DNA of 64,000 nucleotides, from the NCBI GenBank assembly GCA_018816865.1, contig JAHIUW010000032.1:62001-126000 (forward strand). The letters are read 5' to 3'. This DNA is from Pseudomonadota bacterium (GTDB taxonomy: Bacteria > Desulfobacterota > Desulfovibrionia > Desulfovibrionales > Desulfovibrionaceae). Below the pieces are notes generated by a model. It was not told the DNA's origin. It saw only the letters and a program-made list of their open reading frames with translations, and did no database searches. The translations under genes and the position numbers were made by a program. Shown one piece after another: positions 1 to 64,000 of the stretch (within the stretch, counting starts at the first letter, position 1; the number at the start of each line of letters is the position of its first letter).

Positions 1-294
1 ACGTGCTACGCCGTCAACGGATAGCACGCGCGCGCAGCAAGAGGAAGACTTGAAATACAACTGCCAATAGACTGTATTCATGGGGGTTTTTGTGCAGAGC
101 CCCTTGCCGGGTGCAGGCTCTCAGAATGCTTTGTGCAATGAGTCGCCACGTGCAAGGCCGATCAACAGAGAACACTGACCCTCGTTCCGGCTAATCTGGC
201 GAGGGGTAGCCGTCAGGACCTGAGCCCAGTGACCGCTGCCCGTCTGCGGGCCTGTATCCGGAACGTTCGTCCCCTGCTTGCGCATGCGCCGCGG
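1..294. other. No gene recognised at the left edge
   Basis: This stretch lies beyond the stop codon of the minus-strand MauE/DoxX-like gene. I see no convincing reading frame with a ribosome binding site, no tRNA-like cloverleaf and no clear terminator with a T-tract. The only long open frame touching it is a shadow of the MauE-like gene. A gene entering from the left of the window cannot be excluded. Confidence 0.5.
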
Positions 295-930
295 CTAGTT
301 CTGATCGTTGTCCTGCTTTTCGCCAGGAAGCGGTACAGGAGAGACAAGGCCCTCGTTCCCGGACGGGGCTTCGGCTTGGGTGGCCGGTCCCACAAGCAAG
401 GTCCCATCCTCGATCACAGGCCGGGCCGGGGCGTCGCCCCGCAGATCGCCGGCCTTCTTCCTGAGAGTCCGGGGGGTGGCCAACTCGTGCCACAGACGGG
501 CCGACGCCTGGCGGCTGGCCACATCGGCAAAGGCCCGCCAAAGCACCACCAGCCCCACGGCGAACAGGATCGTATCGCGCACGGCGTAATGCAGCAGATT
601 GCCCTTGGCCTGAGGGTCCACGCTGAAACAGCCGCAACCCACGTCCAGGCCACGCGAGATGTTGAACCAGAGTGCGCCCAGAAAGATCAGCAGCAGCACG
701 GACAGAATGAAGGCGGCCCCGCGCACCAAACAGTTGGTGACCAGCGCCATCCCGCACACGACCTCCACCCAGGGCAGAATCATGGCCATGGGATTCACCA
801 GCAGGTCGGGAACCATCTGATAATTATAAATGATTTGGGCGAAAGCGGCGGGATGCGCGATCTTGCCCACACCCGCGGCAATGAAGACCAATCCGAATCC
901 GATGCGCAGCAAAGCTGTCAGCCAGTTCAT
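295..930 (-). CDS. MauE/DoxX-like integral membrane protein
   Basis: Protein of 211 residues with four predicted membrane spans (about 5-22, 50-66, 72-90, 117-131) and a hydrophilic C-terminal tail of about 75 residues. Between spans 3 and 4 is a GCGCF motif (98-102), as in MauE-type proteins, where paired cysteines suggest thiol/disulfide chemistry. The ATG at 928-930 overlaps the TGA of the upstream rhodanese gene (ATGA), so the two are translationally coupled; a longer upstream reading is only a shadow of the rhodanese gene. Coupling to a membrane rhodanese suggests the pair handles sulfane sulfur or protein thiols at the inner membrane (inference). The tail, rich in Pro, Gly and Glu and ending in KQDNDQN, is longer than usual for DoxX-like proteins. 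Confidence 0.75.
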   Translation of the reverse strand: MNWLTALLRIGFGLVFIAAGVGKIAHPAAFAQIIYNYQMVPDLLVNPMAMILPWVEVVCGMALVTNCLVRGAAFILSVLLLIFLGALWFNISRGLDVGCGCFSVDPQAKGNLLHYAVRDTILFAVGLVVLWRAFADVASRQASARLWHELATPRTLRKKAGDLRGDAPARPVIEDGTLLVGPATQAEAPSGNEGLVSPVPLPGEKQDNDQN

Positions 931-1424
931 TGGACCACCACCTCCGATTCGCCTCCGGCCTCCACCCAAGCGGCCATGCCCCCGGCAAAGACCACCACAT
1001 CGGAATATTCCATGAAACCCAGGGCCAGCGCCAATTCCTGAGCCATGCCGCAGGTGATGGAACTGCAATAGACCACGTACTTGGCCTCCTTGCCGTAGGG
1101 TGCCAGCTTGGCCGAGATCTCGTCCTCGAACAGCCCCAGAGGGATGCTCAGCGCACCGGGGATATGCCCCACGCGAAAGTCCTCCACATGCCGGGAGTCA
1201 AGGAACACGGCCTCGCCAGCGGCATGCAGGCGCAGGGCCTCGGCCACGTCGATGTCCATGGCCATATCGACCCCGGAATCGGCGGGCACGGCTTCGATCC
1301 CCGTTTGCAGCCAGGTCATCCTATCTGGTCGCAATTCATTGACGGCCCAACCCAGGACCCCTGAGACAAGGACCAGGATGATGGCCTGATATAAAAAAAC
1401 ATAACGCGGCGTATACAGCCTCAT
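927..1424 (-). CDS. Membrane-anchored single-domain rhodanese
   Basis: Protein of 165 residues. One N-terminal hydrophobic segment (about 8-28) is followed by a rhodanese domain (about 58-160). The catalytic cysteine is Cys120 in the loop YCSSITCGM, with a second cysteine at 125; LDSR and GHIPGA are the usual rhodanese landmarks. Rhodanese domains carry persulfide on the active-site Cys and pass sulfane sulfur to thiols. The N-in signal anchor probably places the domain in the periplasm. It is the first gene of a two-gene operon with the MauE-like gene, and it diverges from a gene with a second rhodanese domain across about 118 bp, so the two units may share a control region. Confidence 0.85.
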   Translation of the reverse strand: MRLYTPRYVFLYQAIILVLVSGVLGWAVNELRPDRMTWLQTGIEAVPADSGVDMAMDIDVAEALRLHAAGEAVFLDSRHVEDFRVGHIPGALSIPLGLFEDEISAKLAPYGKEAKYVVYCSSITCGMAQELALALGFMEYSDVVVFAGGMAAWVEAGGESEVVVQ

Positions 1425-1542
1425 GGGGCAATCCTCAGCTGGTTGTTCGGTTCAGCATTTTTCTATACCCGGCCCCGTGCCCGAGCGCAAATTATTCGCA
1501 GACCCTATGGTAATGATTCCCAATAAATGATAACAGGGACCC

Positions 1543-2406
1543 ATGATGCTCATTAAACTGATCAACGGAATTCGGCAGATGCAGTCTCATTACGAGACCC
1601 TTCAGCCCGACGCGGCCAAGGAATACCTGGAAGCCCACGAGGAAGGCGACTTCACACTGCTCGATGTCCGCGAGGACTGGGAGTACGAGGAGTTCCGCAT
1701 CCCCGGCGCCAAGCACATTCCCCTGTCCCAGTTGGGGGACCGTGTAGGCGAAGTGCCCAAAGACAAACCCGTGCTGGCCTATTGCCGTGCGGGTGGGCGC
1801 AGTGCCGCGGCTTGCAGCCTGCTCAAGGGCCAGGAGCACTCCATCGTCTTCAACATCATGGGCGGCGTGGACGCCTGGCAAGGTGGCTCGGCCATTGGAC
1901 CGGCCACGGCTGGCCTGGCGGCCATTCCGGACAATGCCTCCATTGAGGACATCATTGCCGTGGCCTGCCGCATGGAGGTCAACCTCGGCAAGTTCTACGC
2001 CGTTCAGGCGGCACAGGCCGAGGACCCCCAAACCGCAGACATGCTGAAAAAACTCGCCGGATTCGAGGAAAAACACAAGAACTGGCTGCTGATCGTCTAC
2101 CGCCAACTGACCGGACAGGAGTTGGACAGCGCATTCCTTACCGACAGCCTCGCTGATGGCGATCTGCCTCTGGAAGGCGGTCTGACAGCCGACGAATTCA
2201 TGGAGCTCAATCAACCCTGGCTGGACGAACCCGTCAGCGTGGTGGAGACCGGCATGATGTTCGAGGCCCAGGCCCTGGACTTGTACATGCGCTACGCGCA
2301 CAAGCTTGAGGACCAGGAATCGAAGGACCTGCTGCTCAAGCTGGCACAGGAAGAAAAGGCCCATCTGAAGGCCTTGGGCACCCTGCTGAAACGCATCGGA
2401 GACTGA
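1543..2406 (+). CDS. Rhodanese-rubrerythrin (ferritin-like) fusion protein
   Basis: Protein of 287 residues with two domains. Residues about 15-118 are a rhodanese with catalytic Cys81 in AYCRAGGRS. Residues about 132-285 are a four-helix ferritin-like domain holding the rubrerythrin diiron ligands: E145, E175-x-x-H178, E241 and E271-x-x-H274. No rubredoxin-type CxxC pair is present, so electrons must come from a partner. The fusion joins persulfide chemistry to a peroxide- or O2-reducing diiron site, which fits oxidative/sulfide stress defence in an anaerobe (inference). It is cytoplasmic with no signal peptide. ATG 1543 is used, but an internal ATG at 1579 fits the domain start equally well; neither has a strong Shine-Dalgarno sequence. 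It ends at a bidirectional terminator. Confidence 0.85.
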   Translation: MMLIKLINGIRQMQSHYETLQPDAAKEYLEAHEEGDFTLLDVREDWEYEEFRIPGAKHIPLSQLGDRVGEVPKDKPVLAYCRAGGRSAAACSLLKGQEHSIVFNIMGGVDAWQGGSAIGPATAGLAAIPDNASIEDIIAVACRMEVNLGKFYAVQAAQAEDPQTADMLKKLAGFEEKHKNWLLIVYRQLTGQELDSAFLTDSLADGDLPLEGGLTADEFMELNQPWLDEPVSVVETGMMFEAQALDLYMRYAHKLEDQESKDLLLKLAQEEKAHLKALGTLLKRIGD

Positions 2407-2440
2407 CCACAACAGCTGTCCCCTGCCCCCACAGACCAAA

Positions 2441-2483
2441 GCAAAAGCCCCTGGCGATGTGTGACACCGCCAGGGGCTTTTGC
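2441..2483. terminator. Bidirectional rho-independent terminator
   Basis: A 16-bp perfect inverted repeat (2441-2456 and 2468-2483; arms start GCAAAAGCCCC) with an 11-nt loop lies between two convergent genes. The A/T-rich ends of the arms supply a U-tract in both directions, so it can end the rhodanese-rubrerythrin transcript and the tlyA transcript. Confidence 0.85.
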
Positions 2484-2536
2484 TTTGATGCCGCCAGGAA
2501 CAGATCACCCTAGACTGGCCGCCAGAAACGAACTGC

Positions 2537-3289
2537 CTATGAAACAGGCTTGCGCAGATAGACGATGTATTCCTGATTGCCCTTGGGGCCCTTGAGCTTC
2601 GAGGGGACCTCCCCCACAAATTCCAGGCCGAGTGTGCCAACCAGATAATTCACGACCCCGTCCACCGCTTGGCGACGTAGGTCCTCGTCCCTGACAACAC
2701 CCTTGTCGGTCTGGCCCGGCCCCACCTCGAACTGGGGTTTGACCAGGGCGGCCACCTCGCCTCCTGGCCGCAGAAAACGATTGCAGGGCTCCATGATCTT
2801 GGTCAACGAAATGAACGAGACATCGGCCACCACGAGATCCACAAGTTCCGGGATCAGGTCATCCTGAGCCAAGCGCATGTTGACCCGCTCCATGTTCACC
2901 ACGCGGGGGTCGGTCCTGAGCTTCTGGTCCAGCTGGCCATAACCCACGTCCACGGCATAGACCTTCGCGGCCCCATACTGGAGCAGGACATCCGTGAAAC
3001 CACCGGTGGACGCCCCGGCATCCAGGCAGATCTTACCCGTCGGGTCCAACCCGAATTCCTCAATGGCCGTCAGCAGTTTGTATGCCCCGCGCGATACCCA
3101 GCGCTGCCCACCCTTGACCGCCAGCTCGGTTTCCAGGGCCAGTTGCTGTCCAGGCTTGTCCACGGGGACCCTTGTCCCGTCATGCTCGATGAACACCTGA
3201 CCCGCCATGATCAGGCGTTTGGCCTTCTCGCGACTTTCGGCCAGCCCAAGCTGGTGCAGCAGTTGATCCGCTCTGATTTTCTTCGGCAT
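2537..3289 (-). CDS. tlyA: TlyA-family 2'-O-ribose rRNA methyltransferase / hemolysin A
   Basis: Protein of 250 residues. An N-terminal S4 RNA-binding domain (about 4-65, including RADQLLHQLGLAESREKAKR) is followed by an FtsJ-like SAM-dependent methyltransferase domain with LDAGASTGGFTDVLL as SAM motif I and VADVSFISL as the later strand motif. TlyA proteins methylate cytidine 2'-OH groups of 16S and/or 23S rRNA; some are also called hemolysins. The start chosen is the ATG at 3287-3289 (MPKKIRAD), where the S4 domain begins; a 26-residue upstream extension has no domain homology. Monocistronic, convergent with the preceding gene. Confidence 0.9.
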   Translation of the reverse strand: MPKKIRADQLLHQLGLAESREKAKRLIMAGQVFIEHDGTRVPVDKPGQQLALETELAVKGGQRWVSRGAYKLLTAIEEFGLDPTGKICLDAGASTGGFTDVLLQYGAAKVYAVDVGYGQLDQKLRTDPRVVNMERVNMRLAQDDLIPELVDLVVADVSFISLTKIMEPCNRFLRPGGEVAALVKPQFEVGPGQTDKGVVRDEDLRRQAVDGVVNYLVGTLGLEFVGEVPSKLKGPKGNQEYIVYLRKPVS

Positions 3290-3681
3290 CACGTGGGTCC
3301 TAGGGAGATGGTTTTTCAGGGGCTTGTCTTGCCCCAGGCACAAACGGCTGGCAAGCCTTTTGGTCAATGATAGGCCGAGGGTCTAGTGGAGATGATTCAA
3401 CGAACCTTTTCCTGGATTGATCACAGGGCCATCCCGCTTCCGGTCATCAATTAGTGCGAAGGCGCAGGCTAGCATGGTTCACAGCCTCCTCGCAACGCTC
3501 ATCCCCCCGGCCTCACAACGATAAACAGCATCCGCAAGCGCAACATCTTCGCCGCTGCCCCCCCTTGACAGATTCAACAGAACGTGGATATCAGTTGCCA
3601 TGTTGTGATACTTATTTTAAAATCGTAACCAGCAATGCATATCGTCATTTTGCATTGCTCAAATTAAAGGAGGGACAATCC
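3290..3681. other. Intergenic region between tlyA and hydA
   Basis: A 392-bp divergent intergenic region. A perfect TTGACA hexamer at 3565-3570 has only a weak -10 candidate about 17 bp downstream, followed by an AT-rich stretch (about 3606-3625), a 9-bp inverted repeat (3631-3659) and an AAAGGAGG ribosome binding site at 3666-3673. No reading frame here looks coding. It probably carries the hydA promoter and its regulatory sites. Confidence 0.45.
3631..3659. promoter_or_regulatory. Inverted repeat in the hydA leader (operator or leader hairpin)
   Basis: Perfect 9-bp arms AGCAATGCA (3631-3639) and TGCATTGCT (3651-3659) are separated by 11 bp. The 20-bp centre-to-centre spacing (two helical turns) suits a dimeric regulator, and the repeat could also form an RNA hairpin seven bases before the first ribosome binding site. 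It does not match the CRP/FNR, Fur or Rex consensus sequences I know. Confidence 0.45.
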
Positions 3682-3759
3682 ATGTCTGGCTGCAGGGCCA
3701 AGAGCCCACCCGTGAGTCCGGTCAATCTGAGCCACATCATAACCGACAAGGAGGGAACC

Positions 3760-5016
3760 ATGCGAAAAATCGAAGGCGTTTTCTATCAGAACAATGCCCC
3801 CAAGGGCATCGATCCGGACAGCATCTTCTTCGTCCAGGTCGATGCCACCAAGTGTCAGGCCTGCGGCACCTGCGACGAGGTCTGCGGCACCGGGGCCATC
3901 CAATCCATCAATGACGAGGGCATCAGGCAGGTCGTTGATCCGGCGGCCTGCATGAACTGCGGCCAGTGCCTGATCAGCTGTCCCTACGGCGCCATCTACG
4001 AGGGCGTCTCCTACATCGACGAGATCTTCGAGAAACTGCGCGACCCCGAAACCATCGTGGTCTCGATGCCCGCCCCGGCCGTGCGCTACGGACTGGGTGA
4101 ATGCTTTGGCGCTTCCACCGGCAGCTATGTCGGCGGCCAGATGCATGCGGCCCTCAAAAAGCTGGGCTTCGACTACATCTGGGACAACGAGTTCACCGCC
4201 GACGTGACCATCATGGAAGAAGGCACCGAGCTCATCCAACGGGTCAAGGAACAGGGCAAACCCGACGCGCGCCCGCTGCCCCAGTTCACTTCCTGCTGTC
4301 CGGGCTGGGTCAAGTTCGCCGAGACCTTCTACCCGGATCTGACCCCCAACCTCTCCAGTTGCAAGTCGCCCATCGGCATGCTTGGCCCCCTGGCCAAGAC
4401 CTACGGTGCGCACGAGACCAAGACCGAAGGCAGAAAGATGTACACCGTGTCCATCATGCCCTGCATCGCCAAGAAATACGAAGGGCTGCGCCCCGAGCTG
4501 GCGGACAGCGGCTTCAGGGACATCGATGCCACCATCAATACCCGGGAATTGGCCTACATGATCAAAAAGGCGGGCATCGACTTCAACAGCCTGCCGAGCA
4601 TCCAACCTGACCCGGCGCTTGGCGCCTCCACCGGTGCCGCCACCATCTTCGGCAACTCCGGCGGCGTCATGGAAGCAGCCCTGCGTCTGGCCTACGAGGT
4701 ACTCTCGGGCAAGAAGCTGGGCGACCCGAGCATCAAGGTCGTGCGCACCCACGAGGGCATCAACGCGGCCGACGTGAACGTTCCCGGCTTCGGTGTCGTC
4801 AAGGTCGCAGTGGTCAGTGGACTCACGAATGCGGCCAAACTCTGCGACGAAGTGCGTGCCGGCAAATCGCCCTACCACTTCATCGAAGTCATGACTTGTC
4901 CTGGCGGATGCGTGAACGGCGGCGGACAGCCCCTGGATCCCGACGTCCAGGCCTCGCTGTTCCGCGGCACCATCGCCAGGATCAACCGGCGCTTCAGCGC
5001 CCGCACCGTTGCCTAA
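3760..5016 (+). CDS. hydA: Periplasmic [FeFe] hydrogenase, large (catalytic) subunit
   Basis: Protein of 418 residues from ATG 3760. It carries two [4Fe-4S] ferredoxin clusters (C32/C35/C38/C42 and C64/C67/C70/C74) and the three H-cluster motifs: TSCCPGW (177-183), MPCIAKKYE (233-241) and CPGGCVNGGGQP (from 380). It catalyses reversible H2 oxidation at the H-cluster. Architecture and sequence match the Desulfovibrio HydA type, which has no signal of its own and is carried out with the Tat-tagged small subunit encoded 12 bp downstream. AAGGAGG precedes ATG 3760. A second in-frame ATG at 3682, also with a strong AAAGGAGG, would add 26 residues unlike other HydA N-termini; both starts may be used. 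The hydEFG maturases are not in the window. Confidence 0.95.
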   Translation: MRKIEGVFYQNNAPKGIDPDSIFFVQVDATKCQACGTCDEVCGTGAIQSINDEGIRQVVDPAACMNCGQCLISCPYGAIYEGVSYIDEIFEKLRDPETIVVSMPAPAVRYGLGECFGASTGSYVGGQMHAALKKLGFDYIWDNEFTADVTIMEEGTELIQRVKEQGKPDARPLPQFTSCCPGWVKFAETFYPDLTPNLSSCKSPIGMLGPLAKTYGAHETKTEGRKMYTVSIMPCIAKKYEGLRPELADSGFRDIDATINTRELAYMIKKAGIDFNSLPSIQPDPALGASTGAATIFGNSGGVMEAALRLAYEVLSGKKLGDPSIKVVRTHEGINAADVNVPGFGVVKVAVVSGLTNAAKLCDEVRAGKSPYHFIEVMTCPGGCVNGGGQPLDPDVQASLFRGTIARINRRFSARTVA

Positions 5017-5028
5017 AAGGAGGATCAC

Positions 5029-5373
5029 ATGAGCAGTGTCGCCATCATGACCCGGCGCGGTTTCCTGAAAACCGCCGGTATTGTCGCCGGTTACTCTGTC
5101 CTGAGCTTTAACTTGACCAGACAGGCCTTTGCCTCGGCGATGAATTTCGTCGGCCTTCGGCAAAAGTCCGTCTACAAGGCCGACGCCGAAGTCTACAAGA
5201 TTCGCAAATCACAGGACAACCCCATGGTTCAAAAGATCTACAACCATGAGCACGGTTTCCTGCACGAAGGACCCTGCGGCCACATGTCGCACCAACTGCT
5301 GCACACCCACTACGTGGATCGCAGCGCCAGAGTGAAGGCCCTGAAGGACAAGGGCTTCAAGCTGGCCATGTAG
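5029..5373 (+). CDS. hydB: Periplasmic [FeFe] hydrogenase, small subunit
   Basis: Protein of 114 residues starting with a twin-arginine signal (TRRGFLKTAG, residues 8-17), a hydrophobic core and a probable cleavage site after AFA (about residue 36). The mature part is a short, cofactor-free belt that wraps the large subunit in Desulfovibrio HydAB, with the family motif LLHTHYVDRS. Its role is to export the folded HydAB complex through Tat and to complete the enzyme. The start has AGGAGG just upstream, 12 bp after the hydA stop, so the two form an operon. The C-terminus (KGFKLAM) is shorter than in D. vulgaris. Confidence 0.95.
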   Translation: MSSVAIMTRRGFLKTAGIVAGYSVLSFNLTRQAFASAMNFVGLRQKSVYKADAEVYKIRKSQDNPMVQKIYNHEHGFLHEGPCGHMSHQLLHTHYVDRSARVKALKDKGFKLAM

Positions 5374-5518
5374 CAACACCGACAACCTGCCAACCCGTAC
5401 GCAACCTGCCGGAAGGGCACTTTCTGACCCAAGGGTCTGCGCAACGGAATCCCGCTTCCCCCTCCCCTTTCCAGCTGCACACGCAATCAAAAATAATATA
5501 CAGATCGTAATATCATGC

Positions 5519-5547
5519 TTGACAAGCCTTTGCCCCACCGTTACCAC
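5519..5547 (+). promoter_or_regulatory. Candidate sigma70 promoter of the TM1266/TonB/ABC operon
   Basis: A perfect TTGACA (5519-5524) follows a run of A/T-rich DNA (about 5490-5515) that could act as an UP element. The -10 candidate 17 bp downstream, TACCAC (5542-5547), is weak. The site lies upstream of a palindrome and the candidate leader RNA, in the 359-bp gap after hydB. No gene is visible in this gap. Confidence 0.3.
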
Positions 5548-5552
5548 ATAGC

Positions 5553-5569
5553 ACGTTTTCCTAAAACGT
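5553..5569. promoter_or_regulatory. Perfect palindrome, candidate operator
   Basis: ACGTTTT-CCT-AAAACGT: two perfect 7-bp arms around a 3-bp centre, just downstream of the candidate promoter. Size and position suit the operator of a small dimeric repressor. It lacks a T-tract, so it is not a terminator. The regulator is unknown; the TM1266-like protein encoded downstream is one candidate. Confidence 0.4.
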
Positions 5570-5582
5570 AACACACACCAAC

Positions 5583-5713
5583 GGACTCGGCCTGCGGCAA
5601 GGATTCGATCTGAACCTCAGGGCGGAATTCGCCGCTCAAGCGATCCTTACCCCGTCGCTGCCAATCGGCCTCCGCCCCTTCTATGCTCCACGAATCCTTG
5701 CCGTAGCCGGTCC
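5583..5713 (+). ncRNA. Candidate structured leader RNA (riboswitch-like)
   Basis: A long closing stem pairs 5583-5607 with 5691-5713: 23 pairs, one of them a G-U, broken only by two single-base bulges; the inner 13 pairs (CGGCAAGGATTCG with its complement) are perfect. Inside are a 7-bp stem (5620-5626 with 5671-5677), which encloses a 5-bp hairpin (5639-5643/5655-5659) and a small hairpin (5660-5669), giving a junction-like fold. It ends 20 nt before the start codon of the TM1266-like gene, with the ribosome binding site just outside. I could not match it to TPP, cobalamin, FMN, SAM or other classes whose cores I know. A leader RNA controlling the uptake operon is the simplest reading; a chance or transposon-derived inverted repeat is the alternative. 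Confidence 0.45.
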
Positions 5714-5732
5714 AGCCATCCAGGGAGCTGAC

Positions 5733-5987
5733 ATGGACACGAACATCGGCGTCATTGGGATCATCCTCCAAGACAGGGCCAAAGCCGCCCCACTGGTCAA
5801 CGGCATCCTCACGGAATTCGGACACCTGATCATCGCCCGCACGGGCCTCCCTTACAAAGAACGGAACCTGAGCGTCATCTCCCTGATTGTGGAGGCCACC
5901 ACCGACCAGATCGGGGCGCTTACCGGCAAACTGGGCATGCTCGACAGCGTGAGAGTCAAATCACTGGTGGTCAAACCATGCGCCTGA
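5733..5987 (+). CDS. TM1266-type iron-only hydrogenase system regulator
   Basis: Small protein of 84 residues belonging to the family annotated as putative iron-only hydrogenase system regulator (prototype Thermotoga maritima TM1266), an ACT/NikR-C-like beta-alpha-beta fold. Typical features are the N-terminal GVIGIILQDR strand, the ILTEFGHLIIARTGLPY loop-strand and the VEATTDQIGALTGKLG helix. It has no DNA-binding domain of its own, so it may be a ligand sensor or a partner of another regulator. Family members sit with [FeFe] hydrogenase or its maturases. Here the gene follows hydAB but is translationally joined to a TonB receptor gene (10-bp overlap), linking hydrogenase status to the uptake system. 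Confidence 0.8.
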   Translation: MDTNIGVIGIILQDRAKAAPLVNGILTEFGHLIIARTGLPYKERNLSVISLIVEATTDQIGALTGKLGMLDSVRVKSLVVKPCA

Positions 5988-7996
5988 GCACACTTTCCAG
6001 ACACACCACCGCAGTGCTGCTCAGCCTGCTGGCCCTTTGCGCTCCCGGCCTCGCCCAAGCCGGTGACTCGCCCCTGCAACTCGACCCCATGGTGGTCACG
6101 GCGCGCGGCGTCCAGAGTTCCTTGTCCACCATTCCGGGTTCGGTGGGCATCGTGAATGAAAAGGAGATCGAACTGGCCCCCAAATCTAGCCTTGCCGATG
6201 CGGCCTCGCGCATCCCGGGTGTGGCCCGCACGGGCGAGTCTCCCTGGGGCCAGTCCCTGAATATCCGCGGTTTCACAGGCTCATCCATCATCTTTCTGAT
6301 CGACGGCAAGCGGGTCAACACCTCTCAGGATCTCAACGCCCAGATGGGCTTCGTGATGCCCCTGGATATCGAGCGCATCGAGGTCCTCAAGGGGCCGGTC
6401 AGCGCCCTGTACGGCACGGGCTCCATTGGCGGAGTGGTCAACGTGATCACCAAGAAAGGAGAGTTCACGACCAGCGACCAGATCCATGGGGAGCTGTCGC
6501 AGTCCTATTCGACCAACACCGAGGGCGGCGACACCTACGCCCGGACGACCTTCAACCAGGAAAACCTCTGGCTCCAGCTGTCCGGGGCCTTGAGGAGCCA
6601 TGGAGACTACACCGGTGGCGACGGCACTGAGATCCCCAACAGCCAATACGAGGACAAGCAGTTCCGCCTGGCCTCGGGCCTGCGCTGGTCCAACGCCCTC
6701 ATGAGCGAGGTCCAAATTCTGATCAGCGAGGCCAACGACATCGGTCTGCCGGGCGGCACTTCGACCATGCCCGCCGAAGCCAAGGTCAGCTATCCACGCA
6801 CGAGCAACGTCATGATCTCCCTGGACAACACCTGGGAGGTGAATGGAGACCAGCTGCAGCAACTCGAGTTGGACGCCTACTACATGAAGAACGACCGCAG
6901 GGTGCGCATCAAACAGATCGCCAATCCGGCCATCAACATGATCCGGCCCGGTGCCGACCACGAGACCTGGGGCGGAAAACTCCAAGGCCTGTTCTGGCTG
7001 GGTGATCACAGCCTGGTTGCCGGGGCCGATGCCTGGAACTGGCACATGGTATCCTGGAGGACCAAATTCCTGGCCTCGGGCGCAACCATCACCGACAGCC
7101 CAACCCCTAACACCACCATGACCTCAAGTGGCGTTTTTGTGGAAGACGACTGGGGCCTTGCCGAGGATTGGAACCTGAATCTGGGAGCACGGCTGGACAG
7201 CGTACGCATCGCCAACGGCGAGACCGCCACCATCGACGAAGGCACGACCCAAGACACGGGCTGGAACGTCCATGCGGGACTCGTCTGGCGCTTTGCCGAG
7301 GGCTGGAGCCAGAACCTGATCGCAGCCTCCAGCTACCGCGTGGCGGACATCATGGAACGCTTCAAGAACATCAACCTGGGCAGTGGCATCATCCTGTCTG
7401 GCAATCCTGACCTCGATCCGGAGCAATCCCTGCACCTGGAGTACGGACTGCGTTTCGCACAGCAAGAATTCTCGGCCTCGGGCTGCCTGTTCATGGACAG
7501 CGTCGAGAATTTCATCACCGAGGAGCAGGTCTCAAGCACCAGCATCCTCGTAAAGAACGTGGGCCGCGCCCGCCTCTATGGTGCCGAAGGCGAGGCCAGT
7601 TGGCGGTTCAGGCCCAACTGGAGCCTGTATGGCAACGCCGCCTGGCTGACCGGCAAAGACGAAGGCGAGGACGAGCCCCTGCCAGCCGTCCCGCCCCTCA
7701 ACGGTCTTGTCGGACTGCGCTTCGAGCACCCCAATGGATTCTGGACCCGGGCGGAAGGCCAATGGGCCGCGGGCAAGCATGTCGTCCCCCAAGGCACAGA
7801 CCCCGTTCCGGGCTGGGCCACGGCCAACCTTGCCCTGGGATTCGAAATCCAGGACAAGGCCCTGCACCACAGTCTCAGCTTGAGTCTGAACAACCTCTTT
7901 GACCGGCGCTACGTCAACTACCTGGCCAATGCCCGGGGCATCGAGCTGCTGGAACGCGGATTCAACGCCGAACTCGCCTACAGCCTGAAATTCTAG
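5978..7996 (+). CDS. TonB-dependent outer-membrane receptor
   Basis: Protein of 672 residues: a signal peptide (about 1-28, cleavage after AQA), a TonB-box-like segment DPMVVTARG, a plug domain (about 45-160, with LNIRGFTGSSIIFLIDGKRV and LKGPVSALYGTGSIGGVVNVI), and a 22-strand-type beta-barrel ending in the aromatic C-terminus AELAYSLKF. Such receptors move scarce ligands across the outer membrane using TonB-ExbBD energy. The plug resembles cobalamin/siderophore receptors, but the substrate cannot be read from sequence. The gene is followed 5 bp later by an ABC importer, so receptor and importer probably share a ligand. It overlaps the TM1266-like gene by 10 bp. Expressed downstream of the candidate leader RNA. 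Confidence 0.9.
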   Translation: MRLSTLSRHTTAVLLSLLALCAPGLAQAGDSPLQLDPMVVTARGVQSSLSTIPGSVGIVNEKEIELAPKSSLADAASRIPGVARTGESPWGQSLNIRGFTGSSIIFLIDGKRVNTSQDLNAQMGFVMPLDIERIEVLKGPVSALYGTGSIGGVVNVITKKGEFTTSDQIHGELSQSYSTNTEGGDTYARTTFNQENLWLQLSGALRSHGDYTGGDGTEIPNSQYEDKQFRLASGLRWSNALMSEVQILISEANDIGLPGGTSTMPAEAKVSYPRTSNVMISLDNTWEVNGDQLQQLELDAYYMKNDRRVRIKQIANPAINMIRPGADHETWGGKLQGLFWLGDHSLVAGADAWNWHMVSWRTKFLASGATITDSPTPNTTMTSSGVFVEDDWGLAEDWNLNLGARLDSVRIANGETATIDEGTTQDTGWNVHAGLVWRFAEGWSQNLIAASSYRVADIMERFKNINLGSGIILSGNPDLDPEQSLHLEYGLRFAQQEFSASGCLFMDSVENFITEEQVSSTSILVKNVGRARLYGAEGEASWRFRPNWSLYGNAAWLTGKDEGEDEPLPAVPPLNGLVGLRFEHPNGFWTRAEGQWAAGKHVVPQGTDPVPGWATANLALGFEIQDKALHHSLSLSLNNLFDRRYVNYLANARGIELLERGFNAELAYSLKF

Positions 7997-8001
7997 GACT
8001 C

Positions 8002-9000
8002 ATGATGAAAAAGAAACCGTTGATCACCCTGATTCTGCTCGTGCTGGGCTGCGCGGCCCTGGCCCTTGTTCTGGAACGATCCGGGGCCGGGGCCAATCCG
8101 CAACAGACGGCCCCGGGCCTGAGCTTCTACACCACGGGGGGGGCGACCACTCCCCAAATGCCGTTCTGGAAGGCCGTGGCCGACGGAACGTTGCCCGAAC
8201 TCGAGCACTTGGATGTCCATTACTGGAAGAACCTCGACGATCTGCGGGGCCTGATGCTGACCGGCAAGGGCGATCTGTGGCTGGGGCATGTCGAGGGCTT
8301 TGCCCAGGCCGCCATGCGCGGTGCACCGGTGCGCCTGCTGGCCGTCACGGGCTGGCGCAAGTTCAGCATCCTGGCCCGCGATCCGCAGATCAGAACCGTC
8401 GCCGACCTGCTGCATAGCCCCCCCGGGACCCGACTGGCCGTGACCCCTCCCCAGTCCCCGGCGGTCTCCATCCTGCGGGAGCTGGAGCAATATGGCCTGC
8501 CCCGGTTCGAGTACATCCCCCACGAGCCACGACAACTGACCCTGGAAGCCCTGCAAGGCGGCCCGGACCTCATCCTGGTGCCGGAACCGTTGACCACGGT
8601 CCTGCTGAACAAGGTCCCCGAACTGCATGTCGTGGCCCAGGTGGAGAAACTCTATGGCCGCTTCACCGGGCGGGAGCCCCTGCTGCCCATTGCGGGGATC
8701 GCCGTCAACGAACGGCTGGCGCGGGAACGACCCCAACTTGTGCTCAAGCTCCAGCAAGCCTTACTCCGGGCCGGAACAGAGCTGGCCGGGGACCCGGAAG
8801 CCGGAATCCAGACCCTGCCCGAAGAGTTCGGACGCTTCATCGGGCGGGACACGATTCGCGACTCCCTGGCGCGGGACCTCATCCTGGTGCGCCCCGCCGG
8901 GGAGTGCCGCGAGCTCGTGATTCAGTATCTGGCCCTGGTCCTGGCCCCCCATGGCGGAGCGGACGTCGGCAAGCTGCCCGACGATTTTTTCTGGCAATGA
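8002..9000 (+). CDS. ABC transporter substrate-binding protein (NitT/TauT/THI5-like)
   Basis: Protein of 332 residues with an N-terminal hydrophobic segment (about 6-24, LGCAALAL, possibly a lipoprotein box around Cys17). The remainder is a type-2 periplasmic binding fold of the NMT1/THI5 and SsuA group, with segments such as GKGDLWLGHVEGFAQAA and LLAVTGWRKF. Members bind nitrate, taurine, sulfonates, thiamine precursors and similar ligands; the ligand here is not evident. ATGs at 8002 and 8005 are both possible; AGGA lies just upstream. The stop overlaps the permease start (ATGA). Pairing with a TonB receptor suggests a bulky or scarce nutrient, unlike classical nitrate or taurine uptake. 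Confidence 0.8.
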   Translation: MMKKKPLITLILLVLGCAALALVLERSGAGANPQQTAPGLSFYTTGGATTPQMPFWKAVADGTLPELEHLDVHYWKNLDDLRGLMLTGKGDLWLGHVEGFAQAAMRGAPVRLLAVTGWRKFSILARDPQIRTVADLLHSPPGTRLAVTPPQSPAVSILRELEQYGLPRFEYIPHEPRQLTLEALQGGPDLILVPEPLTTVLLNKVPELHVVAQVEKLYGRFTGREPLLPIAGIAVNERLARERPQLVLKLQQALLRAGTELAGDPEAGIQTLPEEFGRFIGRDTIRDSLARDLILVRPAGECRELVIQYLALVLAPHGGADVGKLPDDFFWQ

Positions 9001-9758
9001 CCAGACGTCTGGCTCCTTACGCCTTCTCCCTGGGCCTGCTGCTGGCGGTCTGGACAATGGGCAGCTGGCTGGCCGGTCCGATGCTGGTCCCCGGGCCAGG
9101 GCAGGTCTTCCCTGAGCTGTGGCGACTGTGCCAGGACCCGGAGTCCTGGCGGATGGTGGGCCTGACCCTGTTCCGGGGGACATGCGGTCTGGTCCTGGCC
9201 CTGGTCGCCGCCCTGGTCCTGGCCATCCCGGCCGGGATGTTTCCCGGACTCCTGCGACTGGTAGGTCCGTTGGTGGCAGCCATGCAATCCTGCCCGCCCG
9301 TGCTCTGGATCAGCCTGGTGCTCGTCTGGGCCGGAACGGGCTCCGTCGTGCCGGTGACGGCGGTGTTCGCCTCCATCTTCCCGCTGCTGTTCGTCAACAT
9401 CGCCCAAGGTTGCCTATCCGTGGACCGACGGCTGCTGGCCATGGCCCGGTGCTATCGGGTGCCAGGATCGAGACGGCTGACCCGGATCATCCTACCCGGG
9501 CTGGCCCCGTACCTGCTGGCGGGCCTGGCCTATGCCCTGGCCGCCACCTGGAAGGTCGCCGCCGTGGCGGAATATCTGGGAACCGGGGATGGCATCGGGG
9601 CCCACATCTATTGGGCTTACCGCATGCTGGAAATCCCACGCCTGTTCGCCTGGGCCCTGATCCTGGTGATCATCGGCGTGGTGTTGGAGATCTGCCTCGT
9701 CGCCCGTCTGCGCAGGCTTGCGCAACGTTTCAACTCCAGCATCAAGGACAGCCCATGA
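8997..9758 (+). CDS. ABC transporter permease (NitT/TauT family)
   Basis: Protein of 253 residues with about six membrane spans and the BPD-type permease coupling (EAA-like) loop around ARCYRVPGSRRLTRIILPGLAPYLLAG. The start is the ATG at 8997-8999 overlapping the TGA of the binding-protein gene; the longer in-frame extension upstream lies in that gene and is rejected. It would form the inner-membrane channel as a homodimer with the ATPase encoded next, whose start overlaps this stop. Tight ATGA junctions through all three ABC genes indicate balanced co-translation. Confidence 0.85.
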   Translation: MTRRLAPYAFSLGLLLAVWTMGSWLAGPMLVPGPGQVFPELWRLCQDPESWRMVGLTLFRGTCGLVLALVAALVLAIPAGMFPGLLRLVGPLVAAMQSCPPVLWISLVLVWAGTGSVVPVTAVFASIFPLLFVNIAQGCLSVDRRLLAMARCYRVPGSRRLTRIILPGLAPYLLAGLAYALAATWKVAAVAEYLGTGDGIGAHIYWAYRMLEIPRLFAWALILVIIGVVLEICLVARLRRLAQRFNSSIKDSP

Positions 9759-10339
9759 TCCAGCTGCATCAGGTCGGCAAACACTTCGGCGGGGTCGAGG
9801 TGTTGCCTCCCACCAGCCTTTGCGTCTACGCGGGCGAATGTCTGTGCCTGACAGGCCCCTCGGGCTGCGGCAAGACCACCTTGCTGGAGATTGCGGCGGG
9901 ACTGATCCAGTCCGACGGCGGCGGTCGGGTCGAACTGGGCTCCGAGCGCGTAGCCTGCGCCTTTCAGGACGACGTGCTCATCCCCTGGCTGGATGCGCAA
10001 GCCAACATCACCTTTGCCCTGCCCGGAAAAGCCAGAGGCCATGCCGATACCGCCCACCACTGGCTGCAACGCTTCGGTCTGGCCCCCATAAGCATGCCCC
10101 CGGCCATGAGCGGCGGCATGCGGCGCAGGCTGAACTTGGCCCGAGCCTTTGCCAGCGGACCGCAGGTCCTCTTCCTGGACGAACCCTTCGCGTTCCTAGA
10201 CCCGGGATGGCAAACCGTGCTCGCCGCCCTTCTCCATGAAGCACTGGACAAGGGCACGGCCATCCTGATGGTCAGCCACCAACTGCGCGTCCTGGAGCAG
10301 TCCTTGCCCGGACTGGAATATCGCTACCTGGAACCCTAG
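9755..10339 (+). CDS. ABC transporter ATP-binding protein (short form)
   Basis: Protein of 194 residues, shorter than the usual 240-260 of NitT/TauT ATPases, yet all nucleotide-binding motifs are present: Walker A GPSGCGKTT, Q-loop FQDDVLIPWL, signature MSGGMRRRLNLARA, Walker B VLFLDEPFAFLD and the switch histidine in VSHQLRVL. The shortening comes from a trimmed C-terminus and compact loops, not loss of the catalytic core. It starts at ATG 9755, overlapping the permease stop, and ends before a strong bidirectional terminator. It powers the importer encoded by the two genes before it. Confidence 0.88.
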   Translation: MIQLHQVGKHFGGVEVLPPTSLCVYAGECLCLTGPSGCGKTTLLEIAAGLIQSDGGGRVELGSERVACAFQDDVLIPWLDAQANITFALPGKARGHADTAHHWLQRFGLAPISMPPAMSGGMRRRLNLARAFASGPQVLFLDEPFAFLDPGWQTVLAALLHEALDKGTAILMVSHQLRVLEQSLPGLEYRYLEP

Positions 10340-10420
10340 GGGCAGAACGCTCCCCGGTCCGGGTGAACCCAAAGCACGGCCCGAGAAACAACCCTGTTTT
10401 TCACTTTCGCCTGACGCAAA

Positions 10421-10448
10421 CAAAGGCCCGGCATTAGCCGGGCCTTTG
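10421..10448. terminator. Bidirectional terminator, 12-bp perfect stem
   Basis: CAAAGGCCCGGC (10421-10432), loop ATTA, and a perfect complement (10437-10448) lie between the convergent ABC operon and thrC. The CAAA/TTTG ends give short U-tracts in both directions. Confidence 0.85.
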
Positions 10449-10500
10449 TCCGTTGAATCCAAATTTCTCTCGTTATCCTTCTCTCACTCTGCTTCTCATC

Positions 10501-11952
10501 CTAGCGGGCCTTGAGGCCCAACTTGCGCACCACGGCCTGGGCCGCATCCACGGTGTATTCCTCGGGGGTCAGGCGCTGTTTCTCGGCGGCCTCGATAACC
10601 AACGAGGGACGGTTGGCCAGCTCCGGCTTGGGGCTGATGCCGTACTCGGGCGGAAAGCTGTTCTCAAAATACATCTCCTGGAAGCCGATGAACTTGAGCA
10701 TGTGCGCCGTGGCGTCCAGGATGGCCAGTTCGTCGGACCGGATGAGGCCCAATTCGCGGGCCTTGACCAGACCGGCCAGACACTCGCCGCCCTGGGTACA
10801 GGAGATGTGACCGTGCCTGTTGGCGGTGAGCATGCCCTCGATCACTTGCTGCTCCGTGACCTGAACCACGTTGAAGGCCTCGTCCCCGGCTATGGCCGTG
10901 TACTTGTCGGCAAAATACTTCACGCGCGGGAAGGACACAGGATTGCCGATCATGGCAGCTTGGGCCACGGACGGGGTCACGCCCACAGCCTCGAATTTGC
11001 GGCTCTCGACGGGCTGGTCGTAGTAGCGGAACACCGGGTCCGCATGGTGGGACTGCACACCGAAGATGCGCGGCAGGCCGTCGATGGCCCCCAGTTCGTA
11101 CAACTTCAGGAAGCCGCTCATGATGGCCGTGATATTGCCCGCATTGCCGATGGGCACGAACACGCACTTGCCCGACAGGTCCCAGTCGTACCACTGGGCG
11201 ACCTCGAAGGCGTAGGACTCCTGGCCCAGGATGCGCCAGGCGTTCTTGGAATTGAGCAGGGCCACCTGATAATTGTCCGCCAGATACTCGACCACCTTCA
11301 TGCAGTCGTCGAACACCCCGGGAACCTCCAGCACCACGGCTCCGCTGCCCAGGGGCTGGGCCAGCTGCTGCGGGGTGACCTTGCCCTGGGGCAGGATCAC
11401 CGCGCTCTTGATGCGCCCGCCCACATAGGCCGCGTACAGCGCGGCGGCGGCGGAGGTGTCGCCCGTGGAAGCGCACACGGCCAGGATCTCGTCCAGGTCC
11501 TGGGTACGGATCAGGGACTTCAAAAAGCTGAAGGCGCAGGCCATGCCCCGATCCTTGAAGGAGGCCGAGGGGTTCTGGCCGTCGTTCTTGAAGGCCAGAC
11601 GCTGACCGCCCATGAGCTCCTGCAACCTGGGGCTGGCGTCGATGATCGGGGTCTGCCCCTCGCCCAGATAAACGATGTCCTCGGGCTCCACCACCGGAGC
11701 CATGAGCTCGTAGAAGCGGAAAACGCCGCGCAGGGCGCTGTCCTTGGAACGCATCCGGGCGTCGAAGGTCTCGCGCCAGGTCTTGCCCGGGGCTTCCTTC
11801 AGGATATCGAAATTGTTGTCGCGCAGCAGAAACACATCCCCGCACTTGGGGCAGGTGTAGTGCAGTTCGTCGATGCCATAGACCGCGTTGCAGCCCAGAC
11901 AGAAATATTCCATGCGGCCACGGTAGGCCGGAAACGCGCTCGATGGTGACAT
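10501..11952 (-). CDS. thrC: Threonine synthase with N-terminal zinc ribbon
   Basis: Protein of 483 residues. A four-cysteine ribbon (C18, C21, C34, C37) precedes a fold-type II PLP domain. The Schiff-base lysine is K133 in NPSASFKDRG, and the phosphate-binding Gly loop is PIGNAGN. The enzyme converts O-phospho-L-homoserine to L-threonine plus phosphate. Length and SASFKDRG motif fit ThrC better than the related cysteate/threonine synthase-like PLP enzymes. ATG 11952 is chosen because GAGGA lies seven bases upstream. Monocistronic, ending at the shared hairpin. Confidence 0.9.
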   Translation of the reverse strand: MSPSSAFPAYRGRMEYFCLGCNAVYGIDELHYTCPKCGDVFLLRDNNFDILKEAPGKTWRETFDARMRSKDSALRGVFRFYELMAPVVEPEDIVYLGEGQTPIIDASPRLQELMGGQRLAFKNDGQNPSASFKDRGMACAFSFLKSLIRTQDLDEILAVCASTGDTSAAAALYAAYVGGRIKSAVILPQGKVTPQQLAQPLGSGAVVLEVPGVFDDCMKVVEYLADNYQVALLNSKNAWRILGQESYAFEVAQWYDWDLSGKCVFVPIGNAGNITAIMSGFLKLYELGAIDGLPRIFGVQSHHADPVFRYYDQPVESRKFEAVGVTPSVAQAAMIGNPVSFPRVKYFADKYTAIAGDEAFNVVQVTEQQVIEGMLTANRHGHISCTQGGECLAGLVKARELGLIRSDELAILDATAHMLKFIGFQEMYFENSFPPEYGISPKPELANRPSLVIEAAEKQRLTPEEYTVDAAQAVVRKLGLKAR

Positions 11953-12250
11953 GTCGTATCCTCTATCTAATCCTGTTGGGAATAAGGTGATGCTGGCATC
12001 AACCTAGAAAAGATGCGGCTGGGCTGGCAAGCCTTGTTTCTCTTCCGCCTAGCAAGCCGTGCTTCTTAACCGTGCCGTTCAGAATGCGTCAGATGGAAGG
12101 CACGAAAAAAGTTCAAGCTCGCCGCATATTCTGTATATGTAAGAGTTTGAACTTTATGAAGTACACCTCGGGTGTAAGTTCCTTTGTAGGCTCGAGGACT
12201 CGCCAACAATCACTTAACGCTCCAGATGGCGTATTATGGACGGCACGGAA
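11953..12250. other. Intergenic region upstream of thrC
   Basis: About 298 bp with no credible reading frame. It should contain the thrC promoter. A small perfect hairpin, TACACC-TCG-GGTGTA (12162-12176), lies downstream of the DUF456 gene on the minus strand and might help end that transcript, although it lacks a T-tract. Nothing else is recognisable. Confidence 0.4.
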
Positions 12251-12760
12251 TCAGCCCCAGATGGCGGAAACGCTGAAGGACAGAATCACGCCGCCCAGCC
12301 CCGCCTTGACCGTCAATCCGAAGAACTTGCCCCACATGGCACCCCAAGCCGCGGCGCGGGCTTCGCCAAAGGAGCGGCCCATGAGCGTCTCCACCAGCAG
12401 GCAACCGCCATAGGCCCCGATGAGCGCCCCGGGCAGTGCGCCGATGCCGAACAGAAAACCCGCACCCACAATGGCCCCGATGATGGCGCCCAGGATGCCG
12501 CCGAAATTGCCCTTGTTCGAGGCCCCGTATTTCTTGGACCCCTTGAGCTGAATCACGAACTCCAGGACCTCGGCCACCACGGCCAGGGCCACAAGGCCAC
12601 TGAAACCGACCCAGGTCAGGGACATCTCGGGATGCAGGGCCTTCCAGCCTGCCACCAGGGCCAGAAGCACCCAGTTGGCGGGCAGGCTGAAGACATGCAG
12701 TCCCAGCACCCCGAAGCAAACGATGATGTATAATCCTGCCCATATCTGGCCAAAATCCAT
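12251..12760 (-). CDS. DUF456-family membrane protein
   Basis: Protein of 169 residues, largely hydrophobic, with about four to five membrane segments and Gly-rich helices (GGILGAIIGAIVGAGFLFGIGALPGA in the middle, given here as residues about 85-110). Glycine zippers of this kind with conserved PANW and GAxxGA motifs are the hallmark of DUF456, an inner-membrane family of unknown function. The gene lies 3 bp after a phenylacetate-CoA ligase-type gene on the same strand and is probably co-transcribed with it. Function unknown. Confidence 0.8.
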   Translation of the reverse strand: MDFGQIWAGLYIIVCFGVLGLHVFSLPANWVLLALVAGWKALHPEMSLTWVGFSGLVALAVVAEVLEFVIQLKGSKKYGASNKGNFGGILGAIIGAIVGAGFLFGIGALPGALIGAYGGCLLVETLMGRSFGEARAAAWGAMWGKFFGLTVKAGLGGVILSFSVSAIWG

Positions 12761-12763
12761 GGT

Positions 12764-14068
12764 CTAGTCCTCCTGATTCCTCAGATCCACCACACGCTGC
12801 GCCTTGCCCTCGCTCTTGGGCAGGCTGTCGCTCTGTACCAGATCGACCCGGGGGGTGACCAGAATCTCGTTGCACAGCTGGGACTGGATCTTCTTCTGCA
12901 AGCCCTTCAGGACGCGCATGTCCTCTTCGAAGAACTCTTCCTTGATCTCCACGCGCACGCGAATCTGATCGATGAAGCCTTCCTTCTCGAGCACGATCTG
13001 ATAGTTCTCGCCCACCTCGGGCAGAGCCATGAGCACCTGTTCAATCTGCAGGGGATAGATGTTCACGCCCTTGATAATCATCATGTCGTCGGCGCGGCCA
13101 GCGATGCGGTCCAGACGGCGATGGGCACGTCCACACGGGCAGACGCCCGGGATGAAGCGGCAAATATCCTTGGTGCGGTAGCGCAGGATGGGCATGCCCT
13201 CGCGGGTCAGGGTGGTCATGAACACCTCGCCCAGTTCGCCCTCTTTCACGGGTTCCAGGGTCTCGGAGTCCAGGATCTCCACAAAGAAGGCATCCTCCCA
13301 GACATGCATCCCGGCCTGGTGGACACACTCGAAGGCCACGCCCGGACCGTTCATCTCGGACAGACCGTAGGAGTTGTAAGCCTTAAGGTTCAGCATCTCC
13401 TCGATCTTGCGACGGATTTCCTCGGAGTGCGGCTCCGCGCCGATGAGTGCGATGCTGGGCGGGAAATCGGAAGGGCTGATGCCCGCGGCATCCAGAGCCC
13501 CGGCAAAATACAGGGCGTAGGACGGGATGATGTGCAGCACGTCCACGGCAAAGTCCTGAATCAATTTGATCTGGCGCTTGGTGTTGCCCGCGCCTGCGGG
13601 GATGGTCAGACAGCCCAGACGCTCGGCCCCGTAATGGATGCCCAGACCGCCTGTGAACAAGCCGTAACCCGACATGTTCTGGAAGCGGTGTTCCCTGCGT
13701 ACGCCTGCGGCGTGCATGCTGCGGGCCATCAGGTCCGCCCAGGTGTTCAGGTCGTTCTGGGTGTAGAAGATGACCGTGGGCGTACCCGTGGTGCCCGAGG
13801 ATGCATGCAGGCGCACGATGTCATCCGTGGAGCAGGTCAAAAGGCCATAGGGGTAGTTGTCGCGCAGGTCTTGCTTGGTGGTCACGGGCAGGCGGCGGAT
13901 ATCGTCCACGCTGGTGATGGACCTGACGTTGAAGCCCTTGAGCTTCTCGCCATAATACGGGGAGCGCATAGCGCGCTCCACGGTATTCCTGAGACGAACA
14001 GTTTGTAGATTATCGATTTCTTCGCGAGACAGCGCTTCTGCAGAGTCGAAGTACACGATGGGCTCCAA
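12764..14068 (-). CDS. Phenylacetate-CoA ligase family (AMP-forming) enzyme
   Basis: Protein of 434 residues of the PaaK branch of adenylate-forming enzymes. The AMP-binding P-loop is LHASSGTTGTPT (about 88-99), followed by YNSYGLSEMNGPG, LRYRTKDI and a C-terminal swivel domain with GVNIYPLQIEQVL. Family members activate phenylacetate or other aryl acids with ATP and CoA. In sulfate reducers several paralogues occur, some tied to aromatic amino acid or arylacetate metabolism such as indolepyruvate ferredoxin oxidoreductase products (knowledge, not visible here). The exact acid is uncertain. It is followed by DUF456 and preceded by dnaB on the same strand. Confidence 0.85.
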   Translation of the reverse strand: MEPIVYFDSAEALSREEIDNLQTVRLRNTVERAMRSPYYGEKLKGFNVRSITSVDDIRRLPVTTKQDLRDNYPYGLLTCSTDDIVRLHASSGTTGTPTVIFYTQNDLNTWADLMARSMHAAGVRREHRFQNMSGYGLFTGGLGIHYGAERLGCLTIPAGAGNTKRQIKLIQDFAVDVLHIIPSYALYFAGALDAAGISPSDFPPSIALIGAEPHSEEIRRKIEEMLNLKAYNSYGLSEMNGPGVAFECVHQAGMHVWEDAFFVEILDSETLEPVKEGELGEVFMTTLTREGMPILRYRTKDICRFIPGVCPCGRAHRRLDRIAGRADDMMIIKGVNIYPLQIEQVLMALPEVGENYQIVLEKEGFIDQIRVRVEIKEEFFEEDMRVLKGLQKKIQSQLCNEILVTPRVDLVQSDSLPKSEGKAQRVVDLRNQED

Positions 14069-14100
14069 AATGTCTGTGGTGATGACGAAGGGTGCAGACC

Positions 14101-15549
14101 CTAAACCGGATTCGGCTCACGGGTAAGATTCCGGAAAGCGGTATACTCTTTATCGAAATAAAGTTCCACCATTCCTGTGGGGCCGTTGCGGTGCTTGCCG
14201 ATGATGACCTCGGCAATATTGGCCTTGGGATTGTCGGGCGCATCGTTGTACACGGCGTCCCGATAGAGGAACATGATCATGTCCGCGTCCTGCTCGATGG
14301 CTCCGGATTCACGCAGATCGGACAGCTTGGGCCTTTTCTCCGTCCGTTCCTCGACCTTGCGGTTCAACTGCGACAAAGCGATGACCGGGACGTGAATCTC
14401 CTTGGCCAGGGCCTTGAGCGTCCGTGAAATCTCGGAAATTTCCTGCTCGCGGGAATCGATCTGACGACCAGCGCGCATCAGCTGCAGGTAGTCCACCACC
14501 ACCAGCCCGAGGTCTTTTTCGGCCTTCAGGCGACGGCAGCGGGCCCTGAGTTCCAGGGTGCTGAGCGACGGGGTGTCGTCGATGTACAGCGGGGCCTGGG
14601 AGAGATAATCCCCGGCCTCGTAGAGTCGTGCCCAGTCCTCATCGTCGAGATAGCCGCGCCGCAAGCTGGAAAGGTTGACCCGGGCCCTGGTGCAGAGCAT
14701 GCGCATCATCAGCTGGTCCATGCCCATTTCCAGGGAAAAGACCACCGACGGCACTCCGTAGTCCGCCGCGGCGTTAAGCGCCAGGTTCAAGGCAAAGGAG
14801 GTCTTGCCCATGGCCGGGCGGGCTGCCACGATGATCAGGTCCGTGGGCTGGAAGCCGGCGGTGATGTCGTTCAGTTCGTGGTACCCGGTGGGCACACCGG
14901 TGACCAGTTCCTTGCGGTTGTACAGCTCGGTCAGTTTGTCGAAGACCGACTGCAAAAGTTCCTTGGAACTGACGTAGGTCTTGTTGGAACGACCTTCGGT
15001 AATGGCGAAGATGGCCTGCTCGGACTCGTCCAGCAGGCTGTCCACCTCGCTGCGTCCGTCAAAGCAGTTCTCGATGATGGACGAACCCACGTTGATCAAC
15101 TGGCGCTGGACCGAGCGATCGCGGACCATCTTGGCGTGGTGCTTGGCATTGGCCGCGGCCACGGTGCTGGCGGCCAGTTCGGCCAGGTACACGGCACCGC
15201 CAACCTCGTCCAGCTGACCCTGCTGGATCAGTTGCTCCTGCACGGTCAACAGGTCCATGGGCATGGACTTGCGGAATAATTCCTGGAAGGATTGATAGAT
15301 GGTCCGATGGACCGGGGAGTAGAAATCATCGGGCCCGAGGATATCCACCAGATCGTGGAAGACCTCGTTTTTCATGAAAACCCCCCCCAAAACCGCCTGT
15401 TCGGCTTCCAGGTTGTGGGGGGGGACTTTCCGCAGCAGATCGGCGGACGCTCTATCCAGATCGCCGCCGAAAGCGGCGCCGGTCCCGGAGGACCGGCGCT
15501 TCGCGGAGCTATTATTCGTTCGGTTCGTCGTCTGCCTGTTCTGCGTCAT
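14101..15549 (-). CDS. dnaB: Replicative DNA helicase DnaB
   Basis: Protein of 482 residues from ATG 15547-15549 (MTQNRQTT). A Ser/Asn-rich disordered lead of about 40 residues precedes the N-terminal domain (KVPPHNLEAEQAVLGG) and the RecA-like motor: Walker A ARPAMGKTS, Walker B LVVVDYLQLM, and the DnaB H4 segment RKVEERTEKRPKLSDLRESG. It unwinds DNA ahead of the replisome as a hexamer. An in-frame TTG at 15561 would lengthen it by four residues. Either way the start lies inside the 3' end of rplI (38-50 bp overlap), with GAGGAAG upstream. No intein is present. Confidence 0.93.
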   Translation of the reverse strand: MTQNRQTTNRTNNSSAKRRSSGTGAAFGGDLDRASADLLRKVPPHNLEAEQAVLGGVFMKNEVFHDLVDILGPDDFYSPVHRTIYQSFQELFRKSMPMDLLTVQEQLIQQGQLDEVGGAVYLAELAASTVAAANAKHHAKMVRDRSVQRQLINVGSSIIENCFDGRSEVDSLLDESEQAIFAITEGRSNKTYVSSKELLQSVFDKLTELYNRKELVTGVPTGYHELNDITAGFQPTDLIIVAARPAMGKTSFALNLALNAAADYGVPSVVFSLEMGMDQLMMRMLCTRARVNLSSLRRGYLDDEDWARLYEAGDYLSQAPLYIDDTPSLSTLELRARCRRLKAEKDLGLVVVDYLQLMRAGRQIDSREQEISEISRTLKALAKEIHVPVIALSQLNRKVEERTEKRPKLSDLRESGAIEQDADMIMFLYRDAVYNDAPDNPKANIAEVIIGKHRNGPTGMVELYFDKEYTAFRNLTREPNPV

Positions 15550-16102
15550 TGCTGGCGGCAACTTCCTCGATGTTCTCAGCTTCAGCGGCTTTCGCTGCCT
15601 TGGCGTCTTGAGCGGCCTGTTCGGCCTCCTCGATGGTGATGGGCTGACCCTCGATCCAATCGTTGCTCACAACGGCCACGCGGATTTCGCACAGCACGTC
15701 GGGATGCAATTTCACGGGCATGGTGTATTCACCCAGGGCGCGGATCGAATCGCTAAACACGATCTTCTTCCGGTCCAGTTCTATGCCCATCTTAGCCAAC
15801 TCGTCAACGACGTGGGCTGTGGTAACGGAGCCGTACATCCTGTCGCTCTCACCCACGCGAACGCGGATGATGGCGCGGGATTCAGCCAGCTTGTCGGCCA
15901 TGGCCTGGGCAGCGCCCTTGACGGTGTCCATCTCGGACTGGAGCTTTTTGCGCTCCATCTCAAAGGTCTTCAGATTGCCTTTGTTGGCAGGCATGGCCAG
16001 CCCATGGGGCACCAGGTAGTTACGCCCGAAACCGGGCTTGACGTCTACGATATCACCAAGGTGGCCAAGGCTATCGACGTCGGCGCGTAAGATCAGCTTC
16101 AT
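15512..16102 (-). CDS. rplI: 50S ribosomal protein L9 with acidic C-terminal extension
   Basis: Protein of 196 residues; the L9 core is about 148. The N-terminal domain has the standard MKLILRADVDSLGHLGDIV and GFGRNYLVPHGLA; a long connecting helix (about 45-75) and the C-terminal RNA-binding domain follow. The last 45 residues are Ala/Glu/Asp-rich and probably disordered (AEQAAQDAKAAKAAEAEN and onward). L9 binds 23S rRNA at the L1-stalk base and limits frameshifting. Third gene of rpsF-rpsR-rplI-dnaB. The extension overlaps the dnaB start, so it may partly reflect that gene junction. Confidence 0.93.
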   Translation of the reverse strand: MKLILRADVDSLGHLGDIVDVKPGFGRNYLVPHGLAMPANKGNLKTFEMERKKLQSEMDTVKGAAQAMADKLAESRAIIRVRVGESDRMYGSVTTAHVVDELAKMGIELDRKKIVFSDSIRALGEYTMPVKLHPDVLCEIRVAVVSNDWIEGQPITIEEAEQAAQDAKAAKAAEAENIEEVAASNDAEQADDEPNE

Positions 16103-16114
16103 GTCGATTCCTCC

Positions 16115-16375
16115 TTAGATGGTCCTCTTGCGCACGGCAGAGCTATGCACAGCGGTGAAGAACAGCAGGGCCATCTGGCGAGCGCGCTTGATCTCGGTCG
16201 TCAAGCGGCGCTGATGTTTGGCACAGGTTCCGGTAATGCGGCGGGGAATAATCTTGCCGCGCTCGGTGATGAAATCCCTCAGGATGTCGGGGCGCTTGTA
16301 ATCAATGGGCGCTTCCTTGTCCGCACAGAAACGGCAAAACTTGCGCCGGGGGGTAAACTTCTTACGGAAAGCCAT
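16115..16375 (-). CDS. rpsR: 30S ribosomal protein S18 (zinc-type)
   Basis: Protein of 86 residues matching bS18 ([43 protein letters not shown]). Cysteines in KFCRFC and TGTCAKHQ look like a retained zinc-binding set, the C+ form of S18. S18 pairs with S6 on the 30S platform. Its ATG abuts the rpsF stop with no gap, so the two are coupled. Confidence 0.95.
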
Positions 16376-16678
16376 TTACGCAACCTCCTCGACGTCTGCA
16401 AGTTTGACGGTCACGAACTTCAAGATGCCGTCCGTGATACGGATATTGCGCTCCAGCTCAGCCACGGCAGCGCCGGGCATCACGGAGTTGATCAGTACGT
16501 AATAACCGCGGTCCATCTTGCGCACGGCGTAGGCCAAGTCGCGCATGCCCCACTCGTTCACTTCCAGGATCTTGCCACCCTCACGCACCATGATGGCGGT
16601 GAGGTTGTCAAGGATGACCTGGCGTTCTTCGGCCGACAGCTCCGGAGAGAGCAGCAGCAGATTCTCATACTTTCTCAA
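16376..16678 (-). CDS. rpsF: 30S ribosomal protein S6
   Basis: Protein of 100 residues with the bS6 ferredoxin-like fold (RKYENLLLLSPELSAEERQ, WGMRDLAYAVRKMDRGYYVL). It starts with TTG at 16676-16678, not ATG; AAGGAGG lies seven bases upstream, which decides the start. It leads the rpsF-rpsR-rplI-dnaB operon; a promoter is visible about 70 bp upstream. S6 binds 16S rRNA together with S18. Confidence 0.94.
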   Translation of the reverse strand: MRKYENLLLLSPELSAEERQVILDNLTAIMVREGGKILEVNEWGMRDLAYAVRKMDRGYYVLINSVMPGAAVAELERNIRITDGILKFVTVKLADVEEVA

Positions 16679-16741
16679 GCCAAAACCTCCTTATGGTCAT
16701 ACGGCCCCCACCACACGGCGGGAGCAAGGTGAACAGGAGCT

Positions 16742-16768
16742 ATTATACTCTTCAAATTTACCTGTCAA
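16742..16768 (-). promoter_or_regulatory. Sigma70-type promoter of the rpsF operon
   Basis: Reading on the minus strand, TTGACA (16763-16768) and TATAAT (16742-16747) are both perfect but only 15 bp apart, less than the usual 17. The -35 box lies within the last codons of alr. It is well placed for the rpsF transcript, with a leader of about 55 nt. Confidence 0.6.
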
Positions 16769-17888
16769 GGACGTATTCGCGAGGATTCATGCCCATCAGG
16801 CAGTAGACCTCGTAGCTGATGGTCCCCCACCACTGGGCCAGTTCACAGGCATGGATGGCCACAGCGGAATCCCCGCCCATGAGCCACACCGTGTCCCCGG
16901 CCCGGGCTTCGGGTACGGCGCTGACGTCCACGGCTGTCATCTGCATGCAGACCCGACCCACCACGGGCACCCGCTGGCCGGCAACCACCATCCAGCTTTT
17001 GCCGGACAAAGCGCGGGAATAGTTGTCGGCATAGCCCACACCCACGATGGCCACACGCATGTCCCGCTCGGCGCAGTAGGTCAGCCCGTAGTTGATGCCT
17101 TCGCCGGATTTCAGGTCATGGACCTGATAGATGCGCGAGGTGACTTCCATGGCCGGGCGCAGGCAGCAGCCAAGATTCTCTTTGGAGGTCCCGTAGAAGG
17201 GGTTGCCGCCATACAGGGAAATTCCTGGCCGCTGGCCGTCGAAATGATACTCGGGAAAGGCCAGGAGAGCCGCCGAGTTGCAAAGATTGGCCTCCACGAC
17301 CAGTCCTCCTGCGCGCAACACCCGCACGATCTCCTTGAACCGGGTGGCCTGTTCGTGGACAAAGGCCTCCGCGCCGGGTTCATCCGCGGTGGCCAGATGC
17401 GAGGAGACCATCACAGCCTCAAGATGCACAAGGCCCCGCAGCAACTCCAGAATCTCGGTGGCCTCTTCGGGCAGAAACCCCAGACGGCGCATGCCGGTGT
17501 CGAACTTCAGGGAGACCAGAGCCTTGCCTCCGGCTGCCCCGGCGGCCTCATCCAGACGCCGGAGCTGCTCGCGCCGACCGCAAAAGCAGATCACCCTGCG
17601 TTTCACGGCCAAGGCGTAATCCTCCGGCAATTGAGGCCCCAGCAGAGACACCACCCGCCCGGTGAACGTCGTATTGGCCAGGACGGCGGCCTCGCCCACG
17701 GTGCCCACGGCCAGGGTCCTGGCCCCGGCACCGGCCAAGGCCTCGGCCACGGTGGACAGACCATGCCCGTAGGCATCGGACTTGACCACAGCAAAGCAAT
17801 TGCCCCCACGCCGGTTCATATCCTTAAAATTGTCGGCGATGGCCTGTACGTGAATCCTGGCTCGAACATGATTGTAGCCGATGCTCAT
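16758..17888 (-). CDS. alr: Alanine racemase
   Basis: Protein of 376 residues, PLP-dependent. The Schiff-base lysine is K36 in VVKSDAYGHG; the second catalytic residue is the Tyr in INYGLTY; VGRVCMQMTAVDVS is the C-terminal domain motif. It interconverts L- and D-alanine for peptidoglycan. ATG 17886-17888 is chosen because AAAGGAGG lies upstream and the family begins there; a 24-residue longer reading is rejected. Encoded just upstream of, and on the same strand as, the ribosomal operon; divergent from lptD. D-Ala-D-Ala ligase is encoded separately at about 56 kb. Confidence 0.93.
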   Translation of the reverse strand: MSIGYNHVRARIHVQAIADNFKDMNRRGGNCFAVVKSDAYGHGLSTVAEALAGAGARTLAVGTVGEAAVLANTTFTGRVVSLLGPQLPEDYALAVKRRVICFCGRREQLRRLDEAAGAAGGKALVSLKFDTGMRRLGFLPEEATEILELLRGLVHLEAVMVSSHLATADEPGAEAFVHEQATRFKEIVRVLRAGGLVVEANLCNSAALLAFPEYHFDGQRPGISLYGGNPFYGTSKENLGCCLRPAMEVTSRIYQVHDLKSGEGINYGLTYCAERDMRVAIVGVGYADNYSRALSGKSWMVVAGQRVPVVGRVCMQMTAVDVSAVPEARAGDTVWLMGGDSAVAIHACELAQWWGTISYEVYCLMGMNPREYVLDR

Positions 17889-18051
17889 GTGCGATCCTCC
17901 TTTTTTGAAATCCAGGCTCGCGCCCGCAACATGGGGGATATAATGGATTTCCCTTGCCATGCCTACTGTTCATTTGGCTAAGGCTATGATAGGGGCCTTG
18001 AATACCCACAGTGGGGTCCCAATCCTTTTCATCTCAAGCCATGCGATCATC

Positions 18052-20397
18052 ATGACACAGCACAACGCGCGATTCGTCTCCTGTCCGATCCCCGCCATCC
18101 TGGCGCTGACAGCCCTGTTGCTGCTGGCCCTGGCGGCAAATCCACGCCAAGGATTCGCCTCTCCCACCGGGAATCCCGAGCCTTCGACCGCCGAACAATG
18201 GCAGATCAAGGCCGACAAGCTTTCCGCCCAGCACGACACGGAAATCATCGAAGCCGAGGGCAATGTCCACCTCTGGCAGGGCAAGCAGTACCTCAAGGCG
18301 GATTTCGCCCGCTATTATCGCACGACCGGCTGGGTTTATCTGCGCGGCAACGTCGAGGCTGTTTTGGGCAACGACGAGATGGAAGGCGAGGAAGCGGAAT
18401 TCGACCTGCGCAACAAGACCGGCTGGCTGAACAACGGCCAGATCTTCACCCCCGCCCAGAATCTGTACTTCAGCGGGGAGCACATCGAGAAGCACCAGGG
18501 AGACACCTACAGCTTCAAGAACGCCACGGTCACGGCCTGCGACGGCGAGGAAAAGGCCTGGACCATCGACATGGTCGAGGGCGAAGTGACCCTGGAGGGC
18601 TACGCATGGCTGTGGCATCCCAAACTCAAGGCGGGAGGCTTTCCAATCTTCTACTCGCCCCTGGCCATCCTGCCGGCCAAGGGCAAACGCCAGAGCGGCC
18701 TACTGCTCCCCGAGTGGGGCAACAGCTCCCGCCTGGGAACCTTCTACAATCAGCCCTATTTCTGGGCCATCGACGATGAGTCCGACGCCACCTTCTATTT
18801 CAATTACATGAGTTCACGCGGCTACCAGCAGGGGTTGGAGTACCGTCACACCCCGGACGCCAACACCAAAGGCCTGTGGCGGTTGGACTTCATGCGCGAC
18901 AGGGTCACCGAGGACAGCGAAGCGGACGAGGACGACCAGTTCGATAACGACGGCCTAACCCGCTCCAACAGCGGCCGCTACTGGTTCCGCAGCAAATACG
19001 ACGGCTACCTGTTCACTCCGGAATGGATCACCAAGCTCGACATCGACTGGGTTTCGGACCAAAATTATCTGCGCGAATTCAAGAACGGCATCCTGGGCTA
19101 CACGCAGAGCGACACCATATTCCTGGATGAGTTCAACCGTGACCTGGACAACGCCGATGACAACACCCGCGAATCAAACCTACTCATCCACCGTTCCTGG
19201 GACCTGGGCGGCGTGGCCCTGAAATCCCAGTGGGTCCGCAATCTTGAATTCGAGAATGGCAATAACTACAGCAGTGAGAACGACACCGTCCAGACCCTGC
19301 CCGAACTCTCGGTCTATCTCTGGAAGACCTCGTTTCTGGACACCCCGTTGGAAGGCCAATTGGACGCCAAGGCCTCCAATTTCTGGCGCGAATACGGGAC
19401 CACCGGCTCCAGGCTGGACATCCATCCCAAGCTGAGCCTGCCCCTGGCCTATCAGGGCATCTCCCTGATCCCCACCGTGGGCCTGCGCGAGACCGCCTGG
19501 ATGACCGACAAGGATGCAGGCAGCCCGAGCACGGAGACGGACAGCGCCAACACCTCCAGGTTCATCCCCGATGTGAACGTCTCGGCCTTCACTGAATTCT
19601 ACAAGGTCTATGACCTGGGCGGCGAAGACGAACTGATCCTGCACGAGGGTTTTGCGGGCGAGAACCGGTGGACCAAGCTCAAGCACTCCATCCAGCCGCG
19701 CCTTGAATACGACTGGAAGCCCTATGTCAGCCAGTCCGACAAACCATTTTTCGATGAACTCGACCGCGTTCTCGCGCAAAACGAGTTGGTATACTCCCTG
19801 ACCAATCTTCTGGACCGTCGCCAGGAGACGGTGACCACGCACAAGATCGAAGGTCAGGGCTCGCTCACGGAACTCTCCACAAACTACCTTGAGTTTCTAC
19901 GTCTGCGGCTTGAGCAGGGCTATGACCTGCGCGAGGCCTCGCGCAGCGACGAACTCGGCGAATACTCCAAGCGGCCTTTTTCGGACATCATGGCCGAATT
20001 GTCGCTCAACCCCAGAGAATGGCTGACCTACACCCACCGCTCTTTCTTCTCGCCCTACCTCGGGGAGTGGACCGAGACCAACGACTCTCTGCGGGTCGAC
20101 TGGGATGAGGTGGGCTGGTTCAGAATCCGCTACGACTTCAACCGAGCCATCGACGAGTACAAACGCCAGAACGTGAGGCAGATCCGACAACTGCGTTTCG
20201 ACACCTATCTGAGCTTTTTCAAGCCCTGGTACATCGGGGTCGGTTACCGCACGGACTTAAAGACGGGCTCGACATTGGAAAAACTGCTGACGATCATCTA
20301 TCAGGAACAATGCTGGGCCCTGCACCTGCTGCTCGACTCCACGGAGAACGAGAGCCGCGTCGAGGCCCGTATCGTGTTGCTGGGCCTCAGCTTCTAG
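18052..20397 (+). CDS. lptD: LPS-assembly outer-membrane protein LptD
   Basis: Protein of 781 residues from ATG 18052. A signal peptide (about 1-35) is followed by the OstA beta-jellyroll domain (about 45-165; WQIKADKLSAQHDTEIIEAEGNV) and a C-terminal barrel ending at LLGLSF. Two cysteines, C163 at the end of the jellyroll and C754 near the last strands (EQCWAL), are placed to form the interdomain disulfide needed for LptD maturation; E. coli has two such pairs, here one. LptD with LptE inserts LPS into the outer leaflet. The start is uncertain: a 31-residue longer reading exists, and ATG 18052 has a poor ribosome binding site. Confidence 0.88.
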   Translation: MTQHNARFVSCPIPAILALTALLLLALAANPRQGFASPTGNPEPSTAEQWQIKADKLSAQHDTEIIEAEGNVHLWQGKQYLKADFARYYRTTGWVYLRGNVEAVLGNDEMEGEEAEFDLRNKTGWLNNGQIFTPAQNLYFSGEHIEKHQGDTYSFKNATVTACDGEEKAWTIDMVEGEVTLEGYAWLWHPKLKAGGFPIFYSPLAILPAKGKRQSGLLLPEWGNSSRLGTFYNQPYFWAIDDESDATFYFNYMSSRGYQQGLEYRHTPDANTKGLWRLDFMRDRVTEDSEADEDDQFDNDGLTRSNSGRYWFRSKYDGYLFTPEWITKLDIDWVSDQNYLREFKNGILGYTQSDTIFLDEFNRDLDNADDNTRESNLLIHRSWDLGGVALKSQWVRNLEFENGNNYSSENDTVQTLPELSVYLWKTSFLDTPLEGQLDAKASNFWREYGTTGSRLDIHPKLSLPLAYQGISLIPTVGLRETAWMTDKDAGSPSTETDSANTSRFIPDVNVSAFTEFYKVYDLGGEDELILHEGFAGENRWTKLKHSIQPRLEYDWKPYVSQSDKPFFDELDRVLAQNELVYSLTNLLDRRQETVTTHKIEGQGSLTELSTNYLEFLRLRLEQGYDLREASRSDELGEYSKRPFSDIMAELSLNPREWLTYTHRSFFSPYLGEWTETNDSLRVDWDEVGWFRIRYDFNRAIDEYKRQNVRQIRQLRFDTYLSFFKPWYIGVGYRTDLKTGSTLEKLLTIIYQEQCWALHLLLDSTENESRVEARIVLLGLSF

Positions 20398-20420
20398 CTC
20401 TCCGCCACCACGGACACACC

Positions 20421-20456
20421 ACGCGCGGATCCCTAGGGTTCCGCGCGTTTTCTTTT
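20421..20456 (+). terminator. Rho-independent terminator after lptD
   Basis: Perfect 9-bp arms ACGCGCGGA (20421-20429) and TCCGCGCGT (20440-20448) around a 10-nt loop are followed by TTTCTTTT. It ends 46 bp before the mutL start. Confidence 0.85.
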
Positions 20457-20501
20457 GATTGCGGGGTTTTCGACCACCCCGCTTTCCAGTACACTCGGGC
20501 C

Positions 20502-22358
20502 ATGCCAAGCAGCGCCCTCAAAACCAAACGTCCCATCCGGATCATGCCCCCCGAACTGCAGAACCAGATCGCGGCGGGAGAGGTTGTCGAGCGTCCGGCC
20601 TCCGTGCTCAAGGAACTCATGGAAAACAGCCTGGACGCCGGGGCGACCTCCATCGACATCAGCATCGACCAGGGTGGCCAGGGTCTGATCGAGATCCTCG
20701 ACAACGGCTGGGGCATGACGCCCGACGAGCTGGAATTGGCGCTGACCCGCCACGCCACCAGCAAGGTGACCAACATTCGGGAGCTGGCGACCATCGACAG
20801 TTTCGGTTTCCGAGGCGAGGCGCTGCCATCCATCGCCTCGGTCTCACGACTGACCCTGACCTCCATCGCCCAGGGCGAGGACGAAGGCTTCGAGGTCGAG
20901 GTGGACGCCGGGCGCGTCGTCTCCAGGGGACCGGCCGCGCTCCGCAGCGGCACACGCCTCACCGTTCGCGACCTGTTCGTGAGCATCCCGGCGCGCCTCA
21001 AATTCCTGAAAACACCGGCCACCGAGGCTCGTCGTTGCCAGGAGGCCTTTTTCAGGCTGGCTCTGACGCGCCTTGACGTGCATCTATCCTTCACCTCAGG
21101 CGGCAGGAAGGTGTTCACCTTCCAGGCCGACGAACCCTTGCCCAAGCGTCTGGCTCAGGCCTGGCCCCCGGCCGTGACCGATGCCCTGCAACCCTTCGAC
21201 TACCGGCAGGACAACTACCGCATCCACGGGGTGGCCGGAGGCCCACAAGCCGCCCAGGGCCGGGGCGACCGCATCCTGCTGTACGTCAATGGCCGTCCGG
21301 TCCAGGACAAGATGCTGCTACGGGCCGTGCGCGACGCCTATTCGGGCAGACTGCTCAGTCGCGAATATCCGCAGGCCGTGGTTTTTGCAGAAATCCCCTC
21401 TCAGGAGCTGGACGTCAACGTCCACCCGGCCAAGAACGAGGTCCGCTTCCGCAACGAGAGTGCCGTGTTCTCGGCCGTGCGCCGGGCGATCCTCTCGGCC
21501 CTGGAGCAAACCGGACCAGCAGCGGAATATTCCAGACATGCGCCGTCCTTCGATCGAAACGGTTCCTTTGACCGAGGTATGCCCAACCCCCTGGGCGCCA
21601 ATAGCAGCAACGCCTCACAGCCCTTTCTCGGCACAAGGATTGGCGTCTCGCCAGGCAGTGATTTCCAGCGCAGGGGCGAATGCGAACTGCCACTGGACCT
21701 GCGCCCCAGAGACACCCAGACAGATGAACACTGGCTCAAGGCCGATGCCGTGGCCAGCCAACCCGCAGGCCCGTCCATCAGCCAGGCCCCCAATGCTCCG
21801 GCGTTCTCCGGTCCCGAACTCTATCTGGGACAACTGGCTGAGACCTATCTCATCCTGCGCGGCGAGGACGGAACCCTGTCCCTCATCGACCAGCATGCCG
21901 CCCACGAGCGCGTGCTTTACCACAGTTTCGAGCAGACGGGGCAGCGCGGCGACAGCCAGCCCCTGGTCAGCCCGCTGCAACTGACCCTGCACCCTTCCGA
22001 GGCCACCCAGCTCCAGGAACTGTGGGCCGACCTGAAGCTGCTGGGCTTCGACATGCAGACGCCCACGCCCGACACCCTGTCCGTACGCGCCATCCCCGCC
22101 CTGCTCACGGCCTCGCGCGCCAAGGAGTACCTACGCGCCGCGGTCAGCGGCCAAGCCAAGGATATCCGGGGGCTCTGGGCCATGATGTCCTGCAAGGCAG
22201 CCATCAAGGCCGGGCAATCCCTGGCTCTGGACGAGGCCCTGTCCCTGCTCGCCACCTGGCGTGGCACCCCGGACAGAGACTACTGCCCCCATGGACGCCC
22301 CGTCCGGGTCTCCTGGAGCCTGGGGGACCTGGAACGCCTGTTCAAGCGCAAGGCTTAG
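20502..22358 (+). CDS. mutL: DNA mismatch repair protein MutL
   Basis: Protein of 618 residues. N-terminal GHKL ATPase: ENSLDAGA, DNGWGM, GFRGEALPSIASV; a transducer domain with VNGRPVQD and DVNVHPAKNEVRF; a variable linker (about 330-430); and a C-terminal dimerisation domain. The C-terminal domain has nuclease-type landmarks, DQHAxxE (from D463) and CPHGRP near the end, so this is the endonuclease class of MutL found where MutH is absent. The motif's last Glu (DQHA-x2-E-x4-E) is a His here (HERVLYH). Start ATG 20502 fits the family (RIMPPELQNQIAAGEVVERP). Confidence 0.93.
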   Translation: MPSSALKTKRPIRIMPPELQNQIAAGEVVERPASVLKELMENSLDAGATSIDISIDQGGQGLIEILDNGWGMTPDELELALTRHATSKVTNIRELATIDSFGFRGEALPSIASVSRLTLTSIAQGEDEGFEVEVDAGRVVSRGPAALRSGTRLTVRDLFVSIPARLKFLKTPATEARRCQEAFFRLALTRLDVHLSFTSGGRKVFTFQADEPLPKRLAQAWPPAVTDALQPFDYRQDNYRIHGVAGGPQAAQGRGDRILLYVNGRPVQDKMLLRAVRDAYSGRLLSREYPQAVVFAEIPSQELDVNVHPAKNEVRFRNESAVFSAVRRAILSALEQTGPAAEYSRHAPSFDRNGSFDRGMPNPLGANSSNASQPFLGTRIGVSPGSDFQRRGECELPLDLRPRDTQTDEHWLKADAVASQPAGPSISQAPNAPAFSGPELYLGQLAETYLILRGEDGTLSLIDQHAAHERVLYHSFEQTGQRGDSQPLVSPLQLTLHPSEATQLQELWADLKLLGFDMQTPTPDTLSVRAIPALLTASRAKEYLRAAVSGQAKDIRGLWAMMSCKAAIKAGQSLALDEALSLLATWRGTPDRDYCPHGRPVRVSWSLGDLERLFKRKA

Positions 22359-22493
22359 CCCCTGAAAACTGGGACTCCTCGGCGCAGTCAATACCCGGTT
22401 TTTCTTGCACAACACTCGTGCGTGAGGGTATATCCTCAAGTCATGGACCAACCTGTTCCGGTCCGCACCACCCTTGAACAAGGAGTGCCTCAG

Positions 22494-23162
22494 ATGAAAC
22501 TGACGATTGAAATATCAGGTTACAAAAACGAAGTGGTGATTTCCGCCGTCCCCCGTGCCTTTCTGGCCAAGGTCGTGCGCCACTGCTACGGCAAGAACAA
22601 CACCCCCTATTTCGCTCATAACTGCTTCAAGGGCGTCTTGTATTTCGATGAGGGCCTGTCCCGAAAATTTGCCGAATCGGTGGGCTATGAATGGAACGGC
22701 TGGTGGGAAGAGAACAAATTCTACCATCGCCCGGCGTTTGTCCTGGACGACAGCCTGTCCATCGTTGCCAAGATCAACGGCGAGACCGTTCAGGAAATCT
22801 ATCCTGCGCGGATCGCCGTGGACGAGACTCCGGTGTCTCCCGCCCCGATGCTGCCAAAAATCGCAAAGGATGAACTCCTGATCCTCATGGGATCGGTGGA
22901 CAAGGGCACCCTGACCTGGACCCTGGACCACATCGAAGGCGAGTTCAAACCGACCCGTCTGGGCGTCTGCGTCGAGACCTTTCCAAGCTTCGGCCTGGAA
23001 GACCGCCTGATCACCTCCTTTACCTACAACGGAACCCCGTTGGCCATGGGCCAGGACGAGACCAAGGGCAAACGGATGATCGAACCCGTGGTGCTCAATC
23101 CCGAAGGCGACGACCTGGAACTGGACGACATCATCGAGGGACTGGAACTGGACGAACTCTGA
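22494..23162 (+). CDS. Uncharacterised protein upstream of a PilZ protein
   Basis: Protein of 222 residues with no family I recognise. It is soluble with no signal or membrane segment, has many aromatic residues (YEWNGWWEENKFYH at about 62-75), and ends in a strongly acidic tail (DDLELDDIIEGLELDEL). ATG 22494 is chosen for the AAGGAG eight bases upstream; the 24-residue longer reading lacks a ribosome binding site. It ends 16 bp before the PilZ gene on the same strand, so it may work with cyclic-di-GMP signalling, but that is inference from context only. Confidence 0.7.
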   Translation: MKLTIEISGYKNEVVISAVPRAFLAKVVRHCYGKNNTPYFAHNCFKGVLYFDEGLSRKFAESVGYEWNGWWEENKFYHRPAFVLDDSLSIVAKINGETVQEIYPARIAVDETPVSPAPMLPKIAKDELLILMGSVDKGTLTWTLDHIEGEFKPTRLGVCVETFPSFGLEDRLITSFTYNGTPLAMGQDETKGKRMIEPVVLNPEGDDLELDDIIEGLELDEL

Positions 23163-23178
23163 TCACGAGGCCCTGGCC

Positions 23179-23541
23179 ATGCTCGGCGAAGACAGACGCA
23201 AGACCCCGCGCTTCCAATTGAAGCTCACGGGAGGCAGCGGGGCTTGCACGGCCCAAGTGGCCGGATGCGGCAGCGTGCGCTGCGAACTGCTGGATGTCAG
23301 TTCAGGAGGCCTGCGCGGTCGGCTATTGGCCTCCGAAACACTCAGTTCGCCCGTGCAGCAGGGACAGACCATCGAATTGCAAGCCTTCGCCTCGGAGCGG
23401 CTGGGCTTCATGCAGGGCAAGACCGGGACCATTGCCTGGTTCGATAATCTGGGCAGCCAGTTCGGGGTCTGTTTCGATGACAACCTGCCCAAGGACGACA
23501 TTGAGGCCCTGATCTTTTACTTCTCCTCGTTCTTCAGCTAG
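23179..23541 (+). CDS. PilZ-domain protein
   Basis: Protein of 120 residues that is essentially one PilZ domain. The c-di-GMP-binding signature is present in two parts: RRKTPRF (residues 6-12) and DVSSGGLRG (about 39-47, the D/NxSxxG loop), followed by a beta-barrel. Such single-domain proteins bind cyclic-di-GMP and control motility or surface polysaccharide, usually through a partner. The likely operon partner is the unknown protein just upstream. It ends immediately before a long perfect hairpin. Confidence 0.85.
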   Translation: MLGEDRRKTPRFQLKLTGGSGACTAQVAGCGSVRCELLDVSSGGLRGRLLASETLSSPVQQGQTIELQAFASERLGFMQGKTGTIAWFDNLGSQFGVCFDDNLPKDDIEALIFYFSSFFS

Positions 23542-23542
23542 G

Positions 23543-23598
23543 CCCCGACAAACACGAAGGCCGCCTCCATCGGGAGGCGGCCTTCGTGTTTGTCGGGG
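23543..23598. terminator. Long perfect hairpin, probable bidirectional terminator
   Basis: A 26-bp perfect stem (23543-23568 paired with 23573-23598) with loop ATCG starts one base after the PilZ stop codon. The inner core is GC-rich (GGCCGCCTCC), and the outer part is A/T-mixed, as in terminators that work both ways. It is about twice the usual terminator stem length and lacks an unpaired T-tract. Confidence 0.65.
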
Positions 23599-23653
23599 GC
23601 GATTCGAGGGATAGTGACCATTCAGTGCAAAGCACCAACCGCTATGGAAACAA

Positions 23654-23786
23654 CTCGCGTGGATAGGCCGTTCAAAAACGGTGCTGACTAGGCGCGAGAG
23701 TTGACGCCGGACCGAGCTGTATCAACCTATACGCAAGGGTCGGCGTCAACCGAGCAGCACCGTCAGCGACGGAATTTCAACGGCCT
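23654..23786. repeat. Nested multi-arm palindromic element
   Basis: Three sets of arms are nested: AGGCCGTT (23665-23672) with AACGGCCT (23779-23786); ACGGTGCTG (23678-23686) with CAGCACCGT (23755-23763); and TTGACGCCGgACC (23701-23713) with GGTCGGCGTCAA (23738-23749, one bulge). The left side can also fold locally: CTCGCG (23654-23659) with CGCGAG (23693-23698), and CCGTT with AACGG. The element ends exactly at the hldD stop codon (23787-23789). Its layout suggests a dispersed palindromic repeat or an unusual terminator for hldD. Confidence 0.6.
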
Positions 23787-24758
23787 TTACAGATGCGGGT
23801 CAGGCTGCGCCAAATAGTTCTGCACATAGTCGGCTGCCGCATCCTCAAGGCTCGTAAACTTGACCGGGCAGCCCGCAGCCGTGAGCTTGTCCATGGTCGC
23901 TTCAGTGAAGTACTGATACTTGCCCTGCAATTCCACAGGCATGTCGATGTAGTGAATGTCCTCGGGCACATCCATGGCCGCGAAGACCGCCCGAGCCAGG
24001 TCGTTCCAGGCGCGCGCCTGACCAGTCCCGATATTGAACACGCCACCCACCTGGGGCTTTTCGAGCAACCACCACATCACGTCCACGCAGTCCTTGACGT
24101 ACACGAAGTCCCTTTTTTGCCCACCGTCCACGAAGTCGGGATGGTAAGATTTGAACAACCGCATGGCCCCGGTCTCGCCGATCTGTTTGTAGGCCTTGCA
24201 GATGACGCTGCGCATGTCGTCCTTGTGGTACTCATTGGGTCCGAAAACATTGAAGAACTTCAGGCTCGCCAAGCGGCCCATGCAGCCGGCCCTCAATGCC
24301 CAGAGGTCGAACAACTGTTTGGAATAGCCGTACATATTCAGGGGCTTCAGGCTGGGGATCAGCGTCTCATCGTCGGCAAAACCCAGTGCGCCGTCGCCGT
24401 AGGTGGAAGCCGAGGAGGCATTGATGAACCGCGCATCGTGCTCCAGGCACCACGTGGCCAGGGCCACGGAATAGCGGTAGTTGTTTTCCATCAGGAAATC
24501 GGCATTGCGTTCGGTGGTGGAGGAACAGGCCCCCATGTGCGTCATGGATTCGACCTCAAAGGGCAGCTCGTCGTGCAGGACCATGTCCAGGAAGTCGTCG
24601 CGATGGAAATAGTCCACATAGCGACGGTTGACGAGGTTCTTCCATTTCTCGGTCTCGCCAAGATTATCCACGACGATCACGTCGTCGATGCCCATTTCAT
24701 TGAGTTTCCAGATAAAGGCGCTGCCGATGAACCCGGCACCGCCAGTGACGATATGCAT
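23787..24758 (-). CDS. hldD: ADP-L-glycero-D-manno-heptose 6-epimerase
   Basis: Protein of 323 residues, a short-chain dehydrogenase-fold nucleotide-sugar epimerase. The NAD(P)-binding GGAGFIGS is at residues 6-13; the HldD hallmark GACSSTTERN(A)DFLMENNY and the Tyr-x3-Lys pair (YGYSKQ) are present, with a heptose-type KFFNVFGPNEYHK. It makes ADP-L-glycero-D-manno-heptose for LPS inner core. Monocistronic on the minus strand, divergent from hisH. It fits with waaA, kdsB and lptD elsewhere in the window, indicating a full LPS core. Confidence 0.93.
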   Translation of the reverse strand: MHIVTGGAGFIGSAFIWKLNEMGIDDVIVVDNLGETEKWKNLVNRRYVDYFHRDDFLDMVLHDELPFEVESMTHMGACSSTTERNADFLMENNYRYSVALATWCLEHDARFINASSASTYGDGALGFADDETLIPSLKPLNMYGYSKQLFDLWALRAGCMGRLASLKFFNVFGPNEYHKDDMRSVICKAYKQIGETGAMRLFKSYHPDFVDGGQKRDFVYVKDCVDVMWWLLEKPQVGGVFNIGTGQARAWNDLARAVFAAMDVPEDIHYIDMPVELQGKYQYFTEATMDKLTAAGCPVKFTSLEDAAADYVQNYLAQPDPHL

Positions 24759-24987
24759 AGCTTCTCCTGTGATCGCTGACTGTCTCGTGTGCTGTCCCGG
24801 GGTCTCGTCGGGACCGTCACGTCATACACCGCCACGGCGCGAAGGGCAACGCGCGTGGAAGCGCCCCTCGTGCGAAGCCGACCGCGCGCAGAGACCCTGC
24901 CGCCGGAAATGCGCTGACAATCGATTTTCCCTTGTGCCTTGTCGGGATATTTACTAACTCGGCAGTTCTCAGCACAGGAGAAGAACC

Positions 24988-25632
24988 ATGCTTGCAATTC
25001 TCGACTACAAGGCCGGCAACCAGACCTCGGTCCGGCGTGCCCTGGACCACCTGTCCATCCCCTGCGTCATCACAGCGGATGCCGCGGTCATCAAGGCCGC
25101 CGACGGGATCATCTTCCCCGGCGTGGGCGCGGCGGGCCAGGCCATGGGCAACCTGACCTCCACCGGACTGGACCAGGTCCTGGCAGAGCAGGTGGCCGCG
25201 GGTAAACCCCTGCTGGGCATCTGCGTGGGCTGCCAGATCATGCTGGACTACAGCCTCGAAAACGACACCAAGACCCTGGGCATCGTCCCCGGAGAATGCC
25301 GCTTGTTCAACGCCGCCTGGCTGGACGAGGACGGACAGCCCATCCGGGTGCCGCACATGGGTTGGAACAAGGTCGCCCTGCGCACCCCCAATGAGCGTCT
25401 GTTCAGGGGCATTGATCCTGATGCCGAGTTCTATTTCGTACACAGCTACTACCCCGCCCCAGCCGAGGAATACATGCTGGGCCTGACCACCTACGGCACC
25501 GAGTTCTGTTCCTTCCACGGGCGCGACGGCCTGTGGGCCGTGCAGTTCCACCCCGAAAAGAGCGGCCGCCCGGGTCTGGCGCTGCTGTCCAACTTTGCAG
25601 GGTACTGCCAGGAGGTGCGCGATGCTCAGTAA
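24988..25632 (+). CDS. hisH: Imidazole glycerol phosphate synthase, glutaminase subunit
   Basis: Protein of 214 residues, class I glutamine amidotransferase. The nucleophile lies in LGICVGCQ (about residue 79) and the His/Glu of the triad in VQFHPEKSG. It hydrolyses glutamine and channels ammonia to HisF, which is encoded with an 11-bp overlap. AGGAGAAG precedes ATG 24988. Confidence 0.93.
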
Positions 25633-26401
25633 ACGGATCATCCCCTGCCTGGACGTGCGTGACGGACGCCTGACCAAGGGCATCAAGTTCAAGGACAACG
25701 TGGACATCGGCGACCCGGTTCAGACCGCACGCATCTACTACGAGGAAGGCGCGGACGAACTGGTATTCTATGACATCACCGCCTCCCACGAGCACCGGGG
25801 CATCATGCTGAACGTGGTAGAGGCAGTGGCCAAGCAGATTTTCATCCCCTTCTCCGTGGGAGGCGGCATCAACTCCCTGGAGGAGATGCGGGCCGTGCTC
25901 ATGGCCGGAGCAGAAAAGGTCTCCCTGAACTCCCCGGCCGTGAAGAATCCCGACCTGATCAGCCTGGGCGCTGCAGCCTTCGGTTCTCAGGCCATCGTCG
26001 TGGGCATGGACGTCCTGGCCGTGGACAAGTCCGAGGCCTGCCCGTCGGGCTACGAGATCGTGATCCACGGCGGTCGCCAGCGCATGGGCATGGATGCCCT
26101 GGATTGGGCCAAGACCGTCGAGGCCCTGGGGGCTGGTGAAATCTGCCTTAATTCCATCGACGCCGACGGCACGAAGAACGGCTATGAGCTCAAGCTCACG
26201 CGGATGATCTCCGATGCCGTGTCCATTCCGATCATCGCCTCGGGCGGCGCAGGCAACCCGGACCACATGGCCGACGCCTGCCTGGAAGGTCGGGCCTCGG
26301 CTGCGCTCATCGCCTCCATCGTCCACTACGGCGAATACTCCATCAAGGACTGCAAGGGCGCGATGAAAGCTCGTGGCGTCAAGGTCCGCGAGATCTGGTA
26401 G
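25622..26401 (+). CDS. hisF: Imidazole glycerol phosphate synthase, cyclase subunit
   Basis: Protein of 259 residues forming a (beta/alpha)8 barrel. Catalytic Asp pair: the first in [11 protein letters not shown] (residue 11) and the second in VVGMDVLAV (about 130). Phosphate-binding loops are SVGGGIN and ASGGAG. With HisH it makes imidazole glycerol phosphate and AICAR. The sequence has the [13 protein letters not shown] form typical of Desulfovibrio. The start overlaps the end of hisH. Other his genes are not in the window. Confidence 0.94.
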
Positions 26402-26449
26402 CCTTCCACCCCAGCTGCCCCCACGGGCATCTCCAGCGAGACATTCACA

Positions 26450-26480
26450 GGCCCCTGTCACCCGACAGGGGCCTTTTCTT
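26450..26480 (+). terminator. Terminator after hisF
   Basis: Perfect 10-bp stem GGCCCCTGTC (26450-26459), loop ACCC, and complement (26464-26473) followed by TTTTCTT. Confidence 0.9.
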
Positions 26481-26784
26481 ATGAGCCATTGTATGGCCAC
26501 TAACTAGATTTATTGATTTCTATCATTCGTTTGACCGTGCCCACCCACGCTGACTACGCCCGCCCCCGGACAACCCCTCAGCAGGACGCCCCGCTTGAAT
26601 CAGATTGAAATATCCTGAACTATTGCCTCGTTGCTTGAGCCTCGCAACCCTGTCCTTGGATGGTTGTTGAAACCACGAAACACATGGGCGAGCCCTGCGC
26701 CCTAGGCCACTCGTAATGGGCTAAAATCAAGCCCGCATCGTTCTTTATAAGGACACAACACACCAAAATAAATGACATTAAATG
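26481..26784. other. Intergenic region upstream of the NifX-like gene
   Basis: About 300 bp of lower-G+C DNA with no credible reading frame. It is long enough to hold upstream binding sites for a sigma54 enhancer-binding protein, which would fit the sigma54-like promoter at its right end, but I see no clear inverted repeat to name as such. Confidence 0.35.
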
Positions 26785-26801
26785 ATAGCACGATCTTTGC
26801 T
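26785..26801 (+). promoter_or_regulatory. Candidate sigma54 (-24/-12) promoter
   Basis: ATAGCACGATCTTTGCT matches the TGGCACG-N4-TTGC consensus with the exact 10-base spacing between the -24 (AG instead of GG, 26787-26788) and -12 (GC, 26799-26800) elements. Transcription would start about 26812, 30 bp before the ATG of the NifX-like gene. Confidence 0.5.
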
Positions 26802-26841
26802 AAGTCCATGGCAACTAACCGACAACACGGAGGACTCGATC

Positions 26842-27354
26842 ATGAAGATCGCAATCAGCAGCAGGGGCAAGACCCTGGACAGCGCCATGGATGAGCGCTT
26901 TGGACGGGCGGCCCTGTTCATCATCTACGACACCGAGAGCAAGCAGTTCACAACCCTAGACAACGCAGCCAACGCCTCCCTGGGCCAGGGAGCGGGCATC
27001 CAGGCCGCACAGGCCGTGGCCGCCACCGGGGCAGAGCGGGTCATCACCGGGCGTGTTGGCCCCAATGCCCAAGCAGCCCTGAACGCAGCCGGCATCGACA
27101 TCGTCACCGTCAACCCAGGCACGGTGGAACAGGCCTTGGAACAGGCACAAAGCACTGCCCAGGGCACCCCGCAGCAGCCCCAGGTAGGCATGGGCCAGGG
27201 TACGGGTGGCCAAGGTCGCGGCATGGGTGGTCAGGGTCAAGGCATGGGCCTGGGTCGGGGCATGGGCGGTCAAGGCCGTGGCATGGGTGGTCAGGGTCGC
27301 GGCATGGGCCAAGGCCGTGGCCGAGGGCGTGGAACTGGCCAAGGCCAGGGTTAA
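26842..27354 (+). CDS. NifX/NifB-type (dinitrogenase Fe-Mo cofactor domain) protein with Gly-rich tail
   Basis: Protein of 170 residues. Residues 1-about 105 are a dinitrogenase iron-molybdenum cofactor-binding fold (MKIAISSRGKTLDSAMDERFGRA at the start, with GAERVITGRVGPNAQAAL). Such small stand-alone versions are common in sulfate reducers and may carry metal-sulfur clusters; they do not prove nitrogen fixation. The remaining 55-60 residues are repeats of GxGRGMGGQ type, rich in Gly, Arg, Gln and Met, probably disordered. ATG 26842 has GGAGGA upstream. Monogenic, between a sigma54-like promoter and a terminator. Confidence 0.85.
   Translation: MKIAISSRGKTLDSAMDERFGRAALFIIYDTESKQFTTLDNAANASLGQGAGIQAAQAVAATGAERVITGRVGPNAQAALNAAGIDIVTVNPGTVEQALEQAQSTAQGTPQQPQVGMGQGTGGQGRGMGGQGQGMGLGRGMGGQGRGMGGQGRGMGQGRGRGRGTGQGQG
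27206..27345 (+). repeat. In-frame short tandem repeats encoding the Gly-rich tail
   Basis: Imperfect repeats of about 24-30 bp built on GGTCGCGGCATGGGTGGTCA encode the GRGMGGQ units of the NifX-like protein. Copy number could vary by slippage without breaking the frame because the units are multiples of three. Confidence 0.6.
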
Positions 27355-27451
27355 AACGGACGCAAAGGCACCTTTCAGGAGGGCCTCCCCCTTCGACCTC
27401 TCCCTTCCTTGCTCCATTCAGCATCAGGCCAGAACCATTGTCGCAAACGAA

Positions 27452-27481
27452 AAGGCCCACTCCAGAACTGGAGCGGGCCTT
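27452..27481. terminator. Bidirectional terminator between the NifX-like gene and moaC
   Basis: AAGGCCC-a-CTCCAG (27452-27465) pairs with CTGGAG-c-GGGCCTT (27468-27481), a 13-bp stem with one internal mismatch and a two-base loop. Flanking A-rich and T-rich bases allow use in both directions. Confidence 0.75.
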
Positions 27482-27508
27482 GATTATTCTCGAACCGGAA
27501 GCAGATCG

Positions 27509-27988
<480 letters not shown>

Positions 27989-27989
27989 G

Positions 27990-29105
27990 TCAGTCTCCCA
28001 TGGCCTTGTCTTTGGCGCGCTTGAAGAAACCCTTGGCCTTGTTTTTCAGCTTCTTTTCTTCCAACTTCCAGAATTCCTTAAGCAATTCTTCCTGGCGTTT
28101 GGACAGACCTGAAGGCGTGGTCACGATGACTTCCACCAACAGGTCACCGCTGCCCTGCCTGTTGACGAAGGGCAGGCCCAGTCCGCGCAGTTGGAAGACC
28201 TCGCCGCTCTGGGTCCCCTTGGGCACGGACAGTGGAACGGGTTCATCCAGGGTGGGCACCTCGACGGTGTCACCCAGGGCAGCCTGCACCATGTTGATCT
28301 CCACGCTGTGCACCAGGTCCTGGCCCTGACGACGGAAGGTCTTGTCCTCGTCGACATAAATAACCACATACAAATCGCCGGACGGACCGCCCAATTCCCC
28401 GGGCTCACCCTCGTTCCGCAAGCGCAGACGCGAACCGTTGTCCACCCCAGGAGGGATGGTCACAAACAACTCACGGGTCTCCTGGACAACACCCTCGCCC
28501 CGGCAGCGATCACAAGGATGCAGAATTACGGTGCCTCGGCCCCGGCACACCGGGCAAGGGGAGGACACGCGAAAGAACCCCTGGGCCTGGGTGACCTGTC
28601 CCGAACCACCGCACTGGCGGCAGGTCTCGGGATGGGACCCGGGTTCGGCGCCGCTGCCATCGCAGTCCTCGCAACGGGCCTTGCGGGGGATCTTGAGCTC
28701 CACCTGATCGCCCTTGGCGGCCTGGCGGAAGGAGATCCTCAGATTGTAACGAAGATCAGCACCCTTGGCCGGACGACGGCCCTGGGCAGAACTGAAACCA
28801 AACAGATCGCCGAAGATATCCGAGAAAGAGCTGAAGATATCGTCGGTATTGGAGAAACCACCGTAGCCATTGCCGTTGCCATTAACACCGGCGTGCCCGA
28901 ACTGGTCATAACGGGCACGCTTGTTGGCATCACGAAGCACGTCGTAGGCTTGGGCGGCTTCCTTGAAGTTTTCTTCGGCCTCGGAATTGTCCGGGTTGCG
29001 GTCAGGGTGAAACTCGAAGGCCTTCTTGCGATAGGCCTTCTTGATCTCATCCTCAGCTGCTCCACGGTCAACACCCAAGACCTCGTAGTAATCTCGTTGA
29101 CTCAT
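27990..29105 (-). CDS. dnaJ: Chaperone protein DnaJ
   Basis: Protein of 371 residues with the full type-I layout: J domain (1-about 70, HPDRN motif), Gly/Phe-rich linker (about 75-110), four zinc-finger repeats [24 protein letters not shown] and CDRCRGEG, and two C-terminal substrate-binding domains. It stimulates DnaK ATPase and holds unfolded proteins. It lies 3 bp downstream of rpoZ on the same strand. dnaK and grpE are not in the window. Confidence 0.94.
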
Positions 29106-29108
29106 CGT

Positions 29109-29330
29109 TTAACTATCAGCGGTCTTGAGGCCCACCTCGGTGAGCTTGTCACCGGGAAGCACCTTGTGTTGAGCAATTTCACGCAGGGCGGTTACTGCCT
29201 CTTTGTTTTTGCAAGCCACCAGCGCGGGATAGCCCTCGCGGTACTGCTTGACGCGTTTGATTCCCATCTGGACGATAAGAAAACGGTTGTTCACCTGCGA
29301 CAGGCAGTCTTCTACTGTGATTCTGGCCAT
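29109..29330 (-). CDS. rpoZ: DNA-directed RNA polymerase omega subunit
   Basis: Protein of 73 residues from ATG 29328-29330: MARITVEDCLSQVNNRF is the omega start, followed by KRVKQYREG and the REIAQHKV segment. Omega helps fold beta-prime and forms part of the ppGpp site. A seven-residue longer reading is rejected because GGAG lies nine bases upstream of the chosen ATG. Confidence 0.9.
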   Translation of the reverse strand: MARITVEDCLSQVNNRFLIVQMGIKRVKQYREGYPALVACKNKEAVTALREIAQHKVLPGDKLTEVGLKTADS

Positions 29331-29401
29331 TTGCATACACTCCGTGATCACGTCGTTGGACTCATGCGCGTCCGCATAAGCCTTGGTTTATTACAAAATC
29401 A

Positions 29402-30685
29402 TTACTCCACGAGGGGAGGCAACAGTCCCTGAAGATCCATGAACAAACGGGTGTCCACAGGGTGGAAAGCCTTTTCGCCGCGGCGCCCGGCCCAACACTG
29501 CCCGCCTTGAAGCCCCGGATCCGAATAAAAAATAAGATCCAGAAGCGAGACACCTTTCTTGTCCTTAAGAACAAGACGAAGCGCCTGTTCAGCTCTGGCG
29601 GGAAGCGCACCCACCGGTCCGTATTCGTACTGCAGATCTGTAAGACGCCAGAGACGCATGTCAATGCCCGGCAACTCCCCGGCGTCATCATTTCGCCAAC
29701 TCTCACCGTCGCGCCAAGCGGAAAATTTTCGTTCGGCACCGATCAGTTCGATTCGCCGCACCCGCCCCAGTTCGAGATCAACAAGTCGACGGTCGACCAG
29801 CGAAAAAGCTTTTCTCTGTAGTTTCCCGACCCGCTCCTGGTCAAGCAAAAAATATGCGTCCTGTCGGGAAGAATACGCCGTCCAATACGCGGATCCGTCC
29901 AGCGGACGCCAAATCTTCAGCCAAACCGTCCGTCCGCCCTCAAGACTCAAAATCAGAGCCAGATCGGGCAGGCGACCCTTTTCAGGGGCAACAGAGGCCA
30001 AGCTGTCGGCATGCAGAGCACTCAATTCATGCAGCCACAATTGCATAGCCTCGCGCTGCACCCGCATCGCCCTGAAACTCTCGGGCGTGATGAAGGCAAA
30101 ACCGGCGTCCGTACGCTGCACCTCCCAGCCTTCAGTCATGCTGGACAAGCGCATGGAGAGAACATTGTCCACATTGAGGCTCATGAGCCGCGTGTCCAGA
30201 TACGCATCCGGTGAACGGCCCAGAATATCCGCGTAGTCCCTGGACAGCACCATCAGGCCAGGCTTATCGGTCATGCGCGCATAGACTCCGACGCCAGAAC
30301 CATCGTCCTCACCTATCTCAAGACGGGAACACCCCTCAACGGTGATTGCAGCCCGAGCCACAAACCCGTTTTCGGGGCCGGCGCTGATGGACAATCTGCG
30401 AAGGGGCTTGTTCAACTCCAGAAATTTCAGCAGCGCCTCAACCTTGGCGGTATCCGCCAACGGCAACTCTCCCCTATGTGACTGCCGCAACCTCCAGACA
30501 TCATCCTGACGAATCAGTTCGAAGACAGTCGAGGGTCCCTCAAGAATCACCCGTTCGGCAGAGGTGGTACTGAAAGCAGGCCAATTCTCGTCCTGTGGGG
30601 CCGGGACCACTTCCTGGTGAGTCACCACAAGCGCCACAGCACCGACCGCGATCAAGACAAGGAAAACAAGGGCACCGATTTTCAT
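29402..30685 (-). CDS. DUF4340-domain protein, membrane-anchored
   Basis: Protein of 427 residues with an N-terminal hydrophobic anchor (about 3-22) and a periplasmic region resembling DUF4340: repeated beta-rich halves with WRLRQSHRGELPLADTAKVEALL and WEVQRTDAGFAFITPE as paired landmarks. DUF4340 genes usually follow gliding-type ABC transporter genes (GldF/GldG-like). Here neither neighbour is such a gene: rpoZ follows and only about 300 bp of noncoding DNA precedes. Its role is unknown. It is lower in G+C than its neighbours by eye. Confidence 0.7.
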   Translation of the reverse strand: MKIGALVFLVLIAVGAVALVVTHQEVVPAPQDENWPAFSTTSAERVILEGPSTVFELIRQDDVWRLRQSHRGELPLADTAKVEALLKFLELNKPLRRLSISAGPENGFVARAAITVEGCSRLEIGEDDGSGVGVYARMTDKPGLMVLSRDYADILGRSPDAYLDTRLMSLNVDNVLSMRLSSMTEGWEVQRTDAGFAFITPESFRAMRVQREAMQLWLHELSALHADSLASVAPEKGRLPDLALILSLEGGRTVWLKIWRPLDGSAYWTAYSSRQDAYFLLDQERVGKLQRKAFSLVDRRLVDLELGRVRRIELIGAERKFSAWRDGESWRNDDAGELPGIDMRLWRLTDLQYEYGPVGALPARAEQALRLVLKDKKGVSLLDLIFYSDPGLQGGQCWAGRRGEKAFHPVDTRLFMDLQGLLPPLVE

Positions 30686-30981
30686 GGCTGACTATCCGAC
30701 CGCTGCCGGGGCAACAGATTCGCTTGGAGTCATGTCCCCAGGGACCCCGGCTTCATCAATTGCCAAGGCACACGTGCGGCGGTTAACTCGCCGGGGCATT
30801 GAACAAAAACATTTATGCCCTGCGACCCTTCGGTGTCAAGAAAGCCAAGGACACCGGGCAATATTGACAAAATCAATCGGAATGGTTGCATCTCGACCGA
30901 TGATCCCTTATTGATGCGCCCACAGACGGAGCTTGCGGACCAACCGCACAGTCAAGGCACCGCTTGGGAGGACAACGCATC
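30686..30981. other. Divergent intergenic region
   Basis: About 296 bp between the DUF4340 gene and the TtcA-like gene. It contains a 7-bp inverted repeat CGGTGTC/GACACCG (30831-30837, 30850-30856) with a 12-bp spacer and a TTGACA at 30864-30869 lacking a clear -10. No gene is visible. Confidence 0.35.
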
Positions 30982-31731
30982 ATGTCCAGATTGGGCAAAC
31001 TGACTTACACCCAGAAACAATGCCTGGGTGCGACGGGCAAACTCATGCAGCAGACTGAGATGCTGTTCCCGGGAGCACGGATCGGCGTGGCCGCCTCCGG
31101 TGGCGTCGACAGCTGGTTGATGCTCAAGATCCTCACCCTGCGCCAACGCATCGTGCCCTTCCCCTTCGAATTGATGGTCTTGCACGTCAATCCTGGATTT
31201 GATTCCAACGATCATGCACCGCTGGCCTCATGGCTCAAGGAAAACGGCGTGGCCGGCCATCTTGAACTCAGCGATCATGGTATTCGCGCCCACTCCGACG
31301 AGAATCGGAAAAAATCAGCCTGCTTCTACTGCGCTCACCTTCGCCGCAAGCGCCTTTTCGAGTTGTGCAAAGAATACGGCCTGACCCATCTGGCCTTGGC
31401 ACACACTGCAGACGACCTGATGACCACCTTTTTCATGAATATTTTTGAGGCCGGCAAGGTCTATGGCATGTCCATCAAGGATGACTTTTTCGGCGGAGAA
31501 CTCCAACTGATCAGGCCGCTCATGTATCTGGAAAAAAAGACAGTAATCAAGGCGGTCAAAGAGTTCGGACTCCCGGTCTGGAAAAACTCCTGCCCGAGTG
31601 CCGGCAAGACCAAACGCACCCAGACCGAAGACTGGCTCGAAGACAGATTCACCCGTGACAGGCGCATCAAACGCAATGTTTTAAAGGCCCTGCAACGCTG
31701 GCAGCTTGACATCACCTTGAATACTAAATAA
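30982..31731 (+). CDS. TtcA-like tRNA 2-thiolation ATPase (PP-loop family)
   Basis: Protein of 249 residues. The PP-loop AASGGVDS (38-45-ish) binds ATP. Cysteines C114 and C117 (CFYC) and C204 (NSCPSAGK) match the three cluster ligands of TtcA, which uses a [4Fe-4S] cluster to make 2-thiocytidine-32 in tRNA. The protein is shorter than E. coli TtcA, so a related sulfur-transfer role in tRNA or elsewhere is possible. GGGAGGA precedes ATG 30982; a six-residue longer form is rejected. Confidence 0.8.
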   Translation: MSRLGKLTYTQKQCLGATGKLMQQTEMLFPGARIGVAASGGVDSWLMLKILTLRQRIVPFPFELMVLHVNPGFDSNDHAPLASWLKENGVAGHLELSDHGIRAHSDENRKKSACFYCAHLRRKRLFELCKEYGLTHLALAHTADDLMTTFFMNIFEAGKVYGMSIKDDFFGGELQLIRPLMYLEKKTVIKAVKEFGLPVWKNSCPSAGKTKRTQTEDWLEDRFTRDRRIKRNVLKALQRWQLDITLNTK

Positions 31732-31806
31732 ACCTCGGTAAATTAGAATAAGGCGTGACGCACCACTTTCCCTAACAAGCTGAAACGCCGGTCTTTTCGG
31801 AGGCGC

Positions 31807-32709
31807 ATGCTTTCAAAAAATTATCATGTCGTAGTTTTCAAGGGCAATGAAGGTTGCTCCAAAAATCTGCGGATTCGCGGCTGGATCATCACCGTGGTGT
31901 TACTGATGAGCTTAGGGCTCATCGGAAGCAACGTCTTTTTCTGGAACTATTTCGTTAATTATCAGTCCGTTGAAAAGTCCTTCGATGACTCCCAGAAGAC
32001 AGTACAGGAGCAACGCACCCAGCTTCTGTCCCTGGCTTCCAAGATCAAGACCCTCCAAAAAGACATCCTGCGCATCCGTGATTTCGACTCCAAGCTGCGC
32101 GTCATGATCAACATCGATCAGGACCGTCAGGGAGGGACCTCCTTGGGCGGCGCAGAATCCTCGGACTTCACGGACAGCTATCTGCCCACCCACCGCCAGG
32201 AACTCCTGGCCCGCAAGATGCACAATTTCCTGCATCAGCTGAACACCGAGGCCCGACTGGAGGAAATCCGCCAGCAGGACCTGATGCAGGTTATCCGCTC
32301 CAATAAGGAGCTCTGGGCCTCGACACCGAGCATCTGGCCTACGCAAGGCTGGATATCCTCACAATTCGGCTACCGCTCATCGCCGTTCACCATGCAGCGT
32401 GAATTCCACAAGGGCCTGGACATCTCCGCCCCCACAGGAACTCCGATCTACGCCCCGGCCAAGGGCAAGGTCACCTTCACCGGACGGGACGGCGGCTATG
32501 GGCTAGCACTGACGGTTGATCACGGCACAGGAATCATGACGCGCTACGCGCATCTGCATTCCCTCGCAGTCAAGAACGGCCAAAAGATCACAAGGGGACA
32601 GTTGGTCGCCTATGTGGGCAGCACCGGCCGTAGCACCGGTCCGCATCTGCACTACGAAGTGCGCCTGAATGGCGTCCCGGTCAATCCCATGCGCTACATC
32701 CTGAACTAG
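31807..32709 (+). CDS. M23-family (LytM) peptidoglycan endopeptidase, membrane-anchored
   Basis: Protein of 300 residues: a short cytoplasmic start, a membrane anchor (about 24-46), a coiled-coil (about 55-95), and a C-terminal LytM domain (about 195-298). Zinc ligands H201 and D205 (HKGLDIS) and the HLH motif (H280, H282) are intact, so it should be an active DD-type endopeptidase and not a divisome activator with a dead site. Similar proteins occur with MreB or curvature/bactofilin modules; none is adjacent here. Single-gene unit with its own terminator. Confidence 0.88.
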   Translation: MLSKNYHVVVFKGNEGCSKNLRIRGWIITVVLLMSLGLIGSNVFFWNYFVNYQSVEKSFDDSQKTVQEQRTQLLSLASKIKTLQKDILRIRDFDSKLRVMINIDQDRQGGTSLGGAESSDFTDSYLPTHRQELLARKMHNFLHQLNTEARLEEIRQQDLMQVIRSNKELWASTPSIWPTQGWISSQFGYRSSPFTMQREFHKGLDISAPTGTPIYAPAKGKVTFTGRDGGYGLALTVDHGTGIMTRYAHLHSLAVKNGQKITRGQLVAYVGSTGRSTGPHLHYEVRLNGVPVNPMRYILN

Positions 32710-32729
32710 CCAATCCACCGACATTCAAG

Positions 32730-32769
32730 AAGGCCCTCCTGCTCACACCGAGCCGGGGGGCCTTTTCTT
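32730..32769 (+). terminator. Terminator after the M23 peptidase gene
   Basis: A 15-bp stem (32730-32744 with 32750-32764; two positions are G-U or mismatched) with loop ACACC ends in TTTTCTT. Confidence 0.85.
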
Positions 32770-32891
32770 GTCCCAACGGAGACTCCGCCGCCAAAAAACC
32801 GACTCCATGCCCTGCGGGGCCGAGCGACTGTTAACACATCAACCAACTGAAATTACTCATATTATACTAACCGGCTCACCATCCAAGACAG

Positions 32892-32907
32892 TGGCCCATC
32901 CCTTGCA
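32892..32907 (+). promoter_or_regulatory. Candidate sigma54 promoter of the fliR-flhB-flhA cluster
   Basis: TGGCCCATCCCTTGCA matches TGGC-N8-TTGCA with perfect -24/-12 spacing (GG 32893-32894, GC 32905-32906). Sigma54 control of flagellar genes is known in Desulfovibrio. The predicted start (about 32918) falls on the fliR ATG, so fliR mRNA would have almost no leader. Confidence 0.55.
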
Positions 32908-32918
32908 AGACCCTCGTC

Positions 32919-33707
32919 ATGGATCTCTTCAACTTCGACCCGGCAACCACATTCAGTTTTTTGCTCACCTTCTTTCGGGTGAGCATCATCCTGTTTGTCC
33001 TGCCGTTCTTCGGTGGAAACTCCGTGCCCAACGCGGTCAAGGGAGCGCTGTGCCTAGTGCTGACCTGGGCCCTATGGCCGCACTTGTCCTTCCCTGGGGT
33101 TCTGCTTCCAAGTCACCCTTTCCAGATGGTGCTGATGCTTCTTGGAGAGCTAGTCATCGGACTGACGCTGATGCTGGTGGTCCGATTTCTGTTCGCCGCC
33201 GTCCAGATGGGTGGCCAGGTCATTGGCTTTCAGATGGGCTTCTCCATGATCAACGTTGCCGACCCCCTGACAGGCCAGAGTGTGGTCATCACTTCTCATT
33301 TTCTGTACATGACGACCCTGCTAACGTTTCTCACCTTGGGGGGGCACCTGTATCTGCTTGAAGGGCTGGCCGACAGCTTCGCCCTGATCCCTCCCGGAGG
33401 ATTGGTCTTCACCGTGACCATGGGCAGTGATCTCGTCCGTTTTGCCGAGCAGATCTTCAGCATGTCCATCAAGATTGCAGCACCCGTCATGAGCGCCATC
33501 TTCATGGTCGACTTGGCCCTGGCCCTGGTGGGCCGTGCCTCGCCACAGATGAACGTGCTGATTCTGGGATTCCCCATCAAGATCAGCGTGGGTTTCTTTT
33601 TCCTGGGGGTGTTGTTCACCACGTTGTCGCTGCATGTCGAAGCATTCATTGCCCAGATGGGCCCCATGTTCCGACACCTGTTGCATGCCCTCAGCCAAAC
33701 CGGATGA
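32919..33707 (+). CDS. fliR: Flagellar export protein FliR
   Basis: Protein of 262 residues with about six to seven membrane spans and the FliR motifs FFRVSIILFVLPFFGG and MGGQVIGFQMGFSM. FliR is part of the FliPQR-FlhB export gate inside the basal-body MS ring. No Shine-Dalgarno sequence is visible before ATG 32919. The flhB gene starts 18 bp downstream. Confidence 0.93.
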   Translation: MDLFNFDPATTFSFLLTFFRVSIILFVLPFFGGNSVPNAVKGALCLVLTWALWPHLSFPGVLLPSHPFQMVLMLLGELVIGLTLMLVVRFLFAAVQMGGQVIGFQMGFSMINVADPLTGQSVVITSHFLYMTTLLTFLTLGGHLYLLEGLADSFALIPPGGLVFTVTMGSDLVRFAEQIFSMSIKIAAPVMSAIFMVDLALALVGRASPQMNVLILGFPIKISVGFFFLGVLFTTLSLHVEAFIAQMGPMFRHLLHALSQTG

Positions 33708-33725
33708 ACCAAATGAGTTTGGACC

Positions 33726-34793
33726 ATGGCCAAAGACCCGAGTAAGACAGAAACAGCCACGGACAAGAGACGCAAAAAGGCCCGTAGCGAAGGCAACGTG
33801 CCCAAGGGGCAGGAGCTGAGCAAAACCTTGGTCCTGTTGGCGGGCCTGATCGGATTGTGGGCCTATCTCGGTGTCATTGGCAGGGAACTGAAGATCATCT
33901 TCGCCTGGCTACTGAGCAGCGCACCCGGGACAGTTCTCAGCCCTTCGGGGGTTTACACCCTGCTCACGGACCTCGCCACCCGCCTCGCATACATGCTCCT
34001 GCCCGTGATGCTGTTCATCGCCTTCGTGGCATTCATCACCCAGCGGCTCCAGGTGGGTGCGCTCTGGGCCCCCAAGGTCTTCGAACCCAAGTTCGGCAAA
34101 TGCCTCAATGTCATTGGTGGTCTGAAAAAGATCATGATCACCCCTGACACGCTCATCAAACTCGCCAAGAACCTGCTCCAGGCCATCGCCATTGGTTTCG
34201 CGCCCTATCTGGTCCTCAAAGAGGAGATCACCAAGGTCGGACCGCTGTTCTACGCCACCACCGAGGGCATTGCAGTCTACATCCTCTCCATCGCTGCCAA
34301 AATGGTCGTCTACGCCCTGGTGCCCATGTTGATCATCGCCATCGCCGACACCTGGTACACCCGCTGGAGCTATGAGGAAAAACTCATGATGAGCAAGGAT
34401 GAGGTCAAGGACGAACGCAAGCAGATGGAAGGCGATCCCAAGGTCAAGCAGGCCCAGCGCCAAAAGATGATGAATGCCATGGCCGCGCGCATGATGCAGA
34501 GCGTTCCCAAGGCGGACGTGGTGGTCACCAACCCCACGCATATCGCCGTGGCCCTGCAGTACAACCCGATGATTTCCCCTGCACCCATCGTCCTGGCCAA
34601 GGGCGTCGATCATCTTGCCGAAAAAATCAAGGAGGTTGCCCGCGAAAACGGCGTACCCATCCGCGAGAACGTACCTCTGGCACGGGCCTTGTATAAGAGT
34701 GTTGAGATTGGCGAGACGATCCCCGAAGAGCTGTTCCAGACCGTGGCCGCAGTGCTCGCCCAACTCAACAAATTCAAGCGTCCCCGGCCTTAA
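33726..34793 (+). CDS. flhB: Flagellar export switch protein FlhB
   Basis: Protein of 355 residues: an N-terminal basic region, four membrane spans (about 30-210), and the cytoplasmic switch domain. The autocleavage motif NPTH begins at N269, the same position as in Salmonella, so the rod/hook-to-filament specificity switch should work. Fits between fliR and flhA. Confidence 0.95.
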   Translation: MAKDPSKTETATDKRRKKARSEGNVPKGQELSKTLVLLAGLIGLWAYLGVIGRELKIIFAWLLSSAPGTVLSPSGVYTLLTDLATRLAYMLLPVMLFIAFVAFITQRLQVGALWAPKVFEPKFGKCLNVIGGLKKIMITPDTLIKLAKNLLQAIAIGFAPYLVLKEEITKVGPLFYATTEGIAVYILSIAAKMVVYALVPMLIIAIADTWYTRWSYEEKLMMSKDEVKDERKQMEGDPKVKQAQRQKMMNAMAARMMQSVPKADVVVTNPTHIAVALQYNPMISPAPIVLAKGVDHLAEKIKEVARENGVPIRENVPLARALYKSVEIGETIPEELFQTVAAVLAQLNKFKRPRP

Positions 34794-34831
34794 TCGCCAA
34801 CTGTCCGGAATCACTAAAGGGTGTCAAGATT

Positions 34832-36931
34832 ATGGCTTCACGCAGCGACACGATGAACATGAACTACAAGAGGTTCACCAAGCAGGGCGATGTTCTCCTG
34901 GCCAGCGGCGTGGTGATCATCCTGTTCGTGATGCTCATCCCATTGCCGACCATCTTCCTGGACATCATGATGACCATCTCCATCTCCCTGGGGCTGGTCG
35001 TGCTGGTCACCAGCATGTTCATGAGCAGCCCGCTTGAATTTTCCATTTTCCCGTCCCTGCTGCTGGTCACGACCATGCTTCGGCTCTCGCTGAACGTGGC
35101 CTCCACACGCCTAATCCTGCTGCACGGGGACGAGGGCACCGGAGCTGCGGGTAAAGTCATCCAGACCTTTGGCGAATTCGTGGTCGGCGGCAACTACGTC
35201 GTCGGCATCGTCATCTTCCTGATCCTGTTCGCCCTGAACAAGATGGTCATCGTCACTGGTACCTCGCGCATCGCCGAAGTCGCCGCACGATTCACCCTGG
35301 ACAGCCTGCCCGGTAAGCAGATGGCCATCGAAGCGGACCTGAACGCCGGCCTCATCGACGAAGATGAGGCCAGGGCCGAACGCAAGAACATCCGCCGCGA
35401 AGCCGACTTCTACGGAGCCATGGACGGTGCGGGAAAATTCGTTTCTGGAGACGTCAAGGCCGGCATCCTGATCACCGCCATCAATATCATCGGCGGCATC
35501 TTCATCGGCATGGTCCAAAAAGACATGAACTGGATGGACGCCGCCCAGACCTATACCCTGCTGACCATCGGTGACGGACTGGTCGCCACCATTCCATCGA
35601 TCATCATCTCCACCAGTGCCGGTCTCATCGTGTCCCGCGCGGCGGCCGAGGCGCAGATGGGCGAGGAATTCCTGGCCCAGTTGACCTACCACACCCGCGC
35701 ACTGAAGCTGGTGTCCGTCATCCTGGTCCTCTTTGCCCTGATCCCCGGCATGCCGACCCTGGTGTTCCTGGCCATGTCCGGCCTGCTCTACTTCCTGTCC
35801 CATCTTTCGGGCGAGCAGCAAAAGGCCACGACCCAGACCGCCAAAGACAAGAAGGGCATCGCCCCGAGTCTGGACACCCCCGAGGAAGTGCAGAGCCTGC
35901 TGCCCCTGGACATGCTGGAACTGGAAGTGGGCTACGGCCTGATCCCCCTGGTGGACGAAGAACAGGATGGCAACCTTTTGTCCCGTATCCGCTCCATCCG
36001 CCGCCAATTCGCCCTGGACATGGGCGTGGTGGTGCCCTCGCTGCACCTGCGAGACAATCTCCAGCTCAAGCCCGGGCAGTACTCCGTGCTGGTCAAGGGC
36101 AACGAAATCGCGGCCGGAGAGATTCTGGTGGATCACTTCCTGGCCATGGACCCGGGGGATGCCAAGCATCGCATCCAGGGCATCGCAACCGTGGAACCCG
36201 CATTCAATCTTCCGGCCCTGTGGGTTCCCCAGACCCAGAAGGAAGAAGCCATGCTCGCCGGGTACACCGTGGTGGACCCGTCCACGGTCATCGCCACGCA
36301 CCTGACCGAGGTCTTCAAGCACAACATGCACGAGTTCCTCGGCCGCCAGGAAGTGCAGAGCCTGCTGGACAATCTGGCCAAGCGTGCCCCCAAGGCCGTG
36401 GAAGACCTGGTCCCGGGCGTCCTGGATCTCGGAGCCGTGCAAAAGGTCCTGCAGAATCTGGTGCGCGAATCCGTGTCCGTACGCGACCTGCTGACCATCG
36501 TGGAAGCCCTGGCCGACTATGGCCGAGTCATCAAGGATTCCGACCAATTGACCGAATACGTCCGTGCCCGGTTGTCACGCACGATCATCAAGCCCTATCT
36601 GGACAGCAAGGGAGCCCTGCCCATCGTGGTGCTCTCCCCCAGCGTAGAGAAGGCTTTTGGCGACAATATCCGGCAAACCGATCAGGGGGCCTATTTAGCC
36701 ATGGAACCCAATCTGGCCCAGCAGATCATCCAGAGCATCAACAGCGCAGCCGAACAAGCCGTGGGCACCGACGGACAACCCGTTGTCCTCGCCTCCCCGG
36801 CCGTACGCCCGCATCTCGCCCAGCTCCTCGTCCGCTTTATCCCGAATCTGCCGGTCATCTCTCAGGCGGAGATCCCGGCGGATGTAAAGCTGCAAACCTT
36901 AGCCAACATTGATGTGCCCTATGCAGGTTAG
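34832..36931 (+). CDS. flhA: Flagellar export protein FlhA
   Basis: Protein of 699 residues: about eight membrane spans in the first half, the FHIPEP region with the GTSRIAEVAARFTLDSLPGK loop, and the C-terminal cytoplasmic ring domain that docks export substrates and chaperones. Start ATG 34832 has AAAGGG upstream; downstream ATGs at 34853 and 34859 are possible. The stop overlaps the flhF start by 11 bp. Confidence 0.95.
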   Translation: MASRSDTMNMNYKRFTKQGDVLLASGVVIILFVMLIPLPTIFLDIMMTISISLGLVVLVTSMFMSSPLEFSIFPSLLLVTTMLRLSLNVASTRLILLHGDEGTGAAGKVIQTFGEFVVGGNYVVGIVIFLILFALNKMVIVTGTSRIAEVAARFTLDSLPGKQMAIEADLNAGLIDEDEARAERKNIRREADFYGAMDGAGKFVSGDVKAGILITAINIIGGIFIGMVQKDMNWMDAAQTYTLLTIGDGLVATIPSIIISTSAGLIVSRAAAEAQMGEEFLAQLTYHTRALKLVSVILVLFALIPGMPTLVFLAMSGLLYFLSHLSGEQQKATTQTAKDKKGIAPSLDTPEEVQSLLPLDMLELEVGYGLIPLVDEEQDGNLLSRIRSIRRQFALDMGVVVPSLHLRDNLQLKPGQYSVLVKGNEIAAGEILVDHFLAMDPGDAKHRIQGIATVEPAFNLPALWVPQTQKEEAMLAGYTVVDPSTVIATHLTEVFKHNMHEFLGRQEVQSLLDNLAKRAPKAVEDLVPGVLDLGAVQKVLQNLVRESVSVRDLLTIVEALADYGRVIKDSDQLTEYVRARLSRTIIKPYLDSKGALPIVVLSPSVEKAFGDNIRQTDQGAYLAMEPNLAQQIIQSINSAAEQAVGTDGQPVVLASPAVRPHLAQLLVRFIPNLPVISQAEIPADVKLQTLANIDVPYAG

Positions 36932-38012
36932 GACTTTCCAAGCCAAAGACATCAAGAGCGCCCTCAATCTCGTAAAGGCTGAGCTCGGCCCTGAAGCGGT
37001 CATCCTCTCCAGCCAGAAGTGCAACGAGGCAGGACGCTGCTGGTGTGAAGTCACCGCCGCCCTCGACGGCGCCACATCCCCGGCACCGTCGGCGGACACG
37101 GCCCATTCTGAAGGTGGCCTCGCCCCCGGCTGGGGCGAATGGCACAGCGAGTGGGATCAGATCAGGTCCCACATGATGACGCTGATGCGCCCCCAGATGG
37201 ACTTTTCCTCCCTGGCTCCGCGTCAGCGCCAACCCCTGGAGCATCTGGAGCGCGAAGGCGTAGGTGAAGGGGCCATCATGGCTCTGCTGAACGAACTCAA
37301 GCGAGACAAGGACGCCTCCATCCTGGGCCCCTTGGGCAAACAGGTCGCGGTCAGGCCCTTCGGCCCCGACGAATGGCGCGAGCGCGTCCACGCCGTGGCC
37401 GGCCCCAGCGGAGCGGGCAAGACCAGCACACTCCTGCGCCTGGCCCTGTTGCACCGCAGCCAAGCTCCCCGCTCCCGGGTCCTGGTGATCGACGCCGCCG
37501 GCTCCCAGGGCCAGGGCGGGCGTTATCTGAAGCATTATGCCGAACTGTCGGGCATGAGCCACAAGACGGCGGAAAGTGCCAGACAGCTGGGGGAACTGCT
37601 GAACAACTCCGGGCAATTCGACACCATTTTCATCGACCTCCCGGCTGCCACGGCGACCATGAACCTTGATTCGCACTTGAAGCTCATGGGGTTGTCCAAC
37701 CGCACCGACCTGGCCGTGCACCTTGTTCTCTCGCCGCTGTACGCACCGGCACAGTTGAAGGAATACTTCCGGCGGCACAAATCCCCGAAAACCAAGTCCA
37801 TCGTCTGGACGAAGCTCGACGAAGCCTGTAACTACGGGGATATCGTGAACGTGGCATTCGCCACGGGTCTGCCCACCTCCGCCCTGTCCTTCGGACCGGG
37901 CTTGAGAGGCACTCTGGTCCAGTCCAAGGCCGTCATGCTCTGGAAGCTCCTGTTCAAGAAGGAACTTCCGCCAAGCCCCGTCGAGGAGAAACGTGGCAGA
38001 TACGCTCACTAA
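36921..38012 (+). CDS. flhF: Flagellar number/placement GTPase FlhF (divergent G motifs)
   Basis: Protein of 363 residues, SRP-GTPase family. N-terminal B domain (MQVRTFQAKDIKSALNLVK), a linker, and the NG domain with P-loop GPSGAGKT (161-168) and TKLD (297-300). The family's G2 D-T-x-R segment reads DAAGSQGQGG (191-200) and the G3 DTAGR reads DLPAA (239-243), so key hydrolysis residues are changed while nucleotide and base recognition are kept. FlhF sets polar flagellum position; FlhG is encoded next with overlapping ends. Start ATG 36921 gives the family N-terminus. Confidence 0.85.
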   Translation: MQVRTFQAKDIKSALNLVKAELGPEAVILSSQKCNEAGRCWCEVTAALDGATSPAPSADTAHSEGGLAPGWGEWHSEWDQIRSHMMTLMRPQMDFSSLAPRQRQPLEHLEREGVGEGAIMALLNELKRDKDASILGPLGKQVAVRPFGPDEWRERVHAVAGPSGAGKTSTLLRLALLHRSQAPRSRVLVIDAAGSQGQGGRYLKHYAELSGMSHKTAESARQLGELLNNSGQFDTIFIDLPAATATMNLDSHLKLMGLSNRTDLAVHLVLSPLYAPAQLKEYFRRHKSPKTKSIVWTKLDEACNYGDIVNVAFATGLPTSALSFGPGLRGTLVQSKAVMLWKLLFKKELPPSPVEEKRGRYAH

Positions 38013-38853
38013 AGACAGGAAGGCCCCTCGCTCCGCAAGCCCCACCACCGTACCCCAAGTCATTTCAGTGACTTCCGGCAAGGGTGGCGTGGGCAAGACG
38101 AACATCAGCGTCAACCTGGCCTGCCTGCTGGCCCGGCAGGGCAAGCGTGTCGTGCTGATGGACGCCGATCTTGGCCTTGCCAACGTGGATGTGCTTCTGG
38201 GGCTGGCCCCTGAAAAGAACCTCTTCCACCTCTTTGAGGAAGGCGCCAAACTCACTGACGTCCTGCTCGACACGCCTTACGGTTTCCAAATCCTGCCCGC
38301 CGCCTCCGGCGTGGCCGAGATGCTGGAACTGGATACGGGCCAAAAGCTGGATTTGCTGGAATCCATGGACGTTCTGGAAGACACAGTGGATTTCCTGATC
38401 GTGGACACCGGCGCTGGAATCAACGAAAACGTTTTGTATTTCAACCTGGCGGTCCAGGAACGTCTGCTGGTGCTCACCCCCGAGCCCACGTCCCTGACCG
38501 ACGCCTACGCCCTGATCAAGGTCTTGAAGGCCAAGCACGGGGTCCAGCGTTTCCGTGTGGTTGTGAACATGGCCAAGACACCGGCTGCAGCCATGGAGGT
38601 CTACTCCAAACTGCATAACGCCTGCGACCAGTTCCTCTCGGGCATCTCCCTCGACCTTGTTGGGGTCCTACCCCTGGATTCTGGAGTGCGCACGGCCGTG
38701 ATCAACCAGAAACCGTTTTCAATCATGCACCCCGACGGCCCGGCGACTACGGCGCTCACGAACGTGGTCGGCAAGATAACCTCGTGGAAGGGAACGGCCC
38801 AGCTCGATGGCAACATTAAGTTTTTCTGGAAAAAGCTCCTCTTCCAAGACTGA
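37993..38853 (+). CDS. flhG: FlhG/FleN (MinD-like) flagellar number ATPase
   Basis: Protein of 286 residues starting at GTG 37993 with GAGGAG eight bases upstream. The deviant Walker A is SGKGGVGKT, with MDADLGLANVDVLLG as A' and VDTGAGI as Walker B. It works with FlhF to restrict flagellar number, and in other bacteria an N-terminal DQAxxLR motif activates FlhF; that motif is not present in this short N-terminus. It overlaps flhF by 20 bp and fliA by 47 bp. Confidence 0.9.
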   Translation: MADTLTKDRKAPRSASPTTVPQVISVTSGKGGVGKTNISVNLACLLARQGKRVVLMDADLGLANVDVLLGLAPEKNLFHLFEEGAKLTDVLLDTPYGFQILPAASGVAEMLELDTGQKLDLLESMDVLEDTVDFLIVDTGAGINENVLYFNLAVQERLLVLTPEPTSLTDAYALIKVLKAKHGVQRFRVVVNMAKTPAAAMEVYSKLHNACDQFLSGISLDLVGVLPLDSGVRTAVINQKPFSIMHPDGPATTALTNVVGKITSWKGTAQLDGNIKFFWKKLLFQD

Positions 38854-39595
38854 GCCATGGAAATTCCTGGAGACCGGAGAGGTCCTCTGGGAAGACTTCA
38901 GCGCGAGGGACAAGGACACTATTGTCCGTCACTACGCACCGAAGATCAAAATCCTTGCGCTCAGACTCAAGGGGAAACTGCCACAGCAGGTGGAGCTCAA
39001 CGAACTGATTTCCGCAGGTTCGCTGGGCCTCATCGAATGCCTGCGCAAATACAAGCCCGAGCTGAACATCAAGTTTGAGACCTATGCGGAAAACCGCATC
39101 AAGGGGGCCATGCTTGATGAGCTCAGGCGCATGGACTGGTTCTCCCGCGGGTTGCGGGCCCGCGTCCGTCAGTTGGAAGAATCCATCCGAACCATCGAGC
39201 ACCGCACGGGCAGACCCCCCTCCCGCGATGAAATCATCGCCGAAACCGGACTCTCCCGTAAGGATGTCGAATCCGGACTGGCCGCCCTGCAGAATCAGCT
39301 CTGCCTGTCGCTGGAAACCATTCAGGAGCATTTCTCCACGGAGTCCAGTGCCCATCACGACAATGAACCCTACCGCAGTGCGGCGCTCCAGGACGTCATT
39401 GACAAAATCGCCGGTTTAATAGACGAATTGACGCTTCGCGAGAAATTGGTATTATCATTGTACTACAGCGATGAGTTGAACATGCGGGAAACGGCCGAAG
39501 TTATGGGCATAACCGAAGGCAGAGTCTCTCAACTCCACTCCCAGGCACTCAAAAAGCTACGCATCAAATTCAGGGCTGTCTACGGCCTCGAATAA
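38807..39595 (+). CDS. fliA: Flagellar sigma factor FliA (sigma28)
   Basis: Protein of 262 residues with sigma regions 2 (VRHYAPKIKILALRL; FETYAENRIKGAMLDELR), 3 and 4 (LREKLVLSLYYSDELNMRETAEVMGITEGRVSQLHSQALKKL). It directs late flagellar and chemotaxis genes. ATG 38807 lies 47 bp inside flhG and has a distant AAGGGA ribosome binding site, so expression may depend on coupling; the true start could be a little later. anti-sigma flgM is not in the window. Confidence 0.92.
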   Translation: MATLSFSGKSSSSKTEPWKFLETGEVLWEDFSARDKDTIVRHYAPKIKILALRLKGKLPQQVELNELISAGSLGLIECLRKYKPELNIKFETYAENRIKGAMLDELRRMDWFSRGLRARVRQLEESIRTIEHRTGRPPSRDEIIAETGLSRKDVESGLAALQNQLCLSLETIQEHFSTESSAHHDNEPYRSAALQDVIDKIAGLIDELTLREKLVLSLYYSDELNMRETAEVMGITEGRVSQLHSQALKKLRIKFRAVYGLE

Positions 39596-39608
39596 CAAGG
39601 AGATATCC

Positions 39609-39998
39609 ATGGCTTACGACAAAAACATGAGGGTCCTCGTCGTCGACGATTTCTCCACCATGCGCCGCATCATCAAAAATATCCTTCGCCAGTTGGGCTT
39701 CAATAATATCGTTGAGGCCGACGACGGCAGCACCGCGTGGGAAACGCTCAACAAGGACAAAATCGACTTCATCGTCTCGGACTGGAACATGCCCGAACTC
39801 CCCGGCATCGACCTGTTGCGCAAGGTCCGCGCCAGTGAAGAGTTCAAGGACATTCCCTTCCTGATGGTCACGGCCGAAGGCCTGCAAGAAAACATCATCG
39901 AGGCCGTACAGGCCAAGGTGTCCAACTACATCGTCAAACCCTTCACCGCGGAGACCCTCGGACAGAAGATCGACAAAATTTTTGAACCCAAGTCATAA
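39609..39998 (+). CDS. cheY: Chemotaxis response regulator CheY
   Basis: Protein of 129 residues, a stand-alone receiver with acidic pocket D13/D14, phosphorylation site D58, switch Thr88 and Lys110 (VKPF). DFSTMRRIIKNIL and VSDWNMP are typical of motor-binding CheY. It binds FliM when phosphorylated. AAGGAG precedes the start, 13 bp after fliA. cheA and cheZ are not in the window. Confidence 0.95.
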   Translation: MAYDKNMRVLVVDDFSTMRRIIKNILRQLGFNNIVEADDGSTAWETLNKDKIDFIVSDWNMPELPGIDLLRKVRASEEFKDIPFLMVTAEGLQENIIEAVQAKVSNYIVKPFTAETLGQKIDKIFEPKS

Positions 39999-40019
39999 CT
40001 CCAACGGCCCGGCATAACT

Positions 40020-40751
40020 ATGGTGCTGCTCGCTCCCGATACCGAGCTCGAGGAAGATCTGAACTCCGTCATAGAGGGTCAGAACGGAGAGCCCAAGGCA
40101 GAACTAGATGCCGAGGAGCTGACCAAGGATCTTCCCAAGGAGCAGCAAAAGGTCGAACTGGACCTTGAGGACGCTCCTTTTCTTGAAGACGACGACGAAG
40201 AAGAGGACGAGGAAGAAGAGGCACCAGTCCTCGTTGAAGAGCCCGAACCGGAAGGCACTCCGGTCTGGTACAAGAACAGGAAAATCCAGATTGCCGCTGG
40301 AGCCAGCCTGCTCTTGTTGGTGGGGTTGATCATCGGTTCCCTGCTTCTCAAGCCTGAACCTGAAGTCTCCCAGCCCGAAACCGAGCAGGAAACGCTGGAA
40401 ACCGAACAGGCCATCCCCCCGCCGCCAGTCGAGGAACCCGTACCCGAGGACTTCCTCGTCACCCTCGATCCCTTTTGGGTCGAACAAAAAGACGAGAACG
40501 GCAAGATCCGTTTCCTGGTCTGCCAGTTCACCGCCGTTACCCAGAACGAGAAACTGTCGTTTGAGATATCGCAAAAGACCACCGTCCTGCGGGATGCTGT
40601 CTTCTATTATCTTAAGAATAAGGATTTGACGTTCCTGTCCGATAAGAAGAATGCAGAAGCCTTAAAGGCCGACGTCCTCTCGGTAGTGAATCAATATTTA
40701 AGCGTAGACCGATTGGAGACCCTGCTTATCGAACAATACCTGGTGAAATGA
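40020..40751 (+). CDS. fliL: Flagellar basal-body protein FliL with acidic N-terminus
   Basis: Protein of 243 residues. A very acidic cytoplasmic region (about 1-80, with runs such as DDDEEEDEEEE), a single membrane span (about 90-110), a Pro/Glu-rich linker and a periplasmic FliL domain (about 140-243). FliL surrounds stators and helps motor torque. The acidic cytoplasmic part is longer than in enteric FliL (about 155 residues in total) and may bind a basic partner. Confidence 0.85.
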   Translation: MVLLAPDTELEEDLNSVIEGQNGEPKAELDAEELTKDLPKEQQKVELDLEDAPFLEDDDEEEDEEEEAPVLVEEPEPEGTPVWYKNRKIQIAAGASLLLLVGLIIGSLLLKPEPEVSQPETEQETLETEQAIPPPPVEEPVPEDFLVTLDPFWVEQKDENGKIRFLVCQFTAVTQNEKLSFEISQKTTVLRDAVFYYLKNKDLTFLSDKKNAEALKADVLSVVNQYLSVDRLETLLIEQYLVK

Positions 40752-40752
40752 C

Positions 40753-41076
40753 ATGTCCACGACGATCAACCTTCCGGTGCTTCTGGCGCAACTCCCCCAT
40801 CTGGCCAAGATAGCCAGTGCGCATCAGGAGAGCCCAAAGACTCAGGCCGAGTTTGCCGAGCAACTGGCCCGTGAGCAGAATGAACGTGCCAAGGACCAGG
40901 TGCAGAAGACCGAAAAGCTGGAAAAAACAACCGTCACCGCCGAGCATCAGAAAGAAGAGCGCAAGAAGCAGAGTGCGTCGGACAGGCGAGAGCACGAACC
41001 CCAAGAGGAACAAGAAGAGGAACAGGCTCCCCTGAAGAGCCCCTGGGCCGGGAACATCATCAACCTGAAGATTTAG
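40753..41076 (+). CDS. Flagellar-cluster hypothetical protein, charged and coiled
   Basis: Protein of 107 residues. Residues about 1-25 are mildly hydrophobic (TTINLPVLLAQLPHLAKIA); the rest is highly charged, Glu/Lys/Gln-rich and likely helical, ending in a short motif SPWAGNIINLKI. No signal or membrane span. It starts one base after fliL and precedes a membrane coiled-coil gene, so it belongs to the flagellar operon. I recognise no family. Confidence 0.7.
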   Translation: MSTTINLPVLLAQLPHLAKIASAHQESPKTQAEFAEQLAREQNERAKDQVQKTEKLEKTTVTAEHQKEERKKQSASDRREHEPQEEQEEEQAPLKSPWAGNIINLKI

Positions 41077-41102
41077 CAACGCAACCAGGATACTCCCCGC
41101 AC

Positions 41103-41522
41103 ATGTCGTCATCACTTGTCCTGCTCTTTCTTGTCAGCCTGACGGAGCTTCTGCTCCTGGTGGTCGTCCTGTTCTTCTTCATGCGCCTGCGGCGCTCAGA
41201 GTCCCTGCTGAATTCCCTCCAGGAAAAACAGGAAAGCCTGCTTCGCAACCTGCACTTCAACGCCGAACTGGAACAAGAGCTCGTCTCCACCTTTGAGAAG
41301 CGCCAGACCGAACTCGGTCGCCTCAATAGCGCCCTTGAAGAGCGCATCCTGGAAGTCAAACGCCTGCTGCAACAGACCGAACAGGTTTCCCGTTCCCCGC
41401 ATTTCCTGCGCGAGGTCATCCTCTCGGGCAGACGCCAGGGCAAATCCGTCCCCGAGCTCGCCTCGTCCACAGGTCTGTCCGTGGACGAGGTGGAACTCAT
41501 CCTCGATCAAGCCAGCCAATAG
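41103..41522 (+). CDS. Membrane-anchored coiled-coil protein, DUF2802-like
   Basis: Protein of 139 residues: an N-terminal membrane anchor (about 5-27), a coiled-coil (about 30-90) and a C-terminal helix-turn-helix-like segment (GRRQGKSVPELASSTGLSVDEVELIL). This layout and the closing motif resemble DUF2802 proteins found beside flagellar/chemotaxis genes in other proteobacteria. The helix-turn-helix may bind protein and not DNA, given the anchor. Function unknown. Confidence 0.65.
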   Translation: MSSSLVLLFLVSLTELLLLVVVLFFFMRLRRSESLLNSLQEKQESLLRNLHFNAELEQELVSTFEKRQTELGRLNSALEERILEVKRLLQQTEQVSRSPHFLREVILSGRRQGKSVPELASSTGLSVDEVELILDQASQ

Positions 41523-41534
41523 CCGGAGGCCAGC

Positions 41535-42416
41535 GTGCACATCTCCGGGTGGGGTTCAAACAGCGGGGGCGGTCTGCACAAGGAGCGCCAGCGGTCCTCA
41601 GCGTTCCAGGGACGACACCGTGTGGGTGAGCGCGTCACGGGAAGGGTCCTGAAGCGCGAACGTCCAGGCTACGCCTGGGTCGATTTCGAGGGACTCGAAC
41701 TGCTGACCAACATCGAATCAGACCCGGAACCGGGCAGCCTGTTGCTGTTCCAGATCATTCGCCTGGAGCCGGACATCCTGTTGCAGGAACTGCACGTGGC
41801 CCGAGCCCAAGGAGATCCGTTGGGCCCCGCAGTGGATCTCTTCTGGGCCGCAAGAACCCGCTTCGAGACGATCTCGGCGGGGTTGCGCAAGGAACTTTCC
41901 GATCTTCCCGGACCCGAGCAACCGAGAAAGGACGCCTTCGACGCCCTGCTGGCCGGGACTCCCGACCTTGCCCAGGGCTTCAAACAAGTCACCCAGGCCT
42001 GTACCGCCATCAACACCCTGCTCAGCGCCCGGGGCGCAGGACAGCTCGACTACCGACCCTGGCTGCTTCCCGAGGCCCTGTCCGGTGAGCTGCTCTCCAT
42101 CAGCCGAACGCGAACAAATCCTGCATCAGAACAAAGCCCGACCATTGTGGAGACGGGGTTCTCCTTTACCCTGCCACCGCACGGGCAATGCGAAATGCGA
42201 CTGCTGGCCAGCCCGCCCACGATCACGGTGCGCCTGTTTCTGGAGCATCCCGGCCTGGGCCCAGCCTTCGAGAGGCTCATTCGCGCCTTCCTCTTTGCCG
42301 GGCAAGATGTGGATTTCTTCACCCCGTCCGTCCTGCCGCCCGAGGCCCGGGCAGGCGTTCTGGCCCCCCAACTGTCCATGGACCGTGCAAGGTCCAGATT
42401 CGCCCGGCGCGTCTGA
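41535..42416 (+). CDS. Flagellar-cluster hypothetical protein (possibly FliK-like)
   Basis: Protein of 293 residues starting at GTG 41535 with CGGAGG upstream. A beta-rich N-terminal part (ERVTGRVLKRERPGYAWVDFEGLELL) could be an OB- or SH3-like fold. The C-terminal part (about 200-270: FSFTLPPHGQCEMRLL, then VRLFLEHPGLGPAFERLI) recalls the hook-length-control (FliK C-terminal) domain layout, but this is a weak resemblance. It ends the run of unnamed genes after fliL. Confidence 0.6.
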   Translation: MHISGWGSNSGGGLHKERQRSSAFQGRHRVGERVTGRVLKRERPGYAWVDFEGLELLTNIESDPEPGSLLLFQIIRLEPDILLQELHVARAQGDPLGPAVDLFWAARTRFETISAGLRKELSDLPGPEQPRKDAFDALLAGTPDLAQGFKQVTQACTAINTLLSARGAGQLDYRPWLLPEALSGELLSISRTRTNPASEQSPTIVETGFSFTLPPHGQCEMRLLASPPTITVRLFLEHPGLGPAFERLIRAFLFAGQDVDFFTPSVLPPEARAGVLAPQLSMDRARSRFARRV

Positions 42417-42541
42417 CCGCCCTCCACCGCCAGGCCACAAGCTTGTCAACATCCCGGCGGGGTGCTACACGCCCGGCAGCGCGGCATCTCGCGACACCGC
42501 ACAGCAATCGCCATTCCCCCTTCCCCAGGAATCAGCAGCCA

Positions 42542-43522
42542 ATGAACAGCACCCAAATATTACGCATTGCCCCCGATGCCCCCTGGCTGGCCCCCCTAGC
42601 CGGCTATTCGGACCTGTCCTTCCGCCTGCTGTGCCGTGAAAACGGCTGCAAGGCAGCGGTCACGGAGATGGTGAGCACCAAGGGCCTGTGCTACGACAGC
42701 CGGGGCACCGAAGAACTGCTGAAGACCACTCCAGAGGACTCGCCCCTGGTGGTGCAGTTATTCGGCTCGGAGCTCGAATTCATCGAACGCGCCATGCACT
42801 CTCTGATGGAACATGGCTTCCGCTACTTCGACCTCAATGCGGGCTGTCCGGTGCGCAAGGTCATCAAGACCGGCTGCGGCGCGTCCCTGCACACCAACAT
42901 CGATCTGCTGGAAACCATCGCCAGGCGCATGGCCGAGATTGCCGGACCAGGCAACAGCGGCGTCAAATTCCGCAGGGGCTGGACAAGCGGCGAGGACAAC
43001 TATCTGGAGATCGGCAAGCGCCTGCAGAACGCCGGCACGGCCTGGGTGGCACTGCATCCGCGCACGGCCAAGCAAGGGTATTCCGGACAAGCCGACTGGT
43101 CCTGCCTGAAGGAACTCGCCAGCTCCCTGGAAATCCCCGTCATCGCCAGCGGTGATCTGATCACGGCCGAAGACGGGGTGCGTTGCATCCGCGAGACCGG
43201 CGTTCAGGGAGTCATGTTCGCCCGAGGTGCCCTTTACGGCCCCAACATCTTCAACGACTATCTGACACTGCTGCGCGGCGAGACCCTGCCCCCGCGCACG
43301 GGCCAGGACCTGGCGCGGATCATCATCCGCCACGCCGAACTGTCTCGTCAGCACCTGCCGGAGCGCAAGGCCCTGATCAAGATGCGCTCCATCGTCCCGC
43401 GCTACGTCCGGCACAACCCAGGAGTGCGCCGGCTACGCAACGAACTGATCAACTGCGACTCCTGGGACAACCTCAAAGCCATGATCCTCGACTTTCTTGA
43501 GGCGGATCATGGCGCGGCCTGA
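42542..43522 (+). CDS. dusB: tRNA-dihydrouridine synthase (DusB-type)
   Basis: Protein of 326 residues, FMN-dependent TIM barrel. PWLAPLAGYSDLSFRLLCR is the FMN-binding start; the catalytic cysteine is in LNAGCPVRKV; HPRTAKQGYSG and the ASGDLITAED/ARGALYGP phosphate-binding loops follow. It reduces uridine to dihydrouridine in tRNA. ATG 42542 is chosen; longer readings run into the preceding gene. The Dus subtype is by overall similarity only. Confidence 0.88.
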   Translation: MNSTQILRIAPDAPWLAPLAGYSDLSFRLLCRENGCKAAVTEMVSTKGLCYDSRGTEELLKTTPEDSPLVVQLFGSELEFIERAMHSLMEHGFRYFDLNAGCPVRKVIKTGCGASLHTNIDLLETIARRMAEIAGPGNSGVKFRRGWTSGEDNYLEIGKRLQNAGTAWVALHPRTAKQGYSGQADWSCLKELASSLEIPVIASGDLITAEDGVRCIRETGVQGVMFARGALYGPNIFNDYLTLLRGETLPPRTGQDLARIIIRHAELSRQHLPERKALIKMRSIVPRYVRHNPGVRRLRNELINCDSWDNLKAMILDFLEADHGAA

Positions 43523-43568
43523 TTTTTTCCTGTAAAGTCGCGGCAGAAACAAGACGATAGGAATCATC

Positions 43569-44417
43569 ATGAAAGTCATCCTCGCCGAGACCGCCGGATT
43601 CTGCATGGGCGTCAGCCTGGCCCTCAAAAAGCTGGACAGGGCTGTTCGCAAGGGCGAAGCTCCCATCTGCACGCTTGGACCGATCATCCATAATCCCCAG
43701 GTGCTGGCTCGCTACGAGAAACTCGGCGTCAAACGCATCCAAACCCCTTCCGAGGCCGAGCCAGGCAGCGTGGTCGTCATCCGCGCCCACGGCATCCCAC
43801 GGGACTTGGAGAGTGAGCTCAGAGGGAACGATGTCGTCATCGTGGATGCCACCTGCCCCAAGGTCAAAAAGGCGCAACTGCTCATCGAACGCCAGACCCA
43901 ACGCAGCCGAACCCTGTTGCTCTACGGCGAGGCAAACCACCCCGAAGTCAAGGGCCTGCTCAGCTACGCCCCGGACGGTGCCGTGGTTTTCGGCACCCTC
44001 GAAGAGCTTCAGGGGCACATCCAGGACGGCCACGAATACTTTCTGGCAGCCCAAACCACCCAGGATCAATGCGTCTTTGAACAGATCAAGGAATACGCCC
44101 GGCAACAAAGCAGCCTGAGACTCCCAGTGCTGGAAACAATCTGCGACGCCACCAAAGTGCGCCAGGAAGAAGCCGTGGACGTGGCCAAGCGCGTGGACAA
44201 GATGGTGGTGGTCGGCGGATATGAGAGCGGCAACACCAGACGGCTGACCCAGGTGGTCCGGGACCATGGCGTGGATTGCATCCATGTGGAGACCGCCGAG
44301 GAACTCAATCCCGCTGATTTTGCCGGTTGCACCCTTGTCGGCTTGACAGCGGGGGCCTCAACACATGATATTACCATAGATCAAGTCCGAGCCGCGCTTG
44401 AAGCCATGACTCCGTAA
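43569..44417 (+). CDS. ispH: 4-hydroxy-3-methylbut-2-enyl diphosphate reductase
   Basis: Protein of 282 residues. Three cluster cysteines C12, C96 and C192 hold the [4Fe-4S] cluster, and the catalytic Glu lies in HPEV (E126). It is the last step of the MEP isoprenoid pathway, giving IPP and DMAPP. Length is slightly below the E. coli 316. Between dusB and cheV on the same strand. Confidence 0.93.
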   Translation: MKVILAETAGFCMGVSLALKKLDRAVRKGEAPICTLGPIIHNPQVLARYEKLGVKRIQTPSEAEPGSVVVIRAHGIPRDLESELRGNDVVIVDATCPKVKKAQLLIERQTQRSRTLLLYGEANHPEVKGLLSYAPDGAVVFGTLEELQGHIQDGHEYFLAAQTTQDQCVFEQIKEYARQQSSLRLPVLETICDATKVRQEEAVDVAKRVDKMVVVGGYESGNTRRLTQVVRDHGVDCIHVETAEELNPADFAGCTLVGLTAGASTHDITIDQVRAALEAMTP

Positions 44418-44443
44418 GAGAATCACCGCAGACGGGAGGACGC

Positions 44444-45427
44444 ATGTCCCAGACGAACATACTTTTGGAAACCGGCACCAACGAACTCGAAATCGTCGAA
44501 TTCTTTCTCGACGAAGTGGGCAAGGACGGTGAGCGCTATCAGGGCTACTACGGCGTCAACGTCGCCAAGGTCCTGGAGATCATCCGTTTGCCCAAGATCA
44601 CTGAGATGCCGGAGGTAAACCATCCGTCCGTCCTTGGGGCCTTCAACCAACGTTCGCACATCATCCCCCTGGTGGACCTGGCCCTGTGGCTCGGCAAGAA
44701 AAGCTTACGGACCGAGGCCCCCAAGGTGGTGGTCACCGAGTTCAACCAGATCACCTCGGCCTTCCTGGTCTCGGGCGTGACCCGCATCCACCGCATCAGC
44801 TGGGAAGAGGTGGAACAGCCCAACAAGTACGTCGCCGCCCTGTCCAACAACTCCATCACCGGCGTGGTCAAGCTTGAAGGTCGCATCGTCTTCATCCTGG
44901 ACCTGGAGAAGATCGTCGCGGACCTGAACCCCGCCCTGGGGCTGCGCCTGGACGACACCATCGACTGGACCTCGGATGACGGCTACAGGGCACTCGTGGC
45001 CGACGACTCCGCCCTGGTCCGCGAGATGCTCAAAGACCTGATGACCAAGGCCGGATTCAAGGTGGAGACGGTGAACAACGGCCGCGAAGCCTGGGACCGC
45101 CTCAAGTCCATCAAGGCCAAGGCCGAGGAAGAATCGAACCCCTTGTGGGACTACGTCAACGTCCTGGTCACGGATATCGAGATGCCCATGATGGACGGCC
45201 ACAACCTGACCAAGCGTGTGCGGGAAGATGCCTTCCTGAAGGACATCCCGATCATCATGTTCTCCTCGCTGATCACCGACAGACTGCGCCACAAGGGTGA
45301 TGCCGTGGGCGCGGACGAACAGGTCTCCAAGCCAGAGGTCTCCAGGCTGGCCATACGCGCCAAGGAACTGATCCAGGAACGCATGTCGGGCAAGTCGTTC
45401 GTCCCCACCGCAGCGTACGAGGGATAG
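44444..45427 (+). CDS. cheV: Chemotaxis protein CheV
   Basis: Protein of 327 residues: an N-terminal CheW-like domain (about 20-165, with YYGVNVAKVLEIIRLPKI) and a C-terminal receiver (about 175-310, acidic pair in VADDSALVREML, phosphorylation Asp in VTDIEMPMMDG). CheV couples receptors to CheA and damps signalling. GGGAGG lies upstream of ATG 44444. Confidence 0.93.
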   Translation: MSQTNILLETGTNELEIVEFFLDEVGKDGERYQGYYGVNVAKVLEIIRLPKITEMPEVNHPSVLGAFNQRSHIIPLVDLALWLGKKSLRTEAPKVVVTEFNQITSAFLVSGVTRIHRISWEEVEQPNKYVAALSNNSITGVVKLEGRIVFILDLEKIVADLNPALGLRLDDTIDWTSDDGYRALVADDSALVREMLKDLMTKAGFKVETVNNGREAWDRLKSIKAKAEEESNPLWDYVNVLVTDIEMPMMDGHNLTKRVREDAFLKDIPIIMFSSLITDRLRHKGDAVGADEQVSKPEVSRLAIRAKELIQERMSGKSFVPTAAYEG

Positions 45428-45442
45428 CCGCGGCGCAGACCC

Positions 45443-47089
45443 ATGAACATCGCCCTGTTGCAACTCAATCTGACCGTCGGCGACCTGGCAGGCAACGCCA
45501 CCAGGATCGCTGACGCTGTTTTCAAGGCCCAAGGCCTGGGTGCCGAACTGTGCGTCGCCCCCGAACTGGCACTGATGGGCTATCCGCCCCGCGACCTTTT
45601 GCTCTCCCCCTCGTTCATCGACAACGCCCTGCTCCAGATGGACGAACTGGCCCGGCAACTGGCCCACTCCCTGCCCGTACTGGTGGGCACGGCCACGCCC
45701 AACAAGCGGGCTGTCGGTCGCCCCCTGCACAACTCGGCGGCCTTGCTGCGCGCGGGAAAGATCGAGGCCCTGTTCCACAAATCCCTGCTGCCCACCTACG
45801 ACGTCTTCGACGAGGACCGCTATTTCGAGCCCGGCCCCGGCCCCGGATGCTTTGAGTTGAACGGTCGGCTTCTGGCCGTGACCATCTGCGAGGACCTCTG
45901 GAACGACAACGACTTCTGGAAGAAGACCCGCTACAGCGGAGATCCCATGGCCTCGCCCTCCATCCGCAACGCGGAGTTGGTGCTCAACCTCTCGGCCTCA
46001 CCCTTTACCGTGGGCAAACAGCACGTCCGTCAGGAGATGCTCTCCTGGGCCGCCAAAAAGCACGCCAAGCCCATCCTCTACGCCAACCAGGTGGGCGGCA
46101 ACGACGACCTGATATTCTCAGGCCGTTCCATGGCCTTCGGGGCGGATGGCAGGCTCAAGGCCCAGGCCAAAGCCTTTGCCGAAGACCTTCTGCTGGTGGA
46201 CACCGGGTCCCAATCCGGACGCATCGAGGCCGACGATTACTCCCCTGAAAGCGAAACCTGGCGCGCCCTGGTGTTGGGTACGCGCGACTACGTCAGCAAA
46301 TGCGGCTTCAAAAAAGCCCTGCTGGGCCTGTCCGGCGGCATCGACTCCGCCCTGACCGCCGCCGTGGCCACCGAGGCCCTGGGTCCCGACAACGTGCTGG
46401 GTGTGCTCATGCCCTCGCCCTATTCCAGCCAGGGCAGCATCGACGATTCCCTGGCCCTGGCGAAGAATCTGGGCATCGCCACCATGACCCTGCCCATCGG
46501 ACCGCTGATGCAGGGTTTTGACCAGACCCTGGCCCAGGCCTTCGAGGGCCTTGCCCCCGGGATTGCCGAGGAAAACATCCAGGCCCGCATCCGGGGCAAC
46601 CTGCTCATGGCCCTGTCCAACAAATTCGGCTCCATCCTGCTGACCACGGGCAACAAGAGCGAACTGGCCGTAGGCTATTGCACCATTTACGGCGACATGT
46701 CCGGCGGTCTGGCGGTCATCTCCGATGTGCCCAAGACCCTGGTCTTTGATGTCTGCCACTGGCTGAATAAGCTCAAGGGCTGCGAAGTCGTGCCGCCGCC
46801 CATCATCCACAAGGCCCCCTCGGCCGAACTGCGCCCGAACCAGAAGGACCAGGACTGCCTGCCGCCTTATGACGTCCTGGACCCCATCATCCACCGTCTG
46901 GTGGTCCTGCGCGAATCACGCGACGAGGTGGTGGCCGCCGGATTCGAGCGCGTGATCGTGGACCAGGTGGCCAGCCTGTTGCGCGGGGCCGAGTTCAAAC
47001 GCCGCCAGGCCGCACCGGGACTGAAGATCACCGACCGGGCCTTCGGCACTGGCTGGCGCATGCCCCTGGCCGCCCGCATTCAATTCTAG
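45443..47089 (+). CDS. nadE: Glutamine-dependent NAD+ synthetase
   Basis: Protein of 548 residues. N-terminal nitrilase-type glutaminase (about 1-265) with the Glu41-Lys113-Cys149 triad (APELALMGYPPRDLL; FHKSLLPTYD; VTICEDLW), and C-terminal NAD synthetase (about 270-548) with SGGIDSALTA P-loop and TTGNKSELAVGYCT. It makes NAD+ from deamido-NAD+ using glutamine. Overlap-free, 15 bp after cheV. Confidence 0.95.
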   Translation: MNIALLQLNLTVGDLAGNATRIADAVFKAQGLGAELCVAPELALMGYPPRDLLLSPSFIDNALLQMDELARQLAHSLPVLVGTATPNKRAVGRPLHNSAALLRAGKIEALFHKSLLPTYDVFDEDRYFEPGPGPGCFELNGRLLAVTICEDLWNDNDFWKKTRYSGDPMASPSIRNAELVLNLSASPFTVGKQHVRQEMLSWAAKKHAKPILYANQVGGNDDLIFSGRSMAFGADGRLKAQAKAFAEDLLLVDTGSQSGRIEADDYSPESETWRALVLGTRDYVSKCGFKKALLGLSGGIDSALTAAVATEALGPDNVLGVLMPSPYSSQGSIDDSLALAKNLGIATMTLPIGPLMQGFDQTLAQAFEGLAPGIAEENIQARIRGNLLMALSNKFGSILLTTGNKSELAVGYCTIYGDMSGGLAVISDVPKTLVFDVCHWLNKLKGCEVVPPPIIHKAPSAELRPNQKDQDCLPPYDVLDPIIHRLVVLRESRDEVVAAGFERVIVDQVASLLRGAEFKRRQAAPGLKITDRAFGTGWRMPLAARIQF

Positions 47090-47105
47090 ATTCAAGGACT
47101 CTTCC

Positions 47106-47795
47106 ATGACCGCCCCACGCCGCCTGTTCATCGAGGGCTTCCGCGACCTATCCCCCATCTTTCTGGGCGCGGCTCCCTTCGGGATCATCGCGGGCATCAG
47201 CATGACCGCTGCGGGCATGAGCCCCGTGGAAACCGGCAGCATGACCGTGATCGTCCTGGCCGGAGCCGCCCAACTAGCCGCAGCCGAATTAATCGGCAAG
47301 GGAGCTCCGCTGCTGGTCGTGGTCCTGACCGCCCTGGTCATCAACCTGCGCTTCACCATGTACAGCGCCTCTCTGGCCCCCCACTTCAAGAACCTGCCCC
47401 TGCGCTGGAAACTGCTCTGCGCCTATGGGCTGACGGACCAAGCCTACGCCGTGGCCATCACCCGCTACACGAAAGAGCCGGAACTGGCGAACAAGCACTG
47501 GTACTATCTGGGAGCGGCCTTCGCCCTCTGGGCCTGCTGGCAGGTCACGGTCTGGGTCGGCGTCCTGGTGGGTGTGGGCGTGCCCCCGGAATGGAAACTG
47601 GAATTCGCAGTGCCCCTGACGTTCCTGGCCCTGCTCCTGCCGCACCTCAAGACGCGCCCCTCTCTGGCTGCGGCCCTGACCGCGAGCCTGGTCGCCGTAC
47701 TAGCCGTGGGCTTGCCCTACAACCTCGGACTGTTCCTGGCCGCCGGGTGCGGCGTGACCGCGGGTAGCCTGCTCAGCAAAGGGCAAAACGCATGA
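47106..47795 (+). CDS. azlC: Branched-chain amino acid exporter, large subunit AzlC
   Basis: Protein of 229 residues with about five to six spans and the AzlC start (FRDLSPIFLGAAPFGIIAGI) and AAQLAAAELIGKGAP, VINLRFTMYSASLAP motifs. AzlC/AzlD export branched-chain amino acids or analogues. Its stop overlaps the azlD ATG (ATGA). Confidence 0.9.
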   Translation: MTAPRRLFIEGFRDLSPIFLGAAPFGIIAGISMTAAGMSPVETGSMTVIVLAGAAQLAAAELIGKGAPLLVVVLTALVINLRFTMYSASLAPHFKNLPLRWKLLCAYGLTDQAYAVAITRYTKEPELANKHWYYLGAAFALWACWQVTVWVGVLVGVGVPPEWKLEFAVPLTFLALLLPHLKTRPSLAAALTASLVAVLAVGLPYNLGLFLAAGCGVTAGSLLSKGQNA

Positions 47796-48118
47796 GCCAC
47801 CACGACATCTGGGCCGTGATCATCCTGGCAGGCATCGGCACCTACCTCATCCGACTGTCATTCATCGTTCTGCAAGACTACTGGGAGATGCCCGAGGCCT
47901 TCAAACGCTCCCTGCGCTATGTCCCGCCCGCTGTGTTCTCGGCGCTCATCGCGCCCTCGATTCTGATGCGCGACGGTCAGCTGCTGCTCAGCCCGGACAA
48001 CCACCGCCTGCTGGCCGCCCTGGCCGCAGTCGTGGCGATGCTGCTCACCAAAAACATCCTGGCGACAATCGCAACCGGAATGCTAGCACTCTGGACCGCA
48101 GGCTGGCTGTTGGGCTAA
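47792..48118 (+). CDS. azlD: Branched-chain amino acid exporter, small subunit AzlD
   Basis: Protein of 108 residues with about three to four spans and the AzlD motif GTYLIRLSFIVLQ, YVPPAVFSALIAP. Partner of AzlC, coupled by ATGA overlap. A TetR-type gene follows 128 bp later and does not need to regulate this pair. Confidence 0.88.
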   Translation: MSHHDIWAVIILAGIGTYLIRLSFIVLQDYWEMPEAFKRSLRYVPPAVFSALIAPSILMRDGQLLLSPDNHRLLAALAAVVAMLLTKNILATIATGMLALWTAGWLLG

Positions 48119-48191
48119 TTGGCCGGAAGCAATTGAGGTTTGACAATGGACGGCTCGAACCTTGACTTCTCACCCCTTCTGGACCATGTAC

Positions 48192-48210
48192 ATACCATAC
48201 CGTATGGTAT
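48192..48210. promoter_or_regulatory. Perfect palindromic operator upstream of the TetR gene
   Basis: ATACCATAC-C-GTATGGTAT, two perfect 9-bp arms with a single central base, centred 46 bp before the TetR-type start codon. A TTGACT at 48162-48167 could be the -35 box, placing the palindrome on the -10/start region. Palindromes of this size next to a tetR gene are typical autoregulatory operators. Confidence 0.7.
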
Positions 48211-48246
48211 TGAAATTCATGTCACAGCCCAGGGAGACAATTTCCA

Positions 48247-48831
48247 ATGACCAGTCCAACCAGCAAGCCCGCGAACACTTCCCGTTGGTCCAAGACGGAC
48301 CTGTTGACCGCGGGCCTGGAGATGCTGGCCAAAATCAGCATCGAGCAACTGACCATCGACGCCCTATGCAAACGCCTGGACGTGACCAAGGGCTCTTTCT
48401 ATCACCACTTTAAGGGCCGCCGCGACTACCTTGAGCGGCTGCTGACACACTGGGCCGATCAATGGACCGAGGAACGCATGCGCGCGGTGGAAGGCACCGC
48501 CAACGCCAAGGAACGCTTCCTGGCCATTGTGGCCGAGGGTCAGGCCCTGCCCCATGGTCCGGAAATCAGCATCCGGGCCTGGGCACAGCGCGACGCCATG
48601 GCCCAAAAGCACCTGGAGCGCGTGGACGCCGTGCGCATGGAGTATCTACGTGGTCTGTTCGAGGAACTGACCGGCGACGCGGAACGCGCCCTGCTGCTCT
48701 CGCGTATCGGCTACAGCCTGTATGTGGGTACGCGCATGGTGGCCCCGCCCATCACGGGCCTTGAGCATGCACGGATCCTGCACCTGACGGCCACCGAACT
48801 CTACGGACTGAACCTCCCCGAACCGGACTGA
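48247..48831 (+). CDS. TetR-family transcriptional regulator
   Basis: Protein of 194 residues. The helix-turn-helix (about 35-57) is TIDALCKRLDVTKGSFYHHF, the TetR signature; the C-terminal ligand domain (about 65-190) is of unknown specificity. It heads a possible operon with the PPOX-like and DUF2867-like genes and has a perfect palindrome in front, so it probably represses itself and them. Confidence 0.9.
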   Translation: MTSPTSKPANTSRWSKTDLLTAGLEMLAKISIEQLTIDALCKRLDVTKGSFYHHFKGRRDYLERLLTHWADQWTEERMRAVEGTANAKERFLAIVAEGQALPHGPEISIRAWAQRDAMAQKHLERVDAVRMEYLRGLFEELTGDAERALLLSRIGYSLYVGTRMVAPPITGLEHARILHLTATELYGLNLPEPD

Positions 48832-48867
48832 CATCACACAACCACCACCCCCAGAGAAGGAGACAGC

Positions 48868-49335
48868 ATGCAATCCATCATCCCCTGGAATGAGGTCACG
48901 ACTCTCTTTGCCAAGGTCAAGTCATGCGCCATGGCAACCGTGGACGAGGACGGCACACCGCGGGTGTCCCCCATCGGATCGGTATTCCTGACCACAGAGG
49001 GGCATGGCCACTATTTCGAGCATTTTCCCAAGGGGATGCGCACCAACCTGGATCGCGATCCCCGGCTGGCCATCATGGCCGTGGATCCCGGGATTGGATT
49101 CTGGTTCCGCGCCCTGTGGCGGGGGAAGTTCGCCACGCAACCCGCCCTGCGCCTAATCTGCGAGGCAAGCAAACGACGGCGGGCCTCACAACCCGAAATA
49201 GATGCCTGGCTGGCCCAGGTTCGCCCCTTCAGGCACTTCAAGGGCCATGATCTGCTGTGGAAAGGGATGGAAGAACTACGGGAATTCAAAGTGCTCCGCG
49301 TGGAACCCGTGAACCTGGGGAGGATGTCACCGTGA
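48868..49335 (+). CDS. Pyridoxamine 5'-phosphate oxidase-like (PPOX) flavoprotein
   Basis: Protein of 155 residues with a split-barrel FMN-binding fold: AMATVDEDGTPRVSPIGSVF, and GMRTNLDRDPRLAIM. Such small proteins bind FMN, F420 or heme and reduce varied substrates; this one is too short for true PdxH. AGAAGGAG precedes ATG 48868. The stop overlaps the GTG start of the next gene. Confidence 0.8.
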   Translation: MQSIIPWNEVTTLFAKVKSCAMATVDEDGTPRVSPIGSVFLTTEGHGHYFEHFPKGMRTNLDRDPRLAIMAVDPGIGFWFRALWRGKFATQPALRLICEASKRRRASQPEIDAWLAQVRPFRHFKGHDLLWKGMEELREFKVLRVEPVNLGRMSP

Positions 49336-49841
49336 ACGACGAAATCACACGCCTGGCGCAGATCATCGCACCCTTGCGCGCACTGCTGGACAAGGCCGAC
49401 TATATGGATGTGAAGACCTTCACCAGCCAGCGCGCCCTGCCCGATTTCATCGCCCGGATGATCGGCTATCAACCCGGCTGGCTCAAGGCCCTCTACACGG
49501 CTCGCAAGGCTCTGGCGCGGCTCCTTGGCCTGTCTCAGGTCCCACCCAGCCAACAACACCTCACGGCAGAGGATGTCAACTTCACCCCAGGCGGGGCAGT
49601 CGGCTTTTTCACAACCCTGGACGGAGACCCCGGCCAATACTGGATCGGCGAGGCTGCGGACAAACACCTCTGCGGCTACATCGGCGTAGTCGCCGAACCC
49701 AACGAGGACGGCGGCACCCGCTTCAGCACCTTCACCATTGTTCATTACCGCCACTGGACCGGACCCGTGTACTTCAACCTGATCCGGCCCTTCCACCATC
49801 TGGTCGTGCACTTCATGGGCAATTACGCCGCGCGGGAATAG
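49332..49841 (+). CDS. DUF2867-like protein
   Basis: Protein of 169 residues from GTG 49332, which overlaps the TGA of the PPOX gene. Landmarks: YMDVKTFTSQRALPDFIARMIGYQ, LKALYTARKALARLLGL, and a beta-rich C-terminal part with HLCGYIGV and WTGPVYFNLIRPFHHLVVHFM, the layout of DUF2867/SRPBCC-like ligand-binding proteins. Probably a small hydrophobic ligand carrier or oxidoreductase partner under TetR control. The longer upstream reading is rejected. Confidence 0.7.
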   Translation: MNDEITRLAQIIAPLRALLDKADYMDVKTFTSQRALPDFIARMIGYQPGWLKALYTARKALARLLGLSQVPPSQQHLTAEDVNFTPGGAVGFFTTLDGDPGQYWIGEAADKHLCGYIGVVAEPNEDGGTRFSTFTIVHYRHWTGPVYFNLIRPFHHLVVHFMGNYAARE

Positions 49842-49855
49842 TCGCACACCCGTGC

Positions 49856-49896
49856 GGGTTCTGCGTACACGGCAGTTTGCCGTGTACGCAGAACCC
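49856..49896. terminator. 19-bp perfect hairpin after the DUF2867-like gene
   Basis: Arms 49856-49874 and 49878-49896 pair perfectly (GGGTTCTGCGTACACGGCA and its complement) around loop GTT. No T-tract follows, so intrinsic termination is uncertain; it may stabilise the mRNA 3' end or block exonucleases. Confidence 0.5.
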
Positions 49897-50088
49897 GGCC
49901 CGAACGACAGCACCCGCTCCGACGGCGCCCCCTGACCACCCCACCCGACTCCAGAGGCCCCTGCCCAAGCCCCCTGCCCCTCTCCATGCCCCAGCCCTGT
50001 ATGCCACATGATAATTTCCATGCGATCCTTGACGTGGAACGCAGCATTGGCGATATTCATGATTAGATAGTCAGCAAGGGAGGGACTC

Positions 50089-51228
50089 ATGCAACTGGAC
50101 ATGCATTACTACGGCACATGGTGTATGGCGCGCGCAGCGGGGATGACCCCCGAGGCAGCCACCATCGCGGCCACGGCGGCGCAATTTGTGGACGATAACG
50201 CCAGACGCTGTGACATCCACCTCCCGGGCGGGGAGAGGCTGTGCACCCTGCCCACGGCCCACCACTGTGAGGATGGTGCGAACCTGCTGCGCGAAGACCA
50301 ATGGCATGTCTGGGTTCCGTTCCATTTTCTGCCCGGCAACGAGGGCCAGGACTGCGAACAGAAATTACAGTGCCGCGCGGGCAGCCCGCTGATGCTTGAG
50401 GTCATCGAGCATCACAAGAAACAGGCCAAGAAACACTACAGCCTCGAGCTGATGGGCATCACGGCCCATGTGCTCATGGACACCTATTCCCACTACGGAT
50501 TCTCGGGCCTGTCCTCTCCCGCTAACAGGGTCTTCAACTCCAGCATCCGCCTGGAAAACGTGCAGCCGGACCTGGCCGATTACCTGGCCGCCAAGGCCGC
50601 GAAGTTCAACAGCGTCGGCAGTTATATGCAAAAAGGCTGGAAAAGCATGGTCAGCAGCAACTTCACCAACATGGTGTCGGTCATCAAGGACAGCGGGACT
50701 TCCTGGTTTGCGGAGCGGGCCTCCAAGGGGCTGGGGCATGGCCCGGTCCTAACCTACCCGGACCGGCCGTACCTGAAATGGAGCTTCGAATACGAAAGCG
50801 ACCCGAAACTGCAGATGCGCGATAACCCGACCACGTTCATGGAGGGCTGCAAGGCCCTGCACAAATTCTTCGCGGACTATCTGGTGTTGGCCCCAAAATT
50901 TGCGGACACGGAGACGGAGCCCCTGCCCTTCAAGAATCTGCGGTCCTCGGTCAAGGAGATCATCGAGTTCCAGGGTAGAAAAGAGGAGCGCTGCGACCAG
51001 TGGATCAAGAGGGCCAAGAGCGGTGCCCTGTTCGGCCGTCCGGAATCCATCCCTCCCTACGATTCGAGAGGATGGATCGAGGAACTCAAGGCCCTGGGCG
51101 ATCTCTCGCCCACCCGCGTGGCCCAGCAACCCGTGACCCGGTTCTTCGAGGCCGCCAAGGAGCACCGCGACTTCGTGCTCTGGAAACTGCTGCCAGGGCA
51201 TCAGTTGGCGGAAAGTTGCGGAAAATAG
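50089..51228 (+). CDS. DUF6765-like protein with zinc-hydrolase-type His/Asp motifs
   Basis: Protein of 379 residues that resembles DUF6765: MQLDMHYYGTWCMARAAGM at the start, AAQFVDDNARRCD, and VWVPFHFLPGNEG. Conserved His and Asp residues (HYYG; VDD; HVLMDTYSHYGF at about 126-137) are spaced as in the helical zinc-phospholipase C/S1-P1 nuclease fold, so a metal-dependent hydrolase is plausible (inference). No signal peptide. AGGGAGGG lies upstream. Single gene at the left side of a repeat-rich accessory spot. Confidence 0.65.
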   Translation: MQLDMHYYGTWCMARAAGMTPEAATIAATAAQFVDDNARRCDIHLPGGERLCTLPTAHHCEDGANLLREDQWHVWVPFHFLPGNEGQDCEQKLQCRAGSPLMLEVIEHHKKQAKKHYSLELMGITAHVLMDTYSHYGFSGLSSPANRVFNSSIRLENVQPDLADYLAAKAAKFNSVGSYMQKGWKSMVSSNFTNMVSVIKDSGTSWFAERASKGLGHGPVLTYPDRPYLKWSFEYESDPKLQMRDNPTTFMEGCKALHKFFADYLVLAPKFADTETEPLPFKNLRSSVKEIIEFQGRKEERCDQWIKRAKSGALFGRPESIPPYDSRGWIEELKALGDLSPTRVAQQPVTRFFEAAKEHRDFVLWKLLPGHQLAESCGK

Positions 51229-51270
51229 AAAAATATCAGCTTTACGGAATGAAGCATCAAGGCGAGGGAA

Positions 51271-51303
51271 GGCAGTGTCAGGCGAATACTATCTCTGTAC
51301 AGC
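51271..51303. repeat. 33-bp direct repeat, copy 1
   Basis: Starts GGCAGTGTCAGG and ends CTCTGTACAGC. It matches 51935-51967 at 32 of 33 positions. It lies 54 bp left of the first AT-rich gene. Confidence 0.85.
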
Positions 51304-51316
51304 TAGGATAAAAGAC

Positions 51317-51346
51317 ATGACTCCATTCTTCATGACCCCATTCTTC
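51317..51346. repeat. Tandem 15-bp repeats with inverted partner downstream
   Basis: ATGACTCCATTCTTC (51317-51331) and ATGACCCCATTCTTC (51332-51346) are tandem copies with one difference. TGACCCCATTCTT (51333-51345) is inverted at 51833-51845 (AAGAATGGGGTCA), so the two bracket the first AT-rich gene. Confidence 0.75.
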
Positions 51347-51357
51347 CACTACTGTTG

Positions 51358-51684
51358 CTACTCACATTCCATCGGGCCAACCACCTTGACTCCATAACGA
51401 GCAGCTACATTTTCTATATTTCCATATAACATGTACCCTTTTAAAATTATAGAGTTGTTATAATCTATTATTCCATCTAATTTTTTAAATAAAACATAAG
51501 CATCAAAAGACATCACTTTTTTTTCATTAAGTATGTCATCAGTCCTGATCCAGGTAGAATCACATTCATCACAAAGATATACTTCTTCACCTGTTTCTTT
51601 GATCTCGATCACAGTGATTTCTCCATGGTGACAAATCGGACAATAAACAATACCATTTTTCTCAATTTCAATGCATTTAATCAT
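51358..51684 (-). CDS. AT-rich orphan gene, zinc-ribbon protein
   Basis: Protein of 108 residues; no family recognised. The N-terminal half has two CxxC pairs (CPIC at about 15-18 and CDEC at about 38-41) that should bind zinc, followed by an alpha/beta part with MSFDAYVLFKKL. Codon use is strongly AT-rich, unlike neighbours, implying recent acquisition. AAAAGG lies upstream of ATG 51684. It is set between repeats shared with the next AT-rich gene. Orphan immunity-like or defence-like cargo is possible but unproven. Confidence 0.65.
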   Translation of the reverse strand: MIKCIEIEKNGIVYCPICHHGEITVIEIKETGEEVYLCDECDSTWIRTDDILNEKKVMSFDAYVLFKKLDGIIDYNNSIILKGYMLYGNIENVAARYGVKVVGPMECE

Positions 51685-51720
51685 TTTATGTGCCTTTTAT
51701 TTTTGTGGAAAATGAATTAT

Positions 51721-51814
51721 GAATTAGGGAGACACCATGAATTAGGGAGACACCATACCTATTTATTGACCTCCGCCTAATTCACGCCGGTCAAGATGTG
51801 AGCGTGGATGATGA
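51721..51814. repeat. 75-bp repeat, copy 1, preceded by an 18-bp tandem duplication
   Basis: GAATTAGGGAGACACCAT occurs twice head-to-tail (51721-51738, 51739-51756). From 51739 it continues as a roughly 75-bp unit (ACCTATTTATTGACCTCC, then GGTCAAGATGTGAGC) that recurs at 52616-52690. It resembles spacer repeats seen near REP-associated tyrosine (IS200-like) transposases; no transposase gene is present. Confidence 0.75.
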
Positions 51815-51934
51815 CCAAAGAAAGAATGAAGAAAGAATGGGGTCAGGTCTTTTATTTTAGCGTTTTGCCCAAGGATGAAAAGAGCAAGGAAAAGGCGGCC
51901 AAAAACGCTGCCTAGAAATCGCCCTGCCGGGGGC

Positions 51935-51967
51935 GGCAGTGTCAGGTGAATACTATCTCTGTACAGC
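51935..51967. repeat. 33-bp direct repeat, copy 2
   Basis: Second copy of the 51271-51303 repeat, with one C-to-T difference. It ends one base before the stop codon (51968-51970) of the second AT-rich gene. Confidence 0.85.
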
Positions 51968-52582
51968 CTAACCACAATCAATAATGTTCATCCCCTCTTT
52001 CTCTTGCTCAAAAACATTAGCCCAGATTGCAGGCCTATAATCATATTTATCGAGATCGATATTTGGGCAACTCTGCATCGTTCTGATGAAATCAAGAAAT
52101 TCATGGTCAACACGATCCTCAAACTCAAAATTACCTGGATTGGGCAAATTGAAATGCTGTCGAACTATATCGACATCGACTTGGAAAAGCGGCATTACGC
52201 CAAAGCCAACTTTTCTCTCCTTTTCGATCACATCAAGAGCGAGAACGCTTTTGGGCTCTGGCAATGAATCCTTAAATTCTTTTTCCTCTTTTTCGGCCAA
52301 CTCATGAGAACGGACAGAAGACAGACAATATTCATACTTTGAGTGATCAAGTTCATGAGGCGAACTCATGTATTGTTTAATCTTTTCAAATTGCTGTTCG
52401 CTTAGATCGTACCCGAGAGCATATTCATAATCATCTGGCTCATGATCTACAATAGAGTACAATTGCTTTGTGTCATATATTTCAAGGTCAATGGATCCTC
52501 CAATAAAATAGTCTTCTTCATTTTTTATGTTCTTAAGATAGAACTCAATAACAAAAGACACTCCACGCCTAACACTGACCAT
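51968..52582 (-). CDS. AT-rich orphan gene, acidic soluble protein
   Basis: Protein of 204 residues from ATG 52580-52582, where GGAG lies six bases upstream; an in-frame ATG at 52594 would add four residues. Acidic, soluble, alpha/beta composition with a repeated look: ALGYDLSEQQFEKIKQYM and MPLFQVDVDIVRQHF. No recognised family. Base composition is much more AT-rich than neighbouring genes. Its 3' end abuts the 33-bp repeat and its 5' side is followed by the 75-bp repeat, giving the same order as the first orphan gene. Size and acidity recall immunity proteins of polymorphic toxins, but no toxin is adjacent. Confidence 0.65.
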   Translation of the reverse strand: MVSVRRGVSFVIEFYLKNIKNEEDYFIGGSIDLEIYDTKQLYSIVDHEPDDYEYALGYDLSEQQFEKIKQYMSSPHELDHSKYEYCLSSVRSHELAEKEEKEFKDSLPEPKSVLALDVIEKERKVGFGVMPLFQVDVDIVRQHFNLPNPGNFEFEDRVDHEFLDFIRTMQSCPNIDLDKYDYRPAIWANVFEQEKEGMNIIDCG

Positions 52583-52615
52583 TAAACTCTCCATATGAGA
52601 GAATTAGAGAATTGA

Positions 52616-52690
52616 GAATTAGGGGGACACCATACCTATTTCTTGACATCCGTCTAATCCCACCGATCAAGATGTGAACCTGGATGCTGA
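52616..52690. repeat. 75-bp repeat, copy 2
   Basis: GAATTAGGGGGACACCAT followed by ACCTATTTCTTGACATCC and ATCAAGATGTGAACCTGG matches 51739-51814 at most positions. Partial GAATTAG copies precede it (52600-52615). Confidence 0.75.
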
Positions 52691-52724
52691 TCAGGACGTA
52701 ACCATCTCAGCACACATTATCCAA

Positions 52725-52757
52725 AAGCCCCCCGCAGGATATCTCCTGCGGGGGCTT
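52725..52757 (-). terminator. Terminator of hypE
   Basis: AGCCCCC(C)GCAGGA pairs with TCCTGCGGGGGCT (one bulged C) around a short loop; on the minus strand the stem is followed by TTTTGG. It lies about 30 bp past the hypE stop. Confidence 0.75.
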
Positions 52758-52787
52758 CGTAAATCAATTTCCTCATCCAGCGTGGTC

Positions 52788-53795
52788 CTAGCAGATGCGC
52801 GGCAGTTGCTCGCCTTCCAGCATGTTCAGCATCCGGCGGCCGCCCAGCGACGTCACCAGGATGACCTTGCCCGCATTCTCCTCGGTCACGGTGCCGATGC
52901 GCACGGCGCCCACGCCCAATGGATCGCTGCGCAAGAGTTCCAGGGCCTTGTCGGCCTTGTCGCCGGGCAGGATGCAGATCAGCTTGCCCTCATTGGCCAA
53001 GTACAGCGGGTCCAACCCCAGGAACGAGCAGCCCGAGCGCACACCCTCGGTCACGGGGATCGCGGTCTCCTCCACATCCATGCCCACGCCCGACTGCCCC
53101 GCAATCTCGTTCAGGGTCGTGGCCAAGCCACCCCGGGTGGGGTCGCGCAACACGTGGATATCGCCCACTTCCTCGATCAGGCGCTGGGTCAGGCCGTTCA
53201 GGGAGGCGCTGTCGCTCTCAACCGGGGTATCGAAGGTCAGGCCGGCGCGCTGGGCCAGGATGGTCAGGCCATGGTCGCCCATGGTGCCGGAGATGATCAC
53301 GGCGTCACCGGGCCGGGCCTTGCAACCGCTGGGATAGTCCTCCACGATCATCTGGCCCACGCCCGTGGTGTTGATGAAAATCTTGTCCACCGTGCCCTTG
53401 GGCACCACCTTGGTGTCGCCCGTGACGATGTCCACACCCGCGTCCCTGGCGGCCTGAGCCATGGATTTGACGATCTCCTCAAGCACGCTGAACTCGAGGC
53501 CCTCCTCGATGATATAGGCGCAGGAGAGGTACAGGGGTTTGGCCCCCAGCATGGCCACGTCGTTGACCGTGCCGTGCACGGCCAGGGAGCCAATGTTGCC
53601 ACCCGGAAAAAAAATGGGGTCCACGGTGAAGGTGTCGGTGCTCATGGATAGCGGTCCTTTGATATCCAGGAAAGCGGCGTCGTCCATGCGCATCAGCGTG
53701 GGGTTGTCGAAATGGTGCATGAACAGCTCACTGATGAGCCGCTGCGAGGCCTTGCCGCCGCTGCCGTAGTCCAGAAGAATCAGTTTGTCGTCCAT
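52788..53795 (-). CDS. hypE: Hydrogenase maturation factor HypE
   Basis: Protein of 335 residues of the PurM/AIRS fold, ending in the conserved PRIC tail whose last Cys carries the thiocarbamate/thiocyanate made with HypF. LLDYGSGGKASQRLI, STDTFTVDPIFFPGGNIG and TGDTKVVPKG are typical. It provides the CN ligands of [NiFe]-hydrogenase. hypD lies about 200 bp upstream on the same strand; hypC, hypF, hypA and hypB are not in the window. Confidence 0.95.
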   Translation of the reverse strand: MDDKLILLDYGSGGKASQRLISELFMHHFDNPTLMRMDDAAFLDIKGPLSMSTDTFTVDPIFFPGGNIGSLAVHGTVNDVAMLGAKPLYLSCAYIIEEGLEFSVLEEIVKSMAQAARDAGVDIVTGDTKVVPKGTVDKIFINTTGVGQMIVEDYPSGCKARPGDAVIISGTMGDHGLTILAQRAGLTFDTPVESDSASLNGLTQRLIEEVGDIHVLRDPTRGGLATTLNEIAGQSGVGMDVEETAIPVTEGVRSGCSFLGLDPLYLANEGKLICILPGDKADKALELLRSDPLGVGAVRIGTVTEENAGKVILVTSLGGRRMLNMLEGEQLPRIC

Positions 53796-53992
53796 CTCAG
53801 TGCAACTCCCAAGTAAAAAAACTATCGTATCGCCCCAAAGGGCATGCTCGTCCGAAAATCATTCTCCGTCAGCCCCGCCTGCGCCCCTGCCCACATCTTT
53901 CAGCCAGCGGCAGGACCAAGGAATTCAAGGCTCACCCGGACATCCCGCCCCCAGCCAACGGCCAAGAACAGGTTGCCTCCAGGCAGTCTGTC

Positions 53993-55084
53993 TTACAGAT
54001 CAGTGTGATACTTGAAATAGGCTGCGCAGGAGCCCTCTGTGGACACCATGCACGGGCCCACAGGCTTGGCCGGGGTGCAGGCCTTGCCGAACAACGGGCA
54101 TTTGTTAGGGGCCATCTTGCCCTTCAGGATATCGCCACAGCGACAACCTGGGATGGGTTTGACTTCCTTCAGTTCCAGGCCCAGCTGTTTCATGGCGTCG
54201 AACTGCTCGTAGGCCTTGGACAATTCCAGACCGCTGCCCGGAATCAGACCGATGCCGCGCCACAGGGCGTCGGACTCGGTAAAGACCTCGTTCATGATCT
54301 CAACGGCACGGGGATTACCAAGGTCATGCACGGCGCGGGTGTAAAGGTTCACCACCTCGGCGCGGCCCTCGTTGCGCTGGCGCACGATCTCCAGCAGGGA
54401 TTGCAGCACGTCCAGCGGGTCAAAACCCGTGACCACGGCCGGAAGCTTCAGCTCCTTGGCGATGAACTGGTACGGCTCAATGCCCACGATGGTCGAGACA
54501 TGGCCGGGCATGATCAGACCATCCACCTTGATCTCGGGGTCGGAGCCCAAGGCGCGGATGGCCGGGGGCACCAGCTTGTGGAAAGACAGCACCAGAAAAT
54601 TGTCGAGTCCCATCTTGCGCGCCATCTGCAGGGTCGCGGCCACGGTGGGGGCGGTGGTCTCGAAGCCCACCCCCAAGAACACGACCTTGGCGTCCGGGTT
54701 GTCCTTAGCGAGGGCCAGAGCGTCGGTGGGCGAATAGACCACGGACACGCGTGCGCCTTCAGCCTGGGCCGCCTTCAGGTTCGCCCCCCCGGGGCCGGGG
54801 ACGCGCATCAGGTCGCCGAAGGTGGCCACGATCACATCCTTGCGCGCGGCCAGTTCCAGAAACAGGGCCACCTCAGAGTCATGAGTCACACAAACGGGAC
54901 AACCAGGCCCGGACAGGTGGATGATCTTGTCCGGCAACAGGGTGTGCAAGCCACTCCGAAAAATGGCGACAGTATGGGTGCCGCAGACTTCCATGAACCG
55001 CAGTTCATCCTTGAGTTCCGCGTGAATCTTATCCAGAAGGGTCTTGCAGAGGGTGGGATCGCTGAACCTGTCGAGAATGCTCAC
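53993..55084 (-). CDS. hypD: Hydrogenase maturation factor HypD
   Basis: Protein of 363 residues starting at GTG 55082-55084 (SILDRFSDP), with GGGAG upstream; a longer ATG reading adds a non-homologous stretch. Motifs: EVCGTHTVAIFRSGL, LSGPGCPVCVT, PGHVSTIVG, and the C-terminal cluster cysteines in CRCGDILKGKM, NKCPLFGKACTP. HypD with HypC assembles Fe(CN)2CO. It should precede hypE in one transcript, although the 197-bp gap allows a separate promoter. Confidence 0.95.
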   Translation of the reverse strand: MSILDRFSDPTLCKTLLDKIHAELKDELRFMEVCGTHTVAIFRSGLHTLLPDKIIHLSGPGCPVCVTHDSEVALFLELAARKDVIVATFGDLMRVPGPGGANLKAAQAEGARVSVVYSPTDALALAKDNPDAKVVFLGVGFETTAPTVAATLQMARKMGLDNFLVLSFHKLVPPAIRALGSDPEIKVDGLIMPGHVSTIVGIEPYQFIAKELKLPAVVTGFDPLDVLQSLLEIVRQRNEGRAEVVNLYTRAVHDLGNPRAVEIMNEVFTESDALWRGIGLIPGSGLELSKAYEQFDAMKQLGLELKEVKPIPGCRCGDILKGKMAPNKCPLFGKACTPAKPVGPCMVSTEGSCAAYFKYHTDL

Positions 55085-55288
55085 TGATGCTCCCTTGGCC
55101 CACGGCGGGCCAGATAGACGGTTATCTCCCAGACCGAAAAGATGATTCAAAGTTCGTCAACTCACGGCCTGAGGTCCGGGCTTACTACGAAAGCCCCTAT
55201 GACTTCAAGCCGCCCTCTTTATTTTTCCCCGCCAGATTGATAGAACCGCCTGACGGCGCAGCTGCGTCAACCCTCTGCCAAGGAAACA

Positions 55289-55966
55289 ATGCGCCCCATG
55301 CCTTCTGCAAAGATCTCCCCCATCGCACGCCACGAGGCGAACGGCATGCCCAGCTTCCGGGCCGTGGCGCCGGAACTGATCCCGCCTCCCCGGCCCGACG
55401 CCGCCTTTGTGCCCGACGATGCCCAGTGCGATGAATTGTGCGAGCGTTATGCCATGCCGGACCATATCCGGGCCCACAGCCGCAAGGTGGCCGAAGCCGC
55501 CACGGACTTGGCCCTGCGCGCGGCGGACAAGGGCCTGCTCTCCACAACAAGCGTCCAGGCCGTACGCGCCTCGGCCTTGCTGCATGACCTGGGCAAGATG
55601 TATTGCATCGAGCACGGGGGGCACCACGCCCAGATTGGCGCGGTCTGGGTCCAGGCCGAGACCGGCAATCCGGCCATTGCGCAGGGGGTCTTGCACCATG
55701 TCTGGTGGCCCTTTGATGTCGACCCCACCCGTTATTTTCTGCCCCTGGTCGTGCTCTATGCGGACAAGCGCGTCACGCACGACGGCTTCGTCTCCCTTGG
55801 GGGCCGGTTCACGGACCTCTTCGAGCGCTACGCCAAGACAACCCAGGCAAGGGAACGCATCACCATTTGCATGGACCAGGCCAGGGCCGTGGAACACACT
55901 TTAAGCGAAATCTTGGGAGTCAAGCTCCATGCGTATACTTTTGATCGCCGGCGGCTGGTCGACTGA
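55289..55966 (+). CDS. HD-domain phosphohydrolase
   Basis: Protein of 225 residues with an HD domain (about 55-190). Metal ligands include H63 (IRAHSRKVAEAA) and the H99-D100 doublet (LLHDLGK), plus the GGHHAQIGA and HHVWWP histidines. Such proteins are phosphohydrolases of nucleotides or cyclic nucleotides. AAGGA lies just before ATG 55289. It overlaps ddl by 38 bp, so it is part of the ddl-waaA-kdsB group; a peptidoglycan or LPS nucleotide role is possible but not shown. Confidence 0.82.
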   Translation: MRPMPSAKISPIARHEANGMPSFRAVAPELIPPPRPDAAFVPDDAQCDELCERYAMPDHIRAHSRKVAEAATDLALRAADKGLLSTTSVQAVRASALLHDLGKMYCIEHGGHHAQIGAVWVQAETGNPAIAQGVLHHVWWPFDVDPTRYFLPLVVLYADKRVTHDGFVSLGGRFTDLFERYAKTTQARERITICMDQARAVEHTLSEILGVKLHAYTFDRRRLVD

Positions 55967-56840
55967 GAGGGAAGTCTCCCTCTCCGGCGCACGCGGCATC
56001 CACTCCGCCCTGAAGAATCTGGGGCACGAGGTGCTGCCCTTCGACCCCACAACGGACCTGGACGAGCTGTTCGCCAAGGCCCGCCAGTGCGATTTTGCGT
56101 TCATCAACCTGCATGGTTCCCCCGGCGAGGACGGACTGCTTCAGGCCATGCTGGAAACAGCGAACTGCCCCTACCAGGGCAGCGGCCCCACGGCATCGTT
56201 CCTGGCGCTGAACAAGACGGCTTCCAAGGTGGTCTTCCGCAACCTGGGCCTGCCCACGCCGGACTGGGAGTTCCTGCCCACCCCCCCGGCGGACGACTGG
56301 ACCCCGAAGCTCCAGTACCCGCTGTTCGCCAAGCCCAATTTTGGCGGCTCCAGCCTGGGCATGAGCCTGGTGAAAGGTCCGGACGAGATCGACGCCGCCC
56401 TGGAGATCATCTATGACATGGGCGAGGAAGCATTGCTGGAGTCCTACATCAAGGGCATTGAGGTCACCTGCGGCGTGCTGGACGACACCGCCCTGCCGCC
56501 CATCCTGATCTGCCCAAGGGATGGAGCCATATTCTTCGACTACACCAGCAAGTACGTGGTCGGAAAATGCGATGAAATCTGCCCCGCGCCCATCCCCGAC
56601 GCCCTGACCCGCAGCATCCAGGACATCACCTTGCGTGCGCATCGTGGCCTGAAGCTGTCCGGCTACAGCCGCGCAGACTTCATCGTGGTGGGTAACGACC
56701 CCTATCTGCTGGAGATCAACACCCTGCCGGGCATGACCCCCACCAGCCTGATCCCCCAGGAAGCCGCCGAGGCGGGCTACAACTTCGATGAACTCATCGC
56801 CAAGCTCATTGAGCTGGGCATGAGCCGGAGCAGGGCATGA
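55929..56840 (+). CDS. ddl: D-alanine--D-alanine ligase
   Basis: Protein of 303 residues, ATP-grasp fold. GGWSTEREVSLSGARGI is the N-terminal signature; AKPNFGGSSLGMSLV is the ATP loop; LEINTLPGMTPTSLIPQ binds Mg2+ and the second D-Ala. It joins two D-Ala for peptidoglycan. The start overlaps the HD gene by 38 bp, and its stop overlaps the waaA start. Confidence 0.93.
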   Translation: MRILLIAGGWSTEREVSLSGARGIHSALKNLGHEVLPFDPTTDLDELFAKARQCDFAFINLHGSPGEDGLLQAMLETANCPYQGSGPTASFLALNKTASKVVFRNLGLPTPDWEFLPTPPADDWTPKLQYPLFAKPNFGGSSLGMSLVKGPDEIDAALEIIYDMGEEALLESYIKGIEVTCGVLDDTALPPILICPRDGAIFFDYTSKYVVGKCDEICPAPIPDALTRSIQDITLRAHRGLKLSGYSRADFIVVGNDPYLLEINTLPGMTPTSLIPQEAAEAGYNFDELIAKLIELGMSRSRA

Positions 56841-58141
56841 GCCATCATTTTTCCGCCATGACCAGGGCCCTGCTGGGCGTCTACAACCTGCTCTGGCTCC
56901 CGGCCCTGCCCGTGCTCTACGCCGCCCCACGCCTGCGCGAGGGATTTTCCAAACGCATGTTGTGCCAAGGCCCGGACGGCTTCGTGGACATCTGGATCCA
57001 GGCCGCCAGTGCGGGCGAGGCCTATCTGGCCAATGAACTGCTCCTGAACCTGCCCAAGGACAGCAATTTGACGGTGCTGATCACCACCATGACCCGCCAG
57101 GGTCTGGGCATCCTTGAGCAAACGGCCTGGGACCTGCCGCAGACACACCCGCAGCTCACACTGCACACCAGCTATTTCCCCTTCGATGCCCCCTCGTTGA
57201 TGCGCAAGGCCATGGAACGCTTCTCGCCCAAATGCATGGTCCTGCTGGAGACGGAGATCTGGCCCGGCCTGCTGGCCGCATGCAAGGAATTCGACGTGCC
57301 GGTGGCTATCGTCAACGCGCGCATGAACACCAGCAGCCTGGGCGGCTACCTCAGCGCACGCGGATTACTCCGTCAACTGGCACCGGACAGGATTCTGGCC
57401 ATCTCCGAAGAGGCAGCACGGCGCTACGCCCTGGTCTTCGGGGCCGAGCGCGTGGACACCATGCCCAACATCAAATTCGACCGCTTCCCCAGCGCTCCCG
57501 AGCCCACGCCCGAGAACAGCCCCGTACGCGCCATCCTGGGTCCCAAGCCCGAGTGCGCCCTGTTCGCTTCGGTGCGCCACGAGGAGGAGTCCGACGTCCT
57601 CAAGGCCCTGCAACTGCTGCACGAGGCCCGGCCCAAGACCACCCTGGCGCTGTTTCCACGCCACATGCACAGGCTCGACTTTTGGCGCGAAGCCCTGTAC
57701 AAATCCGGGTTGCGCCCTGTCTTGCGTTCAGAGCTGAACAGCCCACCACCCGAGGGCAGCATCATTCTCTGGGACGCCTTCGGCGAGCTGGGCAGCGCGT
57801 ACGAGTTCTGCCGGGCCGCGTTTGTGGGCGGCAGCCTGCGCCCCCTGGGCGGACAGAACTTCTTGGAACCCCTGTCCCATGGCGTCGTGCCGTGCATCGG
57901 GCCCCACTGGTCCAATTTTTCGTGGATCGGGCAGGGCATCGTGGACCAGGGGCTGGTGCACGTCGTCCACAGCCCCGGGGAACTGGCCACGCAAATGGCC
58001 AAAACCCTGGCCCGCCCGCGCAAGCGGGAGGCCGTGCGCGGCAAGGTGAACGCCTATGTGGACAGCCACAGGGGCGGCACGGCCAAGGCCCTGAAACTCA
58101 TCCTAAGCTTGTCGGAACGGACTTCTTCCACAAACGAGTAA
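56837..58141 (+). CDS. waaA: 3-deoxy-D-manno-octulosonic acid (Kdo) transferase
   Basis: Protein of 434 residues with an N-terminal membrane anchor and GT30 two-domain fold. WIQAASAGEAYLANEL is the acceptor-domain motif; LLETEIWPGLL, VNARMN, and GGSLRPLGGQNFLEPLSHGV are the donor-domain motifs. It attaches Kdo to lipid A precursor. Coupled to ddl by ATGA overlap and followed by kdsB, which makes its donor. Confidence 0.92.
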   Translation: MSHHFSAMTRALLGVYNLLWLPALPVLYAAPRLREGFSKRMLCQGPDGFVDIWIQAASAGEAYLANELLLNLPKDSNLTVLITTMTRQGLGILEQTAWDLPQTHPQLTLHTSYFPFDAPSLMRKAMERFSPKCMVLLETEIWPGLLAACKEFDVPVAIVNARMNTSSLGGYLSARGLLRQLAPDRILAISEEAARRYALVFGAERVDTMPNIKFDRFPSAPEPTPENSPVRAILGPKPECALFASVRHEEESDVLKALQLLHEARPKTTLALFPRHMHRLDFWREALYKSGLRPVLRSELNSPPPEGSIILWDAFGELGSAYEFCRAAFVGGSLRPLGGQNFLEPLSHGVVPCIGPHWSNFSWIGQGIVDQGLVHVVHSPGELATQMAKTLARPRKREAVRGKVNAYVDSHRGGTAKALKLILSLSERTSSTNE

Positions 58142-58144
58142 GCC

Positions 58145-58891
58145 ATGCCAATCCTCCCGCCCTGCACAGGCATCATCCCCGCGCGCTATGAATCGTCGCG
58201 GTTTCCGGGCAAACCCCTGGCCGACATCCTGGGACGACCCATGTTTTGGCATGTGTACCAGCGCGCCATCCAGTGCCCCCTGCTGGGCAAGGTGGCCCTG
58301 GCCACGGATGACAACCGCATCTACTCCGAGGCCTGCAAGTACAACATTCCCGTGATCATGACCGACAAACACCACGCCAGCGGCACGGATCGCGTGCTGG
58401 AAGCCGCGCAGATCCTGAACGTGCCCGAGGACGGCGTGGTGGTGAACATCCAAGGCGACGAGCCATTGCTGGCCCCGGCCATGCTGACCGAATTGCTGGA
58501 GCCCTTTGCGGACGAATCCATCAAGGTCACCACCCTGGCCACGAGGATCAGCCGTGAACAGGCCCTGAGCACGGATCAGGTCAAGGTCCTCTGGACCAAG
58601 GGCGGTTCGGCCCTCTATTTTTCGCGTGCGCTGGTCCCCTATCCCCGCGACATGGAAACCGGCGGCGTATTCTGGGGGCACATCGGGCTCTACGCCTTTC
58701 GCATGCGCACCCTAAAGCGGTTTGTGAGCCTCGGCCCCAGCGACCTGGAACGCCAGGAAAAGCTGGAACAGCTGCGGCTCCTGGAAAATGATATTCCCAT
58801 CTATATCGTGCCTACGTCCCATAAGACATGCGGCGTAGACCGGCCCGAAGACATCGACAGAGTCATTAAGAGACTTTCGGAGACCAGCTGA
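58145..58891 (+). CDS. kdsB: CMP-Kdo synthetase
   Basis: Protein of 248 residues, nucleotidyltransferase fold. [19 protein letters not shown] is the CTP-binding start; [11 protein letters not shown] and [11 protein letters not shown] follow. It activates Kdo with CTP for WaaA, encoded immediately upstream. Its last base overlaps the carA ATG. Confidence 0.94.
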
Positions 58892-60018
58892 TGAAAGCGT
58901 ATCTGGCACTTGAGGACGGCACATGGTTCAAGGGCATCTCCTTCACCGGCGAAGGCAACGCCCAAGGCGAGGCCATCTTCAACACCGGCATGAGCGGCTA
59001 CCAGGAAGTGCTCACCGACCCCTCCTACGCGGGGCAGATGGTGTGCATGACCTACCCGCTGATCGGCAACTACGGGGTGAACCTGGAGGACGTCGAATCC
59101 TCCCGCGTGTGGGTGGAGGCGTTCATCGTCAAGGAATGCACCAAGGAGCCCAGCAACTGGCGCTCGGTGATGTCCCTGCCCGAGTACCTCGTCAGGAACC
59201 GAGTCATGGGCATCGAGGGCATCGACACGCGCGCCCTGACCCGGCACCTGCGCATCCACGGCGCCCAGCGCGCAGTCATCAGCACCGACGACGTCAGCCC
59301 CGAGGAACTGGTGAAGCGCGCCCAGGCCATCCCCACCATGGAAGGACTGGACCTAGCCTCGCGCGTGACGGCCAAGCAGCCCTATATCTGGGCCGAAAAC
59401 CAGCCTCAAACCGTTGAGCTCAAAGACGGCAGACACCAGTGGACCGGCAAAGGTCCCAAGGTGGTGGTCTACGATTTCGGCATCAAGTGGAACATCATCC
59501 GTCTGCTGGTCCAGCAGGGTTGCGACCTACTGATGGTCCCCGCCGGGACCACGGCCGAAGAGGTCAACCGCCTGGAGCCCGACGCGGTGTTCCTGTCCAA
59601 TGGCCCCGGCGACCCGGCAGCCATCAAGGGCGTCGCCGCAACCGTGGCGGAACTGGCCGACCGCTATCCCACGGCGGGCATTTGCCTGGGTCACCAGATT
59701 CTGGGCCTGGCCCTGGGCGGCAAGACCTTCAAGCTGCCCTTCGGCCACCATGGCCTGAACCATCCGGTCAAGGACCTGACCACAGGGCGCATCGAAGTCT
59801 CTTCCCAGAACCACGGCTTCTGCGTGGACATCGAGAGCCTGAAGAACGTGGAGATCACCCACGTCAACCTGAACGACCAGACCTTGGAAGGTTTCCACCA
59901 TACCAAGAAGCCCATCCTGGCCATTCAGCATCACCCCGAGGCCAGCCCAGGACCACATGACAGCCAGTATTTCTTCAAGAGATTCAGGGAGATGGTGCGC
60001 GATCATTCAGGGGCCTAG
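58891..60018 (+). CDS. carA: Carbamoyl-phosphate synthase, small (glutaminase) subunit
   Basis: Protein of 375 residues: an N-terminal CPSase small domain (about 1-145) and a C-terminal class I glutaminase with nucleophile Cys in [16 protein letters not shown] and His/Glu in [12 protein letters not shown]. It supplies ammonia to CarB for pyrimidine and arginine synthesis. carB is not in the window. The ATG uses the last base of kdsB. Confidence 0.94.
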
Positions 60019-60081
60019 ACTTTGATCGGCATTCGTTGAATACTGCCGAAAATCCAGGAAGCTCAAGCCAGGGGAAGGTGC

Positions 60082-60927
60082 ATGTCCAGCGAGCTCATCA
60101 AGGCACGTTCAAAGATTTCAAGTATCAAGACGTATCTGAGGCAGGAGAAGCTGCTTCCAGCCATCGTCTCGCTGCACGATTCCGTGGGCATCATGTGCCG
60201 CACACCACTGCTCAAGCACGAGCAGGAGGAATTTGAACGCAGCCTGGACATGGCCCTGGACATCCTGAACCACGACGATGGGTTCCGCAAGATCTGCCCC
60301 ATGGTCCTGGAGTACAAGAAGGGCGGCGAGAAGGAACTTCTCTCGGCCCTCAAGGAACTGCTGGAAGATCTGCAAGGCTCGGCGGTTTCCGAAGCCCAAG
60401 CCCTGCTGCAGGCCATCGACGACTCCAAGCGGACCCAACTCGAACGTGGCATGCACCTCCTGGAAAAGGGCAAATTCAAGGACGCCAAGTTCACCTTCGA
60501 CAAGCTGCTGCTCCAGTTCCCCGACGACACCGAACTGAAGTACGAGATTGCCGAACTCTACGTCAAATACGACCGCAACCAGGACGCCCTGAAATACCTC
60601 ACGGCGGCCCTCAAGGACTTCCCGGAATCCGCCCACCTCTTCAACAGGGTGGCCATGGTCCTGCGCAAGCTCGAGGAATTCGAGATGAGCGAGAAGTACT
60701 ACACCAAGGCCGTCAAGCTTTCCCAGGAAGACCCGGGCCTGTACTTCAACTTCGGACGGCTCTACATCGACTGGAAGCGCTGGGAAAAGGTCGATGAAAT
60801 GGCCACCAGGGCCATCGAGCTGAATGATGGCTTCACCGAAGCCCACAAGATGCGCAACTTCGCCAACAAGCAGCTGAAGAAGCAGGAAATGGACAAGAAA
60901 AAGTCCGGCCAGCCCATCAAGATTTAG
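60082..60927 (+). CDS. TPR-repeat protein
   Basis: Protein of 281 residues, all helical. The second half (about 115-260) holds three to four tetratricopeptide repeats (for example AKFTFDKLLLQFPDDTELKYEIAELY, and YLTAALKDFPESAHLFNRVAMVL), a scaffold for protein binding. The N-terminal about 100 residues form another helical domain. Soluble, Lys-rich C-terminus. Lies 63 bp after carA; function unknown. Confidence 0.85.
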   Translation: MSSELIKARSKISSIKTYLRQEKLLPAIVSLHDSVGIMCRTPLLKHEQEEFERSLDMALDILNHDDGFRKICPMVLEYKKGGEKELLSALKELLEDLQGSAVSEAQALLQAIDDSKRTQLERGMHLLEKGKFKDAKFTFDKLLLQFPDDTELKYEIAELYVKYDRNQDALKYLTAALKDFPESAHLFNRVAMVLRKLEEFEMSEKYYTKAVKLSQEDPGLYFNFGRLYIDWKRWEKVDEMATRAIELNDGFTEAHKMRNFANKQLKKQEMDKKKSGQPIKI

Positions 60928-60960
60928 CGCCTTGCGCCCTGTGCGCCCCGGAGCCCGGCC

Positions 60961-62373
60961 ATGACACACGCTTACGACGTGCTCATCCTCGGCGCGGGGC
61001 TGGCAGGGCTCCGAGCGGCCTGGGCCGCCCTGGAGGAACACCCCTCCGGGCGCGTGCTGGTGGTCGCCCCTTCCGATATCCCCTCGGGTTCCTCCTTCAC
61101 CAACCCCAACGCCCGGCTGGGCATGCAGGCCCCCCGCAGCGACGACGAACGCGAACGCTTCGCCCAGCGGGCCGGCGAACTTGCGGCTCCCGGCTTCATC
61201 CTCCCCGAACTGACAGAACTGCTGGCCGCCGAGGCCCTGGCGCGCCTGGAAGACCTGAGCGTCCTGGGCGTGACCATCCAGGCCGACGGCGATGGAAACA
61301 GACGGCTGCACCCGGGTTGCTTCGCCCAAGACCTGCGCTGCGCCGCGCAAATCACGGACCTCCCCCGGACCTACCGCCTGCTGCGCGGCAGGATCGAAGC
61401 CCTGGGGGGCGAGTTCCTGGCAGGCCACCTCGCCCTGTCGATCCTGTGCACCCAAGATAATGAGGCCTGCGGGGCCCTCCTCGCCCCGATCCGGGGAGGA
61501 CCGCTCGTCCCCATCGGTTCCAAGACCGTCATCGCCGCCCTGGGAGGCCCTGCAACGCTGTTCACGCATCATCTTTGCGAACCCGGCGCACCGGGTATCG
61601 CCTATGGCCTGCTGGCCGAAACCGGGGCCAGACTTACCAACGAAGGGTTCGTTCAATTCCTGTGGAGCCGTCTGGGCAGCAAGGAATTCGTGCGCCTCGC
61701 GCGCCTGGCGGAGAAGGGCGCGGCCATCATCGACCAGAACCAGACCCGCGTCCCCCTGCCCCGCAAACTCAAGGACCTGGCCGCTGAGCGCGCCACCCAC
61801 TGCCCCATCTCCTGGGGCCGGGATGACACCACCCTGGACCTCTTCACCCTGGACCATGCCGACTCCGAAGGAATCGTAACGCTGGAACTGCCGGGGGAAC
61901 AACCTTTCAGGGCCACCCCCATGGCCCACTGCGGCAACGGTGGCGCGATCATCGACCGACACGGAGCCACCTCCGTGCCCGGCCTGTTCGCCGCCGGGGA
62001 ATGCGCCACCGGCATGCACGGGGCCAACCGCATCGGCGGGGCCATGGTCGCCGCCACCCAGGTCTTCGGGGCCCGTGCCGGAAGAGAAGCCATGCGCCAA
62101 GCCCGGATTCGGGAGCGACCACCCGGAATATTATTCACTGATTTAATGAAAACACCATTTCAGACCCTCTGCACTGCCAACCAGTCTGACCTTGAACAAC
62201 GGCCCTTGCTGACGTCAAACAGCATTTCCGCCATGCTTCGATATAAGACGCAACATACTACAATAAAAATAGAAAATATTTTTTCAGCTGACGCGAAATC
62301 ATCGCCTTCAGTCCTCCGGATGAGCACTTTGTCCGCGTTGACAGTGGCGCGAAGTTTGCATAAGATTACTTGA
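60961..62373 (+). CDS. FAD-dependent oxidoreductase (fumarate reductase/aspartate oxidase family), 3' end altered
   Basis: Protein of 470 residues. The FAD-binding GAGLAGLRAAWAALE (11-25) and the closing FAGECATGMHGANRIGGAMVAATQVFG segment (about 340-365) show a FAD_binding_2 protein of the succinate dehydrogenase/L-aspartate oxidase class. The last about 80 residues (after about 390, from GILFTDLMK) look like translation of noncoding DNA: G+C drops, residues are not domain-like, and a sigma70 promoter for the next gene lies within it. The gene has probably lost its native 3' end or stop. Whether it is functional is uncertain. Confidence 0.75.
   Translation: MTHAYDVLILGAGLAGLRAAWAALEEHPSGRVLVVAPSDIPSGSSFTNPNARLGMQAPRSDDERERFAQRAGELAAPGFILPELTELLAAEALARLEDLSVLGVTIQADGDGNRRLHPGCFAQDLRCAAQITDLPRTYRLLRGRIEALGGEFLAGHLALSILCTQDNEACGALLAPIRGGPLVPIGSKTVIAALGGPATLFTHHLCEPGAPGIAYGLLAETGARLTNEGFVQFLWSRLGSKEFVRLARLAEKGAAIIDQNQTRVPLPRKLKDLAAERATHCPISWGRDDTTLDLFTLDHADSEGIVTLELPGEQPFRATPMAHCGNGGAIIDRHGATSVPGLFAAGECATGMHGANRIGGAMVAATQVFGARAGREAMRQARIRERPPGILFTDLMKTPFQTLCTANQSDLEQRPLLTSNSISAMLRYKTQHTTIKIENIFSADAKSSPSVLRMSTLSALTVARSLHKIT
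62338..62366 (+). promoter_or_regulatory. Strong sigma70 promoter upstream of the winged-helix gene
   Basis: TTGACA (62338-62343), a 17-bp spacer and TAAGAT (62361-62366) give a near-consensus promoter. It ends 36 bp before ATG 62403 and overlaps the last codons of the flavoprotein frame. Confidence 0.7.
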
Positions 62374-62402
62374 CGACTGAACGATCTTCCGGAGTTGAAA
62401 TA

Positions 62403-63017
62403 ATGTTGCAGCACCAAGGCCATTTCCTGAGGCCCAGCACGGACCACCGCACCCTCTCCCTGCTGGAGACCCTTGCCGAGGACAGCGCCTTGTCCCAGTC
62501 CGCCTTGGGCGAGCGCACGGGGCTTTCCGGTGCCATGGTCAACAAGTACCTGCGGGAATTGCAACACCAGGGGCTTATCGAGAAGCTCCCGCTCAACGCC
62601 AAAAGCTACGAATACGTCCTGACCAGGACCGGACACCGCCAGCGCAGGGAACTGCTGGGTGAATACTGCGCTGAAATCGTGCGCAGCTACACGGCCCTGA
62701 AAACCCTGGTCCACAGCAAGCTCAGCAGGCTGGAGCAGACCGGCAAGCGGCGGCTGGTTCTGTGGGGGGCTTCCGAAACCTGCGAAGTGGCGCTGTCCGC
62801 CATCCGGGAAACCAGCCTGACCGTCCTGGCCCTGGTGGACAGCAACCCCGCCAAACACGGGACGCTCCTGGCCGGGCACGCCATCCTGCCGCCGGAAATC
62901 CTGCCCAGCATGGGTTGTGACGCCGTGATCATCACCTCTTTTGGAAAGAGCGGCGACATCCACGCCCAGCTCAAACCCCTGGCCGAGGCCCATGACTTGG
63001 AGGTCGTGCGTTTATGA
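62403..63017 (+). CDS. Winged-helix regulator fused to a Rossmann-like domain
   Basis: Protein of 204 residues. Residues about 12-75 form a MarR/IclR-like winged helix (SALGERTGLSGAMVNKYLRELQHQGLIEK); residues about 110-200 form a Rossmann-like nucleotide-binding domain (RLVLWGASETCEVALSAI, LALVDSNPAKHG, DAVIITSFGKSGDI). Such fusions are found at the head of surface-glycan loci and may sense a nucleotide sugar or redox cofactor. CGGAG precedes ATG 62403. It is coupled to the neuB-type gene by an ATGA overlap. Confidence 0.8.
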   Translation: MLQHQGHFLRPSTDHRTLSLLETLAEDSALSQSALGERTGLSGAMVNKYLRELQHQGLIEKLPLNAKSYEYVLTRTGHRQRRELLGEYCAEIVRSYTALKTLVHSKLSRLEQTGKRRLVLWGASETCEVALSAIRETSLTVLALVDSNPAKHGTLLAGHAILPPEILPSMGCDAVIITSFGKSGDIHAQLKPLAEAHDLEVVRL

Positions 63018-64000
63018 AGACCCTACCGATCATCAAGCTGCAAAACGGACGGACCATCGGCTCCGGGCAACCCTGTTTCCTGGTGGCTGAAATCGGCAAC
63101 AACCACCAGGGCAACGAGGACACGGCGCGGGAGATGATCGACAAGGCCGCCCAGAGCGGGGCCGACGCCGTCAAGTTCCAGAAACGCGACACCTGCGCCC
63201 TGCTGACACGGGAAGGCCGCGAAAAGCCCTATCCGGGACCCAACAGCTTCGGCCCCACCTACGGCGAACACCGTGACGCCCTGGAACTGCCCCTGGAGTC
63301 CATGGGCCGCCTGAAAGACCATGCCCAAACCCTGGGCCTGACATTCTTCGCTTCGCCCTGGGATCTGCCCAGCCTCGACGGCCTGGCCCGATTGGACCTG
63401 GAGCTGATCAAGATCGCCTCGGCGGACCTGACAACCCTGCCGCTCATCCGCCGCGCCAGCGAACTGCACATCCCCCTGATCCTGTCCACGGGCATGAGCA
63501 CGTTCAATGAAATCGCCCAGACCGTCACCGAAATCCGGCGGCATCATTCCCAGCTGGTGCTGCTGCACTGCAACAGTTCCTATCCCTGTCCTCCCGAGGA
63601 AGTGGCCCTGCTCGTCATGCGCAAGCTCGAACAACAGTTCGGCCTGCCCGTGGGCTATTCCGGACACGAGACGGGCATCGCCCCGTCCATCGCCGCCGTG
63701 GCTCTGGGGGCCTGCGTGGTGGAACGCCATTTCACCCTGGACAGAAACCTGCCCGGTACGGACCACGCCGCGTCACTGGACCCCGAAGGTTTCACCCGGA
63801 TGGTGACCATGATCCGCGAAACCGAGGCCGCCCTTGCCGTGCCCGAAAAATGTGTCACCCCCGTAGAGGCGGCCTGCGCCATCAAACTGCGCAAGAGCAT
63901 CGTGGCCGCCCGGGACCTGCCCCGGGGCATCCTGCTCCAGCCCGGGGACCTGACGGTGAAAAGTCCGGGGGACGGCCTCTCCCCGCTGCACTGGGACTGC
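63014..64000 (+). CDS. N-acetylneuraminate synthase-type enzyme (NeuB family), cut by window end
   Basis: At least 329 residues, continuing beyond the window. The start ATG 63014-63016 overlaps the stop of the winged-helix gene. NeuB-family landmarks: CFLVAEIGNNHQGN near the start, ADAVKFQKRD, KIASADLTTLPLI, LILSTGMSTFNEI, YSGHETGIAPSIAA and VVERHFTLDRNLPGTDHAAS. These enzymes condense PEP with an N-acylated sugar to make sialic, legionaminic or pseudaminic acids for surface glycans or flagellin. A C-terminal SAF domain begins about VTPVEAACAIKLRKSIVAARDLP. Substrate cannot be decided. Confidence 0.9.
   Translation, partial: MKTLPIIKLQNGRTIGSGQPCFLVAEIGNNHQGNEDTAREMIDKAAQSGADAVKFQKRDTCALLTREGREKPYPGPNSFGPTYGEHRDALELPLESMGRLKDHAQTLGLTFFASPWDLPSLDGLARLDLELIKIASADLTTLPLIRRASELHIPLILSTGMSTFNEIAQTVTEIRRHHSQLVLLHCNSSYPCPPEEVALLVMRKLEQQFGLPVGYSGHETGIAPSIAAVALGACVVERHFTLDRNLPGTDHAASLDPEGFTRMVTMIRETEAALAVPEKCVTPVEAACAIKLRKSIVAARDLPRGILLQPGDLTVKSPGDGLSPLHWDC

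Follow-up and report, generated by a model that had tools for sequence, protein, structure and literature searches.

Between the hydrogenase gene hydB and a gene for a TM1266-family protein, a Desulfovibrionaceae genome carries a gap of 359 bp in which a sequence-only reading had placed a structured leader RNA. Which part of this gap acts as RNA, if any does, and what would it control? We addressed these questions in the window, meaning the whole 64,000-nucleotide stretch of DNA that was analysed, and in related genomes. Window features are on the plus strand unless stated otherwise.

A long stem between hydB and TM1266

The genes hydA and hydB (3655-5373; PF02906, PF02256) encode the large and small subunits of an [FeFe]-hydrogenase. 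The gap runs from the hydB stop codon (5373) to the ATG at 5733 of the TM1266 gene (5733-5987; TIGR03959, 1.3e-30; PF21699, 3.5e-30). This protein, which has a relative of solved structure (2nzc), is a putative regulator of the hydrogenase system and a candidate effector of the RNA described below; family libraries name it only "putative regulator". The operon continues with a TonB-dependent receptor (5978-7996; Pfam PF00593, PF07715) and an ABC importer (8002-10339; PF00528, PF00005) made up of an unclassified protein, a permease and an ATPase. The permease and ATPase resemble those of sulfonate/taurine-type importers, and the protein at the binding-protein position (8002-9000) matched no Pfam or NCBIfam family. 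A Shine-Dalgarno-like AGGGAG (5722-5727) lies ahead of TM1266 and has a possible pairing partner, GCUCC, at 5685-5689.

Folding of positions 5583-5713 reproduces exactly the closing stem of about 23 pairs with two one-base bulges that had been read from the sequence. It is built of 4+4+15 pairs, both bulges are on the 5' side, and the interior is partly paired. The 5' arm occupies 5583-5607 and the 3' arm 5691-5713, ending 19 nt upstream of the TM1266 ATG, close before the gene as first described. The predicted energy is -65.6 kcal/mol; 200 dinucleotide shuffles average -40.5 (sd 4.1), and none was as stable (z -6.15), so that the stem is indeed hard to obtain by chance. The duplex between the 5' arm and the region of the 3' arm, taken separately, has -43.5 kcal/mol versus -26.0 when shuffled (z -5.9).

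Stem strength alone is no proof of an RNA because the minus strand of the region also folds strongly (z -6.7). Equal folding of both strands would suit a merely accidental strong stem or a DNA element, such as a transposon end or a protein-binding palindrome, as would the absence of the stem itself beyond the genus. However, the long stem occurs once in its genome and therefore represents no repeat family. A BLAST search of 149 relatives placed the 86% identity with a congener, G001, within 5549-5658 only, and also matched, over a short length, a sequence 130 nt upstream of TM1266 in another genus. The 3' part has diverged in G001, yet a 19-bp version of the stem can still form there, with a compensatory change from C-G to A-U (GGAC/GTCC to GGAA/TTCC). 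The 5' arm, moreover, coincides with a motif conserved across genera. These comparative data already disfavour an accident or a DNA element, which we regard as very improbable. A repeat or mobile element was ruled out, as the stem is single-copy and the window shows no enrichment of GGCAAGGATTCG, and a minus-strand protein (ORF 5541-5825) was dismissed after a Pfam search without a match.

A conserved hairpin overlapping the 5' arm

The comparison indicates that the evolutionarily conserved unit is a hairpin of about 46 nt overlapping the 5' arm, rather than the long stem. Its motif, CCTGMGGSRAGG-N-CTGANCCnnAGGG, emerged when DNA upstream of TM1266 was compared in 30 loci, and its core reads CCUGMGGSRAGG...CUGANCCnnAGGG. 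The hairpin consists of an outer helix, P1; a GG/CC helix behind a U-G-M/nnA loop; a 3x3 loop, S-R-A/G-A-N; and a second helix, P2, with a variable apical loop. The covariance model finds two copies in the window's genome and no others. Copy B (5584-5629; model R1, E 2.6e-8, 53.8 bits), which also belongs to the R1 training set, lies in the leader of the TM1266/TonB/ABC operon. Copy A (5398-5443; E 5.5e-6, 43.6 bits with the same model) begins 25 nt past the hydB stop codon, and this site after hydB is the position seen in most relatives too.

A MAFFT alignment of 30 copies supports a hairpin with three helices, and RNAalifold, run unaided on MAFFT alignments, returned essentially the same fold. 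Among 55 distinct copies the covariation score was 0.318 versus 0.174 in shuffles, and none of 500 shuffles reached it. Because the 55-copy alignment had been fitted to the model, P1 was tested separately on core-anchored sequences; with this alignment-free anchor, which uses the core only, none of 2000 shuffles matched the observed pairing. The compensatory changes expected in homologous leaders therefore exist, as does conservation of related leaders in front of TM1266 orthologues. As in riboswitches, a covarying, conserved RNA structure occupies the 5' leaders of functionally related genes.

No known class accounts for the hairpin, in agreement with what had been surmised from sequence. Rfam 15 gave no family match in the whole window, and over the leader, with E up to 5, none except one irrelevant 13-bit match; class-1 loci, as we call those with the motif above, and loci of the variant described below matched no family at gathering or relaxed thresholds. 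To our knowledge, no RNA-level control of [FeFe]-hydrogenase or of H-cluster assembly is known. We found no hydrogenase- or TM1266-linked riboswitch or leader RNA in the open-access literature searched, so that an earlier description of this RNA is possible. A term search of the main texts of three riboswitch surveys (PMC2864571, PMC8632094, PMC11109978) yielded no hydrogenase-linked motif; the orphan riboswitch candidates they describe are likewise unassigned covarying leader RNAs.

Association with hydrogenase genes in two phyla

At E <= 0.1 the covariance model matched 52 sites in 35 of the 149 related genomes, and 47 of these sites are directly after hydB or before TM1266. Copies within 260 nt past a stand-alone hydB are the commonest (32/52); 21 are within 330 nt upstream of TM1266, six of which also count as post-hydB. 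Three of the remaining five precede HydE/NifH/NifDK-like operons, the third (L198) assigned by ORF calls alone and less certain, and the other two are weak matches outside all these contexts. The operon behind the motif in L197 (1951-7913, minus strand), and also in L196/L080, encodes HydE, a NifH-like protein, two NifDK-like proteins and a NiFe-hydrogenase-large-like protein that stands alone and has CxxC motifs at both ends. In L194/L195, HydE-NifH-NifD genes are found inside a TM1266/HydF cluster.

A sample of 395 genomes from the phylum added three in which the motif stands ahead of TM1266, two of them with the order hydA-hydB-motif-terminator-TM1266. Among Syntrophomonadia (Firmicutes), 4 of 63 genomes have the class-1 motif, and the gene order in L131 is motif-TM1266-HydE-HydG-HydF. 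Searches of species genomes with a wide-gap exact pattern gave mostly chance matches, which were kept only if the model also scored them; a Verrucomicrobia match (L125) was discarded because it lies inside an ORF.

The sequence comparison defines a structured RNA family that accompanies [FeFe]-hydrogenase genes in two phyla, Desulfobacterota and Firmicutes, recurring in sulfate reducers and in remote clostridia-like bacteria. From these contexts, its regulon appears to be mainly [FeFe]-hydrogenase maturation (TM1266, HydE/G/F) together with hydAB. Control of a regulator/TonB/ABC operon, as first proposed, holds for the local operon, and the uptake genes look like a local variant of the regulon. 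Such an RNA, found at hydB and TM1266 in two phyla, offers a concrete handle on [FeFe]-hydrogenase control and on TM1266: the target is 45 nt long, its alternative structure is defined and a candidate partner is at hand.

A variant motif, CCCTGMTAANAAGG-N-CTGANTTAAAGGGG, is present at 27 of 30 syntrophomonad TM1266 loci, often on both sides of the gene, that is, ahead of it and just past its stop codon. The GG/CC helix is exchanged for AAC/GUU, AAU/AUU, AAA/UUU or GAC/GUC, and the variant has covariation of its own, with its variable pair occurring as CG, UG, UA, AU or GU. In two further Firmicutes loci it lies between hydA/B and TM1266 (L251) and at TM1266-HydE (L261). An intermediate form precedes TM1266-HydG, with a terminator, in another family of Desulfobacterota (L280). 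Weak variant-model matches near Desulfobacterota housekeeping genes were taken as chance, L280 being the only one that precedes TM1266, and a search of TM1266 loci without class 1 for a divergent variant-class motif gave nothing convincing. Several Syntrophomonadia have tandem copies about 40-50 nt apart ahead of TM1266 (L219, L236, L131/L238, L233, L242); those of L131, L233 and L242 pair one class-1 with one variant copy. In L131/L215 the terminator may be preceded by a short ORF that has a ribosome site of its own.

Competing shapes and the candidate effector

In the window the 5' half of copy B doubles as the long stem's 5' arm (5583-5607). Stem and hairpin are therefore mutually exclusive, with the 3' arm rivalling copy B for the same bases. 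The long stem, first taken to be the element itself, is real, but the conserved, sensor-like domain is the hairpin at 5584-5629 and the stem is its competing conformation. Comparable contests occur elsewhere. The 5' strand of the motif pairs significantly with a downstream arm in the window, G001, L014, L022 and L023, and in L190-L192 its 3' strand and the terminator's 5' arm pair with each other. The comparison also reveals excess complementarity in several class-1 leaders and in about half of the variant ones, where the 3' strand is significantly complementary to downstream sequence in 10 of 20 (p<0.05). These leaders thus resemble riboswitches in having an expression platform that excludes the conserved domain. 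About half of the class-1 leaders, including several to many from Desulfovibrionaceae, have no significant alternative pairing, and long-range pairing at post-hydB copies is at about chance level.

An intrinsic terminator separates the motif from TM1266 in 16 of 20 variant and 9 of 24 class-1 leaders. None was found in the leaders of the window or G001, where modelling suggests that the ribosome site is the likely target of switching, strongly in G001 and weakly in the window. In G001 the modelled probability that this site is unpaired is 0.59 with the long stem versus 0.03 without it; in the window the effect is weak, with accessibilities of 0.57 and 0.33 and the same opening cost.

We read the leader as a probable attenuator acting on the [FeFe]-hydrogenase regulon, and give this reading, irrespective of the effector, a probability of roughly 70%. 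The conserved hairpin and a downstream pairing would contest the same bases during transcription. When an effector holds the small hairpin, the downstream stretch would be free either to form an intrinsic terminator, as in many lineages, or to mask the ribosome site, as in the genus of the window, and the genes would be off. When the hairpin is released, one of its strands would pair downstream and the genes would be on; the 23-bp stem would be the on shape in the window. All the competing designs would agree in sign, a folded hairpin meaning that expression is off.

This scheme resembles the PyrR attenuators of the pyr operon, in which a short hairpin with a conserved internal loop recurs in the leader as well as around the gene for the regulator. 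There the hairpin competes with a terminator or ribosome-site hairpin, and a held hairpin means off. The hydrogenase hairpin is likewise short, contains internal loops, recurs around a regulator gene and competes with terminators or the ribosome site, and being held would likewise mean off. As with PyrR, the gene for the regulator is part of the operon under control; sites flank it on either side in the variant class, and class-1 sites precede TM1266. In contrast, sequence and genes differ, TM1266 is unrelated to PyrR and its RNA binding is putative, and copies also follow hydB. A second parallel is the HMP-PP (thiS motif) riboswitch, whose small, conserved RNA is closely coupled to an intrinsic terminator (PMC6478431); some post-hydB copies recall it by ending in a U-rich tail. 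The hydrogenase motif differs from it in consensus and genes and has no Rfam match.

What holds the hairpin? Among genomes with a stand-alone hydB, 30 have TM1266 and the motif, seven TM1266 only, two the motif only and seven neither (Fisher p 0.0016, ancestry ignored); both motif-only genomes are <90% complete. This constant co-occurrence, together with flanking sites that recall PyrR attenuators, leads us to favour slightly TM1266 as the bound factor; the invariant N, R, T and K residues of the protein do not settle the matter. Comparison with PyrR would make TM1266 an RNA-binding feedback regulator, a tentative identification to which we give a little less than even odds; the seven genomes with TM1266 and no motif count against the link. 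More broadly, and less securely, an RNA family absent from current lists could control [FeFe]-hydrogenase assembly, and TM1266 could bind this RNA and act as the sensor for hydrogenase maturation.

Direct binding of a ligand is almost equally likely: a metal or small molecule connected with H-cluster assembly could plausibly be the effector, about one chance in three. The RNA would then be a true riboswitch whose internal loops bind the ligand, which would stabilise the hairpin and switch the genes off, and TM1266 would be only a frequent neighbour. An H-cluster assembly product or intermediate, iron, or the compound that the TonB/ABC importer takes up are possible ligands. The strong conservation of unpaired-looking residues over two phyla fits this possibility, as do the competition with terminators and the fact that the products of downstream genes make or import related things. 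However, the RNA is just one simple hairpin, its apical loop varies, an operon can have several sites, others follow hydB, and motif presence tracks TM1266. The original suggestion of a riboswitch position stands for a structured leader and regulatory site; riboswitch in the strict sense, with direct ligand binding, goes further than the evidence supports.

A leader attenuator does not explain the post-hydB copies, as often, or at least sometimes, no close co-directional gene follows them (for example L205, L206, L209 and L210). Their predominance, and the P1 helices that in several cases run directly into U-rich tails (GGGCATTTTTTATTTTTTT in L126), would suit a protein-binding RNA site whose main task is to form mRNA 3' ends or to set the stability of hydAB and the cistrons next to it, with a secondary part for the copies in leaders. 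As the primary role this is unlikely, since copies before TM1266 are followed by terminators complementary to the motif. The attenuator and 3'-end uses may both hold, because post-hydB copies can lie on the hydAB transcript without a promoter-like site. These copies may serve as regulated terminators, or as structures at the 3' end of hydAB mRNA, and, more speculatively, would probably act there through the same effector as the leader attenuator.

Upstream of copy B, a TTGACA (5519-5524) stands before a perfect inverted repeat, ACGTTTT-CCT-AAAACGT (5553-5569), which is present in G001 as well (ACGTTTTATAAAAACGT). The region 5519-5569 possibly contains a transcription-factor site, which would control the genes at a further level. 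Repeats of the GTGTTA...TAACAC type lie upstream of other TM1266 genes that lack the RNA motif.
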